Positions 1 through 64,000 of a stretch of 64,000 nucleotides of DNA are shown piece by piece. Position 1 is the first letter of the stretch. Every line of letters begins with the position of its first letter. Both the position numbers and the translations under genes were made by a program. Source of the DNA: Piscirickettsiaceae bacterium (GTDB lineage Bacteria > Pseudomonadota > Gammaproteobacteria > Nitrosococcales > Methylophagaceae); the NCBI GenBank assembly GCA_013215775.1, contig JABSQO010000002.1, forward strand, positions 1 through 64,000, in the 5' to 3' direction. Under the pieces are notes generated by a model. The model was not told the DNA's origin. It worked only from the letters and a program-made list of their open reading frames with translations, and searched no databases.

Positions 1-650
1 ATGATCTACACCTGATAGCAAATGCTGTGGGTATCAATGAACATCATCACCGTATGGATACCATGGATTCAGTATTGGATGCTGACGACCGTAATGAGTT
101 AATTAATTGGTTACGTCACCAACCTTTATTTCATCATGATGCCGATCTTGATTTTAGTATGGTACATGCAGGATTGCCGCCACAGTGGTCATTGAAAAAA
201 GTAATAAAAAGATCGAAAGAAGTTGAAACTGCTTTACAAGGTGAACATTGGCAGGACTTTTTTAAGCATATGTACGGCAACAAACCAAACGAATGGTCAA
301 AGAAGTTAAAAGGGTGGGATCGATTACGTTATATCACCAATTGTTTTACTCGTTTACGTTATTGTCATGATGATGGTCGTTTAGCGCTCAAATTCAAGGG
401 CGAGCCGAAAGACAAACCGATCGGACAAATAGCTTGGTTTGAGATGCCTAATCGTAAGACTGTTAATGACAAGATTGTTTTTGGTCACTGGTCAACCTTA
501 GGAACGGGACAATACGATAATGTGTTTTCTTTAGACAGTGGTGCCGTGTGGGGAGAGCAGTTAACAGCAGTTCGAATTGATAAAAAACCATATCGGTGGT
601 TTATAGTTGATGCTGATCCAGCCGGATTGCCGCATGCCAAAAACAAGTAA
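1..650 (+). CDS. apaH: Symmetrical bis(5'-nucleosyl)-tetraphosphatase, 5'-truncated by window edge
   Basis: Frame open to window start (…DLHLIANAVGINEH…); C-terminal ApaH-like motifs (MVHAGLPPQWS, WSTLGTGQYDNVFSLDSGAVWGEQLTAVRID). Confidence 0.85.
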   Translation, partial: DLHLIANAVGINEHHHRMDTMDSVLDADDRNELINWLRHQPLFHHDADLDFSMVHAGLPPQWSLKKVIKRSKEVETALQGEHWQDFFKHMYGNKPNEWSKKLKGWDRLRYITNCFTRLRYCHDDGRLALKFKGEPKDKPIGQIAWFEMPNRKTVNDKIVFGHWSTLGTGQYDNVFSLDSGAVWGEQLTAVRIDKKPYRWFIVDADPAGLPHAKNK

Positions 651-749
651 ACCCTGTCGCTTCATCATTGTGAACATCGACTTGTTAGGCATAAGCAGTT
701 AAACAAAGTACAATACTCCTATCTCAAATCTTGGAATTTTTGAATAACC

Positions 750-1232
750 ATGAGTAATATCACAACATTTTCTGGTGACTTTTCAGCCGAAGGGCTAAAA
801 ATAGGTATTGTCGCTGGCCGTTTCAATGACTTTATTGTTAATAATTTAATTTCAGGTGCCATTGATTGCTTAGTGCGTCATGGTGTAGATGAAGCTGATA
901 TTGAATTAGCTCGTGTTCCTGGTGCGGTAGAAATTCCATTAGCAGTTCAGCGTATGGGCCGTACGGGTAAATATGATGCCATCATTGCATTGGGTGCGGT
1001 AATTCGCGGTGGCACGCCACACTTTGAATATGTTGCTGGTGAGTGTGCTAAAGGTTTAGGTCAATTAACCTTACAGCTTGATATTCCAGTCTCTTTCGGT
1101 GTGTTGACGGTTGATACGATTGAACAAGCTATTGAACGTGCGGGCACTAAAGCTGGTAATAAAGGCACTGAAGCAGCCATGGGTACCATTGAAATGGTCA
1201 ATGTGCTTCGCCAAATTGAGAGTGCAAAATAA
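750..1232 (+). CDS. ribH: 6,7-dimethyl-8-ribityllumazine synthase
   Basis: Typical RibH sequence ([48 protein letters not shown]). Confidence 0.95.
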
Positions 1233-1234
1233 TA

Positions 1235-1690
1235 ATGGCAAGAGCCTTACCCCGATCTCATGCTCGCCGTGCAGCTGTTCAAGCATTGTATCAAGCACTC
1301 GTTAATGGCCAGACAAGCTCTGCTAAAGATGCCTTAGATTTTGTCACCGCGGAAAATTCAGACAAAATGGACATGAAGTACTTCACTATGCTGGTGGATG
1401 GTGTTTCTAAAGAGATAGATACTTTAGACACTGAATTATCCTATGCGGTAGATCGAAACTTATCCGATATTGACCCCGTTGAAAGCTCTGTACTTCGTTT
1501 GGCTGTGTATGAGTTTATTCATCGACCAGAGATCCCATACCGGGTGGTATTAAATGAGGCGGTAGAGTTGGCTAAAGCCTTTGGTGGTGAAAAAGGCCAT
1601 AAATATGTCAATGGTGTATTAGATAAAATGGGCTCTAAATTGCGGGCTGATGAATATAAGTCATCAAAGGCGAAACGTAATAAATCGTAA
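1235..1690 (+). CDS. nusB: Transcription antitermination factor NusB
   Basis: RSHARRAAVQALYQ, ESSVLRLAVYEF, YRVVLNEAVELAKAFGGEKGHKYVNGVLDK; follows ribH. Confidence 0.95.
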   Translation: MARALPRSHARRAAVQALYQALVNGQTSSAKDALDFVTAENSDKMDMKYFTMLVDGVSKEIDTLDTELSYAVDRNLSDIDPVESSVLRLAVYEFIHRPEIPYRVVLNEAVELAKAFGGEKGHKYVNGVLDKMGSKLRADEYKSSKAKRNKS

Positions 1691-1699
1691 GGATTCCAT

Positions 1700-2671
1700 T
1701 TGGCTACACTGTCCGAATTCTCTTTAATTCAACACTATTTTGAACAATTAACACCTCAGCGTGAAGATGTCTTATTAGGCATTGGTGATGATTGTGCTTT
1801 ATTGCAATGTCCAGCCGGTCATGTTGTTGCTGCGTCAATCGATACCCTAGTTGAAGGTGTCCATTTCTTTGCTGATGTTGACCCTGAAAGTTTAGGTCAT
1901 AAAAGTTTAGCGGTTGGTTTGAGTGATTTAGCTGCGATGGGTGCAACACCTGCGTGGTTTACTTTGGCAATAACCTTGCCAGAGATTAATGAAAGTTGGC
2001 TGAAAGGTTTTGCACAAGGTTTGGCAACACTAGCAAAACAGCACAAGATTCAATTAGTGGGGGGCGATACCACTAGAGGCCCACTGACGATTAGTATTCA
2101 GGTGCATGGTTTTGTCAGACCGGAACAAGCATTACGACGAGATGGAGCCCAAGTTGATGATTTTATTTATGTGACCGGTACCTTAGGTGATGCTGGCGCT
2201 GCCCTGCAATTGAAACTCCAACAATTGAATGAGTCTTCACTCCATGATGAAGATAAACACTATTTACAACAAAGATTAGAACGACCGACGCCACGAGTTG
2301 AAATCGGGCAAAAATTACTCGGATTAGCCACGTCAGTCATTGATATTTCTGATGGTTTATTAGCTGATTTAGGTCATATCATTGACAAAAGTGGTGTCGG
2401 AGCAAGGTTAGAATTAGCTCAGTTACCATTGTCAGTAGCACTACAGAAACTGAATTCAAATACTGCGGAGCAGTTAGCATTAATGTCAGGCGACGATTAT
2501 GAGTTATGCTTCACGGTTTCAGCTGACAATGCGGCCCAAGTTGAAAGTTTGCTTGTAGAACAATGTACACGGGTCGGCGTAATTAATGATCAATCAGCTA
2601 TCTCATGTGTCGATCAAAACGATCAAGTGATTGAATTTCAAGGAACAGGTTATGACCACTTCCCAGCCTAA
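1700..2671 (+). CDS. thiL: Thiamine-monophosphate kinase (TTG start)
   Basis: GIGDDCALL, VGLSDLAAMGATP, GGDTTRGP, DISDGLLADLGHI, SGDDYELCFTV. Confidence 0.93.
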   Translation: MATLSEFSLIQHYFEQLTPQREDVLLGIGDDCALLQCPAGHVVAASIDTLVEGVHFFADVDPESLGHKSLAVGLSDLAAMGATPAWFTLAITLPEINESWLKGFAQGLATLAKQHKIQLVGGDTTRGPLTISIQVHGFVRPEQALRRDGAQVDDFIYVTGTLGDAGAALQLKLQQLNESSLHDEDKHYLQQRLERPTPRVEIGQKLLGLATSVIDISDGLLADLGHIIDKSGVGARLELAQLPLSVALQKLNSNTAEQLALMSGDDYELCFTVSADNAAQVESLLVEQCTRVGVINDQSAISCVDQNDQVIEFQGTGYDHFPA

Positions 2672-3140
2672 AGTTAACTTTCGTGAGTTATTGAAAAGAC
2701 CGATATGTTTTCTTGGGCTAGGTTTTGGCACAGGATTGGCTCCAAAAGCACCGGGTACTTTCGGTACATTAGCTGCCCTGCCTATTTATTGGCTAATGCA
2801 GGATCTATCGTTAGCTATCTATTTAGCGATAACCATAATTGCTTTTGTAGTCGGTATCTGGATTTGCCAGAAATCTGCAGATTGGCTTGGCTCAGATGAT
2901 CCTTCTGCCGTTGTATGGGATGAAATAGTCGGTTATTTGGTTACGATGATTGCAGCGCCAACAGGTTGGCAATGGATGTTAGCTGGCTTTGTATTATTCC
3001 GAATCTTCGATATATGGAAACCTTGGCCAATTAGTTGGGCAGATAAAAACCTGCATGGCGGGATTGGTATTATGGTTGATGATGTGATTGCAGGCTTGTT
3101 TTCGATATTGATATTACAATTATCTTTAATATTATTTTAG
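2652..3140 (+). CDS. pgpA: Phosphatidylglycerophosphatase A (ORF track opens at 2631; ATG at 2652 preferred)
   Basis: [44 protein letters not shown]; follows thiL. Confidence 0.9.
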
Positions 3141-3562
3141 CGATTCCAACAGTTTGCAGCTGTTCCTGAACCACTTATTGTTTCTGAATTACTTTCATTG
3201 GTAACAAAATTTGCACACTCTCCATCATTTGTCGCTTGCGCACCTTGTGGTACAGCCGTTATGGTATACGCTGTTGCAGAAGCACCTGTAACTGTTACTT
3301 GGTAGTGACCATCAGCAGAAGCTTGGGCGGCATCACCTGCATATCCGAAATTTGTCATTGCATTAGTATATGCTGAATTATTAGCCCGCCATTTCTCTTG
3401 TGCTAATTGTACAGTTAGTATTGTATCTTTTGCATCTGCTCTACGTGCACGAGTGACATAATCGGTATACGCAGGCAGTGCTATTGCAGCTAAGACACCA
3501 ATTATCACAACGACAATCATTAACTCAATAAGGGTAAAACCTTTAATTAATTTGATATTCAT
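3137..3562 (-). CDS. Type IV pilin (PilE-like)
   Basis: Class III prepilin signal [35 protein letters not shown]-terminal Cys pair. Confidence 0.85.
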
Positions 3563-3748
3563 AGATTCACCTACACATATTTTTTTGGGATATAATTTTA
3601 GTTAAACAATAGACCAAATATGACAATAGGTCACTATAAAAGTGTGCGCCACATCACAAAACAATATAAAAAATGATGATATTTGCTATGAAAGTCTATT
3701 ATTAGGGGGCTATAATCCACCTTATCTATAAAAAGGTATTGCTTTGTA

Positions 3749-4282
3749 ATGATGGATCAAAAACAAAAAGGTTTTACTCTTATTGAATTAATGGTAGTTG
3801 TGGTAATTTTAGGAGTTTTAGTAGCCATTGCCTTCCCATCATTTGTAGAGACACTTGATCGCAGAAAATTAAAAGGTGCGGGTGATAAACTGTTTGCAGA
3901 CTTATTATTTGCCAAAACAGAAGCGATTAAACGAAATACGCCGGTCAGAATAACCTTTAAAGGGAATGGGGCTACATGGTGTTATGGAATAGCAGAAAAT
4001 GTTGCTTGTGACTGTACTGCGGCAGACTGTGTGATTGATGGTGTGAGTAAAGTTGTGAATCAAGATGACTATTCTGCAGCTGTCAGTGTAGATGGCACCG
4101 CCTCCTTTGCTGCAGATGATGCGAATGCATTTACTTCATTCACTCCATTGCGAGGTGCTGCGAATGCAGGGAATTTACAATTCTCAATTGCTAGCGGTGC
4201 CGAATTGCGAGTGGTTGTTTCTTCATTCGGTCGAGTGAGACTCTGTTCTGATACAGGTGCCTTCGGGCATGCGGGTTGTTAA
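3749..4282 (+). CDS. GspH/FimT-family minor pseudopilin
   Basis: [35 protein letters not shown]; short downstream Cys-containing domain. Confidence 0.85.
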   Translation: MMDQKQKGFTLIELMVVVVILGVLVAIAFPSFVETLDRRKLKGAGDKLFADLLFAKTEAIKRNTPVRITFKGNGATWCYGIAENVACDCTAADCVIDGVSKVVNQDDYSAAVSVDGTASFAADDANAFTSFTPLRGAANAGNLQFSIASGAELRVVVSSFGRVRLCSDTGAFGHAGC

Positions 4283-4291
4283 GGATAAATA

Positions 4292-4879
4292 ATGAATAAG
4301 AAGCAACGGGGAATTACATTAATAGAAATGATGATTGCCATGCTACTTGGTTTGGTGGTGACAGGTTCGATCATTGCAATATTTATTAGTAATGTGAAAT
4401 CGAGTAGCGAAAATATCAGAATGATTAGACTTAACCAGGAATTAAGAGGCACGATGACCTTTATTTCGGATGAAATAAAAAGAGCAGGTTACTCTGGTGC
4501 TCCACCAAGTTCAGATTTCATGGATGACTTTAATTTTGACGCCGGCTCAAGTTGTTTACGATATTCTTATGATGAAAATGGTGATGGTGTGCGCCAAGCA
4601 GAGGAAAGATTTGGCTTTCAACTAACAGCTAATGCCATACAATGGACTAATCGAGTAACTTCTGATACTTGTGCAGGAACTAATTGGCAAGATATTACAG
4701 ATACCAATATTGTTTCAATTACAGTGTTCACTGCGCCGGAGAGTTCTATTCCTGTTGGCACTACTATCAATGTTAATCAATTGCTTGTAACGTTGACAGG
4801 TCAAATAGTATTGAATCCTGGCATAGCAAGTCGAACGATTATTGAAACAATTAGAGTTAGGAATGAAGATGCCAGTTAG
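4292..4879 (+). CDS. pilW: PilW-family minor pilin
   Basis: RGITLIEMMIAMLLGLVVTGSIIAIFISN; position between fimT-like and pilX-like genes. Confidence 0.8.
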   Translation: MNKKQRGITLIEMMIAMLLGLVVTGSIIAIFISNVKSSSENIRMIRLNQELRGTMTFISDEIKRAGYSGAPPSSDFMDDFNFDAGSSCLRYSYDENGDGVRQAEERFGFQLTANAIQWTNRVTSDTCAGTNWQDITDTNIVSITVFTAPESSIPVGTTINVNQLLVTLTGQIVLNPGIASRTIIETIRVRNEDAS

Positions 4880-4903
4880 GATTGGTCAATGAGGTAATTA
4901 ATT

Positions 4904-6157
4904 ATGCATAATTCAAATATAACGCCTTTAAAGCAACAGCAGGGTGCGGCAGTGTTGTTTATTGCAGTGATATTACTGATAGGTGTTACATTAATTGTAC
5001 TGTTTGCATCGCGAGTTGGTTTGTTGGATCAACGAATATCGGGTAATGAATATCGACATAAAGAAGCTTTTGCCAATGCTGAGGGAGCCTTGGAGCAGGC
5101 GGCAGCTTTTTTACGGGTTAATCCCTCGTTATATGACTCTAGCACTGTTGGTTGGGTAAGCTGTGTAGGAAGTACGAGTATCTATCCTTGTGATACAGCA
5201 GGGGCAGAAATGGTTTATGGCTCAATAAGTGGTGGTGGTATTACATCGACGTTACCTCCAGCCGCTGCAAATGCTACTTCATTTTTAGTTAAAACAGCAT
5301 CAACTATTTTAGCTATTGGTGTTGGGGCTTCGGATGACGGGACTGGTGCTGCCACAGCTCAGGTGGCATATGCAAAAATAAGTCTCATTACTCCTGGTGA
5401 AATACCACCAATTATGGGGCCACAATTAAACCTAAATGGTAACTTTACAATAGTTGCCGATCCTAATAACGGTATTGGAACAACTGGTGTCCCTATTTCG
5501 GGTTGGACTTCATCAAATACTAGTGGAACAGGTTCATGGCAAACATGCCAATTAGGTTCATTCACCGATGGAGGAGAAATTTGTAGTGAAATATATACAT
5601 CTGGGGATGACTGGAGTGGTTGTGCGTGCACTGACGTCTTAAGTAATAAAGACATCCCTGTAAGTGAAATGGTAGATATATTCACCGACTCTTCGGGTTT
5701 TCCAGATCCTTTTGAGTATATATTTGGACCGGGTGCTACTGTAGATAGTATTCGACCACGTTTTATAGACAACGGGCAATATTACGAAGGGGATTGTACG
5801 GGGTTAGATACATTGGATTTGGCTACGTTATCAAAACCATGGGTCTGGGTTGATGGTAATTGTAATGTTCCAAGTATTGGTACAGCAGATTTACCTGTAC
5901 TTCTTGTCGTGGAAGGAACGATGAGATTAAATGCGACTACGGATGCTTGGGGGCTTTTGATTTCTACAACTGAAGTTAAATCAAATGGTGCTGCGATTGT
6001 TCACGGGTCATTGGTGGCTGATTTAGTGTCTGACATCGCTAATGGGGGCTACAAACAAGTCTATGATGAAAGCTTACTCGATGCACTGGCCAATGACACA
6101 ATTAATACGGATATAGGTAAAATTAAATATAGCTGGCGAGATTTTACTCCGGCCTGA
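4904..6157 (+). CDS. PilX-family minor pilin/assembly protein, unusually long (417 aa)
   Basis: QQGAAVLFIAVILLIGVTLIVLFASRVGLLDQRISGNEYRHKEAFANAEGALEQA is typical of PilX N-termini. Confidence 0.75.
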   Translation: MHNSNITPLKQQQGAAVLFIAVILLIGVTLIVLFASRVGLLDQRISGNEYRHKEAFANAEGALEQAAAFLRVNPSLYDSSTVGWVSCVGSTSIYPCDTAGAEMVYGSISGGGITSTLPPAAANATSFLVKTASTILAIGVGASDDGTGAATAQVAYAKISLITPGEIPPIMGPQLNLNGNFTIVADPNNGIGTTGVPISGWTSSNTSGTGSWQTCQLGSFTDGGEICSEIYTSGDDWSGCACTDVLSNKDIPVSEMVDIFTDSSGFPDPFEYIFGPGATVDSIRPRFIDNGQYYEGDCTGLDTLDLATLSKPWVWVDGNCNVPSIGTADLPVLLVVEGTMRLNATTDAWGLLISTTEVKSNGAAIVHGSLVADLVSDIANGGYKQVYDESLLDALANDTINTDIGKIKYSWRDFTPA

Positions 6158-6197
6158 TTTTATACTCCGAAGCTGTTGTTTATAGGAATAGACGGAT

Positions 6198-7988
6198 ATG
6201 AACATGAAATTTAAAACAAACACAAAGTCGAAAGGCTTTAGCCTTATTGAGGTGATGATTGCTTTGGTCGTGTTAGCAATAGGGATATTAGGTATATCAA
6301 AGTTGCAAGGCACGTTGATTCGTAATAGTTCTGATGCACATCAACGTACGGTGGCCGTTTCAATTGCCCAACAAAAAATAGATGATTTGAGAAGTTATAG
6401 TAAGCTGAATTCAGATTTATCATGGGCTGCTGCTTTAGCAGAAGTTTCACCTGAAACTGAAATGGCCTATGAACATATCACCGGTAATACCAATCTAGAG
6501 ACCTATACTGAGACGGGTGGCTTAATTCTACCGACTTCCTCAAGGATAGTGGGAACTACAAGCTATTCGTTGAATTGGACTGTGGAAAACTATTGGTACG
6601 AAGATGCAGATGGAAATGATGCGACATTATTAACTCATACATCGACTATACCGACACCCGCACCAGCAAGATCTGATTTCAAATTACTCACTGTCGTTGT
6701 TGCATGGGATGATGTGGAAGGTACGAGCCAAAGTATTTCGCTAGACACAGTCATAGATGCTTATTCATTGATAAATACAGCATTCTCTGCTTCTGTACAT
6801 AACGGTGGAGACTCCCCTATTATTCCTTATACACCATTGCAAGCGCCAGATGTTGTACCTGTCACATTGGATTCGGATGGGTTGAAAAAAGAGACGAGCA
6901 AACCTATTCCAGATGTGAGTAAGAAAGGATATAGTACAGTGGTTACGTTTGAAACAGTGACTTATAACACTAATTTGGATACTGTAAAAAGAGAAGAATT
7001 TAGAACTGTGGCATGCCGCTGTGGCAGTGGTAGTACGATTAGTTCTCATTTGTATGGACAGACAGAATGGGATGAGCAAAATGTCAAACTCACGGACAAC
7101 ACATATGACGACTTTACATCTGTGTCGAATACATCTGTGAATAATGGTGGTGGTGAGACACAAGCGGCTGAGTGTACGACTTGCTGTGCTGATGGTCCTG
7201 ATGTTGCTGGCACAGTATTCAAAGCATGCAGGTTAAAGCGGATTGATGGCATTTTGCGTTATTTCCCACCATGGAAAATGGTTGCATTTTCTATTATCCC
7301 AGCGTCTTTTTTCGATGCGAATGGTATTCCAACAATGACAGCGGTGGTAGCAGGGGCGAATATTTCTACCTATTCTGATCATGTAGAGGCTCTTGTCCGA
7401 GCAGGTGCAGCGCTGTCTGAGGCTGGTTTTAATGCTTCTTCGGCAATAGATACAAGCTTTGCCCCAGCTGGATTTACATCACTGGATCATTTGATATTTA
7501 CTGCTGGAAATGGGAATGATAGACCTATACAACTACGAGTTGTCTATATGGATTACCCTCCGTCAGGTATCTATGATGATTGTTCACCATGTACTGCAGC
7601 TACTGTGCCATTGGATAGGATCCCATTTTATGAAGTTAATTTAACGCAGCTTGTGGGCTGGACTCCAGATAGAAATAATACTACATTATTTACGTCAGAT
7701 TTCGCTCATTATGACTATGTAAGCCAACATGACAATGTAGGTAACAGTCCTGGATGTAACCCAGCAACGGCGCCTAATACTAGAACCTATATTACTAATG
7801 ATACTTTAGAAAATGGTTGTGAGTTGTCCCATTCTAGAGGTGAATTTTTCCCTAGAGTAGCAGATGTTGATGCAACAAGTCCTACGACAGTTCAGACTAT
7901 TATCTATACTAGCAATGATGGCATTGTAGATCAGATTATTAATATTGAACCAACCATTACATCCACGATTGATATTACTACTCAATAA
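6198..7988 (+). CDS. PilV-like modular pilin with ~400-aa C-terminal extension (596 aa)
   Basis: KGFSLIEVMIALVVLAIGILGISKLQGTLIRNSSDAHQRTVAVSIAQQKIDDLR (PilV N-term) followed by long Cys-containing region. Confidence 0.75.
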   Translation: MNMKFKTNTKSKGFSLIEVMIALVVLAIGILGISKLQGTLIRNSSDAHQRTVAVSIAQQKIDDLRSYSKLNSDLSWAAALAEVSPETEMAYEHITGNTNLETYTETGGLILPTSSRIVGTTSYSLNWTVENYWYEDADGNDATLLTHTSTIPTPAPARSDFKLLTVVVAWDDVEGTSQSISLDTVIDAYSLINTAFSASVHNGGDSPIIPYTPLQAPDVVPVTLDSDGLKKETSKPIPDVSKKGYSTVVTFETVTYNTNLDTVKREEFRTVACRCGSGSTISSHLYGQTEWDEQNVKLTDNTYDDFTSVSNTSVNNGGGETQAAECTTCCADGPDVAGTVFKACRLKRIDGILRYFPPWKMVAFSIIPASFFDANGIPTMTAVVAGANISTYSDHVEALVRAGAALSEAGFNASSAIDTSFAPAGFTSLDHLIFTAGNGNDRPIQLRVVYMDYPPSGIYDDCSPCTAATVPLDRIPFYEVNLTQLVGWTPDRNNTTLFTSDFAHYDYVSQHDNVGNSPGCNPATAPNTRTYITNDTLENGCELSHSRGEFFPRVADVDATSPTTVQTIIYTSNDGIVDQIINIEPTITSTIDITTQ

Positions 7989-8021
7989 TGAGTAAATAGA
8001 TAAAGAGGATGCACTTAAAAT

Positions 8022-8059
8022 TAAGCCTCGGTACATACTTGTATGTGCCGAGGCTTTTT
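8022..8059. terminator. Rho-independent-type hairpin between convergent pilV-like and adenosine-kinase-like genes
   Basis: AAGCCTCGGTACATActtgTATGTGCCGAGGCTTTTT; near-perfect stem, T-tract. Confidence 0.8.
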
Positions 8060-8096
8060 ATATTGAAAAGATAAAAATTAATAGCTTTTTTATTTG

Positions 8097-9020
8097 TTAA
8101 CCAAAATTTTCTTCAAATCTGGCGGTAAACTCGTCGATAGTGAAAGTATGGTTTTGAGTACCATGCTGTTCGATTTTGATCGCGCCTAATAAAGAAGCAA
8201 TTCGTCCTGTTGTTTCCCAATCTTTACCATGCAGTATGCCGTGCATTAAACCGGCACGATAGGCATCACCACACCCTGTAGGGTCAACCAGTTTTTCTGC
8301 TTGAGCACAAGGAATATCAATACGTTTCCCATCAGTATAAATATGCGATCCTTCACTACCTTTGGTAATGATTAATGCTTTAACATGATCGGCAATTTCG
8401 TGTGGCGATAAACCTGTACGATCTTGGAATAGCTGTGCTTCGTAATCATTTAACGCGATATAGCTGGCTTGCTTGGCAAAGCTTAATAAATCTTCACCAT
8501 CAAACATCGGTAAACCTTGGCCGGGATCGAAGATAAATGGAATGTCTGCTTCATGTAATTGCTGAGCGTGTTGAATCATGCCATCACGACCATCAGGCGC
8601 CACAATGGCCAATTTAATATCTTTAGCTTCACTAATATGTGTTTCGTGAGCTAAATTCATTGCACCGGGATGAAATGCTGTAATTTGATTATCGTCCATA
8701 TCGGTGGTGATAAATGCTTGAGCAGTATAGTTACCTTGTTTGACATGCACATGGCGGCGATTGATACCATGTTTGTCCATCCATGTTGCGTAGCTGGCAA
8801 AGTCACTACCGACGGTACCCATAGGAATGGGGTCATCACCTAATAATTTTAGATTATAAGCAATATTGCCAGCACAACCACCAAATTCACGGCGTAGTTC
8901 AGGAACTAAGAAAGCCACATTCAACATATGTACTTTATCGGGCAAGATATGATTTTTAAATTGATCCGGAAATACCATAATAGTGTCATAAGCAAATGAG
9001 CCACAAATTAATGCTGACAT
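8097..9020 (-). CDS. PfkB-family carbohydrate/adenosine kinase
   Basis: GGCAGNIAYNLKLLG and VDPTGCGDAYRAGLMHG PfkB signatures. Confidence 0.85.
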   Translation of the reverse strand: MSALICGSFAYDTIMVFPDQFKNHILPDKVHMLNVAFLVPELRREFGGCAGNIAYNLKLLGDDPIPMGTVGSDFASYATWMDKHGINRRHVHVKQGNYTAQAFITTDMDDNQITAFHPGAMNLAHETHISEAKDIKLAIVAPDGRDGMIQHAQQLHEADIPFIFDPGQGLPMFDGEDLLSFAKQASYIALNDYEAQLFQDRTGLSPHEIADHVKALIITKGSEGSHIYTDGKRIDIPCAQAEKLVDPTGCGDAYRAGLMHGILHGKDWETTGRIASLLGAIKIEQHGTQNHTFTIDEFTARFEENFG

Positions 9021-9032
9021 AATTTTTTGTCC

Positions 9033-10178
9033 TTATTCTTGTGTGTATAGCTGAGTGGTATCGGCGGTAATGCTGAGTTTTCCATTGATAAATGCTTGCA
9101 AGTGTTGGCCCACAATTTCATATCGCCAGCCTTGTAATATTGGAATGTCTATTTCGCCTTTCACTAAACGTTCAATGTCTTTTCGAACAGCCACTGCAAC
9201 AGGTGAAATGGCTTGTTCAGCACATGTTTTTCTTAAGAGTGCGAGTAGAGCATCCACTATCGCATCTTGTTGAGTAGTTAAAGGTTGTGATTTCTTTACT
9301 GTTGGCCATTGTTCTTTAGTTAAGGTTTTGGCTTGTTTAATAATGTCTAGAAATTCTTTCCCATGACGTTCAATAGTACGAGCTTCAAGCCCACGGATAA
9401 GGCTAAATTTATCGACTGAATCAGGGCTAAGCTTGGCAAGATCGATCAGTACGTCATCTTTCAAAATCCAACGGCGAGGTCGATTGGACTTGAGTGCACG
9501 ATGTTCACGCCAAGCACCAAGCTTTTGTAATATGGCAAGTTGCAGGTCTTTTAGTCGGCCTGCGCCCTTAATTTTCCGCCAAATATTATCGGGATCAGCT
9601 TGATATGTTTCTAACTTGGTTAAATTAGCAAAATCATCTTCTAACCAATAAGTACGGTTCTTTTGCTCAAGTTGTTGTGTGAGTAATTTATACACGTCTC
9701 GTAAGTAACGAACATCATCTGCTGCATAATCTATTTGAGCAGGATCAAGAGGGCGCTTAGTCCAATCGGTACGAGAGTGAGCTTTATCAAGATCAACATT
9801 AAGGCATTGTTTAACGAGATTGCCATAACCTATTTGTTCGCCATAACCTAAGACTGTCGCCGCTATTTGCGTATCAAAAATAGGTGAAGGCAATGAGCCA
9901 CGTAATAGATAAAATAATTCTAGATCTTGGCGAGCAGCATGGAATACGACGGTGATATTTGGATTATAAATCAGGTCTAGAATCGGTGTGAGGTCTTCTA
10001 GTATCAGAGGATCAATACAAGCGATATTGTCTTCAGTCGCGACTTGGATTAAACATAGTTGAGGATAGTAGGTTTTCTCACGTAAGAATTCTGTATCAAC
10101 AGCCATCCATGTGGTGTCAGCAATTTTCTGACAGAAAACGGCTAAATCCGTTTGTTGGGTGATAAATTCGACAGTCAT
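9033..10178 (-). CDS. rnd: Ribonuclease D
   Basis: VDTEFLREKTYYPQLCLIQVA, VFHAARQDLE, DYAADDVRYLRDVY plus HRDC region. Confidence 0.93.
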   Translation of the reverse strand: MTVEFITQQTDLAVFCQKIADTTWMAVDTEFLREKTYYPQLCLIQVATEDNIACIDPLILEDLTPILDLIYNPNITVVFHAARQDLELFYLLRGSLPSPIFDTQIAATVLGYGEQIGYGNLVKQCLNVDLDKAHSRTDWTKRPLDPAQIDYAADDVRYLRDVYKLLTQQLEQKNRTYWLEDDFANLTKLETYQADPDNIWRKIKGAGRLKDLQLAILQKLGAWREHRALKSNRPRRWILKDDVLIDLAKLSPDSVDKFSLIRGLEARTIERHGKEFLDIIKQAKTLTKEQWPTVKKSQPLTTQQDAIVDALLALLRKTCAEQAISPVAVAVRKDIERLVKGEIDIPILQGWRYEIVGQHLQAFINGKLSITADTTQLYTQE

Positions 10179-10216
10179 CGTATCTGCTTATAAAAAACCG
10201 ACAGTATAACGAGTTT

Positions 10217-11110
10217 TTATGGCAAGCTCATAGCTCGTGCAAGCTGTGTGACTTGTAATATTGCCTCAATGATAATTTCAGGCTGTTGTCTAGGTATGTC
10301 ATGACCACTATTATTAGCAAATATATGCTGACTAATGGGTGATAAACGCATTAAATCCTGTTGCAATTCAAGCCATATTTTTTCACGATGTTGAGCATTT
10401 ATATCACCAGACCATTCTGCTTTGCCACGACTAATAACCACTAAAGGTACAGTTGGGATTTTGCCATAAAGTTGCACTTGGCGAGCACTTTGGTACAAAG
10501 CTGCAATTTCTTCACCGGCTGTCCGATAGGCATGGTCACGCAGTATTTGAGGCTTATTACTATCAGCAGTACTTTCCGTTTCTTTGGCGACAATGACAAT
10601 ATTGCGGCGACCTTTATAGGGTAGTGGTAATTTTATATTTAAGCGATCGTACTGTAATTCGTGTGAAGATTCGACCAATATTAGACCCGCAATATCGTCA
10701 GGATGTGATGCAGCAAAGAGTCGCAAATTAAATCCTCCAAATGAGTGACCTACTAAGATATAAGGCGGAGAAATATTAGCTGCATCAAGGAGTAAGCCTA
10801 ATTCATAAGCAATGCGCCTACTATTACGAGGTCTAGGCCCATAATCGCTCCAGCCATAACCAGAGCGGTCATATATGCATGTTTTAGTGATAGGGGCTGA
10901 TTGTTGAAGAATAGTTTGCCAGTCAGAAGAATCATCACCTAATCCAGTATCAATGATAACGGTAGGACTTCCTTCGCCCATACAATTAATGTGAAGCCGA
11001 TGACTGCCAATATCATAACGATTACCTGGCATCGGAGGCATCTCACTGGCATGAGTTGAAGTAATCGCTCCGCCAATCATGAGTGCAATCAAACTTAAAA
11101 ATATCGGCAT
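10217..11110 (-). CDS. Alpha/beta hydrolase with signal peptide
   Basis: YDRSGYGWSD, VGHSFGGFNLRLFA nucleophile elbow, SGHDIP. Confidence 0.8.
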   Translation of the reverse strand: MPIFLSLIALMIGGAITSTHASEMPPMPGNRYDIGSHRLHINCMGEGSPTVIIDTGLGDDSSDWQTILQQSAPITKTCIYDRSGYGWSDYGPRPRNSRRIAYELGLLLDAANISPPYILVGHSFGGFNLRLFAASHPDDIAGLILVESSHELQYDRLNIKLPLPYKGRRNIVIVAKETESTADSNKPQILRDHAYRTAGEEIAALYQSARQVQLYGKIPTVPLVVISRGKAEWSGDINAQHREKIWLELQQDLMRLSPISQHIFANNSGHDIPRQQPEIIIEAILQVTQLARAMSLP

Positions 11111-11171
11111 ATGTCATCCTAATGTACATGTGTAGTACTAATATTACTGACGTGATAAATGTTTTAAAGTT

Positions 11172-11420
11172 TCAACTGGATTGAAGTTGTCCTATTTTTA
11201 TTTCAAGATCGTGATGGTTAAAGGGCCAGTTTAGCTCACTATCATCGTTAAACTTTACAACGGGTATTGTGGTGCCATAACGCAAGACGAGATCGTCATC
11301 ATCACCAATTTCAGTTGGATTAATAGTCACTTGATGATGTAGTGATAAGTCATTTAATAAGGTCTCTGCCAACTCACAAAGATGGCAACCTGCAGTGGTA
11401 TAAAATGTTATTGAGATCAT
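11172..11420 (-). CDS. Glutaredoxin-family (DUF836-like) protein
   Basis: FYTTAGCHLCELAETLL thioredoxin-fold CxxC motif. Confidence 0.75.
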   Translation of the reverse strand: MISITFYTTAGCHLCELAETLLNDLSLHHQVTINPTEIGDDDDLVLRYGTTIPVVKFNDDSELNWPFNHHDLEIKIGQLQSS

Positions 11421-11932
11421 TTTTCCAATAATCTCGGCATTAATTCAACAAAATTACAGGGGCGATGACGGATATCAAGTTGTTCTTTAAGAATATCATC
11501 CCAAGCTGTTCTGCATGCGCCTGAGGAACCCGGTAAGCAGAATATAAAGGTACCATTAGCCACGCCGCCTAATGCTCGAGATTGAATGGTTGATGTTTTA
11601 ATATCTTGATATGAAATTTGGCGGAATAACTCACCAAAGCCTTCGATTTCTTTATCAAATAATATCTTCACTGCTTCAGGTGTGCCATCACGACCTGTTA
11701 AACCTGTACCGCCCGTTGTGATGATGGTTTGGATGTTAGAATCCGCTATCCATTGAGAAATGATAGCGCGGATTTGATACATATCATCAGCGACGATTTG
11801 TTGCGCTACGAATTGATGACCAGCGTCTAAAACACGTTCTCGAAGAACTTTTCCCGAGGTATCGTTATCTATAGTTCTAGTATCGGAAATAGTGAGCAGG
11901 GCGATGTTGACTGGAATAAATTGTGTTTCCAT
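11417..11932 (-). CDS. moaB: Molybdenum cofactor biosynthesis protein B (ORF track opens at 11974; METQFIP start preferred)
   Basis: TTGGTGLTGRDGTPEA, CLPGSSGACRTAWDDIL. Confidence 0.88.
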   Translation of the reverse strand: METQFIPVNIALLTISDTRTIDNDTSGKVLRERVLDAGHQFVAQQIVADDMYQIRAIISQWIADSNIQTIITTGGTGLTGRDGTPEAVKILFDKEIEGFGELFRQISYQDIKTSTIQSRALGGVANGTFIFCLPGSSGACRTAWDDILKEQLDIRHRPCNFVELMPRLLEK

Positions 11933-12028
11933 GATGTGTTTCTCGGTAAAATAATTAAAGGTCAGTATAGTCACCCTAAGGACTTAGATCTAGAATAGCC
12001 TTAAGGAACAAGTATAGGAGTACTTGAA

Positions 12029-12721
12029 ATGAAGAAATTAGTATTAGTTACCGCTATGGCAACAATGCTCAGCGCATGTGCTACAACAGATGATCCCAAT
12101 AAGAATGCAAAAACAGCTGCTGCGATAGGTGCTGCTGCAGGTGCCATTATTGGGTATGCCGTTGATGATGGTGCCGGTGGTGTACTTGTCGGTGCAGCAG
12201 TTGGTGCGGCTGCAGGAGCAGGTATTGGCCATTATATGGATAATCAACAAAAAGAAATGGAAGCAGCGTTAGCTGAAGAACAAGCTCGACACGATATTGA
12301 AGTGAAACGCCTACAGGATGAAACCTTGAAAATTGATATTTCGAGTGAAATATCCTTTGATTTTGGTAGCGCGGCATTAAAACCAGCCTTTATGCCTACT
12401 TTGCAAAAAGTGTCTGATATCTTAAAACGTTACCCACGGACAATTATTCATGTCGTTGGTCATACCGACAGCGTGGGTTCAGAAAGTTATAATATGGAGC
12501 TTTCGCGCCATCGTGCTCAATCGGTTGTTAATTATTTTGTATTACAAGGTATTTCTCAAAGTCGGTTAGTGACGGTAGGTCGTGGTGAGTTAGAACCTAG
12601 AGCTAGCAATGAAACAGAAGCTGGCCGCCAATTAAATCGTCGAGTAGAACTTTATGTCAAACCAATCATTGAAGGACAAGAATCAGAAGCATATGAAACG
12701 CCGCAGGGTAGCCAAATCTGA
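12029..12721 (+). CDS. OmpA-family lipoprotein with glycine-zipper region
   Basis: Lipobox LSAC; GAAAGAIIGYAVDDGAGG; OmpA C-terminal HVVGHTDSVGSESYNMELSRHRAQSV. Confidence 0.85.
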   Translation: MKKLVLVTAMATMLSACATTDDPNKNAKTAAAIGAAAGAIIGYAVDDGAGGVLVGAAVGAAAGAGIGHYMDNQQKEMEAALAEEQARHDIEVKRLQDETLKIDISSEISFDFGSAALKPAFMPTLQKVSDILKRYPRTIIHVVGHTDSVGSESYNMELSRHRAQSVVNYFVLQGISQSRLVTVGRGELEPRASNETEAGRQLNRRVELYVKPIIEGQESEAYETPQGSQI

Positions 12722-13472
12722 CGGAAATTCTGTAACGGGGAATGATTTAGTTTTTGGTTTACATGCCATACAAGCGGCACTTGAAGTTCCCGTTACCCGT
12801 GTAAAGGAAATTTGGCTAGCGGATGAGCGTGAAGATTCTCGTATTATATCGTTAATTAAATCGGCTGAAAAACACAACATTACACCACAAAAGATTGCTA
12901 GAGAAGAACTTGATGAGATGGTGCCGGATGCTCGCCATCAGGGTGCTATAGCGCGATGTGTACCATTAGGTAATTTAGATGAAACAGATTTGTTTAAATT
13001 ATTAGATGCGTTAAATGAATCACCATTGTTGTTGATTTTGGATGGTGTGCAAGATCCTCATAATCTAGGTGCGTGTATGCGTACAGCTGAAGCGGCAGGT
13101 GCTCATGCTGTTATTGCACCAAAAGATCGCGCTTCAAGTCTAACGAATACTGCATTGAAGGTATCGAGTGGTGCGGCTGAACGCTTACCGTTTATTCAAA
13201 TCACCAATTTGGCTCGTGTTTTACGTGAGTTGCAACAACGTGGTATCTGGTTGGTGGGAACGTCAGGTGAGAGTGAAACATCACTATATGAAGCTGATTT
13301 AAAAGGACCTTTAGCCATTGTATTAGGGGCCGAGGGTCGAGGTATTCGCCGTTTAACTCGGGAAACCTGTGACCAAGTTATGTATATACCAATGAAGGGT
13401 GAAGCGGAAAGTTTGAATGTATCGGTAGCCGCAGGTGTCTGCCTTTTCGAAGCAATGCGTCAGCGAACTTAA
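12693..13472 (+). CDS. rlmB: 23S rRNA (guanosine-2'-O-)-methyltransferase
   Basis: FGLHAIQAAL, LDGVQDPHNLGACMRTAEAAGAHAV, LGAEGRGIRRLT, SLNVSVAAGVCLFE; overlaps upstream CDS. Confidence 0.9.
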   Translation: MKRRRVAKSDGNSVTGNDLVFGLHAIQAALEVPVTRVKEIWLADEREDSRIISLIKSAEKHNITPQKIAREELDEMVPDARHQGAIARCVPLGNLDETDLFKLLDALNESPLLLILDGVQDPHNLGACMRTAEAAGAHAVIAPKDRASSLTNTALKVSSGAAERLPFIQITNLARVLRELQQRGIWLVGTSGESETSLYEADLKGPLAIVLGAEGRGIRRLTRETCDQVMYIPMKGEAESLNVSVAAGVCLFEAMRQRT

Positions 13473-13625
13473 TTTGTTCATCGTCAATAATTAGAATATT
13501 AGTACCTAGTAACCGCTTAGTCACTCTATTTATTGAGGCGCTACGGGACAAACCTACCGTTAACTTTAGTTGAAGTTAAGGTGTTCACTGGTATATAATT
13601 GTGAGCTGCCTATTGGATAGGCATA

Positions 13626-13675
13626 CTCCTTGCCTCTAAGTTGTATTTATTAGGGGCTGTATAAACCGTGAGGAG
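13626..13675 (+). promoter_or_regulatory. Candidate S6:S18 ribosomal-protein leader (autoregulatory RNA) upstream of rpsF
   Basis: P1 CTCCT(13626-30)/AGGAG(13671-75); P2 GCCTCTAA…TTAGGGGC (13632-57); CCG at 13666-68 in the 3' bulge; P1 3' strand is the SD. Confidence 0.6.
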
Positions 13676-13680
13676 CTCAT

Positions 13681-14031
13681 ATGAGACATTACGAAATTGT
13701 GTTTCTGGTCCACCCTGATCAGAGCGAACAAGTACCTGCAATGATTGAGAAATATCAGCAAGTATTAACAAGCCAAGGTGGTTCAATTCACCGCATGGAA
13801 GATTGGGGTCGTCGTCAATTGGCATACCCAATCAACAAAATTCACAAAGCACACTATGTATTGATGAACGTTGAATGTGACGTTGCTCAACTAGAAGAAG
13901 TGACTACTGCTTTCCGTTTTAATGACGCTGTTATTCGTCATCTTGTTGTGAACAGTGATGAAGCTGTTACCGAGCCATCACCTATGATGCGTAAAGATGA
14001 TGACGACAAAAAATCGCGTAACCGCGATTAA
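13681..14031 (+). CDS. rpsF: 30S ribosomal protein S6
   Basis: [25 protein letters not shown]…[20 protein letters not shown]. Confidence 0.97.
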
Positions 14032-14048
14032 TACTGAGGAGCATAATA

Positions 14049-14276
14049 ATGGCACGTTTTTTTAGACGTAGAAGATTTTGTCGCTTCACCGCTGAAGGTG
14101 TTAAGCAAATCGATTATAAAGATGTAAACCTTTTGAAAAATTACATCACAGAAACAGGAAAAATTGTTCCTAGCCGTATCACAGGTACCAAAGCACGTTA
14201 CCAACGTCAACTTGCTACTTGTATAAAACGTGCGCGTTTCTTGGCGTTAATTCCTTATTGCGATATGCATAAGTAA
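14049..14276 (+). CDS. rpsR: 30S ribosomal protein S18
   Basis: [45 protein letters not shown]. Confidence 0.97.
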
Positions 14277-14322
14277 GAAGGTGTTATTGTTCAAAACATC
14301 AAATCAAAATAAAGCGTAACGA

Positions 14323-15249
14323 TTGATGCTGCGAGGTATTGCAGTATTTTCAATGCAAGGGCGTTGGCAGTCTGCCATCGCGATTGCATTATTGTCGGTA
14401 GCAGCTTTGATGCTACCACCATTTAGTTATTTAGCTAGTGGTGTTATTGCGCTCTGTACCTTACGTATGGGGCCAAAAGAAGGAGTAAAAATTGTTGTAG
14501 CAGCAACAGTGATATTGACATTAATCACTGGTTTGTTGATGAAGCAAATTTTTATCTCTGGATTGTTTTTGTTATCAAGTTGGCTGCCGATGTTGGTTGT
14601 CAGTTTGGTATTGGGTTATACAAGGTCATTAGCGGCAAGTTTATTAGCAGCGAGTGGCTTAGGCATAGTGTTGGTCGTAGGCTTCTATTTATTTTTGCCA
14701 GAACCAACAGTGTGGTGGCAACAGTTCCTTGCGCCATTTATGGATATGTTAAGTCAGCAGCCAGGTTGGCAGTTTGACCAAACACAAACGCAAGAAATTG
14801 TGCTGAGAGTGGCGAGCATGATGACCGGTTTAGTCGCAGCAGGGTTCAGTATTAACCTGATGTTGGGTTTATTGATTGGTCGGGCTTGGCAAGCAAAATT
14901 GTATAATTCAGGTGGTTTTGCAAGTGAGTTTTATCAACTAAAACTTGGCAAATCTGCAGCAATAATGTTGATCATATTGATGGCGGTGGCACTATCACCG
15001 TTAAGTGATACATTATCAGTGTTGCGAGATTTTCTGCCAGTGATGTTGGTTGTGTTTACTTTGCAAGGTTTGTCGATAGTTCACGCTATTGTCAAACAAC
15101 AACAAAGACAGTCATTTTGGTTAGTAACAGTTTATGTGTTGCTAGTCATGATGTTGCCACAAATGATGGTGATATTAGCGGCTATAGGTGTTTTGGAACA
15201 ATGGTTTAATTTTCGTAAACATTCTTTGAATGATACGAGTGGACGGTAG
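14323..15249 (+). CDS. DUF2232-type multispanning membrane protein
   Basis: Hydrophobic ~308 aa protein between rpsR and rplI, the usual DUF2232 position. Confidence 0.7.
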   Translation: MMLRGIAVFSMQGRWQSAIAIALLSVAALMLPPFSYLASGVIALCTLRMGPKEGVKIVVAATVILTLITGLLMKQIFISGLFLLSSWLPMLVVSLVLGYTRSLAASLLAASGLGIVLVVGFYLFLPEPTVWWQQFLAPFMDMLSQQPGWQFDQTQTQEIVLRVASMMTGLVAAGFSINLMLGLLIGRAWQAKLYNSGGFASEFYQLKLGKSAAIMLIILMAVALSPLSDTLSVLRDFLPVMLVVFTLQGLSIVHAIVKQQQRQSFWLVTVYVLLVMMLPQMMVILAAIGVLEQWFNFRKHSLNDTSGR

Positions 15250-15287
15250 AATTAAAGCAGTATTTGACTGCGAATGAGGGTAGAACG

Positions 15288-15836
15288 ATGCAAGTGATTT
15301 TGCTAGAAAAAATGCAGAAACTTGGTAATTTGGGTGATGAAGTACAGGTTAAATCTGGCTTCGGACGTAATTTCCTAGTACCAACAGGTAAAGCGTTACC
15401 TGCTAACAAGAAAAACAGAGAAGTGTTTGAAGCACGTCGTGCTGATCTTGAAGCAGCCGCTGCTAAATTGCAGGCTGAAGCAGAGAAACGCAAAGAGAAA
15501 CTAGTTGCAGCTGGTGATGTGAATATCATGGCTAATGCAGGTATCGAAGGAAAATTGTTCGGTTCTGTTGGTGCGATAGATATTCTTGAAGTATTGAATG
15601 CTGCTGGTGCTGATATTGAACGTAATGAAGTACGTCTTCCGGATGGTCCATTACGTCACACTGGTGAATTTGATATCAATATCCAATTACACGCAGATGT
15701 GGTTGTTGCTGTAAAAGTGACCATCACTTCAGAAGCGCAAATTCAAGCGGTAGCCGAAGCTGCATCAGCAGACAAAGCTAAAGCAGCTGCTTTAGAAGAA
15801 GCAGAAGCGATTGCCAAAGCGCAAGAAGAAGCGTAA
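15288..15836 (+). CDS. rplI: 50S ribosomal protein L9 (ATG at 15288 preferred)
   Basis: MQVILLEKMQKLGNLGDEVQVKSGFGRNFLVPTGKA. Confidence 0.97.
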   Translation: MQVILLEKMQKLGNLGDEVQVKSGFGRNFLVPTGKALPANKKNREVFEARRADLEAAAAKLQAEAEKRKEKLVAAGDVNIMANAGIEGKLFGSVGAIDILEVLNAAGADIERNEVRLPDGPLRHTGEFDINIQLHADVVVAVKVTITSEAQIQAVAEAASADKAKAAALEEAEAIAKAQEEA

Positions 15837-15847
15837 AAAGTAAGACC

Positions 15848-15880
15848 AATGGAGCTGTTTTTAACAGCTCCATTTTATTC
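15848..15880 (+). terminator. Rho-independent terminator after rplI
   Basis: AATGGAGCTGTT-TTT-AACAGCTCCATT perfect 12-bp stem followed by TTATT. Confidence 0.85.
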
Positions 15881-15954
15881 TATTTAACTAATGCCGTTGA
15901 TTATGTGGCTTTAGTTGTCTTTAAATAATGAGATAGATAAGTTCGAGGACTAGT

Positions 15955-17343
15955 GTGGACGATAATTCCTACAAAGATATAGCCACAGAGGCGTTAAAAG
16001 TCCCTCCTCATTCTATTGAAGCTGAGCAATCTGTGCTTGGCGGTCTTATGTTGGATAATACAAGCTGGGAAAAGGTAGCGGACTTAATAGTCGAGAATGA
16101 CTTTTATCGCCGTGGTCATCAGCTTATCTTTAAGGCTATCGCGGAACTATCTGAAAACTCTCAGCCAGTAGACGTTATCACGCTTGCCGAATACCATGAT
16201 TCGCGAGGTGAGCTTGATCAGGTAGGAGAATTAGCTTATCTGGGCACATTAGCTCGCGATACTCCTAGTGCAGCCAATATTGTTGCCTACGCTTCAATTG
16301 TGCGTGAACGCTCAATCTTAAGGCAACTCATCACGGTGGGTACCTCCATTTCAAATGTCGCCTTCAACCCTGAAGGTCGTAGTAGTGAACAGATGTTGGA
16401 TTTGGTTGAGCGCCAAGTTTTCGAGATCGCTGAAAAGGGTGCCAAACGCTCTGGTGGCTTTATTCAAGTTAAACAAGTATTGAGTAAGGTTGTTGACCGT
16501 ATTGATACTTTATTTGAACAGGACAGTCCCATTACAGGTTTAGCCACAGGCTTTACTGATTTTGATATGCAAACGGCAGGTCTGCAACCTGCTGATTTGG
16601 TCATTGTTGCGGGTCGTCCTTCGATGGGGAAAACGAGTTTTGCGATGAATCTTGCTGAGAATGCGGCGATTAAAAGTAAACAACCCGTCGCGGTATTCAG
16701 TATGGAAATGCCGGCAGAGTCACTGGCAATGAGAATGTTGTCATCACTGGGTCAAATCGACCAAACTCGTTTACGAACAGGTAAGTTGAATGATGATGAT
16801 TGGCCGCGTTTAACCTCGGCCATTGCCCTGTTAAATGAAGCCCCATTATTTATTGATGATACGCCAGCATTAACAGTGACAGAATTGCGTGCTCGAGCGC
16901 GACGATTAAAACGTGAACACGGTCTTAGTTTGATCGTGATTGATTATATTCAGTTGATGCAAGGTAGCGGCAACAGTAATGAAAATCGTGCTACTGAAAT
17001 ATCTGAAATATCACGCTCACTTAAAGCCTTGGCAAAAGAACTCAGTGTGCCTGTTGTGGCCCTGTCACAGCTCAATCGTAGTTTGGAACAACGTCCCAAT
17101 AAACGGCCTGTGATGTCAGATTTACGTGAGTCAGGTGCGATTGAGCAAGATGCCGATGTAATTGTATTTATCTATCGTGATGAAGTGTATAACGAAGATT
17201 CACCGGAAAAAGGCAAGGCAGAAATTATTATTAGTAAACAGCGTAATGGTCCTATCGGTACTGTTGCTTTGACTTTCCAAGGGAAATATACTCGATTCGA
17301 GAATTTTGCCTATAACAATTATGATGATTATGGTGATGAATAG
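15955..17343 (+). CDS. dnaB: Replicative DNA helicase (GTG start)
   Basis: PPHSIEAEQSVLGGLMLDN, VIVAGRPSMGKTSFAMNLA, SDLRESGAIEQDADVI. Confidence 0.96.
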   Translation: MDDNSYKDIATEALKVPPHSIEAEQSVLGGLMLDNTSWEKVADLIVENDFYRRGHQLIFKAIAELSENSQPVDVITLAEYHDSRGELDQVGELAYLGTLARDTPSAANIVAYASIVRERSILRQLITVGTSISNVAFNPEGRSSEQMLDLVERQVFEIAEKGAKRSGGFIQVKQVLSKVVDRIDTLFEQDSPITGLATGFTDFDMQTAGLQPADLVIVAGRPSMGKTSFAMNLAENAAIKSKQPVAVFSMEMPAESLAMRMLSSLGQIDQTRLRTGKLNDDDWPRLTSAIALLNEAPLFIDDTPALTVTELRARARRLKREHGLSLIVIDYIQLMQGSGNSNENRATEISEISRSLKALAKELSVPVVALSQLNRSLEQRPNKRPVMSDLRESGAIEQDADVIVFIYRDEVYNEDSPEKGKAEIIISKQRNGPIGTVALTFQGKYTRFENFAYNNYDDYGDE

Positions 17344-17345
17344 TT

Positions 17346-18434
17346 GTGCAGTCATATCCTGTTGCCAATATTGACCTAGCTGCACTTAAACACAATCTAT
17401 TCCGGGTTAAGCAACTCGCGCCTAATAGCCAAGTCATGTCAGTGATTAAAGCAAATGCTTATGGCCATGGTATTGTCCAAGTGGCACAAGCATTATCAGA
17501 TAGTGATGCCTTTGCGGTGGCAAGACTATCAGAAGGTCTACAATTACGACAAGCAGGTATTCAGCAATCGATCGTATTATTAGAAGGCGTGATATCACAG
17601 CAAGAACTGCAACTCGCTGCTGAAAATTCACTTTCAGTTGTCTTTCATAACCAAGCACAAATTAAATTGATCAGTGAAACTAAGCTGGAAAAACCATTGA
17701 GCTTTTGTTGGTTGATGATCGAAACCGGTATGCATCGTTTAGGCATTAATATTGAAAATGTTGAAACGTCACTAGCAAGCTTAACTGCTAGTGCCTCAAT
17801 TTCAGGTCAAGTGGGTTTAATGAGTCATTTTGCCAATGCCGATTATGTGGATGATTCACGCAATCAGCAACAATTAGATAAATTACGACAGTGTGTAACC
17901 GATCAAAATAGCCCATTAAGTATCGCTAATTCCGGTGCTATTTTATCTTTTTCGGATAGTCATATGGACTGGGTTCGACCAGGCCTCATGCTCTATGGCA
18001 TCTCACCTTTCGAGAATCAATCTGCCAGTGAGTTAGGTTTAAAACCAGTGATGAAACTGGAATCGGTATTGATTGCAACTCAAGATTTGAATGTCGGCGA
18101 TCAAGTTGGCTATGGTGGAGATTGGATAATGACTGAGCCTACCCGTGTAGGGATTGTTAGTATTGGTTATGGTGATGGTTATAGTCGCAAACTTTCAAAC
18201 AATAGTTTGGTGTTGATTAATGGCAGCTTGGTGTCCGTAATAGGTCGGGTATCAATGGATATGATTGTTATTGATATATCCAATATTACTGGGATTGAGA
18301 TCAATACCGAAGTGACGTTGTGGGGAAGTGATGATCTATCTGTCGAACGGGTTGCACAATATGCTGAGACTATTCCGTATGAATTACTATGTCAGATTAG
18401 TGATCGAGTGAAGCGGAATTATCACCATGGCTAA
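17346..18434 (+). CDS. alr: Alanine racemase
   Basis: VIKANAYGHG PLP-lysine motif; RVGIVSIGYGDGYSR; VSMDMIVID. Confidence 0.95.
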   Translation: MQSYPVANIDLAALKHNLFRVKQLAPNSQVMSVIKANAYGHGIVQVAQALSDSDAFAVARLSEGLQLRQAGIQQSIVLLEGVISQQELQLAAENSLSVVFHNQAQIKLISETKLEKPLSFCWLMIETGMHRLGINIENVETSLASLTASASISGQVGLMSHFANADYVDDSRNQQQLDKLRQCVTDQNSPLSIANSGAILSFSDSHMDWVRPGLMLYGISPFENQSASELGLKPVMKLESVLIATQDLNVGDQVGYGGDWIMTEPTRVGIVSIGYGDGYSRKLSNNSLVLINGSLVSVIGRVSMDMIVIDISNITGIEINTEVTLWGSDDLSVERVAQYAETIPYELLCQISDRVKRNYHHG

Positions 18435-19818
18435 GATTAAACGTGTTTATAGCTGTAAAGAATGTGGCGCACAAACGCCACAGTGGGCAGGGCGCTGTAG
18501 TGACTGTGGCGCATGGAATAGCTTAACAGAAGAAATTCAGACTCCAACTTCAGCAACCGGCCAGGCGGTAATAACACGCCATAGTGGTTATGCTGGCCAA
18601 CAGAAAAATGAAGTCCAATCATTAAGCCAAATCACTTCCGAAAAAGCGGTACGCTGGACTACGGGTTTGACTGAATTAGATCGGGTTTTAGGTGGTGGTT
18701 TAGTGACGGGTTCCGTCGTTTTAATTGGTGGCGATCCGGGTATTGGCAAATCGACATTGTTATTACAAGCCATGGCAATGATGGCGAAAACGAGTGGTGT
18801 TAACCCGTTATATATCAGTGGTGAAGAATCACTGCAACAAATACGATTACGAGCAGAACGGTTGCAATTAGAAAATACGCCGCTTGATTTGCTCACCGAA
18901 ACACATGTAGAACAAATGATTGCGATTGCCCAAGCGCGACAACCGCAAGTAATGGTGATTGATTCAATTCAAACTGTCTTTACTGAATTATTACAATCAG
19001 CACCAGGCACGGTGGCACAGGTGCGTGAGAGTGCCGCCCAATTAGTGCGGTTTGCCAAATCCAGTGGTACTACATTGATTTTAATTGGACATGTGACCAA
19101 ACAAGGTGCGATTGCAGGACCACGAGTATTAGAACATATGGTGGATACGGTATTGTATTTTGAGGGTGATACATCGACACGATTCAGAATACTGCGTGCG
19201 GTTAAAAACCGTTTTGGTGCAGTAAATGAATTGGGTGTGTTTGCGATGACTGAACTTGGTTTGAAAGAAGTGAGCAATCCGTCAGCTATCTTTCTATCAA
19301 GAGGCACAGAGTCACTTTCAGGTAGTGTAGTCACCGTTATTCGAGAGGGTAGTCGCCCGATGTTGGTGGAAGTACAAGCCTTGGTTGATGATAGTCCCTT
19401 GGGTAATCCAAGGCGTGTTTCAGTAGGTTTGGAGCAAAATCGACTTGCGATGTTATTAGCAATATTGCATCAACATGGTGGAATTACCTGTAGTGACCAA
19501 GACGTATTTATTAATGTTGTGGGTGGGGTGAAGCTGAGTGAAACAGGTGCTGATTTGGCGGTATTGGCAGCGGTATTATCAAGCCTAAGAAATAAACCAA
19601 TACCACAAAGTTGGATATTATTTGGTGAGGTAGGATTAACAGGTGAAATCCGACCTGTGCAAGCAGGCGAAGAACGAATTTATGACGCCGCTAAACATGG
19701 TTTCACTCATGTTATTGTACCGAAAGCGAATGCGCCTAGAAAAGCGATTAAGGGTATTAAAGTCATTCCTGTTCAGCATTTATCAGAAGCCATAGAGGCT
19801 TTAAAGCAGGCTGAGTAA
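18427..19818 (+). CDS. radA: DNA repair protein RadA
   Basis: N-terminal C4 zinc finger (CKECGAQTPQWAGRCSDCGAWN), Walker A GGDPGIGKSTL, KNRFG motif, Lon-like C-term. Confidence 0.95.
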   Translation: MAKIKRVYSCKECGAQTPQWAGRCSDCGAWNSLTEEIQTPTSATGQAVITRHSGYAGQQKNEVQSLSQITSEKAVRWTTGLTELDRVLGGGLVTGSVVLIGGDPGIGKSTLLLQAMAMMAKTSGVNPLYISGEESLQQIRLRAERLQLENTPLDLLTETHVEQMIAIAQARQPQVMVIDSIQTVFTELLQSAPGTVAQVRESAAQLVRFAKSSGTTLILIGHVTKQGAIAGPRVLEHMVDTVLYFEGDTSTRFRILRAVKNRFGAVNELGVFAMTELGLKEVSNPSAIFLSRGTESLSGSVVTVIREGSRPMLVEVQALVDDSPLGNPRRVSVGLEQNRLAMLLAILHQHGGITCSDQDVFINVVGGVKLSETGADLAVLAAVLSSLRNKPIPQSWILFGEVGLTGEIRPVQAGEERIYDAAKHGFTHVIVPKANAPRKAIKGIKVIPVQHLSEAIEALKQAE

Positions 19819-19819
19819 A

Positions 19820-20197
19820 TTAATTAATTAATGCTGATAATTCGCGATGTAGTAGTGCTTCATCACCTAAATTCAGTTCGACTAATCGTTTTAAATGGGT
19901 AATGCTCTCTAAATCAATATGTTCACAGGTAAAAGCAACTGATTTTTCATCGATATGGGCTGCAGAAGCTATCATTTTAATAACGAGTTGGCTGTCGTCT
20001 AGTAATATATCAATTTGGTATTTATCATCCATTTTGCCGTACCAGCCTTCAGGTTTAACAAGTAGAATACCCTTTAGCGATATATCAATAACTTCACAGT
20101 TTAGATGCAATTCACCTTTTTCAGTATTAATATGTGCTTTAGCGTGAAACGGAATGCGACTGAAACGACGACGTTCAGCAGGGTTATTGGTTGGCAT
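19820..20197 (-). CDS. PilZ-domain protein
   Basis: ERRRFSRIPFHAKAHI…CEVIDISLKGIL matches PilZ RxxxR…D/NxSxxG pattern. Confidence 0.8.
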   Translation of the reverse strand: MPTNNPAERRRFSRIPFHAKAHINTEKGELHLNCEVIDISLKGILLVKPEGWYGKMDDKYQIDILLDDSQLVIKMIASAAHIDEKSVAFTCEHIDLESITHLKRLVELNLGDEALLHRELSALIN

Positions 20198-20257
20198 GGG
20201 CGCCTCCGTGATAGATTAATTGAATATTAACACTGATTAGTAAAAAAGGAGTAGAGC

Positions 20258-20683
20258 ATGTTGTGGGTGAAAGCCTTTCATATTATCTCGGTTGTAACAT
20301 GGTTTGCAGCGTTATTTTACCTGCCACGGCTTTTTGTCTATCACGCTATGTGTGAGGATAAGGTGGGAAGTGAACGATTTAAAATAATGGAGCTAAAATT
20401 ATATCGAGGTATTATGACACCAAGTGCAATATTGACTTTAGTCTTTGGTGGCTGGTTATTGAGTTTTTACACAGTAGAACAAATTACCATGATGCATTGG
20501 CTGCATATTAAACTACTCTTGGTCCTATTATTATTTGTTTATCATGTCTACTGTGGTCGCTTGCTTAAACAATTTAGTAATGACACCAATCATCATTCAC
20601 ACGTATTCTACCGTTGGTTTAATGAAGTACCGGTATTGGTACTTATTGCGGTGATTATCTTGGCAATTGTGAAGCCTTTCTGA
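20258..20683 (+). CDS. HemJ/CopD-family membrane protein
   Basis: MLWVKAFHIISVVTWFAALFYLPRLFVYH…MHWLHIKLLLVLLLF. Confidence 0.75.
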   Translation: MLWVKAFHIISVVTWFAALFYLPRLFVYHAMCEDKVGSERFKIMELKLYRGIMTPSAILTLVFGGWLLSFYTVEQITMMHWLHIKLLLVLLLFVYHVYCGRLLKQFSNDTNHHSHVFYRWFNEVPVLVLIAVIILAIVKPF

Positions 20684-20732
20684 ACAAAGGTGACCGACCC
20701 CTTCAATTTTTGAGGGATCAATAGCGTCTATA

Positions 20733-21314
20733 TTAGTCCGTATATTCGAATATCTTCACCACACGTTGCACACCAGCAGAGTTAGTAACGATATTTAGGG
20801 CGTCTTGAGCTTCTGTACGGCTGACAATACCCATTAAATAGACGATACCGTGTTCGGTAACAACTTTGATAAAGAAGGGGTTAATTTCGTCGCTCGTTGT
20901 GAATTTAGCTTTAATTTTTGATGTAATCCAAGTGTCACTACTGCGTGATGGTAATGCGCTTGGTGCCGCAATAATCAATTCATTGTGGATGCGGCGAACT
21001 TTAGAGATAGCTTTTACTTCTGCCGTGATTTTTTGTTTTAGTTCTTCGGTCAATGTTTCACCTGTGATCAGTACAATGCCGTTATAACTAGTGACATTAA
21101 TATGACTTTGGTCATAGATTTCTTTATTGGAAAATAAGGAATAAGATGCCTTAAATTCAATTCCTTGGTCATCAATGACTGCGCCAGCAGAACGGCGGTC
21201 ATGTATAAGTGCTGCGCCTGTTGCACCACCTGTGACGACAGCTGTAGCACAGCCCTGCAATAAAATAATAGGAATCAATAGTAATAAAACAAATTTGATA
21301 TTTGACATTGTCAT
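20733..21314 (-). CDS. BON-domain outer-membrane lipoprotein (DolP/YraP-like)
   Basis: Lipobox LLQGCA; two BON-type repeats (NVTSYNGIVLITGETLTEELKQ; VVTEHGIVYLMGIVSRTEAQ). Confidence 0.85.
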   Translation of the reverse strand: MTMSNIKFVLLLLIPIILLQGCATAVVTGGATGAALIHDRRSAGAVIDDQGIEFKASYSLFSNKEIYDQSHINVTSYNGIVLITGETLTEELKQKITAEVKAISKVRRIHNELIIAAPSALPSRSSDTWITSKIKAKFTTSDEINPFFIKVVTEHGIVYLMGIVSRTEAQDALNIVTNSAGVQRVVKIFEYTD

Positions 21315-21370
21315 ATCTCGTTAGAATCGAAGTGGTTATTATCACCGGATAGTGAGCACTTGGCTACTAT

Positions 21371-21733
21371 TTAATATGTCATTTGAAAAGCATTTTTCAC
21401 CCAGACAATGTCGGTAGTATTATCGTTTGAGCTTATGGCTACTACATCGAAACGATATTCTAAAGAGTCCGATTCATTCTGCTGAAGATAATGTTGTGCG
21501 GTCTGTATGATGCGTAATTGTTTCTGATGATTAACACTTTCTAACGCGGTGCCAAATCGTGCAGACTTTCGATAACGTACTTCAACAAAGATCAGCGTGT
21601 CATCATCACGCATAATTAAATCAATTTCACCACGACGACTACGATAGTTTTGAGTAACTATGATGAGTCCTGCATTTTCCAGATGTCTTAACGCTAACAA
21701 TTCAGCCTGATCGCCAATGTCTTTTGAAGACAT
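21371..21733 (-). CDS. yraN: UPF0102/YraN endonuclease-like protein
   Basis: GDQAELLALRHLENAGL…NYRSRRGEIDLIMRDDDTLIFVEVRYR. Confidence 0.9.
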   Translation of the reverse strand: MSSKDIGDQAELLALRHLENAGLIIVTQNYRSRRGEIDLIMRDDDTLIFVEVRYRKSARFGTALESVNHQKQLRIIQTAQHYLQQNESDSLEYRFDVVAISSNDNTTDIVWVKNAFQMTY

Positions 21734-23613
21734 TACTGAATACTGTTTTCGGCGCTTGGCGCTAAGAGTTTAATCTTCCCTTTACTAAAGGTGGCCCAGG
21801 GTGTTTCTCGGTTGATATGTCCAGCCTCATTGATTGATAACTTGCCCGTTGCACCTTGGAAGGTCAAGCTTGTAGACCGGCTCAACCCATTTAATTTAGA
21901 AATTAATCGGTATGAATCTGCACCTAAAGCATAAAGACGGATATAACGATCGAAGTGTTCTGGTGGGTTATTGTGTAATGCGATATAGGCAGAATCATTG
22001 AAGGCAATATTGTTAAATACCCAAGGAATATCATTAATAATAAGACCGTTAATATCAATATCCTGTTGGCTGTTCTCATGGCCAGAATATGCGTGAGATG
22101 TCGCAATGACAGGAAGTGAACTTGAACGATGGAATTTTAACTGTGGTAATAATTGTCGTGCTTTTAATGGCCGAGCAACAAGGAAAAGAAAATCAATGTC
22201 TTGACGTCGGCGAGGTTCAAACTCGACGGATATGCCCAGCGTTTGTTTCAAAGATCGGTAGCGTTGCTTGCTTGCAGCTAAGCCCAGCAACGGGGTAATG
22301 ATAGATGAAAAATCATTATTAGATGCGTTGTAGTGGGCACTATTGAGTAAAACACCACCATTATTTAACCATTGGTCAGTAAAGGCGGATGAGACTCGGT
22401 CACCCCATGCATCGGATGGAGAAATAATAACAGCACGTTCATAGCCTTGCTCTATCGCGTAATTTGCAGCTGAAATCGCGTCATCTTCAGGGGCAAGACC
22501 AAATTGGAATAAATTTTCTTTTTGTAACTGGTTAGTGAGACGGTTTAATGCTAATACCGGGATAGGTAATGATTCTGCTTCGGACAAGATCCGAATAGAT
22601 TCTTTATCTAAAGGGCCAATAGCAAGATTAGCATTGAGTTCAACCGCTTGTTGATATTGTTGCCAGACATTACTTGTCCCAGTATTGCTATCCGTTACAA
22701 CATCAAAAAAGTGTAATCGAGTATTTGATTGAGCAGCATAATGAGCAGCTACAATGCCCTGTTTAATTGCTTGGGCGGCGGTTGCATACGGACCAGTAGT
22801 TGGTAATAGGATGGCAATGTCATTTAGTTGTTGTGGCAGTCGAGTCCCTGTTGAGACGCTTTTTTTATACAGTGCAGGATTAGCAGGATGATTTGGATAA
22901 TTTCTACGCCAATCTTCTAAGGCAACAATCATTGCATCAGGATTGTTTTGATACGACTTGATAGCATAAGCCAATGCAAACCAACCACTATCCACAGCCG
23001 GTGGAATACCAGGATTAAATAAATCTAATGATGGAGGCGTTAACATCATTAATGCCTGCCAAAGTGCTTGTTGATTTTGTTCGCGTTCAAAGTCAGGTAG
23101 CAATAATGCTAACTCAATATGACTATTTGCCTTTTCTAACCAATTTTCGGTGAATTCATAGGCGCGAATCCTTAGTTCAAGAATACTTTTCTGCTGCTGC
23201 TCTGTTGCATTATTGATGTCATAGGGATCAAGCGCTGCTAATGCGTGTTCGGCTTCAGATTGACTTAATGCGATATCGGCCTCTAATATTGCGGCATCAA
23301 ATTGTTTTGCTACACTTAATAGTGAACGATTAACATTGGTCAAACTACGGTCAGCCTGATCAAGTTGATTAGCTTGCCAAAAGGCCAAGGCGGCACGTAA
23401 ATAAAAGTGCGCTTGCTGTTGATCGGTTGATGTTTCTGCTAAGTCGAGATATTGTTGTGCAGCAGCGAGAAAGTCCCCAGTTCTCTCTGCCTGCTCTGCT
23501 TCCATGATGGCTGAACTATCAGGTTGTGCTGGTATTATCGTTCCAGTTGGCTGGCAGGCACTGAGCATGAAAGTAGCAACAATCAGTAAGGGTAAATAAG
23601 TTCGCAGAGTCAT
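21733..23613 (-). CDS. lpoA: Penicillin-binding protein activator LpoA-like lipoprotein
   Basis: Lipobox LSAC; periplasmic-binding-like C-term (IAILLPTTGPYATAAQAIKQGIVAAHY, RQDIDFLFLVARP); between yraN and rsmI. Confidence 0.8.
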   Translation of the reverse strand: MTLRTYLPLLIVATFMLSACQPTGTIIPAQPDSSAIMEAEQAERTGDFLAAAQQYLDLAETSTDQQQAHFYLRAALAFWQANQLDQADRSLTNVNRSLLSVAKQFDAAILEADIALSQSEAEHALAALDPYDINNATEQQQKSILELRIRAYEFTENWLEKANSHIELALLLPDFEREQNQQALWQALMMLTPPSLDLFNPGIPPAVDSGWFALAYAIKSYQNNPDAMIVALEDWRRNYPNHPANPALYKKSVSTGTRLPQQLNDIAILLPTTGPYATAAQAIKQGIVAAHYAAQSNTRLHFFDVVTDSNTGTSNVWQQYQQAVELNANLAIGPLDKESIRILSEAESLPIPVLALNRLTNQLQKENLFQFGLAPEDDAISAANYAIEQGYERAVIISPSDAWGDRVSSAFTDQWLNNGGVLLNSAHYNASNNDFSSIITPLLGLAASKQRYRSLKQTLGISVEFEPRRRQDIDFLFLVARPLKARQLLPQLKFHRSSSLPVIATSHAYSGHENSQQDIDINGLIINDIPWVFNNIAFNDSAYIALHNNPPEHFDRYIRLYALGADSYRLISKLNGLSRSTSLTFQGATGKLSINEAGHINRETPWATFSKGKIKLLAPSAENSIQ

Positions 23614-23695
23614 AGTTTGTATCTATGGTGGATAATATAAGGAAACATCTTACCTGTTAGCGTATATTACGACCAGAACTGAATAATTAATAAGG

Positions 23696-24553
23696 TTGTC
23701 CTTGGTGTCAGACAATGAAACAGCAACGCTATACATCGTTGCCACTCCTATCGGTAATTTATCAGATATATCACAGCGTGCGATTGATATTTTGCAACAT
23801 GTCGCCGTGATTGCTGCCGAAGATACACGGCATAGTGGGCATTTGTTGCAACACCATTTAATTAGCACTCCAACAGTTTCATTGCATGAGCATAATGAAC
23901 AACAACGCAGTGAAACACTATTACTCAGACTGCAACAAGGAGAATCAGTTGCACTCATTAGTGATGCTGGTACGCCATTGATTAGTGATCCTGGCTATCG
24001 ATTAGTTTCCCTTATCAGAGAACATAATATTCCAGTTGTACCGGTACCAGGAAGTTGTGCCTTAATTGCAGCTTTGTCAGCATCTGGATTACCATCAGAT
24101 AGTTTCGCTTTTGAAGGTTTTTTGCCAGCGAAACAAGGCGCTCGCCAACAGGCATTACAAAATCTCATTGCAGAAACACGAACCTTAATATTTTATGAAA
24201 GCCCGCGCCGTTTACAGGCATCATTACAAGATATGGTGACTGTATTTGGAGAGGAACGTCGCGGATGTTTAGCGCGCGAGTTAACTAAATTACATGAAAC
24301 CATCATGACTAAACCATTAGCTGAGCTGTTAGATTGGGTGACTAATGATAGTAATCAACAACGTGGTGAATGTGTGGTTCTGATACAGGGTGCGGCTAAG
24401 CAACAAGAGTCTGATGAAGCAGAAATAAATCGTGTGCTGACAGTGCTGTTAAAAGAATTGCCAACAAAACGTGCAGCAGTGGTTGCCACCTCACTATTAT
24501 CAGTCAGTAAAAATAAAGCCTATGACATGGCATTGAAACTTCAACAAAAATAA
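23696..24553 (+). CDS. rsmI: 16S rRNA (cytidine1402-2'-O)-methyltransferase
   Basis: TLYIVATPIGNLSDISQRAIDIL, AEDTRHSG, SDAGTPLISDPGYRLV. Confidence 0.93.
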   Translation: MSLVSDNETATLYIVATPIGNLSDISQRAIDILQHVAVIAAEDTRHSGHLLQHHLISTPTVSLHEHNEQQRSETLLLRLQQGESVALISDAGTPLISDPGYRLVSLIREHNIPVVPVPGSCALIAALSASGLPSDSFAFEGFLPAKQGARQQALQNLIAETRTLIFYESPRRLQASLQDMVTVFGEERRGCLARELTKLHETIMTKPLAELLDWVTNDSNQQRGECVVLIQGAAKQQESDEAEINRVLTVLLKELPTKRAAVVATSLLSVSKNKAYDMALKLQQK

Positions 24554-24578
24554 TGATGTTGGGTTAAAATTCACACTT

Positions 24579-24932
24579 GAGATGGCCAGGCAATCGCGTT
24601 GTTAGCATGACTAGCAATGAGGAAAGTCCGGGCTCCAATGGGCAGGGTGCCAGATAACGTCTGGAAAGCGTGAGCTTATGGCAAGTGCCACAGAAAATAT
24701 ACCGCCTAATTCGTTAGGTAAGGGTGAAATGGTGCGGTAAGAGCGCACCGCGCAGCTGGTAACAGTTGTGGCAGGGTAAACCCCACCTGGAGCAAGACCA
24801 AATAGAAGAGCAGTTTACTTCGGTAAACAGATACGGCCCGTATCGTTCTTGGGTAGGTTGCTTGAGGCAAGCGGTGACGTTTGTCCCAGATGAATGATTG
24901 TCCTCGACAGAACCCGGCTTATGGCCATCTCA
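24579..24932 (+). ncRNA. rnpB: RNase P RNA (class A)
   Basis: Core motifs GAGGAAAGTCCGGGCTCC, GGTAAACCCCACCTGGAGCAAGACCAAATAG, GACAGAACCCGGCTTAT; P1 GAGATGGCC/GGCCATCTC closes the ends; rsmI-rnpB-mraZ context. Confidence 0.95.
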
Positions 24933-24940
24933 TTTTTCTT
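24877..24940 (+). repeat. Left copy of direct repeat: 3' end of intact rnpB
   Basis: acgtttgtcccagatgaatgattgtcctcgacagaacccggcttatggccatctcatttttctt; matches 32175-32238 at ~54/64 positions by hand. Confidence 0.8.
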
Positions 24941-25086
24941 ATTAGCCTTAGGATATCAGTGAGCTAGTTTTCTTCTACTATGAGAGGCTAACTTTTGGCA
25001 CACAGCTATCTCACTTTAGGGGCGATATATTATTTTCGTTATCGTTGCCAGCGCATCATGATAAGAGCGTGAATTCTAAAGAGGTT

Positions 25087-25146
25087 AAGGGACTTAAGGT
25101 TCCTCGGCTTTACGGTTGTGCCAGTTCGATTCCGTCCCTAGTAGCA
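25087..25146 (+). pseudogene. Probable decayed tRNA-Leu(UAA) 3'-half (anticodon arm to near-CCA)
   Basis: AGGGA-CTTAAGG-TTCCT anticodon arm with TAA; long variable-arm-like CGGCTTTACGGTTG; T-loop TTCGATT; CCCTAGtagca; no 5' half recognised. Confidence 0.5.
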
Positions 25147-25310
25147 AATATGAAAGTCATAATACTAAACGTTGCTAAGGCTTTTGAGTCCATACATCAC
25201 CTCCCAATTTGATATATCTATCACTCCACTCTCAATCATCCACAAAAGATCAACTCAAGCTAAATACTTTTTTGACTAAAGTACTTGGACAATGTACGCT
25301 CTCGCAAAAA

Positions 25311-25346
25311 CAGAAATAGCAGAAATAGCAGAAATAGCAGAAATAA
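25311..25346 (+). repeat. Tandem 9-bp repeat, four copies of cagaaata(g/a)
   Basis: cagaaatag cagaaatag cagaaatag cagaaataa directly upstream of the 25359 GTG. Confidence 0.95.
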
Positions 25347-25358
25347 CGGAAACGCATA

Positions 25359-25958
25359 GTGAATACATTCTTGCCATTTATAAAAAAAGAAATCTACACG
25401 ACCCATGAAGCGGCCACCATATTGGGTGTAACAGCACGTACGATACAGCTTTGGGCTGATAGCGGTGTCATTAACGTCTGGAAAACACCTGGTGGTCATC
25501 GGCGAATTAATTTAGAGGAACTGGAGAAATTACTTAATGCTGTTTCCAGTATACCTCTATGCAATAAGTCGGAAAAAAATATGCTCAATCTTCTCATCGT
25601 CGAAGATGATGTTGATTTACTAAAGCTTTATCAATTGAAAATATCTCATTGGGATATTGATTTGAATCTAAATTGTGTACGTGATGGTTATGAGGCTTTA
25701 TTGATGATTGGTGAAACATCTCCAGACATCATCATTACTGATTTACATATGCCCAATTTAGATGGGTTTCATATGCTAGATGTTTTATGTAATCGAACTG
25801 AGTTACAGCATACTGAGTTCATCGTTGTAACAGGGTTAAGTCCTGAAGAGGTAGAAGAGAGAGGTGGAATTCCAGAGCGCGCTAAATTATTTCCTAAACC
25901 TACGCCGTTTGAAACGTTAGCATCTATTATTCATCAGCGAAGTAAGCGTGTTTCGTGA
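25359..25958 (+). CDS. N-terminal excisionase/MerR-like HTH fused to C-terminal response-regulator receiver
   Basis: YTTHEAATILGVTARTIQLWADSGVINVWKTPGGHRRI then LLIVEDDVDL…IITDLHMPNLDG…VVTGLS…FPKPTP. Confidence 0.85.
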   Translation: MNTFLPFIKKEIYTTHEAATILGVTARTIQLWADSGVINVWKTPGGHRRINLEELEKLLNAVSSIPLCNKSEKNMLNLLIVEDDVDLLKLYQLKISHWDIDLNLNCVRDGYEALLMIGETSPDIIITDLHMPNLDGFHMLDVLCNRTELQHTEFIVVTGLSPEEVEERGGIPERAKLFPKPTPFETLASIIHQRSKRVS

Positions 25959-25973
25959 TAATGGGGAAATGTA

Positions 25974-27092
25974 ATGCCTTTTGTAAACCTGTTTGATGAA
26001 ATGACTGATGCAGTATTGATTGTCACCAAAGATGGAGAAATCTCATACCGTAATAACTCAGCTATCGAAATGATTGGTGGAGAGTCAATAGATGAGTTTG
26101 AATCTATCCATTTGGCTCGTGTGCTGACAGAGTTACTGGCAGGAAATATAGAGCCTCCGCTTAAAGTCTATATCAGGCGCGGGGTTGAAGTACGGGTAAG
26201 TGCTCTGAAGAATGGCTATTTACTGCTTGGTAAAGATATAACATCCAGCAAGCAATATGAAACACTAAAACAAAACTTCTTTAGCTTGCTTAATAACGAA
26301 CTACGTATACCCATACAGAATTTTGTAGACAAAATATCATTGGTATCAGAACAGTTGTCTAACCTCGATTGTGGTCAAGTCACGATTGAGAATGCGGTAA
26401 AAAATACTCAAAAAAGCAGTCGCGAGATCCAGTATAAAATGGATCGATTACTTTTGCTTTGTGAGCTATATGGTGAGCATAAGATTGTAACCGATGAACG
26501 CATTTTACCAGCAGAACTAATGCACGATGTTAGAGAGATGGTTGCTAGTCAAATCAATGAGAAAGAACTGCTCGTTACCATTATAACCAAAGACATTGAT
26601 GGTGCTGTTCTTTACGGTAGCAATGTATGGCTTTCACTGGCATTACGTGAGTGTTTAAGCAGAATGATTGATCAATGTAGCCAAGGCAGTACTATTTATC
26701 TAAAGCTTGTTCAACATGCTTATTTTCTGACTGTAGTAATCCAAAATTATGGATTAGGAGGGGCGCCTCAGATTGATGATGAAAATGTGGCTCCATCATT
26801 GTTAGATGAAACTTCCTCATTTTGTGTCGACCATAATTTGGACATCGGTTTATCAATCGCCAATATGATAGTCGAATTTCATGGCGGATCACTGAAAGTT
26901 GCTGAAGGGCTTGATGACACAACAATTATAGAGTTGCCTATTGGAGATGCGCGTATATTGTTTAAAGATGAGCTCGGTATCGAACAAACAAAACGATATG
27001 CTGACGATATCTCAACAATGATGGAGCGCGGTTATGTTATGAGCAGCTCTGATAGTGTTGCTACGACGAGCGAATCAGACAATGTTAAATAG
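25974..27092 (+). CDS. PAS-domain protein with degenerate histidine kinase core
   Basis: PAS-like N-term (DAVLIVTKDGEISYRNNSAIEMIGG); HisKA-like FFSLLNNELRIPIQNF lacking His; weak HATPase remnants (IQNYGLGG, DIGLSIANMIVEFHGGSL). Confidence 0.75.
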   Translation: MPFVNLFDEMTDAVLIVTKDGEISYRNNSAIEMIGGESIDEFESIHLARVLTELLAGNIEPPLKVYIRRGVEVRVSALKNGYLLLGKDITSSKQYETLKQNFFSLLNNELRIPIQNFVDKISLVSEQLSNLDCGQVTIENAVKNTQKSSREIQYKMDRLLLLCELYGEHKIVTDERILPAELMHDVREMVASQINEKELLVTIITKDIDGAVLYGSNVWLSLALRECLSRMIDQCSQGSTIYLKLVQHAYFLTVVIQNYGLGGAPQIDDENVAPSLLDETSSFCVDHNLDIGLSIANMIVEFHGGSLKVAEGLDDTTIIELPIGDARILFKDELGIEQTKRYADDISTMMERGYVMSSSDSVATTSESDNVK

Positions 27093-30000
27093 CACAAAAA
27101 TCATTTTCTTTGCGACCTCTATTCTGATGGGCTTGGCAGGAAATATTGCCAATCTCGAACTTTTTTTTGGTGTTAACTTCCTATTTGGCAGCATAGCCAC
27201 AATGCTCGTGTTACGTATATCAGGTTGGGCTTGGGGTAGTTTGGCTGGATTTTTAATTAGCCTATATAGCCTTTATCTCTGGGGACACCCCTATGCCATT
27301 ATTATTTTTACTTTGGAGGCTGTTGTTGTTGGTTTTTTAATCCACAGCAAAAGGTTTGATGACTATGTACTAGCTGATATTACCTACTGGATTGTGATTG
27401 GTGGCCCACTTATCTATCTATTTTACACTCAAATGTTAGAGTTAGATGACCAAGTCAGCTACTTAATTATCGTTAAGCAATCTCTTAACGGCATATTAAA
27501 TACTGTTATTTCCAGCCTGATATTCATTGGTATATTATCTATAAGGCCAAACTTTTCCAGCTTAAAAATTCTGTTAAAACACGAATCTTGGCCATTACAC
27601 AAGTTAGTGCGTGTCGTACTCATGTTCTTTGCTATCGTGCCATTAATCATTATCATGACTATTTCAAATAGTTCTGAATTTAACAAAATTGAAACGCATT
27701 TAGATACTCAGATCAATGAAAAATTAATTATCGGTAAAAAGAGGCTTAATCAGTTCATCACTTGGCATGCCGCTCATGGGGATGTTTTAGTTGACCTTCT
27801 TGCCGACAGTCTCAATGACCAAAATGAAATTAAAAATAGTTTTGCAGACTGGTATTTACTGTCAACGCCACAAGAAATAGAGGGCTTAGTCATTGTTGAT
27901 AGCCAACACATATCACATGTTTTCGGTTCCAATGACTATAAGAATAAAATGGCCGAACTCACAGTAAATGAGCTTGATGCAATGTTGAGACAGGCTCCCT
28001 TAGAACTGAATTTTTCTAAACAAGATCAATTATTCTATCTAATACTACCTCGAAACCCAAAAGGTTTCACGGCACTTGTTGTGATGAAGGATGAAAGTAT
28101 TACTAAATTCTTACAGCAACTTTCTCCTAGCACTAACTGGTTTAGCGCTCTACAAGATAGTAATGGCAATGTGCTTGCGGATAATTCTACTAACGATATG
28201 TTTTTACTTAAAGACTATGTGCATAGCGAAGACACGTCTTATCTTCACCCTAAATTAGAGTCTAATTCACTACTTAAGCATTGGAAAACGTCCTATCGCT
28301 TTTCTGATGTTTCAGTAGCCAGCAATGATGCCATCAGACTTATGTTTGCAACGCCGATGGATGAGTATATTGATCTACTACAGAACACTTACTTTAGAAC
28401 GACCTTAATGACAATTCTTGCAGCTATTTTTATTCTCTTTGTTGCTCCCTTAGCATCAAGACTGTTCTTGAATCCCATTGAAACATTAATCGCTAATATA
28501 AAGCTGTTATCGAAATCCACTGCAAGAGATGATATTACATGGCCAAACTCATTATCTTCAGAGTTGAAATCTTTATTGGATAATTTTAAAAGCTTAATTT
28601 CAACAGTTAACAATAAGCAAGCTGAATTGTTGTTACTGCAAACAAAGAGCAGAAAACTAGCCGACAATGCAGTCTCAAGTGAGTCTTATATTAACCAAAT
28701 CCTGAATAATGTTGAAGATGGCATTGTGACAGCTGATGAACAAGGGATTATAAAGTCTGTTAATAAAGCAATTTATGGTTTATTTGACTATACGGCTGAT
28801 GAACTAATTGGCAAAAACATTGATATTTTTGTACCAGAAACATATAAAAAAGCGCATTCACAAGGATTTCATCGCTATCTACAAGCAGGAGAAAAGCATT
28901 TATTAGGGCTAAGAAGTGTAGAAGTAAAAGCGATAAAAAAAGGCGGTGAAATATTTGATATTGAAATTGGCGTTAGTGAATTAAAAACAGATGAAGAAAG
29001 AGTTTTTATTGCCATCATGCATAACATTTCGCACAGAAAGCACATTGAACACCGATTAATAGTAGAAAAACAGCGGATGTCTCGATTTTTTAATGCATCA
29101 ATGGAAGGTTTGTTTTTCCATGACAACGGCATAATTGTTGATGTTAATCAAACTGGCTTAAGGATGTTTGGGTATAGAAATGATGAAGTTGTCGAACATT
29201 CCTTCTTTGAATTTATCCCAGAACAATATCAAGAGCTTGCCATATCAATGATGGCAAAACATTCAACAGAAACATGGGAGCTTGAAGTTATTAAGAAAGA
29301 TGGCTCACTTATCCCTGTTGAAATACAAGGACAAGAAACGATTATTGATGATAAAAACATTCGAATTATTGCAATAAGGGACATCTCTGAACTTCATGCT
29401 TATCGAACTAAAATGGAGCAGCTTGTTAAGAAACGGACACAAGAGCTTAATGCTATTTGTACCTTAAGCCCTGATGGCTTTGTATTAATAAATCCACAGG
29501 GCAATATTGTTTATGCTAATGACTCATTTACCCAGATGACAGGACTATCCTTTCAAGGTTATGGCAGTATGACAATTGAGGATTTTTACCAGCAATTGTT
29601 TTTGTTGAGTGATGGATCTAAAAAGTTAGACACTAATAAACGTATTAACGGAAATTTACCTTCACAAACGATTCATCTAATTCGCCCTGCTAAACGAGTG
29701 TTAAGGTTTACCTCACGGAAAATGCAAGATCAAGATCAAGATCAAAACCAAAAGCTTCAGGGGACAGTATTATATTTTCATGATATCACTCATGAATCTG
29801 AACTAGATGAAATGAAGAGTGAGTTTTTGTCTACTGCTGCTCATGAATTGCGCACTCCGCTGGCGAGTATTCTAGGTTTCAGTGAACTGCTATTGATGCA
29901 TGACTATGATGAAGTTCAGCGTGTAGATTTAATCGATACAATTCATCGACAATCAGTAAATCTCAAACATTTATTGGATGAGTTATTAGATCTGGCACGT

Positions 30001-30516
30001 ATAGAGTCAAGGGCAGGGAAAGATTTTACTATTCTCTCGACTACTGTTGAGTCTGTTTTGTCTTTGTGCTGCCGGGATATGCGTAGTCTTAGTGGTAACT
30101 GTACATTAAAGAAAAAAATATCTGAAAGTTGGCCAAAAGTTCTGATAGATGAAGATAAGATACTTCAAGTATTGACCAATGTGATTGGTAATGCATTTAA
30201 GTATTCACCTGCAGGTGGTGAAGTCATTATCTCAACTGCAATACGTGAAAGTGAAGAAAAATCTCAATTTGGAATAATTGTTGAGGACCATGGTATTGGT
30301 ATGACGCTTCAGCAAATTAGTCGAGTTGGAGAACGGTTTTTCAGAGTTGATAATACAGGTTCAATTCCCGGAACAGGTTTAGGAATGGCTCTTGTAAAAG
30401 AAATTATAGAAATACATGGCGGTACGATAGAAATAGAGAGTCAGATTGGACTAGGAACAACAGTTTCATTATGGCTCCCAATAGATAATTCGGTTAGGGG
30501 GAGTAATGATGAGTAA
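27082..30516 (+). CDS. Membrane sensor histidine kinase with three PAS-like domains
   Basis: N-terminal multi-TM region, sensory region, TM, PAS x3, EFLSTAAHELRTPLASILGFSEL, NVIGNAFKYSPAGG, EDHGIGM, GTGLGMALVKEIIEIHGG. Confidence 0.88.
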   Translation: MLNSTKIIFFATSILMGLAGNIANLELFFGVNFLFGSIATMLVLRISGWAWGSLAGFLISLYSLYLWGHPYAIIIFTLEAVVVGFLIHSKRFDDYVLADITYWIVIGGPLIYLFYTQMLELDDQVSYLIIVKQSLNGILNTVISSLIFIGILSIRPNFSSLKILLKHESWPLHKLVRVVLMFFAIVPLIIIMTISNSSEFNKIETHLDTQINEKLIIGKKRLNQFITWHAAHGDVLVDLLADSLNDQNEIKNSFADWYLLSTPQEIEGLVIVDSQHISHVFGSNDYKNKMAELTVNELDAMLRQAPLELNFSKQDQLFYLILPRNPKGFTALVVMKDESITKFLQQLSPSTNWFSALQDSNGNVLADNSTNDMFLLKDYVHSEDTSYLHPKLESNSLLKHWKTSYRFSDVSVASNDAIRLMFATPMDEYIDLLQNTYFRTTLMTILAAIFILFVAPLASRLFLNPIETLIANIKLLSKSTARDDITWPNSLSSELKSLLDNFKSLISTVNNKQAELLLLQTKSRKLADNAVSSESYINQILNNVEDGIVTADEQGIIKSVNKAIYGLFDYTADELIGKNIDIFVPETYKKAHSQGFHRYLQAGEKHLLGLRSVEVKAIKKGGEIFDIEIGVSELKTDEERVFIAIMHNISHRKHIEHRLIVEKQRMSRFFNASMEGLFFHDNGIIVDVNQTGLRMFGYRNDEVVEHSFFEFIPEQYQELAISMMAKHSTETWELEVIKKDGSLIPVEIQGQETIIDDKNIRIIAIRDISELHAYRTKMEQLVKKRTQELNAICTLSPDGFVLINPQGNIVYANDSFTQMTGLSFQGYGSMTIEDFYQQLFLLSDGSKKLDTNKRINGNLPSQTIHLIRPAKRVLRFTSRKMQDQDQDQNQKLQGTVLYFHDITHESELDEMKSEFLSTAAHELRTPLASILGFSELLLMHDYDEVQRVDLIDTIHRQSVNLKHLLDELLDLARIESRAGKDFTILSTTVESVLSLCCRDMRSLSGNCTLKKKISESWPKVLIDEDKILQVLTNVIGNAFKYSPAGGEVIISTAIRESEEKSQFGIIVEDHGIGMTLQQISRVGERFFRVDNTGSIPGTGLGMALVKEIIEIHGGTIEIESQIGLGTTVSLWLPIDNSVRGSNDE

Positions 30517-30895
30517 TAAAAAGATATTAATTATCGATGACCATGGTGATTTGAGAAAACTAGTCAGGATGACACTTGCATTTGGTGGCTATGAATTGCA
30601 TGAAGCAGAGGATGGTCAGCAAGGGCTTAGTTTGGCGAATGTTATTCAGCCAAAGGTAATAATTCTCGATGTGATGATGCCGGGAAGTTCTGATGGATAT
30701 GACGTCTGCCACAAAATAAAACTAAATCCTGCAACACAAGATATATTTGTCATCTTACTGACGGCAAGAGGACAAAAAAAAGATATTGAACAAGGAGGGT
30801 TGGTAGGTGCTGATTCCTATTTAGTTAAACCTTTTAGTCCATTAGAGCTTATTGAAAAAGTAAACGAGGGGATGAATACAATTGAAACAATGTGA
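30509..30895 (+). CDS. Stand-alone response-regulator receiver protein
   Basis: ILIIDDHGDLRKLVR…VIILDVMMPG…LLTARG…LVKPFSP. Confidence 0.9.
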   Translation: MSNKKILIIDDHGDLRKLVRMTLAFGGYELHEAEDGQQGLSLANVIQPKVIILDVMMPGSSDGYDVCHKIKLNPATQDIFVILLTARGQKKDIEQGGLVGADSYLVKPFSPLELIEKVNEGMNTIETM

Positions 30896-31685
30896 TGATA
30901 CATTAAGGCTCGGATCGACAATATTTTCCCATGAGTTACTACCTCAAATAAATGCTGAATCACTCAATAGAAAGTTATTTGCCGTAGAACAGGAAAAGCT
31001 AACGGCTTATAAGCAGCTTGAGCGCTATAGCAGCGATATAGTCACAATAATTAAACAACGAGAAGATGCTTATAATGCTGTGGCAATGGCTCATCTTGAC
31101 ACGCTTCAACGGCTTGCTGTTGCAGCTGAATACAAAGATGATGATACAGGTGTTCACATTCTGAGAATGAGTAACTTCTCAGCCATCATTGCTCGCGCTT
31201 ACGGAATGGATAAAGAATATTGTAGATTATTGTTACAAGCCAGCCCCATGCATGATATTGGCAAAATCGGCATTCCTGACCGTGTGTTAAAAAAGCCAGG
31301 AAAACTGACTGAAGATGAATGGGAAGTTATGCGTAAACATCCTGAATATGGTTATGAGATACTTTCTGGCTCTGAAGTTCCTGTGATTATGTTGGCGGCA
31401 GAAATAGCCCTTGCACATCATGAAAAGTTCGATGGTAGTGGTTATCCAAATGGACTTTCCGGTACAGAAATTCCTCTTAGTGGTCGTATCGTAGCATTGG
31501 CAGATTTTTTCGATGCTGTAACAATGGATCGTTGTTATCGCCCTGCTATGACCGATGATAATGCACAATCTTTAATTGAAATAGGTAAAGGAAAACATTT
31601 CGATCCAGAGGTTGTTGATGCGTTTTTATCGGTACTAGATGAGCTTATAGCAACTAGAGATGAGATTAATAAATCTGATTTTTAA
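30882..31685 (+). CDS. HD-GYP domain phosphodiesterase-like protein (TTG start)
   Basis: MHDIGKIGIPDRVL, LAHHEKFDGSGYPNGLSG, IVALADFFDAVT, GKHFDPEVVDAF. Confidence 0.9.
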   Translation: MKQCDDTLRLGSTIFSHELLPQINAESLNRKLFAVEQEKLTAYKQLERYSSDIVTIIKQREDAYNAVAMAHLDTLQRLAVAAEYKDDDTGVHILRMSNFSAIIARAYGMDKEYCRLLLQASPMHDIGKIGIPDRVLKKPGKLTEDEWEVMRKHPEYGYEILSGSEVPVIMLAAEIALAHHEKFDGSGYPNGLSGTEIPLSGRIVALADFFDAVTMDRCYRPAMTDDNAQSLIEIGKGKHFDPEVVDAFLSVLDELIATRDEINKSDF

Positions 31686-31730
31686 TTAGAGACAGTAGAT
31701 TGAACATATAAAATAATAGCGGGAAATAAC

Positions 31731-32099
31731 ATGCAAAAACAACTGCTTATTGTTGATGATGATGCTGATTTGAGAAAGTTAGTACGTAAGATATTAGAAT
31801 TTAGTGATTTTGAAATACATGAGTCTGACAATGGTCAAGATGCATTAAACTTTGTACTCCACACAAAGCCTGAAGTGGTTATTCTCGACATAATGATGCC
31901 TGGTGAAATTGATGGTTTTGAAGTTTGTAGGCAAATAAAATCAAATATAGCGACAGCTCATGTGAGAGTTGTTTTGTTGTCGGCATTATGTTTGAAAGAG
32001 GACCTTCAGAAAGGGGGTGAATCTGGTGCTGATGCCTACTTAGTTAAGCCATTCAGCCCTCAAAGCTTGCTGGATACAGCGAAAATTGTAGGGGGTTAG
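31731..32099 (+). CDS. Second stand-alone receiver protein, similar to the 30509 gene product
   Basis: LLIVDDDADLRKLVRKIL…VVILDIMMPGEIDGFEVC…LVKPFSPQSLL. Confidence 0.9.
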   Translation: MQKQLLIVDDDADLRKLVRKILEFSDFEIHESDNGQDALNFVLHTKPEVVILDIMMPGEIDGFEVCRQIKSNIATAHVRVVLLSALCLKEDLQKGGESGADAYLVKPFSPQSLLDTAKIVGG

Positions 32100-32174
32100 T
32101 GTCAAGTTAGAAAGGTGATGATGAAACGACAAAGTCCAGTAAGTTCTTGTCAAAGGAAAGGGTAAAGAGCTATT

Positions 32175-32238
32175 ACGTTTGCCCCAGAGGAATGATTGTT
32201 CTCGACAGATCCCAGCTTATGACCATTTAATTTTTTAT
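32175..32238 (+). repeat. Right copy of direct repeat: diverged rnpB 3'-end relic
   Basis: acgtttgccccagaggaatgattgttctcgacagatcccagcttatgaccatttaattttttat; P1 3' strand and GACAGAACCCGG core mutated. Confidence 0.75.
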
Positions 32239-32537
32239 CCTACATAGACCTGGATGTTGGTTTTACTTTGTATGTGAATATTAGCTTATAGAGTCAAAGT
32301 GGGTTGCAAAGTTAGACTTCCGCTAATAGTTAATTTTTCCCTCCTTGAAATCCTTTGCTTGAATAACTTTTCTATTTATCTAGCAGTCTTATTTTAATCT
32401 AGAATTTACTTTAACTTATCACGCCACTTTTTTGATAAAAAAGTAGTCTTGTAGGACAATCGAACAGTTAATCTCCCACTTTAATAAAAATACGCTAAGT
32501 CATTGACGGTAAAAGGGGATTTTGTTGTTTTCGATGC

Positions 32538-32566
32538 TTGACACACCCTGATCACACTCCTATAGT
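32538..32566 (+). promoter_or_regulatory. Sigma70-type promoter for mraZ/dcw cluster
   Basis: TTGACA (32538-43), 17-nt spacer, TATAGT (32561-66). Confidence 0.8.
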
Positions 32567-32575
32567 GTCAAAAAG

Positions 32576-32600
32576 TGGGGAAAAGTGGATCAAAGTGGAT
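32576..32600 (+). promoter_or_regulatory. MraZ-binding direct repeats (mra box)
   Basis: TGGGG-N5-TGGAT-N5-TGGAT at 32576, 32586, 32596, just downstream of the promoter and before mraZ. Confidence 0.75.
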
Positions 32601-32621
32601 CATAAAAATGGAGAGTAACAA

Positions 32622-33074
32622 GTGTTTCGAGGCGTAGCAACTTTCAATCTAGATGTAAAAGGACGGATGGCAATACCTGCTAAGTTCCGTAAGCACTTGG
32701 ATGTCAGTTGTGAAGGTCGATTAGTTGTCACGATTGATCATGCTGAACACTGTTTACAGTTATATCCTTTGCCTGAATGGGAAGAGGTTGAACAAAAATT
32801 AGCTAAGTTACCTAGTTTAAATCCTCAAGTACGGAAATTAAAACGCATGTTGCTTGGTTATGCAACGGAATGTGAAATGGATAATAACGGTCGTATTTTA
32901 TTACCAGCGAAATTAAGAGAGTTTGCCGGTATGACAAAAAGTACGGTAATGATTGGTCAAGGTAACAAATTTGAATTATGGGATGAGCAAACTTGGAATG
33001 CCTTGATGGAAGAATGTTTGGAAGAAAATTTTGACGGTATATTACCGGCTGAGTTAGAAAACCTGTCTATTTAG
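32622..33074 (+). CDS. mraZ: Transcriptional regulator MraZ (GTG start)
   Basis: FRGVATFNLDVKGRMAIPAKFR; NGRILLPAKLREFAG. Confidence 0.96.
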   Translation: MFRGVATFNLDVKGRMAIPAKFRKHLDVSCEGRLVVTIDHAEHCLQLYPLPEWEEVEQKLAKLPSLNPQVRKLKRMLLGYATECEMDNNGRILLPAKLREFAGMTKSTVMIGQGNKFELWDEQTWNALMEECLEENFDGILPAELENLSI

Positions 33075-33084
33075 GGGTCTGATT

Positions 33085-34023
33085 ATGATTGAGCGTCATT
33101 CAGAACATTTACCCGTCCTGTTGAATGAGACAGTAGCCGCTTTGGCGATAAAAGAAGATGGATTTTATGTCGATGGCACCTTTGGTCGGGGTGGTCATGC
33201 TCGAGTAATGTTATCTCAATTATCAGAAAAAGGCCGTTTGCTTGGTTTGGATAAAGATCCGGCAGCGATTGCTGAAGGCCAACGATTAGCGCAACAAGAT
33301 TCTCGGTTTAGTATCGAACAATGCTCTTTTGCTGATTTAGCTGAACCGATCAATGGACGCTTATGGCAGGGAAAGGTAGATGGCATCTTATTGGATATTG
33401 GTGTGTCGTCTCCACAGCTTGATGTGGCAGAACGTGGTTTTAGTTTTCAAAAAGAAGGTCCATTAGATATGCGGATGGACCCCGACTCTGGCATGAGTGC
33501 TGCACAATGGTTAGCCACTGCTGAGATGGGTGAGATTGCTGTTGTATTGAAAACATTGGGTGAAGAGCGATTTAGTAAGCGTATTGCTCGAGCTATTGTT
33601 GAAACGCGTGAACAGTCACCATTGACGACCACTACGCAATTGGCAGCACTAATAGAAAAGGCGAGTCCTTTCCGTGAAAAGCACAAACATCCTGCCACGC
33701 GAACATTTCAAGCCATTCGAATCTATATTAATAACGAATTAGAAGATTTAAAGATCGCTCTTGAGCAGTCATTGAATGTATTAGCTGTTGGTGGGCGATT
33801 AGCTGTCATTAGTTTTCATTCTTTAGAAGATCGTATTGTGAAGCGTTATTTCCGTGATCAAGCAAGGGGTGATGATTTTCCTGCTCATTTCCCCGTAACA
33901 GCTGATCAGCTCAATCCTCGGATACGGTTAATTGGCAAAGCGATCAAAGCGAGTGAAGCTGAATTGATAATGAATCCACGTGCACGTAGCGCTGTGTTGC
34001 GAGTGGTGGAAAAGTTAGCATGA
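33085..34023 (+). CDS. rsmH: 16S rRNA (cytosine1402-N4)-methyltransferase
   Basis: HLPVLLNETV, DGTFGRGGHAR, LLDIGVSSPQLD, FHSLEDRIVKRYF. Confidence 0.96.
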   Translation: MIERHSEHLPVLLNETVAALAIKEDGFYVDGTFGRGGHARVMLSQLSEKGRLLGLDKDPAAIAEGQRLAQQDSRFSIEQCSFADLAEPINGRLWQGKVDGILLDIGVSSPQLDVAERGFSFQKEGPLDMRMDPDSGMSAAQWLATAEMGEIAVVLKTLGEERFSKRIARAIVETREQSPLTTTTQLAALIEKASPFREKHKHPATRTFQAIRIYINNELEDLKIALEQSLNVLAVGGRLAVISFHSLEDRIVKRYFRDQARGDDFPAHFPVTADQLNPRIRLIGKAIKASEAELIMNPRARSAVLRVVEKLA

Positions 34024-34304
34024 GATTATTTGAAGCCCTCCGTGCAAATCTATCCATGTTGGTGATGATATTTGCTGTGATTTCAACAGCAATAGCAGTG
34101 ATCTATACCAAACATAGTGGGCGGGTAGAGTTTATTAAGTTGCAAAAATTAGAACAACAACGTGATCATTTAAACGAAGAATGGGGACGTTTGTTATTGG
34201 AACAAAGCACATGGGTAGGGCAAGGTAGGATCGAACGGCAAGCACATGATCGTCTTAATATGATTGTGCCAACAGCAGAGATGATCGTGGTAATTACTCC
34301 ATGA
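34020..34304 (+). CDS. ftsL: Cell division protein FtsL
   Basis: Small single-TM protein between rsmH and ftsI; QTLEQQRD-type coiled coil, IERQAHDRLNM. Confidence 0.85.
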   Translation: MRLFEALRANLSMLVMIFAVISTAIAVIYTKHSGRVEFIKLQKLEQQRDHLNEEWGRLLLEQSTWVGQGRIERQAHDRLNMIVPTAEMIVVITP

Positions 34305-36007
34305 GTCGTCAACGCAGAACAATTAATCATATTGGTGTTTGGCGCTTAAATGTAGTGCGTTTAGTGTTTATCAGTGTAGTGCTGGGTTTAGGCTGGCGGT
34401 TGGCTGATATTCAGGTATTAAATCCTGATTTCTTACGCGATCAAGGTGATGCGAGACATATTCGTAAAGTCCCTGTGGCAGCACATAGAGGGATGATTTT
34501 AGATCGTCATGGTGAACCATTAGCCATTAGTACACCGGTACATTCTGTTTGGTTAAATCCTCAGGAAGTGAATGCGACTCCCACACAAATAGCCAATCTT
34601 GCCAAGGTGCTTCAGCTTAACGCGAACACTATTCAGAAAAAGATTAAACAAAATCAGAATCGTGAGTTTATTTATCTTAAACGACGTGTGACTCCTGAAT
34701 TGGCCAATAAAATTAAACAACTCAATATTAGCGGTGTGGCCTTACAGCGTGAATACAAACGTTATTACCCGACTGGTGAGGTAACGTCACATCTTGTCGG
34801 TTTCACTAATATTGATGATAGTGGTCAAGAGGGTTTGGAATTAACACACGATGCTGTGTTAAAAGGTGTACCCGGCCTGAAACGTATGATACGTGATAGT
34901 CATGGTAATTTTGTTGGTGGTGGAGAACAGTTAAAAGCCACTAAAAATGGCAAAAATATTAGTTTGAGTATCGATCTCAGATTGCAATATTTGACTTATC
35001 AAGCACTAAAAGCAACGGTGAACAAATATAAGGCTCGCTCTGGTTCAGCAGTTATTGTTGATATTGAAACCGGTGAAGTCTTGGCGATGGTGAATCAACC
35101 TTCATTTAATCCCAATAATCGCCGTGGATTAAGAAGTAGTGATTTTCGTAATAGGGCTGTCACTGATCTATTTGAACCAGGCTCTACCGTTAAACCTTTT
35201 ACGGTGGCTAGTGGTTTGAAGTCAGGAAAATTTACACCTTCAACAATTATTGATACTCGACCTGGGACATTCCGAGTAAGCGGCCATACCATTAAAGATT
35301 TTCGTAATTATGGTCAGATTGATGTATCAACATTGATACAAAAATCCAGTAATGTTGGTGCAAGTAAAATGGCGCTATCAATAGAGCCAGATCAGTTATG
35401 GCAAGGGTTCTCATCATTTGGCATGGCTGCTCCGACTGGAGCTTATTTCCCTGGTGAAGCGATGGGACATTTACCCGATCCTCAAACATGGCGGAAATTA
35501 GATAGAGCGGTATTGGCCTATGGTTATGGCGTCTCAACATCTGCATTACAATTGGCTCGTGGCTATATGGTATTGGCAAATGGCGGTATTTTACGACCAG
35601 TTAGTTTTATAAAAACAGAAGAAGTACCTGCCGGACGCAGAGTATTTTCACGTAAGGTGATGAAGCAAGTCCTGACAATGATGGAGCGAGTGGTTCAGCT
35701 TGGTGGTACAGCTCGAAAAGCAGCCGTTGAAAATTATACGGTGGCGGGTAAAACGGGCACGATTAAACAAGCGACTTCGGGTGGTTATGCTGAAGGTCGT
35801 TATGTATCAACGTTTGCGGGAATTATTCCGGCGAGTCAACCTCGTTTGGCAATGGTGGTGGTGATTGATGATCCACAAGGTAAGGAATATTACGGTGGTT
35901 TGGTAGCCGCACCTGTGTTTTCAGAAGTGATGACTGGCGCCATGCGATTATTGAACATTTCACCAGATAATTTGCCAGTGAATCGGTTACAGGTGGCACA
36001 TAAATGA
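34301..36007 (+). CDS. ftsI: Peptidoglycan transpeptidase FtsI (PBP3)
   Basis: STVK (PGSTVKPF), SSN, KTGT motifs; dcw position. Confidence 0.95.
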   Translation: MSRQRRTINHIGVWRLNVVRLVFISVVLGLGWRLADIQVLNPDFLRDQGDARHIRKVPVAAHRGMILDRHGEPLAISTPVHSVWLNPQEVNATPTQIANLAKVLQLNANTIQKKIKQNQNREFIYLKRRVTPELANKIKQLNISGVALQREYKRYYPTGEVTSHLVGFTNIDDSGQEGLELTHDAVLKGVPGLKRMIRDSHGNFVGGGEQLKATKNGKNISLSIDLRLQYLTYQALKATVNKYKARSGSAVIVDIETGEVLAMVNQPSFNPNNRRGLRSSDFRNRAVTDLFEPGSTVKPFTVASGLKSGKFTPSTIIDTRPGTFRVSGHTIKDFRNYGQIDVSTLIQKSSNVGASKMALSIEPDQLWQGFSSFGMAAPTGAYFPGEAMGHLPDPQTWRKLDRAVLAYGYGVSTSALQLARGYMVLANGGILRPVSFIKTEEVPAGRRVFSRKVMKQVLTMMERVVQLGGTARKAAVENYTVAGKTGTIKQATSGGYAEGRYVSTFAGIIPASQPRLAMVVVIDDPQGKEYYGGLVAAPVFSEVMTGAMRLLNISPDNLPVNRLQVAHK

Positions 36008-37557
36008 TAGCCATCAATAATATGAAATCGATTGCTACTTTGTTAGTAGGAATGTTGTCAGATCCCTCGGTGATAGACGATGTTGTGGTAGAAGGAATAA
36101 GTTTAGATAGCCGAAATGTACAAGCAGATTGGTTGTTTTTATCACTGTCTACAGAAGGTTTCTTAAGAACCAAATATTTACAGCAAGCACTATCTCAGGG
36201 CGCGCTGGTTGTACTGTTTGAAAGCTCTCAGGCGTTAACCGACGATGAAATGGTAGCGTTAGAACACGCTAATGCATCAGCCTATGCCGTCAAAAACTTA
36301 TCTGATAAAGCGGCAGAGATTGCTGCCCGATTCTACGGTCACCCATCCTTAGCATTAACCGTTATTGCTGTTACCGGTACTAATGGCAAAACATCAGTGA
36401 GCCAGTTTATAGCTCAAGCACTTGAATCATTAGAGCAGCCATGTGGTGTGATAGGTACCTTAGGTGTAGGTCGAGTTACTGATTTAAAGACAACAGGAAT
36501 GACGACCCCTGATCCGGTTACATTGCAGGCTATGTTGGCTGATTTTTGTCAACAAGCTATCAAATATGTTGTGATTGAAGCTTCATCGCATGCACTTGAT
36601 CAAGGGCGTTTAAACAGTGTTGCTATTGATGTGGCGATATTGACTAATTTGAGTCGCGATCATCTTGACTATCATCAAGATATGGCAGGATATGCTGCTG
36701 CAAAAAAACATCTATTCAATTTTGACAGTTTAAATACAGCCATCGTTAATAGTGCAGACGATTTTGGCCAAACACTTATCGAAGATTTGGCTAAACGGTC
36801 TAATATTTCATTGTCGACGTATAGCTCTCAGACAGAAGAAATAGCTACTCTTTATGCATCAGATATTGAAAGTACGGTTAACGGCTTAAGTTTTACTCTC
36901 CATAGTGAATCTGGTGTTGCCAAGATTCAAAGTTCTCTCATTGGCCGTTTTAATGTCGATAATCTTCTGGCGACATCAGCCTATTTATTAGCAACAGGCA
37001 TTTCTTTTGATAATGCAGTGAATGCAATACAACAATGCCAAGCAGTTGATGGGCGAATGCAAACATATGGTACAGCTCAACAAACCCATATTGTGATTGA
37101 TTTTGCTCATAGCCCTAGTGCATTGACACAGGCATTACAATCTTTGCGTACACATGTACCGGAAAATGGTCATTTATGGTGTGTATTTGGCTGTGGTGGT
37201 GATCGTGATATTGGTAAACGCCCATTAATGGGGCGTGCGGCAGAATTATATGCCGATAAAGTTGTATTAACGGATGACAATCCTCGCAGCGAACAAAGTG
37301 AGGCAATTATTAGCGATATTCTTTCTGGTTTTGAAAAACCAGAAAAAGTACAAATTGAACAGGACAGGAAGTTAGCAATTACTAACACGATTTTAGCGGC
37401 CAAAACTAAGGATATTATTTTAGTGGCTGGAAAAGGCCACGAACAGTATCAAGAAATAACAGGTGTTCAACATCCTTTTAGTGATGCCAAGGTTGTGATG
37501 CAAGCGCTGCAAGCCGCAAATGATGACTCACACCTACTAGCAGGTGCAAAACAATGA
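36004..37557 (+). CDS. murE: UDP-MurNAc-tripeptide synthetase, DAP-type motif
   Basis: GTNGKTSVSQF, DDNPRSE motif, AGKGHEQYQ. Confidence 0.95.
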   Translation: MIAINNMKSIATLLVGMLSDPSVIDDVVVEGISLDSRNVQADWLFLSLSTEGFLRTKYLQQALSQGALVVLFESSQALTDDEMVALEHANASAYAVKNLSDKAAEIAARFYGHPSLALTVIAVTGTNGKTSVSQFIAQALESLEQPCGVIGTLGVGRVTDLKTTGMTTPDPVTLQAMLADFCQQAIKYVVIEASSHALDQGRLNSVAIDVAILTNLSRDHLDYHQDMAGYAAAKKHLFNFDSLNTAIVNSADDFGQTLIEDLAKRSNISLSTYSSQTEEIATLYASDIESTVNGLSFTLHSESGVAKIQSSLIGRFNVDNLLATSAYLLATGISFDNAVNAIQQCQAVDGRMQTYGTAQQTHIVIDFAHSPSALTQALQSLRTHVPENGHLWCVFGCGGDRDIGKRPLMGRAAELYADKVVLTDDNPRSEQSEAIISDILSGFEKPEKVQIEQDRKLAITNTILAAKTKDIILVAGKGHEQYQEITGVQHPFSDAKVVMQALQAANDDSHLLAGAKQ

Positions 37558-38906
37558 GTATGTACCTACTTCTATCACAGATTGCTGACGTATTAGGCTG
37601 TGATATGCCGATTAAAGATGTCACGGTGACAGGTGCTGTGATCGATAGTCGAAAAGTACAACTAGGCTCTTTATTTATAGCTCTAGATGGTGAACATGTT
37701 GATGGACATGATTATTTATCGGCAGCACGCCAGTTAGGTGCAAGCGCTGCATTAGTATCAAAACGACAAGATGATGAATTGCCACAAATAGTAGTCACTG
37801 ACGTAGTGAAAGCATTTGGTGAGCTGGCAGCATACTGGCGACAACAATGTCAGGCTAAAATTGTTGCGATTACAGGGAGTAATGGCAAAACAACAGTTAA
37901 AGAAATGGTGGCATCCATTCTGGGTCATTGCGGTTCTGTTGTGGCAACACTAGGTAACTTAAACAATGACTTAGGGGTTCCTCTGACCTTGTGTCGTTTG
38001 AGTAAGGACACCGATTATGCGGTGATTGAAATGGGCGCTAATCATTTGGGTGAGATTGCGAATCTGGTTGAGATGGTAAACCCTGATGTTGCCGTGATTA
38101 ATAATGTGGCTGATGCCCATCTGGAAGGTTTTGGCGGAATTGAAGGTGTGGCGCAAGCAAAATCGGAAATTTTCTCAGGGTTAAATGAGAAGGGCGTCGG
38201 GGTGATGAATGCTGATATGGATTTTATTGATACATGGAAGCAAGTGCTTACTAATAAGTCACACCTAACATTTGCAATGAATAATGATGCAGATATTACT
38301 GCGAAGGATATTCAGCTCGGCCCTAGATCAAGCCATTTTATGGTGGAAGTAGAGGATGTTTTGCATTATGTCAGTCTACCGTTGCCTGGTTTACACAATA
38401 TTGCAAACTCACTGGCCGCAATAGCGTCAGCGTCAGCTTTGAATATATCAATGCCCAATACAATCAAAGGGTTATCTGTGGTTCAAGGTCTACCGCACCG
38501 TCTTCAACTAAGAGCTGGGATACATCAATCACAGCTGATTGATGATAGTTATAACGCTAACCCCGGTTCGTACAAACAAGCACTTTCGACCTTAACAGCC
38601 TTTTCTGGTGAGCATTGGTTAGTGTTGGGTGATTTTGGTGAGTTAGGTGATGAAAGTGAGCAGTTACACTTTCAATTAGGGATAGATGCCAAAGCTTCAA
38701 ATGTTCAGCGTTTATTAACTATTGGCAACGAAAGTCAACGAGCAAGTGAGGCATTTGGTGATGGTGCAGAGCACTTCTCAGATGTAACAGTATTGCAACG
38801 CCAATTAGAAAATGAACTTACACAAGGTGTGACTTGCTTGATTAAAGGCTCACGTTTTATGAAATTAGATCAGTTAGCTGATGTGCTGGCGGTAGGGGAA
38901 AGCTAA
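37554..38906 (+). CDS. murF: UDP-MurNAc-tripeptide:D-Ala-D-Ala ligase
   Basis: [38 protein letters not shown]. Confidence 0.95.
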
Positions 38907-39988
38907 TGCTATTAATGCTAAGTGAATATTTAAGTCAGTTTCATAGTGGATTTAATGTATTCCAATATCTAACATTACGAGCAATTTTAGGTGTTATTAC
39001 TGCCTTAGGTATTGCTTTAGTCGTCGGTCCAACGATGATCCGTCATCTTAGTTTTAAGCAGATTGGTCAAGTGATACGGAATGATGGCCCTGAATCACAT
39101 TTAGTGAAAGCTGGAACACCAACAATGGGCGGTGCGTTAATTTTGGTTGCTATTGCGATCAGTACTTTGCTGTGGGCAGATTTAGCTAATCGTAATGTAT
39201 GGATAGCATTAGTGGTGACATTATTGTTTGGGGCGATTGGTTTTGTTGATGATTATATTAAATTGGTACGACAAGATCCCAAAGGTTTACTGAGTCGTTA
39301 TAAATATTTTTGGCAGTCGGTAGTGGGTGCGGGTGCAGCAGTCATTTTATATTTCACGGCAGTCCTGCCAGCAGAAACACAGCTGATAATACCGTTTTTC
39401 AAAGATATCGTTATTCCCCTAGGTGGCTGGTATATGTTGTGGACCTACCTCGTTATTGTAGGTAGTAGTAATGCCGTTAATTTAACCGATGGTTTGGATG
39501 GCTTAGCGATTATGCCAACAGTAATGGTGGCCGGAGCATTAGGTTTATTTAGCTATCTAACAGGTCACTACGAATTCGCACGATATTTATCTATTCCATA
39601 TATACCTGGTGCAGGTGAATTGACGGTATTCTGTGCGGCGATGGTGGGTGCTGGTTTAGGTTTTCTCTGGTTTAACACTTACCCTGCGCAAGTATTTATG
39701 GGAGACATTGGTGCATTAGCTTTAGGTGCTGCATTAGGTACGGTTGCGGTTTTGGTACGACAAGAATTAGTACTCCTTATTATGGGTGGCGTGTTTGTGA
39801 TTGAAACCCTATCAGTGGTACTGCAAGTGGGATCATACAAATTGCGTGGTAAACGCGTATTTTTAATGGCACCGATACATCATCACTATGAGTTAAAAGG
39901 TTGGCCAGAGCCTCGAATCATTGTGCGTTTTTGGATTATTACGGTGTTTTTAGTCTTGATTGGTTTAGCGAGTCTGAAAATTAGATGA
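38906..39988 (+). CDS. mraY: Phospho-N-acetylmuramoyl-pentapeptide transferase
   Basis: [43 protein letters not shown]. Confidence 0.97.
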
Positions 39989-41343
39989 TCAATATGGCAA
40001 ATAAAACTGAGCATATACACTCATTCCTGATAATTGGTTTAGGCCAAACAGGATTGTCTTGTGCTCGATTTTTAGTGCAACAGGGTTATGCCGTTGCCAT
40101 TATGGATACTAGGGAACAGCCACCTTCACTTTCAATAGTGCAGCAAGAGTTACCAGAAGTATTAGTGAATACTGGCGGATTGATCAGTGAATGGATGTTA
40201 AAGAGTGACACTATTGTGTTGAGTCCAGGCGTGGATCCTCGATTACCAGAAATTAAAGCCGCACGAGATGCAGGTATCGAAATTATTGGTGATATTGAAT
40301 TATTTGCACGTCATGCGAATGCATCAATTGTTGCGATTACCGGTTCGAATGGTAAAAGTACCGTGACGACAATGATTGCAGAAATGGCGGTAACGGCAGG
40401 TAAGCAAGTTCAAGTGGGCGGCAACCTTGGCACACCGGCATTAGAGTTAATTATTGAGCCTGCGCCAGATTTTTATATTCTGGAATTATCTAGTTTTCAA
40501 TTAGAAACCGTAGCATCGTTGGATGCCACTGTATCGGTAGTGTTGAATATTAGTCCTGACCATTTAGATCGTTATGATAGTGAACAACAATATCAAGATG
40601 CTAAAGCCAAAATTTATAATGGTTCTGGTGCAATGGTAATCAACCGTGATGATGTTTTGGTGAGTAGTTGGGCAATAACATCACGCGATCAAATCGGTTT
40701 CACACTAGATCAGCCTGTGGATAATGATTTTGGATTGATCAGACAAAATGGAAAGGACTGGTTAGCTCAAGGTTCACAGCCATTGTTAGCGGTAGAAGAC
40801 TTATACGTTGTCGGAAAACATAATGTTTCAAATGCATTAGCGGCATTAGCGATAGGCTCGGCAATGGCGCTTGCGATGCCCGCTATGCTGACAGCAATAC
40901 AAAGTTATCGAGGCTTACCTCACCGCTGTTATTTGGTAACTGAATATCAGGGCGTACGATGGATAGACGATTCTAAAGCAACCAATGTTGGCGCTTGTTT
41001 AGCCGCTATTGAAGGTTTAGCCGATAGTGGAAATATTATCCTCATCGCTGGTGGGGTAGCAAAAGATCAGGACTTTTCAGCCTTAACAGAAGCATTAAGT
41101 AAGCACGTTAAAGTCATTATTTTGTTTGGACAAGATGCTGAGTTAATTGCCCAAGTGGTGCCTGATAATGTACAGAAGGTTGATGCGAGTGACATGGATG
41201 ATGCGGTTGCTAAGGCGCAGCAATTAGCCAGTAAAGGTGACAGTGTCTTGTTATCACCTGCGTGTGCCAGCTTTGATATGTTCACCAGTTATATCGAACG
41301 TGGTGAACATTTTACACAAGCGGTGAAGGAATTGATTGCATGA
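39985..41343 (+). CDS. murD: UDP-MurNAc-L-Ala:D-Glu ligase
   Basis: [36 protein letters not shown]. Confidence 0.95.
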
Positions 41344-42479
41344 ATGCAGCGACTTATCACTTTGATCGTGGATTAATTTTTGTTGCTTTTGCATTATTAG
41401 GTCTTGGCTTGGTAATGGTTGGATCAGCCTCTATTTCAATGGCAGCCAGTAAATTCGATCAGCCATTATTTTATTTTAATCGTCAATTGATATTTGCAAT
41501 TATAGGCTTATGCTTAGCGTGGGCAGTCGTAAAGGTGCGTCTTTCAGTTTGGCGTGAAATGGCACCGATATTATTGCTAATAGGTGTGATATTGCTTATT
41601 TTGGTCCTTATTCCCGGTATTGGCCGAGAAGTAAATGGTAGTCGTCGGTGGCTATCTTTGGGTCCAGTGAATGTTCAAGTAGCTGAGCTTATTAAGTTAT
41701 TTTCGATTATCTATGTTGCTGATTATTTGCAACGCCATCATGGCCAGCTCCAAGGTTCATTTTTCAAAGTATTTGGCCCGCTAATATTACTTGCTGTTGC
41801 TGCTGTGTTGCTATTGTTGCAACCAGATATGGGATCAGTCGTAGTGATCTTATCAACGGTATTGGCAATGATGTTTTTAGGTGGTGCTCGCCTAGATGTA
41901 TTTATTGCATTGATCATAAGCTTAGGCGGTGCGTTTGCTGCATTAATCTGGTTTGCACCTTATCGAATGCAGCGCCTACAAAGCTTCATGGATCCATGGG
42001 CAGATCCTTTTGGTAGTGGCTTTCAATTAACACAAGCCTTGATTGCATTTGGGCGAGGTGACTGGCTGGGTGTTGGTTTAGGGAGCAGCATGCAGAAATT
42101 ATTTTATTTGCCCGAAGCGCATACCGATTTTCTATATTCGATATTGGCAGAAGAACTTGGCCTTCTAGGTGCCATGAGTGTGTTGTTGTTATTTCTTGTA
42201 TTCATTTGGCGAGCCCTATCAATAGGACGTGCTGCAGAATTATCTGGACAAGTCTTTGGTTCACAGATTGCTTATGGCATTGGAATTTGGCTCGGTCTAC
42301 AGGCTTGCGTCAATATGGGTGTGAATATGGGCGTATTGCCGACGAAAGGTTTGACATTACCTTTGATGAGTTATGGCGGCAGTAGTTTGGTATTGGTGTG
42401 TGTAGCCATCGCATTATTGTTTAGGGTTGATTTAGAAACTCGTTTTCCGGAAAAAGCGGCTGTGAGGATAAAACGATGA
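41340..42479 (+). CDS. ftsW: Peptidoglycan polymerase FtsW
   Basis: SEDS-family motifs: LGPVNVQVAELIKL, LLQPDMGS, EELGLLGA, LPLMSYGGSSL. Confidence 0.95.
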   Translation: MNAATYHFDRGLIFVAFALLGLGLVMVGSASISMAASKFDQPLFYFNRQLIFAIIGLCLAWAVVKVRLSVWREMAPILLLIGVILLILVLIPGIGREVNGSRRWLSLGPVNVQVAELIKLFSIIYVADYLQRHHGQLQGSFFKVFGPLILLAVAAVLLLLQPDMGSVVVILSTVLAMMFLGGARLDVFIALIISLGGAFAALIWFAPYRMQRLQSFMDPWADPFGSGFQLTQALIAFGRGDWLGVGLGSSMQKLFYLPEAHTDFLYSILAEELGLLGAMSVLLLFLVFIWRALSIGRAAELSGQVFGSQIAYGIGIWLGLQACVNMGVNMGVLPTKGLTLPLMSYGGSSLVLVCVAIALLFRVDLETRFPEKAAVRIKR

Positions 42480-43555
42480 TGTCGCGGATCTTAATTATGG
42501 CTGGTGGAACCGGTGGCCATGTGTTTCCAGCGCTAGCCGTCGCAGATCTAGTGAAACAACGTGGTGTTGATGTGTTTTGGATGGGTACAGCGAAGGGGAT
42601 TGAAGCACAATTAGTTCCTGAAGCAGGTTATCCACTTAGCTATATTAGTGTGCAAGGTCTTCGTGGTAATGGCTTATTAGGTTGGTTATTAGCACCATTT
42701 CGGTTAATTAAAGCAGTGGTGGAAGCTATTTCAGCTATCCGTTCAATTAAACCTGATGTTGTATTAGGTCTAGGTGGTTTTGCTTCAGGTCCAGGAGGTG
42801 TAGCAGCTTGGTTATTAAGAAAGCCTGTTGTCATTCATGAGCAAAATGCCATTCCAGGTTTAACAAATCGCTTACTGTCATCTATTGCTAAACGAGTATT
42901 ACAAGGTTTCCCCAACAGTTTTGAAAGTAAGGTACATGCACGATGGGTTGGTAATCCCGTACGTGACAGTATCACGTCACTGCCAACTCCCGAACAACGA
43001 TTAGTGAATCGCAATGGAGTCGCTAATTTATTGATATTGGGTGGTAGCTTGGGTGCACGTTCATTGAATACTATTCTGCCACAAGCACTTGCATTGATAG
43101 ATGAGCAACAACGTCCTCAAATAAAACATCAATGTGGTCAGAAACATGTTGATGATTGTCGGCGTGCTTATGATGTTAACAATATTACCGTTGATGTGAT
43201 GCCGTTTATAAGTGATATGGCAGCCGCCTATCAGTGGGCGGATTTAGTAATATGTCGAGCAGGGGCATTAACAATCGCCGAATTAGCTGCCGTCGGTTTA
43301 GGTTCAATTTTAGTGCCTTATCCTTATGCCGTTGATGATCATCAAGCACATAATGCATCAGCACTAGTTAGAGTTGGTGCTGCTTGGGTAATTAATGAAT
43401 GTGAATTAACAGCAGAGTTGTTAGCGCAACAACTGAGTGAATTAATAAGTGACCGCCCACAATTACTAGCAATGGCAACAGCGGCACGGCACCAATCAAA
43501 AATTGAAGCAGCTAGCACGATCGCTGATGTCTGTGCGGAGGTCTGTAATGGATAA
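42476..43555 (+). CDS. murG: MurG glycosyltransferase
   Basis: [23 protein letters not shown]-type motif, [22 protein letters not shown]. Confidence 0.95.
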
Positions 43556-44966
43556 GCTGACATCTGCAATGCAAAGCCGCATTAAACATATTCATTTCAT
43601 TGGTATTGGTGGTGTGGGTATGGGAGGCATCGCTGAAGTATTACTCAATTTAGGATATCAAGTTTCGGGCTCAGATCTGCGTGAAAATGCATTAATTCAA
43701 CATTTACGTGAATTAGGTGCAACGGTGATGATTGGTCACGATGCAACTTATCTAGCGGATACGGATGTTGTCGTTGTGACCACCGCTATTAATGAAGAAA
43801 ATCCAGAGTTATTAGCGGCGAGAGAACGACGTATTCCTATTGTGCCCCGCGCAGAAATGTTAGCTGAATTAATGCGATTTAGTTACGGTATTGCTGTTGC
43901 AGGTACACATGGAAAAACGACAACAACTAGCCTCGTGGCAGCATTATTAAGTGAAGGTGATCTTGACCCGACATTTGTGATTGGTGGACGTTTAAACAGT
44001 GCTGGTAGTAATGCACGTTTAGGTAGTGGCCGCTATCTGGTGGCTGAGGCAGACGAGAGTGATGCATCATTCTTATATCTACAACCTGTGATTGCCGTGG
44101 TGACGAATATCGACCAAGATCATATGGCCACTTATGAAGGTGACTTCAATAAGTTAAAAGCGACGTTTATCGAATTTTTACATCATTTGCCTTTTTATGG
44201 GCTGGCAGTGATGTGTATTGATGATTCTGTGATACGTGAGATATTACCTGAGGTAACACGACCAGTTTTAACTTATGGTACTGCTGAGGATGCAGATTTT
44301 CAATTAGTTGACCTTCAACAAGCAGAAGGCATTAGCCATTTCAAGGTGTTGGACAAAAAGGCAAATCAAGACTTTGCTATTACTTTGAATATGCCTGGCG
44401 AACATAATGCATTGAACGCCATAGCCGCATTGGCTATTGCTAGAAATTTGGGTGTGTCTGTTGATGCTTGCCAAACCGCACTAAATAAATTTTCAGGTAT
44501 TGGTCGTCGGTTCAATATCATGGGCGAATTATTAGTTAACACTAATAAAGTATTGCTTATTGATGATTATGGCCACCACCCTACAGAGTTGACAGCCACT
44601 ATTACAGCAACACGAGCCAGTTGGCCTAATCGCCGTGTAGTCGTGGTGTTTCAGCCACATCGTTATAGCCGAACTCGTGACTTATTTGATGATTTTGCTC
44701 AGGTGTTATCGACAGTTGATGTATTAGTGATGCTTGAAGTTTACCCAGCAGGTGAAACATTGATCGCGGGTGCTGATTCGAAAAGTCTATGTCGTGCAAT
44801 TCGCTTACGTGGGCAAGTTGAACCCGTCTTTGCTGAAAGTAATGATGCCTTATTTGATATTTTGCCCAGCCTGCTTGCAGATAATGATGTGTTGTTAGTG
44901 ATGGGTGCGGGTGATATTGGAACAACAGTACGTGAGTTAGAAATAAAATTGGGAGGGCAAGATTGA
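43548..44966 (+). CDS. murC: UDP-MurNAc:L-Ala ligase (ATG at 43548 preferred)
   Basis: [49 protein letters not shown]. Confidence 0.96.
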
Positions 44967-45856
44967 TGGTTGCTTTAGCCCAAACATTACAAGGTGAATT
45001 GCGTTTCAATGAACCATTATCTAAATATACTTCATGGCGAGTTGGTGGTAATGCACAACGTTTTTATCGGCCTACGGGCGTGCAAGATTTAGCATTATTT
45101 TTAACACAATTGTCCTCATCGGAACCTCTCCTATGGTTAGGTTTAGGTAGCAATTTGCTAGTGCGCGATGGCGGTTTCGCAGGTACCGTTATTTCCACTG
45201 CGGGCACATTGCAGGATTTTGAAATTCAAGGTCAATCCCTTTATGCGGAAGTAGGAGTGTATTGCAGTAAGTTGGCTAAACAAGCTGCACGAGCAGGGTT
45301 GTCAGGTGCTGCATTTTTAGCTGGTATTCCTGGTACGTTAGGTGGGGCTTTAGCAATGAATGCAGGAGCACATCAAGCTGAAATATGGGAGTTAGTATCT
45401 GAGGTTACTACAGTCGATCGTCAAGGCGTACTACGACAGCGGAAACCGGAAGAATTTAAGGTGTCTTACCGTCATGTGGAAAGACCTGCTAATGAGTGGT
45501 TCGTATCAGCAACGTTAGCGCTTGTTGAAGGTGATAAAGAGAGTGAAACGGCAGAAATTAAAGCATTACTAAAAAAACGTAATATGAGCCAGCCGACCAA
45601 TCAACCCTGTGCAGGCTCGGTTTTCCGAAATCCTGAAAATGATTTTGCTGGTCGGTTAATCGAGAGTAATGGTTTGAAAGGTTTAAATGTGGGTGGCGCC
45701 CATGTGTCAGATAAGCATGCCAATTTTATCGTGAATGATGGGTCAGCAACGGCGGCAGATATTGAGTCATTAATATTACTTGTGCAGCAGAAAATTGAGT
45801 TAGCTGAAGGTGTGACATTACAGCCAGAAATTCATATTGTTGGAGAAATTGCATGA
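44966..45856 (+). CDS. murB: UDP-N-acetylenolpyruvoylglucosamine reductase
   Basis: YTSWRVGGNAQRFYRP, LGLGSNLLVRDGGF, CAGSVFRNPE, AHVSDKHANFIVN. Confidence 0.93.
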   Translation: MVALAQTLQGELRFNEPLSKYTSWRVGGNAQRFYRPTGVQDLALFLTQLSSSEPLLWLGLGSNLLVRDGGFAGTVISTAGTLQDFEIQGQSLYAEVGVYCSKLAKQAARAGLSGAAFLAGIPGTLGGALAMNAGAHQAEIWELVSEVTTVDRQGVLRQRKPEEFKVSYRHVERPANEWFVSATLALVEGDKESETAEIKALLKKRNMSQPTNQPCAGSVFRNPENDFAGRLIESNGLKGLNVGGAHVSDKHANFIVNDGSATAADIESLILLVQQKIELAEGVTLQPEIHIVGEIA

Positions 45857-46794
45857 TGAGGCACTCAATCATGTCAGCTTCTGAATTTGGCAAAGTAGCC
45901 GTATTGATGGGAGGGCGTTCAGCCGAACGTGATATTTCATTGACTAGCGGTCAAGCTGTACTTAATGCACTTGTTAGTCAAAATATTGATGCCCATAAAG
46001 TGGATGTTGGTTTAGATATTAGTGAGCAGTTGGTATCTGGAAAATTTGATCGAGCCTTCATTATTCTGCATGGCCGTGGTGGTGAAGATGGTGAGATTCA
46101 GGGTGTCTTAGAATCATTGTCCATGCCTTATACCGGCAGTGACATTACGGGTGCCGTGTTATCAATGAATAAAATATTGAGCAAAGATTTATGGTTGCAA
46201 CAAGGTTTACCCACTGCGGACTTTGAGCAAGTAACAGCAGATAGCGATGCAGATTCTTTAGTGGAAAGACTGGAGTTACCGTTGATTATTAAACCAGTCA
46301 ACGAAGGTTCTAGCATTGGTATGACGAAAGTAAATTCTGCTAGTGAATTAACGAAAGCGATTGAAATTGCGACACAATTCGATGCTGAAGTGATCGCTGA
46401 ATGTTGGATTGAAGGTGAAGAGTATACGGTCGGGGTTTTAGAACAGAAGGTTTTGCCGGTTATTCAATTAAAAACACCTCGAGAATTCTATGATTTCGAA
46501 GCTAAATATCAATCAAATACCACTGAATATTTATGTCCATGTGGCTTAAGTGAACAGGATGAACTTTTGTGCCAGCAAATTGCATTAGATGCATTCAACG
46601 GTTTACGGATGACAGGCTGGGGGCGTGTTGATTTTATGCGTGATCAATCTGGTCAATTTTATTTGTTAGAAGCTAACTGTATTCCGGGTATGACGGATCA
46701 TAGTTTGGTACCAATGGCTGCTAAGCACGCTGGGCTGAACTTTGAGGATCTTGTTTGGCAGATTTTAGAAACCAGCATGGGGGTAAAAACTTAA
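45853..46794 (+). CDS. ddl: D-alanine--D-alanine ligase
   Basis: VLMGGRSAERDISLTSG, KPVNEGSSIGMTKV, EANCIPGMTDHSL. Confidence 0.94.
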   Translation: MMRHSIMSASEFGKVAVLMGGRSAERDISLTSGQAVLNALVSQNIDAHKVDVGLDISEQLVSGKFDRAFIILHGRGGEDGEIQGVLESLSMPYTGSDITGAVLSMNKILSKDLWLQQGLPTADFEQVTADSDADSLVERLELPLIIKPVNEGSSIGMTKVNSASELTKAIEIATQFDAEVIAECWIEGEEYTVGVLEQKVLPVIQLKTPREFYDFEAKYQSNTTEYLCPCGLSEQDELLCQQIALDAFNGLRMTGWGRVDFMRDQSGQFYLLEANCIPGMTDHSLVPMAAKHAGLNFEDLVWQILETSMGVKT

Positions 46795-47573
46795 TGGCTG
46801 GAAGAATAAAACGTGGTGCAACTCGTAAACCTGTTCGCAAGGTGCGTCAACCTGTTGCTTGGCAACAGACATTGCGTCATATGGTTTTGGCAGTAATGGT
46901 GCTCGGAATCGTATCGGGAGGCGTGTATCTACACCAAGAAGATACCTTGCCAATTGTTCATGTCACGGTAGAAGGTGCGTTTACTCATGTGGATAAAGAA
47001 GCATTGGTTGCAGCGGTTAGTCCATATGCTCGAGGTAGTTTTACCAGTGTTGATGTGGCTAGTATTCGTGCAGCAGGTGAAGCTCTACCTTGGGTTAAGC
47101 AAGTTCGAGTAAGAAGAGTATGGCCTGATAGTCTGCATTTAATCGTTGATGAACAAGTCGCTATTGCACGTTGGGGAAATAAAAGTTTGGTCAATGAACA
47201 GGGTGAGAAATTTCTGTCACCTGACAATGCCTTTCCAGCAGGGTTGGCAATGTTGAACGGACCAGACAACAGTCAGAAGGTGGTGACAAAACGTTACCAA
47301 AAAATGGCTGAAGCATTAAGTGGATTAAATTTGGCGATTAAGCGTTTGGAAATGGATCAGCGACGTGCATGGAGTATGACCTTGAGTAACAACATGAAAG
47401 TGATACTTGGTCGTGCAGATAGTGAGCAGCGATTTAAACGATTTTTAAAAGTATATAAAAATGTACTACACCGTTATCAAGCACAGATTGCTGAAATGGA
47501 TATGCGGTATACCAATGGTTTGTCAGTGATTTGGAAACAAGGTCAAAAACCCGATTTTAATGGAACAGTATGA
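46794..47573 (+). CDS. ftsQ: Cell division protein FtsQ (ATG at 46794 preferred)
   Basis: POTRA-like region VTVEGAFTHVDKEALV; WVKQVRVRRVWPDSLHLIVDEQ. Confidence 0.92.
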   Translation: MAGRIKRGATRKPVRKVRQPVAWQQTLRHMVLAVMVLGIVSGGVYLHQEDTLPIVHVTVEGAFTHVDKEALVAAVSPYARGSFTSVDVASIRAAGEALPWVKQVRVRRVWPDSLHLIVDEQVAIARWGNKSLVNEQGEKFLSPDNAFPAGLAMLNGPDNSQKVVTKRYQKMAEALSGLNLAIKRLEMDQRRAWSMTLSNNMKVILGRADSEQRFKRFLKVYKNVLHRYQAQIAEMDMRYTNGLSVIWKQGQKPDFNGTV

Positions 47574-48823
47574 TGTCTAAAAAAAACGAAAGAGAACTAA
47601 TTGTTGGTCTAGATATTGGTACTTCGAAAGTGGTAGCAATTGTTGCCGCCCCGGTTATTGATGCTGGTCCAAATGATAATGCAGTCGAAATTATTGGCAT
47701 TGGCTCGCATCCGTCACGAGGAATGAAGAAAGGTGTCGTGGTCAATATTGAGTCGACTGTTCAATCAATCCAACGAGCTGTTGAAGAAGCTGAACTGATG
47801 GCAGGTTGCCAGATCCATTCAGTATATGTAGGTATTGCAGGTAGTCATATTCGTAGTCTTAATTCACATGGTACGGTTGCTATTCGTGATAAAGAAGTCA
47901 TGCAAGGCGATATTGATAGGGTGTTAGATGCAGCCAAAGCTGTGCATTTTCCAGGCGATCAGCAGCTACTTCATGTCATGCCGCAAGAATATATTATCGA
48001 TAATCAAGAAGGAATACGTGAGCCTATTGGAATGTCAGGTGTACGTTTAGAAGCAAAAGTTCATTTAATTACAGGTGCAGTCAGTGCTGCTCAAAATATT
48101 ACAAAATGTATTGAACGCTGTGGTTTGACAGTCGATGGCATTATTTTGGAACAAATGGCATCAAGTTATTCGGTTCTTGAACACGATGAAAAAGAGTTAG
48201 GGGTTTGTTTGGTCGATATTGGTGGTGGTACGACAGATATTGCTGTTTTTGTAGATGGTGCTATCCGCCATACAGCTGTCATCCCAATTGCGGGTGATCA
48301 AGTTACTAATGATATTGCGATAGCGTTAAGAACACCTACGCAATATGCCGAAGAAATCAAGATGAAATATGCCTGTGCGTTGACACAATTAGCACGTGAG
48401 GATGAAACCATCGAAGTGCCGAGTGTCGGTGAGCGTCCTCCTCGTCAATTAGCACGACAAACATTAGCTGAAGTCGTGGAGCCTCGATACGAAGAATTAT
48501 TAATGTTAGTGCAAGCTGAATTGAGACGTAGTGGTTTTGAAGAATTGTTGGCAGCAGGTGTAGTGCTTACAGGTGGTAGCTCGAAGATGGAAGGGGTAAT
48601 CGAATTGGCTGAAGAGGTGTTCCATCTCCCTGTCCGATTAGGTTTACCGCAGCATGTAGGAGGTTTGATTGATGTGGTACGAAATCCAATACACGCAACA
48701 GGTGTGGGCTTATTGTTATTAGGTAATGCTGAGGAAGTAAATGCGCAATCAGAAGCGCAATTAGGTAGTGGATTTAAGGCTGTTTTGGCACGAATGAAAA
48801 GTTGGTTTCAGGGTAATTTTTAA
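47570..48823 (+). CDS. ftsA: Cell division protein FtsA
   Basis: VGLDIGTSKVVAIVA, GVCLVDIGGGTTDIAVF, LTGGSSKMEG. Confidence 0.97.
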   Translation: MMSKKNERELIVGLDIGTSKVVAIVAAPVIDAGPNDNAVEIIGIGSHPSRGMKKGVVVNIESTVQSIQRAVEEAELMAGCQIHSVYVGIAGSHIRSLNSHGTVAIRDKEVMQGDIDRVLDAAKAVHFPGDQQLLHVMPQEYIIDNQEGIREPIGMSGVRLEAKVHLITGAVSAAQNITKCIERCGLTVDGIILEQMASSYSVLEHDEKELGVCLVDIGGGTTDIAVFVDGAIRHTAVIPIAGDQVTNDIAIALRTPTQYAEEIKMKYACALTQLAREDETIEVPSVGERPPRQLARQTLAEVVEPRYEELLMLVQAELRRSGFEELLAAGVVLTGGSSKMEGVIELAEEVFHLPVRLGLPQHVGGLIDVVRNPIHATGVGLLLLGNAEEVNAQSEAQLGSGFKAVLARMKSWFQGNF

Positions 48824-48881
48824 GATTGTACATAATACGAAGATTTGATTTTTAGATAAATAAAAACTGGGGAGAGAGAAA

Positions 48882-50042
48882 ATGACATTTGAACTAATAG
48901 ATACATATACACAAAATGCGGTTATTAAAGTTATCGGTGTGGGCGGCGGTGGCGGTAATGCACTAGAGCATATGGTGGTTAATAATATTGAAGGTGTCGA
49001 TTTTATTTGTGCGAATACTGATGCGCAAGCATTGCGTAAAAGTTCAGCAACAACACAATTACAACTCGGAACTGATATTACAAAAGGTTTGGGTGCAGGT
49101 GCTAATCCGGATATTGGTCGCCAAGCAGCATTGGAAGATCGTGAACGAATTATCGAAGTGATTAGTGGTGCAGATATGATATTTATTGCTGCAGGCATGG
49201 GTGGTGGTACAGGAACTGGTGCGGCACCTGTCGTTGCACAAGTGGCGAAAGAAATGGGTATTTTAACAGTAGCCGTTGTAACCAAGCCCTTTCCTTTTGA
49301 GGGTAGTAAACGGTTGAAAATAGCTGAGGCTGGTCTGAAGGAATTAAGCCAACATGTTGATTCATTAATTACCATTCCTAATGAAAAATTAATCGCAGTG
49401 TTAGGCAAAGAAATGAGCTTGCTTAACGCTTTTAAAGCCGCCAATGATGTGTTGCTGGGTGCCGTGCAAGGTATAGCTGAATTGATTACTCGTGAAGGCA
49501 TGATTAATGTGGATTTTGCAGATGTTCGTACTGTGATGTCTGAAATGGGTATGGCTATGATGGGTACAGGTAAGGCTACTGGTGAAAATCGTGGTATTGA
49601 AGCAGCAAAACATGCTATTTCTAGTCCCTTATTGGAAGATGTAGATTTATCAGGTGCACGAGGCGTATTGGTTAATATTACTGCCGGATTGGATATGACG
49701 ATTCAAGAATTTGAAGATGTCGGTAACACCATCAAAGAATTTGCTTCAGAAGATGCAACAGTGGTTGTCGGCACAGTGATTGATCCTGAAATGACAGATG
49801 AATTACGTGTCACAGTTGTTGCAACAGGTTTAGGCGGCTCAAAAACGGCAAAAGTTGATCTGCCTCGCGAAGTGGACTTGCCACAAATTGAAATCGTAAG
49901 AAGATCAACAGAAGTGAATTACGATGAACCAACAGTAATTAGAAATAAAAGCCAAGAACAGCAAAAACAAGTAGTTAATGGTGATGTTGTGATGGATGAT
50001 TATTTAGATATCCCAGCATTTTTACGCAGACAAGCCGATTAA
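48882..50042 (+). CDS. ftsZ: Cell division protein FtsZ
   Basis: VIGVGGGGGNALEHMV, GMGGGTGTGAAPVVA tubulin signature, C-terminal DYLDIPAFLRRQAD. Confidence 0.98.
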   Translation: MTFELIDTYTQNAVIKVIGVGGGGGNALEHMVVNNIEGVDFICANTDAQALRKSSATTQLQLGTDITKGLGAGANPDIGRQAALEDRERIIEVISGADMIFIAAGMGGGTGTGAAPVVAQVAKEMGILTVAVVTKPFPFEGSKRLKIAEAGLKELSQHVDSLITIPNEKLIAVLGKEMSLLNAFKAANDVLLGAVQGIAELITREGMINVDFADVRTVMSEMGMAMMGTGKATGENRGIEAAKHAISSPLLEDVDLSGARGVLVNITAGLDMTIQEFEDVGNTIKEFASEDATVVVGTVIDPEMTDELRVTVVATGLGGSKTAKVDLPREVDLPQIEIVRRSTEVNYDEPTVIRNKSQEQQKQVVNGDVVMDDYLDIPAFLRRQAD

Positions 50043-50112
50043 TTCATTAGTATTCATATGGTTGAATTAATGATATTATTTGCTGATTATTAATGAAGAG
50101 GGTAAGCACGTA

Positions 50113-51030
50113 GTGATCAAGCAGAGAACATTGAAAAATGTAATTCGTGCCACTGGTGTCGGTTTGCATAGTGGCGAAACGGTTTATTTAACCTTACGCC
50201 CAGCAGCTCCTAATACAGGCATTATTTTCAGACGTGTTGATCTTGATCCTGTTGTTGAGATCGCCGCTAAAGCTGAAAATGTAGGTGAAACCGCACTATC
50301 AACAGCGCTCATTGAAAACGGGCAAAAAGTATCAACGGTAGAACATTTATTATCTGCTTTTGCTGGATTAGGCATCGACAATGCCTACATCGATCTTAAT
50401 GCACCAGAAGTTCCGATTATGGATGGTAGCGCTGGTCCGTTTGTTTTCTTAATTCAGTCTGCCGGTATTGAAGAACAGGCGGTGGCCAAACAATTTATCC
50501 GTATCATTAAACCAGTATTATTGGAAGATGGTGATAAATGGGCGAAGTTTGAGCCATTTGATGGTTTTAAAGTGTCATTTACCATTGATTTTGATCATCC
50601 TGCCTTTACTGGCCGACCACAACAAGTTGATGTTGATTTCTCCTCCACATCATTTGTACGTGAAGTAAGTCGTGCTCGTACTTTTGGTTTTATGAAAGAT
50701 ATCGAAAAATTGCGGGAAAACAATCTAGCCTTAGGCGGCAGTTTGGATAATGCTATTGTTGTTGATGACTATCGGGTGGTGAATGAAGATGGTTTACGCT
50801 ATGAAGATGAATTTGTACGCCATAAAGTTTTAGATGCTATTGGTGATTTGTACTTACTTGGACATAGTTTGATCGGCGCTTTCAATGGCTATAAATCCGG
50901 TCATGAAGTTAATAATAAACTGTTGCGTAAATTACTAGCACAAAAAGATTGCTGGGAACTAGTGAGCTTTGATGATGAAAAAGATTCGCCTATATCATTT
51001 AGCCGACCAGCAGCATCTATTGTTACCTAA
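50113..51030 (+). CDS. lpxC: UDP-3-O-acyl-N-acetylglucosamine deacetylase (GTG start at 50113 preferred)
   Basis: [50 protein letters not shown]. Confidence 0.96.
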
Positions 51031-51464
51031 ATAGCGCGTTTAACCAGTTTTTCAAGTGCTATTTTAAGCGGTTCGTTATCAACCGTTTGAGCTGCTTGCA
51101 GTAAAGATGCAGCCGCCGATTTTGGTAACGAAATAGAGTTTACATTTGTCCTTTGTAGCGGAACATAATTGGGTCTTACCTTAACGTCAATTTTGTCGAT
51201 GGGCATATCCAATTCGGTTGATAGTGTCTTGCAGAGTACTGGAGCTTGAAAACGAATTAAACTGGCATAGGATGCATTATCAGTATGGATGATAAGTGTT
51301 GCATCATGAATATTGGCAAGACGGCAGTGTGCTGCGAATGGAGTGGGTAGCGCTTGCTGAAGTAAATAATTAAGCTGCTCCAGAAGTCTGGCACGTCGTG
51401 ATAACTGATTCAGCATGGAATTATGCTGGCAAACTGAATCTATTCGCTGTGGCTGTTTAGTCAT
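51027..51464 (-). CDS. DUF721/DciA-like protein
   Basis: Small protein with DUF721-like segment; convergent with lpxC, next to M23-secA as in many gammaproteobacteria. Confidence 0.7.
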
Positions 51465-51496
51465 AGTAATAATAGTAGCAATCGAAAGAGGACACT

Positions 51497-52393
51497 ATGC
51501 AGATTATCATTATTTCACCCAATAATACGACTCATCGACATTGGCATGTGCCGCCAGTCAAGTTAGCAATGATCAGCATAATCACTTTGACAATCATTGT
51601 GATGCTAACATTATTTACCTATCAGTCATTGTATTCAACTCCAGCGACTATCAATGCAATATTAGCTGTCCAACAGAAAGATTCTGTGTCCAATAATGAT
51701 AAGTTCACTCAGCAATCAGAAGAGGTGCAGACGTATTATGCCCAACGTCTAGGGGGCTTGCAGGCTGAGGCAATTCGACTAAAAGCATTAACAGAAAAAT
51801 TAGCGAGAATGTCGGGTTTGGATACGGCAGAATATCTGTTAGATGTTGAACCTGCGCAAGGTGGGATTGAACGTGATGAATTGGCGATCACCGCGGATGA
51901 ATTCGAATTCAATTCAACAGAATTAGCCGCACTATTTGACCAGCAATCATTACAACTTTCGAGCATACAAGATTACTTAATTACAGAAGATAATATTGAA
52001 TCAGCTATTCCAAGCGGCAGACCCGTTAAAGCTGGTTGGGTATCTTCCTATTATGGGCAACGAGTTGATCCTTTTACTGGAAAAAAAGCATTCCATCACG
52101 GATTAGATTTTGCTGGTAAGGCGGGTAGTGGTGTGTATTCTGTCGCGGATGGTATCGTCAGTTGGACGGGAAAGCGAAATGGTTATGGCGTCATGATAGA
52201 CATCGATCATGGCAATGGTTACGTTACTCGTTATGCACATAACAAAACATTAAAAGTGAAAGAAGGTGACCGAATCACTAAAGGTCAAACCATTGCTTTG
52301 ATGGGCTCTACTGGTCGCTCTACCGGACCACATGTTCATTTTGAAATATTACGAGATGGCAAAACAGTTAATCCGTATAATTTTGTAAAATAA
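51497..52393 (+). CDS. M23-family metallopeptidase
   Basis: SSYYGQRVDPFTGKKAFHHGLDFAGKAGSGVYSVADGIV… TGRSTGPHVHFEILRDGKTVNP. Confidence 0.9.
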   Translation: MQIIIISPNNTTHRHWHVPPVKLAMISIITLTIIVMLTLFTYQSLYSTPATINAILAVQQKDSVSNNDKFTQQSEEVQTYYAQRLGGLQAEAIRLKALTEKLARMSGLDTAEYLLDVEPAQGGIERDELAITADEFEFNSTELAALFDQQSLQLSSIQDYLITEDNIESAIPSGRPVKAGWVSSYYGQRVDPFTGKKAFHHGLDFAGKAGSGVYSVADGIVSWTGKRNGYGVMIDIDHGNGYVTRYAHNKTLKVKEGDRITKGQTIALMGSTGRSTGPHVHFEILRDGKTVNPYNFVK

Positions 52394-52532
52394 TAAACTT
52401 GTATTTGTCGCTTTGTGGCACCATCTATTGAGAAATAGAATTTAGACCTCACACACGGTACACGGTATAATCACGCGATTTGTCTTCAATATAATGCTCG
52501 GATATATTCCGTAAATACAGGTAGTCACAACA

Positions 52533-55256
52533 ATGGTAAGCAAGTTTTTCAGCAAGATCTTTGGTAGTCGAAATGACCGTGCGCTTAAACAGATGCAAAA
52601 AGTCATTGATGAGATTGCCACTTTTGAAACGGATATCGAACAGCTGGATGATAATGCTCTGCAAGCTAAAACAGCTGAATTTCGCCAGAGATTAACCGAG
52701 GATAAAACATTAGACGATATTTTACCTGAAGCATTTGCTGTTGTTCGAGAAGCAGGTAAGCGTGCTTTAGGTATGCGTCATTTTGATGTGCAAATGATCG
52801 GCGGCATGGTACTAAATGACGGAAAAATTGCTGAAATGCGTACGGGTGAAGGTAAAACCTTGGTGGCGACATTAGCAATCTATCTTAATGCGCTTGAAGG
52901 CGAAGGCGTGCATCTTGTCACGGTAAATGATTATCTCGCCCAACGTGACTCACAATGGATGAGCCAACTTTATAGCTTTCTTGGTCTAACAACTGGTGTC
53001 ATCGTAGCAGGTATGGATTCTGATGCCCGTCGTGAAGCATATGCTTGCGATATCACCTATGGCACCAATAATGAATTTGGTTTTGATTATCTACGCGATA
53101 ACATGGCCTTTACCCTAGAAGAAAAAGTACAACGTTCATTGAACTTTGCGGTTGTCGATGAAGTGGATTCAATTTTAATTGATGAAGCACGAACTCCCCT
53201 CATTATTTCAGGTACTGCAGAAGATAGTTCTGAGCTATACCAACGTATGAATTCTATGATTCCAGGTCTAATCCGCCAAATAGGTGGAGAAGGCGAAGAT
53301 GAAGAGATCGAAGTTGAAGGTGATTATACGGTCGATGAAAAGGCCAAGCAGGTTCATTTCACCGAAGCAGGACATGAAAAAATTGAAAACCTATTAACAG
53401 AAGCCGGTATTTTAGATGAAGCGGCTAGTTTATATGACGCAGCAAATATTAGTTTAATGCACCATGTCACAGCAGCACTTCGCGCTCATGTATTATTCCA
53501 GCGTGATGTTGATTATATCGTGCAGAACAATCAAGTTGTCATTGTTGATGAATTTACCGGACGCACCATGCAGGGTCGCCGTTGGTCTGAAGGTTTACAT
53601 CAGGCGATGGAAGCAAAAGAAGGCGTGGAAATTCAAAGTGAAAGTCAAACCTTTGCATCAATAACATTCCAAAATTATTTCCGCTTGTATAACAAATTAT
53701 CAGGCATGACCGGCACAGCGGATACTGAAGCGTTTGAATTACAATCAATCTATGGTCTTGAAGTACTTGTTATTCCAACGCATAGAGAAATGACACGTAA
53801 AGATGAACCCGACCAAATTTATCTAACACCAAAAGAAAAATATCAGGCAATTGTTGTTGATATTGAACGTTGTGTTAAAGAAAAACAGCCAGTATTAGTG
53901 GGTACATCTTCAATTGAAAATTCTGAATACCTACATGAGTTATTGGAAAAATCCAAGATTACTCATGAAGTGTTAAATGCTAAACATCATGAACGAGAAG
54001 CTCAGATTATTGCTCAAGCAGGTCAACCTGGAGCAGTGACGATTGCCACTAATATGGCCGGCCGTGGTACAGATATTGTATTAGGTGGTAATTTAGATGC
54101 TGAATTAGCGGCATTAGGTGAAGATGTATCTGATGCTGATAAAGAAAAAGTAACACAAGCATGGCAACTTCGTCACAATGAAGTATTAGCGGCGGGTGGG
54201 TTACATATTATTGGTTCAGAAAGACATGAATCACGGCGAATTGATAATCAATTACGAGGTCGCTCTGGCCGCCAAGGTGATGCGGGCTCTAGTCGTTTCT
54301 ATTTATCATTAGAAGATAATTTAATGCGTATTTTTGCATCAGAACGCATGAAAGGTTTGATGCAAAAATTAGGCATGGAAGAAAACGAAGCAATTGAGCA
54401 TCCTTGGGTGTCACGTGCTATTGAGAATGCTCAACGTAAAGTGGAAGGTCACAACTTTGATATTCGTAAGCAATTGCTTGAGTTTGATGATGTGGCTAAT
54501 GATCAGCGTAAAGTGATCTACGAACAGCGTAATGAATTAATGGCAATAGATGATATGTCGGAAGCGGTTATTGCGATGCGAGCAACCGTATTGGATGATG
54601 CCATTAGTCGTTATATTGCACCTGATAGCATTGATGAGCAATGGAATGTTCCTGGTTTAGAGGAATTATTACGTGATGAATTTTCTCTGGATCTACCGAT
54701 AGCGACTTGGTTAGAGCAAGATAGCGAATTACATGAAGAAACTTTACGACAACGTATTATAGAAGCGGCTGAAGAAGCATGCCAAGAAAAAGAGAAAACA
54801 GTTGGTGGTGAAGTGATGCGCCATTTTGAGAAAGCGATTATGTTGCAGACTTTAGATGGACAATGGAAAGAACATCTGGCGCAAATGGACTATTTGCGTC
54901 AAGGTATCAATTTACGTGGTTATGCCCAAAAAGATCCAAAACAAGAATTTAAACGCGAATCTTTTGAATTGTTCACCTCAATGTTATCAAGCATCAAACA
55001 TGATGTTATTTCGCTTATTTCACGAGTGCAAGTCCGTGCGCAGGAAGATGTGGATGCTGTTGAAGAACAACGTCGCCAGTCAGGTGAGGTTGAATATCAG
55101 CATGATCAAGTTGAGGGTATGACAAGTGAAGGTGAGGATGAACATCCATCACATCATAAGCCTATTACTAGAGATGGTAAGAAGGTCGGTCGTAATGAAC
55201 CTTGCCCATGTGGTAGTGGTAAGAAGTTTAAACAATGCCATGGTGCAATAAGCTAA
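52533..55256 (+). CDS. secA: Preprotein translocase ATPase SecA
   Basis: [38 protein letters not shown]-terminal zinc motif [14 protein letters not shown]. Confidence 0.98.
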
Positions 55257-55257
55257 T

Positions 55258-56484
55258 ATGCCCGTTAATTTATCTACGCCTAAGCAATCAGTTTTATTGC
55301 CTATCGCAGGGATAAAATTGGGCATAGCCAATGCTGGAATTAAATCAATTGACCGTGCAGATTTAGTCTTAATTCAATTAGATGAAGGTACGACTACTGC
55401 TACTATTTATACCCAAAATGCTTTTTGTGCAGCACCTGTCACCATAGCAAAACGACATCAACATGAAACGTCGCCACGTTATTTGTTGATTAATTCAGGT
55501 AATGCTAATGCGGGGACGGGTGAAGCAGGATTGCAAGCAGCACAAGACTGTTGCCAGGCGGTTGCAGATCTAGCGAATTCTACCAGTAATGCTGTCTTAC
55601 CTTTTTCGACGGGTGTGATTGGTCAACAATTACCGGTCAGTAAAATCAAACAAGCATTACCCGATGCATACCAAAATCTAACAACGGATAATTGGTTTGC
55701 AGCAGCTCATGCCATTATGACCACGGATATTGTGGCTAAAGCAATATCAAAGCAAATACAAATTGGTGGTAAAACGATCACCGTCACAGGTATGGCAAAA
55801 GGTTCAGGTATGATTCGCCCTAATATGGCGACCATGCTGTCTTACATTGCAACGGATGCGGCGGTAGAACAATCAGTCCTTGATAACATGTTATTAAATG
55901 CGAGTGAGCAATCATTTAATCGTATTACAATTGATGGCGATACATCGACTAATGATGCCTGTGTATTGATGGCAACCGGTAAAGCTGGTAATGATGTAAT
56001 GACTAGCGGCGATACACCCGCGGCAAGGGCTTTATATAAAGTAATTGCAGATGTCAGTCAGCAACTTGCCCATGCGATTGTGCGTGATGGTGAGGGTGCT
56101 ACTAAATTTATAGAAATTCAGGTCCAACAAGGTATTGATACAGAAGAATGTCGGCAAGTTGCCTATACCATTGCTCATTCTCCGTTAGTCAAAACGGCGA
56201 TGTTTGCATCGGATCCAAATTGGGGAAGAATTTTAGCGGCAGTTGGACGGAGTGGAATTGATAATTTTGACTTAACTAAAGTGGCTATTTATTTGGGTGA
56301 TATTTGCCTTGTAAAAGGTGGTGAGCCCGCTGAGAATTACACCGAACAAAAAGGCCAACAAGTGATGGATCAAGATGAAATCACTATAAAAGTTACACTA
56401 GATCGTGGTGATGCCAATGATACGGTTTGGACGTGTGATTTTTCCTATGATTATGTGAAAATAAACGCCGAATATCGCACGTAA
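55258..56484 (+). CDS. argJ: Bifunctional ornithine acetyltransferase/N-acetylglutamate synthase
   Basis: NSGNANAGTGEAG, GMAKGSGMIRPNMATMLSYIATDA, DPNWGRILAAVGRS. Confidence 0.95.
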   Translation: MPVNLSTPKQSVLLPIAGIKLGIANAGIKSIDRADLVLIQLDEGTTTATIYTQNAFCAAPVTIAKRHQHETSPRYLLINSGNANAGTGEAGLQAAQDCCQAVADLANSTSNAVLPFSTGVIGQQLPVSKIKQALPDAYQNLTTDNWFAAAHAIMTTDIVAKAISKQIQIGGKTITVTGMAKGSGMIRPNMATMLSYIATDAAVEQSVLDNMLLNASEQSFNRITIDGDTSTNDACVLMATGKAGNDVMTSGDTPAARALYKVIADVSQQLAHAIVRDGEGATKFIEIQVQQGIDTEECRQVAYTIAHSPLVKTAMFASDPNWGRILAAVGRSGIDNFDLTKVAIYLGDICLVKGGEPAENYTEQKGQQVMDQDEITIKVTLDRGDANDTVWTCDFSYDYVKINAEYRT

Positions 56485-56545
56485 AAGATAAGAACTCTGA
56501 GTAATTAGTTAACCTTAGATTTATCGCATAAAGTCACACAGATAT

Positions 56546-57595
56546 ATGACAACAAATAAAATCACAACGTTAAGCGAGTTCCTTCACCAAAGTGGTGCTA
56601 AATATCGTGTGTTTGATATGGGTCGCCGTGTTGTAAAACTATCACCAGATGATTTTGTGGGGTTTGAACGAGCAAAAACATCGTATCCTTATCCATTACA
56701 GAAAACGGCTCATTTTGGTGTTATTTTTTGGAATCCGGCAATACCCGATAAACACTATGTTTGGTTTTTAAAATTCCCACTTGATGAACAAGGTTTATTA
56801 ATTCAAGCGGCACGAGATGAATTTTTAGTCATGTTGCTCGACCGCGTTGGGGAGTCTATGCTGGCGGCGTCAAACGGTGAAGATATTGAAGGCGCCTTAA
56901 AAGACAGTGCGTATACTTTTACACCACGTGAAGATAAAATGGCGGCATTTAATGCTCAAGCGACCAAGAGTTTAGCGGCAAAACCATCCTCTTATTATCC
57001 CGATGCATTGGCTTATTTTACTGGCCAAAAACAAATAGAGGATTGGCAATCCCTTGGTATGCAAGGTGTTGCTGATGTAGCAGTCAGGCTTGAAGATTAT
57101 GATGAAACCCTTAGCTTGATTGAAACCATTCCTAAATTGCCTGATGAACCATTTTCAGTGTTAAGTACCTTCCTTGAAATTACCGAGCCTCAAGCAGGGC
57201 TTGTTGAAGTATTCGCTCAGCGTGTTGATATGGAACTACAGGAAAAAAAACCGGATATTGTTCGGATCTGTGCTTGTCTACGAGCGGCATCAAATAGTCC
57301 GGCTAAAGGTTTGGTTGACCAGATGGTGATGCATGTCTTAAAACATCAATGCAGTCAAAATATTGAAGTATTAGCAACCATTTCAGGCCGAATCTGGCGA
57401 GTACTTGAACAGGATAATATTTGTCAGTTATTTGTGGAACAATTGGCACGCAATGATGCAGGTCAGACAGCATTTAGCCAAATATTGGCAGATGTGATGT
57501 ATATGCCAAATATGAGGCAACATATTATGCAGGCTTTGCGTTCAACCACACGCTCTGCTCAGCTTTCTCGAGCAGTGGGTATCATGTTTGGCTAG
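56546..57595 (+). CDS. DUF3549-family protein
   Basis: 349 aa; TLSEFLHQSGAKYRVFDMGRRV…HYVWFLKFPLDEQGLL. Confidence 0.65.
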   Translation: MTTNKITTLSEFLHQSGAKYRVFDMGRRVVKLSPDDFVGFERAKTSYPYPLQKTAHFGVIFWNPAIPDKHYVWFLKFPLDEQGLLIQAARDEFLVMLLDRVGESMLAASNGEDIEGALKDSAYTFTPREDKMAAFNAQATKSLAAKPSSYYPDALAYFTGQKQIEDWQSLGMQGVADVAVRLEDYDETLSLIETIPKLPDEPFSVLSTFLEITEPQAGLVEVFAQRVDMELQEKKPDIVRICACLRAASNSPAKGLVDQMVMHVLKHQCSQNIEVLATISGRIWRVLEQDNICQLFVEQLARNDAGQTAFSQILADVMYMPNMRQHIMQALRSTTRSAQLSRAVGIMFG

Positions 57596-58132
57596 TTAGT
57601 GATTATCGCTAATTAATTTTAACCACTCTTGTTCCATCATAATATCGAGTGAGTTCTCAACACGATCCAAGAAAACTTTACCATTGAGATGATCGAGTTC
57701 ATGTTGAAATACACGGGCCAGAAAGCCAAAAAACTCTGTCTGAATAGATTCACCTGTTCGAGAAGTGTATTCCACTTTTATAGCTGTGTGGCGTGGAACC
57801 AATGCTCGAATACCGGGAATACTTAAACAGCCTTCCCAGTCTTTTTCAATTTCAGATGATGACCATACTATTTCAGGATTAATGACAAAAGTTGGTTCCA
57901 TTTCGGGCGCAGAAGGGTAGCGGCTATTAGGTCGAGAAGACATAATAAAAAGTCGTTGTGAGATGCCAACTTGAGGTGCTGCAATTCCCATCCCCTTTTT
58001 ATCTAAGACGAACTGTAATAAATCATCCAAAAAAGATTGGGTATGATTATCGGTAATATCCATCACAGCCTCAGCCATTTTGCGTAAAATGGGATCACCC
58101 AATTGTCGAATTTGAAAAGTGCTATTAGTCAT
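57596..58132 (-). CDS. Peptide deformylase family (start MTNSTFQIRQL preferred)
   Basis: GIAAPQVGISQRLFI, EGCLSIPGIRALVPR, QHELDHLNGKVF. Confidence 0.9.
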   Translation of the reverse strand: MTNSTFQIRQLGDPILRKMAEAVMDITDNHTQSFLDDLLQFVLDKKGMGIAAPQVGISQRLFIMSSRPNSRYPSAPEMEPTFVINPEIVWSSSEIEKDWEGCLSIPGIRALVPRHTAIKVEYTSRTGESIQTEFFGFLARVFQHELDHLNGKVFLDRVENSLDIMMEQEWLKLISDNH

Positions 58133-58745
58133 AGTGTTGATTGATCCTAAACCAGCCAGCGATGCTATAACGATCACGATTAGCCGTTAATACTTCATGT
58201 GGGAAGCGCTCACTTAGGAATATTACCATTGTTCCAAACTCAGGCGATACGCGACGAAATATTTCAGTATTATCAGGCTGGTAAATAATTAACTCTCCAC
58301 CATACTCCTGTTGCCAGTCGGGGTTTAGATAGAAAACCGTAGATAAGATGCGATTTGAACGGCCTTTAAAGGCATCTAAGTGGCGTTGGTAATAACTTCC
58401 AGCAGCATAAATGGCAAAGTGTGCTTCATAATCAAATAAACCTAAAAATAGCCGTTGATTAAGTTGGAGACGACATTCATCCATTATTGTTAGATACGAC
58501 TGTTCGATGGGTTTCTTGTCCGATAGCCATCTCGTTTGATCATTACGAACCTGCTGATTTAGTTGCATATCATTGTTTCGCCCAATGCCTGCCGGTTTGA
58601 ATGATTGAGCAGATAAAGAACGGACATAATCAAATAATTGTTGGGTGAGTTCAGCAGGTAAGAAGTTGGGCAGAACAATCGCACCTTCATTAAAAAGTGC
58701 ATCAGCAATAAGGTCATAATTTGTATCTAGTTGCATTTGTATCAC
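58125..58745 (-). CDS. 2OG-Fe(II) oxygenase, SM-20/PHD-like
   Basis: RHLDAFKGRSNRILSTVFYLNPDWQQEYGGELIIY … FPHEVLTANRDRYSIAGWFR (HxD…H). Confidence 0.85.
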   Translation of the reverse strand: MIQMQLDTNYDLIADALFNEGAIVLPNFLPAELTQQLFDYVRSLSAQSFKPAGIGRNNDMQLNQQVRNDQTRWLSDKKPIEQSYLTIMDECRLQLNQRLFLGLFDYEAHFAIYAAGSYYQRHLDAFKGRSNRILSTVFYLNPDWQQEYGGELIIYQPDNTEIFRRVSPEFGTMVIFLSERFPHEVLTANRDRYSIAGWFRINQHYD

Positions 58746-58805
58746 TATTAATGGACGTGTCGGGGTTGACTAAGAATGACGATATTATCTCAAGGAAAGG
58801 CTATT

Positions 58806-60035
58806 TTAACCAAAGAACCAATAGGCCACAGCAATCGCAGCCAATATTCCTGCAATATCAGCCGCGATACCACAAGCTGCTGCATGGCGAATATTCTTAA
58901 TACCAACTGAGCCAAAATAAACAGCAAGGACATAAAATGTTGTTTCGGTACTACCTTGCACAATGGATGCAAGTCGACCCGAAAAGGAATCAGCACCATA
59001 AGTCTGCATGGTGTCGACCATCATAGCGCGAGCACCACTACCACTAAATGGCTTCATTAAAGCGGTAGGCATAGCATCAATAAAGCGATCATCCATATTT
59101 AATGTCAACACAAGGTGTCTTAATCCATCGGCTAATAAGTCTAAAGCACCACTAGCACGGAATACGCCAATGGCCACTAACATTGCAACGAGATAAGGAA
59201 TAATCTTTATTGCTGTTTCAAATCCTTCAACAGCACCATCAATAAATGCTTCGTAGGCATTTACTTTTTTAATGACGGCACCAGCAATGAATAACATCAC
59301 TAATGAAAACAAGATAACGTTACTGATCAAAGCGGATTGACTGAGCATCTCGGCTTGAGATAAGTTGGCGAAGTAACTCAATAAGGCGACCACTAATAAG
59401 GTGAAACCGCCAAGATAACTGACAATAACCTTATCAAGTAAATTGATTTTTTGTATTGATGCCACAGCTAATAAACCAATCAAAGTAGAGGCATAAGTTG
59501 CAATGAGAATAGGGATAAAGACGTCGGTCGGATTAGCGGCGCCCATTTGAGCGCGATAAGTAAAAATAGTGACTGGGAATAAGGTAACTGCCGAAGTATT
59601 AATCACTAAAAACAGAATTTGAGCATTACTCGCAGTGTCTTTTAATGGATTGAGTTTTTGTAGCTCCTTCATTGCCTTAATGCCCAAGGGTGTAGCGGCA
59701 TTGTCCAAGCCTAATGCATTGGCTGACATATTCATTACCATCGCACCTAATGCGGGATGGTTTTTAGGTACTTCTGGCATGAGCTTGCTAAACAGCGGGG
59801 TTAACCATCGAGTCAGTAAATCAATAAAACCACTACGTTCACCAATCCGCATAATACCGAGCCATAGGGCTAATATTCCGGTCAGTCCTAATGAGATTTC
59901 AAAAGCCGTTTTGGATAGGCTAAACATAGCGGTCATTAACTGACCAAATATTTCGGTATCACCAAAGGCAAACAGTTTTATCAACGCAACGATAAATGCG
60001 GTAGTAAAAAAGAAGATCCAGATGATATTAAGCAT
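58806..60035 (-). CDS. SpmA-SpmB-like fused nucleoside-recognition-domain membrane protein
   Basis: 409 aa multi-TM; ALGLDNAATPLGIKAMKELQ and GSTETTFYVLAVYFGSVGI typical of SpmA/SpmB. Confidence 0.8.
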   Translation of the reverse strand: MLNIIWIFFFTTAFIVALIKLFAFGDTEIFGQLMTAMFSLSKTAFEISLGLTGILALWLGIMRIGERSGFIDLLTRWLTPLFSKLMPEVPKNHPALGAMVMNMSANALGLDNAATPLGIKAMKELQKLNPLKDTASNAQILFLVINTSAVTLFPVTIFTYRAQMGAANPTDVFIPILIATYASTLIGLLAVASIQKINLLDKVIVSYLGGFTLLVVALLSYFANLSQAEMLSQSALISNVILFSLVMLFIAGAVIKKVNAYEAFIDGAVEGFETAIKIIPYLVAMLVAIGVFRASGALDLLADGLRHLVLTLNMDDRFIDAMPTALMKPFSGSGARAMMVDTMQTYGADSFSGRLASIVQGSTETTFYVLAVYFGSVGIKNIRHAAACGIAADIAGILAAIAVAYWFFG

Positions 60036-60088
60036 GAGCGTTATTCTTACATGCTGAAAGAAAGAGTGGAAGATTTGTTTGTGAGAGA

Positions 60089-60121
60089 TATAAAAAAGCC
60101 CCCTAAGAAGGAGGCTTTTTT
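60089..60121. terminator. Bidirectional terminator between two minus-strand genes
   Basis: aaaaaagccccctaagaaggaggcttttttag. Confidence 0.7.
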
Positions 60122-60129
60122 AGTTGGTT

Positions 60130-61956
60130 TTATTTGTCACGATTTTGGCTTGGGCGTCTTGCCGTATCACGAGGGCGAATACGTGCTTTCCCTGAGCGTT
60201 TAGGTTTACGATGGGTATCAGAACGAGGACTATCTGAAGCTTCATCATGGTTAACAAGGCTGAGTTCCAGTTGTTTGTTACATACCCAGACTTTACGTAG
60301 CTGTTGGAACAAATCTTTTGGCATGCCTTGCGGTAAATCAATGGTACTGTAATCATCTTGTAGGCTAATTCGACCAATATCTTTACTATCGATACCGGCT
60401 TCATTCGCAATGGCACCTACAATATTTTTCACTTCGACACCATGAGTTCTACCGACTTCAACACGGTATGTTTGCATGCCATCTTCACTACGATGTGGGG
60501 CTGACTGATTGCCACGACGAGGAGAACGTGCACCACGATCAGAACGTGCACCACGATCAGAACGTGCACCACGATCAGAACGACTACCGGCTTCACGTTC
60601 TTTTCTTGCTGGGCGTTCACGCACATGAACAACAGGTTTAAGTGGGCGATTTTTTTGCACTAAATAGGTTAGTGCAGCAGCTACTTCAAGCGGATCGGAA
60701 TCATGAGATTCTTGATAATTAGCCATAACTTCTTGGAAAAAGCCTAAATCTTGAGATTCAATTGTTTCACTTAACATTTGTGTGAATTGCATTACACGAC
60801 GATCGGCAATATCTTCAGTGCTAGGTAATTGCAACTTCTCAATAGGTTGACGTGTTGCTTTTTCAATGGCAAACAACATACGTTTTTCACGTGGTGATAC
60901 AAATAAAATTGCTTGACCTTTACGGCCTGCACGACCAGTACGTCCGATACGATGAACATAAGATTCAGTATCGTAAGGAATATCGTAATTGATTACATGA
61001 CTGATGCGTTCAATATCTAAACCACGAGCTGCCACGTCAGTGGCAACAAGAATATCAAGCTTGCCTTTCTTCATACGTTGAATTGCTTTTTCACGTGCCG
61101 CTTGGTTCATGTCACCATTTAAAGGTGAGCTAGAATAACCACGCGCTTCTAATTTTTCAGCCAACTCAGCAGTCGCATTTTTAGTGCGAACAAAGATGAT
61201 CATGGCATCAAATTCTTCAACCTCAAGAATACGTGTTAATGCTTCTAACTTATGCATTCCTGTCACTTGCCAGTAGCGTTGGGTAATTGTATCAATTGTT
61301 GATGTTTTTGATTTAATACGAATTTCAACAGGATCTTTTAGGTAACGTGTTGCAACACGATGAATAGGGCCCGGCATGGTTGCTGAAAATAAGGCAACTT
61401 GGCGTGATTCTGGTGTTTCTTTCAGGATGGTTTCAACATCATCGATAAAGCCCATTCGTAACATTTCATCAGCTTCATCCAAAACAAGTGATTTGAGTTC
61501 ACCTAGTTTTAATGTGCGACGACGAATATGATCAAGGATACGACCAGGTGTGCCGACAATTACTTGTGGATTACGTTTTAATTGGCCTAGTTGAATTCCC
61601 ATGCTTTGACCACCATAGATGGGTAATACATGTAAACCTTTAAGGTGACGAGCGTAAGATTGGATGGCTTCAGCAACTTGAATAGCCAATTCTCGTGTTG
61701 GTGCTAACACCAACATTTGGGGCATTTTATTTTTAACATCAATGCGGCTTAATAATGGCAATGCAAAAGCGGCTGTTTTACCGGTACCTGTTTGTGCTTG
61801 GCCTAATAAATCGCGACCTTCTAAAAGAGGTGCGATACTTTGTGCTTGAATAGGAGAGGGTGTTTCATAACCAGCTTCATCAACAGCTTTAAGAATAGGA
61901 GCGGATAAGCCCAAATCCGAAAAGGAGATAGCTGGAGTTTGTTCTGTGTCTGACAT
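60130..61956 (-). CDS. deaD: DEAD-box RNA helicase DeaD/CsdA
   Basis: AQTGTGKTAAFALPLL, LDEADEMLRMGF, SATMP, VHRIGRTGRAGRKG; C-terminal RNA-binding domain. Confidence 0.93.
   Translation of the reverse strand: MSDTEQTPAISFSDLGLSAPILKAVDEAGYETPSPIQAQSIAPLLEGRDLLGQAQTGTGKTAAFALPLLSRIDVKNKMPQMLVLAPTRELAIQVAEAIQSYARHLKGLHVLPIYGGQSMGIQLGQLKRNPQVIVGTPGRILDHIRRRTLKLGELKSLVLDEADEMLRMGFIDDVETILKETPESRQVALFSATMPGPIHRVATRYLKDPVEIRIKSKTSTIDTITQRYWQVTGMHKLEALTRILEVEEFDAMIIFVRTKNATAELAEKLEARGYSSSPLNGDMNQAAREKAIQRMKKGKLDILVATDVAARGLDIERISHVINYDIPYDTESYVHRIGRTGRAGRKGQAILFVSPREKRMLFAIEKATRQPIEKLQLPSTEDIADRRVMQFTQMLSETIESQDLGFFQEVMANYQESHDSDPLEVAAALTYLVQKNRPLKPVVHVRERPARKEREAGSRSDRGARSDRGARSDRGARSPRRGNQSAPHRSEDGMQTYRVEVGRTHGVEVKNIVGAIANEAGIDSKDIGRISLQDDYSTIDLPQGMPKDLFQQLRKVWVCNKQLELSLVNHDEASDSPRSDTHRKPKRSGKARIRPRDTARRPSQNRDK
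60524..60577 (-). repeat. Three copies of an 18-bp in-frame repeat in deaD
   Basis: gaacgtgcaccacgatca x3, encoding RGARSD repeats in the Arg/Ser-rich linker. Confidence 0.9.
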
Positions 61957-62175
61957 GAATGCGCCTGTGAAATTCAGTTATGAGTATAAAACTGAGCTAG
62001 GGGAAAAATAAGCGGCTAATTATACGCAAGTACCCATACAAAAGATATATAAATCATATATTTAATTGCAAGGATGCTTTAGATATTACAAACTATGATA
62101 TAACCATTATTAATGACTTTGATAATTCTAAGATCAAGTCTGAATAATGTCGTTGTATTTTATAAGGAAACAATC

Positions 62176-62382
62176 ATGACTGAACATACATACAAACATA
62201 TTGAACTCACAGGCAGTTCAGCAGAAAGTTCTGATCAAGCTATTCAAAATGCGATTGCAAAGGCCGCTGAAACCATTAAAAATATGCACTGGTTTAATGT
62301 AATTGATACACGTGGATATATTGAAGATGATGGTGTCAAATATTGGCAAGTCACTATCAAAATAGGCTTTAGAGTAGATTAA
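62176..62382 (+). CDS. Dodecin-family protein (ATG at 62176 preferred)
   Basis: YKHIELTGSSAESSDQAIQNAIAKAAETIKNMHWFNVIDTRGYIEDDGVKYWQVTIKIGFRV. Confidence 0.88.
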   Translation: MTEHTYKHIELTGSSAESSDQAIQNAIAKAAETIKNMHWFNVIDTRGYIEDDGVKYWQVTIKIGFRVD

Positions 62383-62487
62383 TGACCTAGATTTAAAGAA
62401 TCTACGAGCGTAAATGAACGGAGAATAAAACCGATCATTTATTTCTAACAGTTGATAGTGTGCTTGCTTAAGCTGAGCGTGAATTTT

Positions 62488-62820
62488 TTATGCTGTTTTG
62501 CTAAATTGATGCACCCATACTTTGTGGCTTTCATTCCATTTCATACCAGCATGCATCCGTAGGATAATGGCTTTATAAGCTTCCATATTTGGATAGCCTT
62601 CCGCTTGTGCATCCGCGTCGGTCATATCGCCTAATGTTTTACGCTCAAGACTTGTCACCGTAAATTCAACACCTTCTAATTCAAAGGTTTCTCCGGGATA
62701 AGCATAAACTCCATCACGACGTTGTTGTGTTTTAGTGCCAGCTAAAGCAGATTCAACTAATTTGGGATGAGTCACTAGCCGATCTATTTCGCAGCTTTTT
62801 TCTGGGTATTCATTTGTCAT
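62488..62820 (-). CDS. ASCH-domain protein
   Basis: SALAGTKTQQRRDGVYAYPGETFELEGVEFTVTSLERKTLGDMT. Confidence 0.65.
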   Translation of the reverse strand: MTNEYPEKSCEIDRLVTHPKLVESALAGTKTQQRRDGVYAYPGETFELEGVEFTVTSLERKTLGDMTDADAQAEGYPNMEAYKAIILRMHAGMKWNESHKVWVHQFSKTA

Positions 62821-62821
62821 C

Positions 62822-63382
62822 TTATTTTACAATTTTGCTAAATTTAGAGCCTTCTATGGTTAAATTGAACATGAGTCCTTTGTTGCTAAATACAAAACCG
62901 ACAATGGGATCTTCAATATCAATGGTATTGATATCTTCACCTACACCCCACTCAATAACCGCGACTGAACCATCCACACCGGCTTTCCAGCCTTTGCTAG
63001 ATTGAAAGTGTTTTAGTGCCTCATCAGTCATAAATACTAATACAAGGGATTTAGATTGAGCACCTAACTGAAAACCAATTGAAGCTGCTGCTGTGCTGTA
63101 GTAGGAGTCGGTTTTGCCACCAATGATCATAGCGCCTTCACCGTACTCGCCGCCAATACCAAAACCTACTTTGATTACGCTAGGAAAGACAAGAACGGCT
63201 TTGCCACGCTTTAAAAATTCCTCGCCTCCTGCAATATCTTGGCGGAAACGTTTTAATGTTTCGATAACGCCAATATCAATTTCGGTGGCCGATGAGGCAT
63301 TTGCCATGGAGCTAAATGACAAACTGAAACTAGTTAATAGAACAGCAAAAAAAGTGACTAACGAGAAGCGTGTTATGGACAT
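62822..63382 (-). CDS. SYLF/YSC84-domain lipid-binding-like protein, secreted (MSITRF start preferred)
   Basis: Signal peptide; FLKRGKAVLVFPSVIKVGFGIGGEYGEGAMIIGGKTDSYYSTAAASIGFQLGAQSKSLVLVFMTDEAL. Confidence 0.88.
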   Translation of the reverse strand: MSITRFSLVTFFAVLLTSFSLSFSSMANASSATEIDIGVIETLKRFRQDIAGGEEFLKRGKAVLVFPSVIKVGFGIGGEYGEGAMIIGGKTDSYYSTAAASIGFQLGAQSKSLVLVFMTDEALKHFQSSKGWKAGVDGSVAVIEWGVGEDINTIDIEDPIVGFVFSNKGLMFNLTIEGSKFSKIVK

Positions 63383-63460
63383 GATGTTTCCTTCATTCAA
63401 GTTGATTACTGATACGTTAGCACGGAGTGATATTTGAAACAAAGCACTCATCAACAAAAA

Positions 63461-63490
63461 TGGCCAGATAAAATATCTGGCCACAGAAAA
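63461..63490 (-). terminator. Hairpin downstream of ABC-F gene
   Basis: TGGCCAGATA-aaa-TATCTGGCCA perfect 10-bp stem with T-tract on minus-strand transcript. Confidence 0.75.
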
Positions 63491-63496
63491 TGACTA

Positions 63497-64000
63497 TTAT
63501 TTAACACCTTGGCTGACTAGGTATTCTTCGTACGTCCCTTTAAAATCCACAATTCCTTCAGGAGTCATATCAAAAATGCGAGTTGCCAATGATGATACAA
63601 ATTCACGATCATGACTGACAAAGAATAATGTGCCTTCGTATTGCTCTAGCGCCATATTGAGCGATTCAATAGATTCCATATCCATGTGATTGGTTGGTTC
63701 ATCCATGATCAGAATATTGGGTTTTTGTAATAGTAATTTACCAAACATCATTCGGCCTTTTTCACCACCAGATAAGATGCGGGCTTTTTTCTCAATTGAA
63801 TGTCCAGAAAATAGCAAGCGACCTAAAGTACCGCGAATGACTTGTTCATCATCTTGAGATGAAGCCCATTGCGACATCCATTCGAATAGATCCAAATCAT
63901 TCTCAAAGAAATTTTCATGATCTTGGGCGTAATAACCAATATTGGCATTTTCTGACCACTTAACCGCACCGTCTTTAGGCGGTAATTCGGTAGCAAGTGT
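63497..64000 (-). CDS. ABC-F family ATPase, C-terminal part (continues past window edge)
   Basis: [52 protein letters not shown]; frame open upstream of 63895 to the edge. Confidence 0.9.

Follow-up and report, generated by a model that had tools for sequence, protein, structure and literature searches.

Do genomic islands, whose integration at tRNA and tmRNA genes is textbook knowledge, also dock at the gene for RNase P RNA? The question is raised by a locus in a Piscirickettsiaceae bacterium, where six signalling genes lie between rnpB and mraZ, and where the 3' tail of rnpB recurs just before mraZ (Table 1). Site-specific integration at the rnpB 3' end had been proposed for this interval in an initial annotation. 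Here, we analyzed a 64,000-nt stretch of contig JABSQO010000002.1 (referred to as the window), which belongs to a 2.2-Mb assembly from a genus represented mostly by draft genomes. The rsmI-rnpB-mraZ region was compared across ~50 relatives that were collected by RsmI and comprise Methylophaga and kin, several of them deposited as Piscirickettsiaceae or Gammaproteobacteria MAGs.

A decayed copy of the rnpB tail precedes mraZ

Direct alignment of the two tail copies showed that they are in the same orientation and identical at 57/68 positions (84%) without a gap, while the runner-up 68-mer match to the rnpB tail reached 34/68 when the full 64 kb was scanned on both strands. Using blastn, the right copy was recovered with an E value of 5.9e-13. 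The slightly shifted 64-nt pair of the initial annotation (24877-24940 and 32175-32238) gave exactly 54/64 identities on recount. The left copy lies within an rnpB gene that is intact, as had been claimed; it matches the RNase P model over its full length with both P1 strands aligned, indicating that the target gene is restored. The right copy is the sole other rnpB-like place that an Rfam search found in the same genome (15.3 bits; E = 0.0098), and the same type of search on the right spacer returned the rnpB tail and otherwise only sub-threshold chance matches. Thus, direct repeats of the 3' end of the target gene are present at both ends of the interval. A GTTCTTG motif was also described as preserved upstream of both copies. 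Its equal spacing was confirmed, but the intervening 25 nt do not match and the spacing may be due to chance.

Table 1. Features of the rsmI-rnpB-mraZ-rsmH region in the window
Feature	Position	Strand	Evidence
rsmI (16S rRNA methyltransferase), conserved left flank	23696..24553	+	Pfam TP_methylase and RsmI_C; same position in relatives
rnpB, intact class A RNase P RNA; 3' end is attL side of junction	24578..24936	+	Rfam RF00010, 337.6 bits
Left att repeat copy (rnpB 3' tail)	24870..24937	+	57/68 to 32168-32235
Fossil of element left end and integrase start	24942..25073	+	DNA alignment to left ends in relatives
Gene A, MerR-type HTH and response regulator receiver	25359..25958	+	Pfam
Gene B, histidine-kinase-like protein	25974..27092	+	Weak HATPase_c, under curated cut-off
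Gene C, PAS-PAS-PAS histidine kinase	27055..30516	+	Pfam PAS, HisKA, HATPase_c
Gene D, receiver-only response regulator	30506..30895	+	Pfam
Gene E, HD-domain protein of HD-GYP type	30882..31685	+	Pfam HD_5, HD
Gene F, receiver-only response regulator, 51% identical to D	31731..32099	+	Pfam; tblastn
Right att repeat copy (attR), decayed rnpB tail	32168..32235	+	Alignment, Rfam
Original rnpB-mraZ spacer, displaced by insertion	32239..32621	+	Aligns with empty-site spacers of relatives, z 16-33
mraZ, conserved right flank	32622..33074	+	tblastn in relatives
rsmH, after mraZ	33085-34023		

Between the two copies, a short 9-nt tandem repeat (AATAGCAGA-like) is located at 25306-25352, immediately 5' of gene A. 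A tRNA-like stretch at ~25080-25140 was discarded, as neither a tRNA nor a credible Rfam family was found there.

Empty and loaded sites in relatives

The order rsmI-rnpB on one side and mraZ-rsmH on the other had been described as common, and tblastn placed rsmI and mraZ likewise in the relatives. In many Methylophagaceae, the site is empty, i.e., rnpB lies directly beside mraZ with a gap of 273-383 nt and nothing between. In other relatives, the site is loaded with 1 to >13 kb of unrelated genes. Insertion at the rnpB 3' end is expected to displace the old tail together with the old spacer to the far side, and this is what the junction test shows: the window DNA from the right tail to mraZ aligned with empty-site spacers from nine relatives (z 16-33), and the DNA following the left rnpB did not match empty-site spacers (z <3). 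Similarly, the sequence 3' of the right tail in Methylophaga muralis (G037) matches the empty site of its sister G045.

The initial annotation had suggested looking for different cargo flanked by this repeat, and such cargo was found. Second rnpB tails are present in G030, G037, G006, G027, G011, and G018, and a diverged one in G055. Right tail copies are ~50 to 112 nt long in Methylophagaceae and ~20 nt in Escherichia coli. The tail pairs in the relatives are near-identical, and in SNP comparisons the copies were too similar to assign them to donor or host. Some tails could not be linked to their own rnpB because the draft genomes break at rnpB. Of the loci compared, that of G021 is closest to the window genome in rnpB and RsmI identity. 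In G006 (L090:2590-2700) and G018 (L071:1-120; both as oriented), a second element left end is located directly 3' of the displaced rnpB tail, and elements are apparently stacked in tandem at rnpB in these two genomes.

Several loaded loci have no integrase and mostly no tail. Among them, five Methylophaga genomes (L084, L105, L108, L110, and L113) carry a cytochrome c oxidase operon between rnpB and mraZ, which was annotated in L084 and is represented by a homologous cluster in the other four. In L108, a strongly diverged rnpB tail is retained; the weak relics of a tail seen in L066 and L113 were not counted, that in L066 being unsupported by Rfam. These integrase-less loci indicate that the rnpB-mraZ spacer also gains genes by other routes.

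A tyrosine integrase beside rnpB and its fossil in the window

An ORF that begins ~58 nt downstream of rnpB, in the same orientation, encodes 413 aa in Methylophaga sp. 41_12_T18 (G030) and 430 aa in M. muralis. Both ORFs have DUF6538 (PF20172) and Phage_integrase (PF00589) domains based on Pfam, and both contain all of the catalytic residues R, K, HxxR, H, and Y (ARRSE, GKTKAA, HSLRHT, GHEK, and DRYTH). The second rnpB tail lies 7.5 kb downstream and just 5' of mraZ in G030, and at the mraZ end on a separate contig in M. muralis. In a family-wide protein search, integrase matches of at least 44% identity were exclusively beside rnpB, and among phage and plasmid records no close relative was found except in E. 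coli. The gene is intact in G030 and M. muralis, runs into a contig edge in G018, is split in G021, and persists as N-terminal relics in G006, G025, and G020. An inverted repeat (GTTAG...CTAAC; e.g., L073:2282-2345, oriented) is also retained in the stretch from rnpB to the integrase start of most elements and is a possible terminator or regulatory hairpin. The intact or near-intact elements L073 (G030) and L077 (M. muralis) carry candidate anti-phage genes (PADLOC Hp1/Hp2; IetS-like).

Comparison of the 260 nt following each rnpB with the left ends of five elements gave the window z values of 8.3 (L057), 12.4 (L073), 11.7 (L059), 4.1 (L069), and -0.7 (L076), and empty sites remained at z <4. 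With whole-spacer dinucleotide shuffles, the window fossil had z values of 6.2 (L059) and 8.2 (L073). In one frame, 25019-25072 reads GAIYYFRYRCQRIMIRA followed by a stop codon (alternatively given as GAIYYFRYRCQRI before the stop), which corresponds to DVYYFRYVLPDHI in G006. The initial annotation had noted that the interval holds no recombinase ORF and that the integrase is gone. The first part holds, since there is no intact recombinase ORF in the interval; the second needs correction, as a fossil of ~130 nt persists right after rnpB. The window copy is therefore classed as a decayed remnant rather than a live island, and, judging from this alignment, its integrase has decayed in place.

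Paired repeats overlap the integrase start

In well-kept left ends, TGGTACNN occurs twice with a 12-nt spacing over the integrase start codon, and at seven loci an equivalent pair is located within the right end; i.e., paired repeats TGGTAC-N6-TGGTAC mark both element ends. The left pair is translated as the integrase start MV[Q/H/R]xLV[Q/H/R], in which the two copies tend to covary (Q/Q, H/H, or R/R). Repeats on both sides of the core were found in G030, G037, G006, and G027, while the window has kept no repeat pair and no significant relic of the right-arm repeats.

A pattern drawn from the element ends gave 14 exact matches in 57 genomes, compared with 2 for the reversed control. All 14 were beside rnpB tails (14/14). 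This full agreement is to some extent expected of a pattern derived from these very loci, but the lack of matches elsewhere is not. Over 369 genomes of the class, the remaining matches were coding coincidences or belonged to a tRNA-Thr island. The latter is in G236 (L238 and L240), where TGGTACCAAAACTGGTACCA-type pairs are located at two places separated by 234 kb, a tRNA-Thr and the neighbourhood of another integrase, possibly the ends of one large island. The similar pair at this island indicates that the motif by itself is not rnpB-specific.

Lambda-type (heterobivalent) tyrosine recombinases act on a core repeat and on arm sites further out on both sides. The elements described here resemble these systems in having a core repeat with short outer, arm-site-like repeats on both sides, and by analogy the paired repeats are putative arm-type binding sites. 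They differ in their left pair, which extends over the start of the integrase gene and forms part of its reading frame.

A model for integration at the rnpB 3' end

Based on these observations, we suggest that a tyrosine recombinase with DUF6538 and Phage_integrase domains would join a circular element, whose attP bears a copy of the rnpB 3' end, to the 3' end of chromosomal rnpB. The element-borne copy would become the new 3' end of the gene, leaving rnpB whole, and the former chromosomal tail, with the mraZ spacer still attached to it, would end up at the distal end as attR. In this scheme, catalysis by the recombinase, the exact crossover point, and the side of origin of each tail are predictions, and the integrases of the relatives and of E. 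coli presumably carry out the reaction. In the window, later decay would have reduced the integrase to ~130 nt, removed the arm repeats, and mutated the right tail, with the signalling genes being kept.

The empty sites, the bracketed cargo in relatives, and the continuity of the right flank all speak for the original proposal, as do the tail repeat itself, the integrases beside rnpB, the left-end fossil, the repeat pairs at both element ends, and the like arrangement in E. coli. Against it, the window lacks an intact recombinase, a repeat pair, and a right-arm relic; the left-end fossil is strong against three of the five reference ends and absent against L076; several relatives are loaded at this spacer with no integrase and mostly no tail; and the cargo module is also found elsewhere in two relatives. 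Weighing both sides, we conclude with high confidence that the interval is what remains of a genomic island that entered the rnpB 3' end by site-specific integration.

Origin of the signalling cargo

Among the ~50 relatives, the six signalling genes of the window were not found at rnpB, save for generic kinase and receiver similarity. A diverged version of this signalling module (25-55% identity) occupies non-rnpB loci in G048 and G020 (L247 and L248), with a MerR-receiver protein, kinase B, a PAS kinase, and receivers in both and an HD-GYP protein in L248. Because similar modules occupy other loci in these genomes, the signalling genes may be later arrivals: an element would have landed at rnpB and lost its genes, and the signalling cluster would have entered afterwards, so that the scar is real and the cargo foreign. 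We regard this order of events as a possibility of some weight, albeit the less probable one. It is a variant of the model above, and the integration event is common to both. It agrees with a module that is not tied to rnpB, with the relatives loaded at the spacer without integrase or tail, and with intact elements that bear genes of other kinds, such as Hp1/Hp2 and IetS-like genes. However, the two repeats bracket the signalling genes precisely, signalling cargo of the PAS-GGDEF-EAL type adjoins an rnpB tail in G006, and no transposase ORF was recognized in the interval based on the ORF list and Pfam. We tentatively infer that genes A-F arrived with the rnpB element.

A counterpart at E. coli rnpB

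In a record of E. coli H240, an integrase that is 34% identical over 360 aa to the Methylophagaceae enzyme is encoded directly 3' of rnpB. This record (NZ_OL790696.1) is labeled as a 4.8-Mb plasmid but carries rnpB and is evidently the chromosome. Most of the stretch is carried by 18/5,426 E. coli genomes, and its cargo includes a YagK/YfjJ protein, a Hin-like recombinase, an alternative flagellin, and a repressor. Judged from this gene content, the island appears to be the flk-type alternative flagellin islet (Feng 2008 and Liu 2012, as cited in PMC5422975 and PMC7018530). The islet and the Methylophagaceae elements have in common a tyrosine integrase directly 3' of an intact rnpB, a sporadic presence, and repeat clusters with a 12-nt spacing, one where the integrase starts and one close to the right tail: the left end reads TGTGACACAGAC-TGTGATACA, and the right end has three 12-nt-spaced copies before CTTATCGGTCAG. 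The islet differs in its cargo, in an integrase without a DUF6538 match in Pfam, and in a right tail beside the repeats that matches rnpB over only ~20 nt (CTTATCGGTCAG...). The loci in which this islet is integrated at rnpB are L232:5008-7068 and L241-L243.

Partial tandem repeats of the rnpB tail are also found downstream of E. coli rnpB, and the right copy in the window might likewise have arisen by segmental duplication through ordinary recombination, independently of an integrase. We consider this very unlikely given the integrase left-end fossil in the window, the empty sites with a continuous right flank, and the intact elements of the same layout in relatives. Two further readings of the right copy, which lies upstream of mraZ, can practically be dismissed, namely a conserved small RNA without relation to rnpB and an element that regulates mraZ, as the mraZ spacer of empty-site relatives lacks this copy (best matches at chance level) and the rnpB tail is its sole plausible Rfam match.

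Discussion

The TIGER/Islander resource of genomic islands counts tRNA/tmRNA, protein-coding, and intergenic targets only (PMC12424338). The islands at tRNA and tmRNA 3' ends described there share with the rnpB islands a tyrosine integrase beside the target, a target gene restored by the element, direct repeats, and empty sites; the difference is that the target here is the RNase P RNA gene. In the open-licence literature, we found no report of rnpB as attB or integration target.

Together, our data make it likely that there is an rnpB-specific integrase lineage, in Methylophagaceae and E. coli at least, that has docked at rnpB repeatedly, stacks in tandem, carries defence, signalling, or flagellin cargo, and uses binding repeats that double as the first integrase codons. 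Its target is the gene of an essential ribozyme and lies outside the target classes counted in PMC12424338. With enzyme, target, and repeat signature defined, such islands can be sought in other genomes and their ends predicted. Targeting of rnpB offers an explanation for why the E. coli flagellin islet lies where it does, and rnpB islands may explain why draft assemblies of this group often break inside or just 3' of rnpB. Finally, rnpB islands offer a way to test how cells tolerate integration into an indispensable gene.
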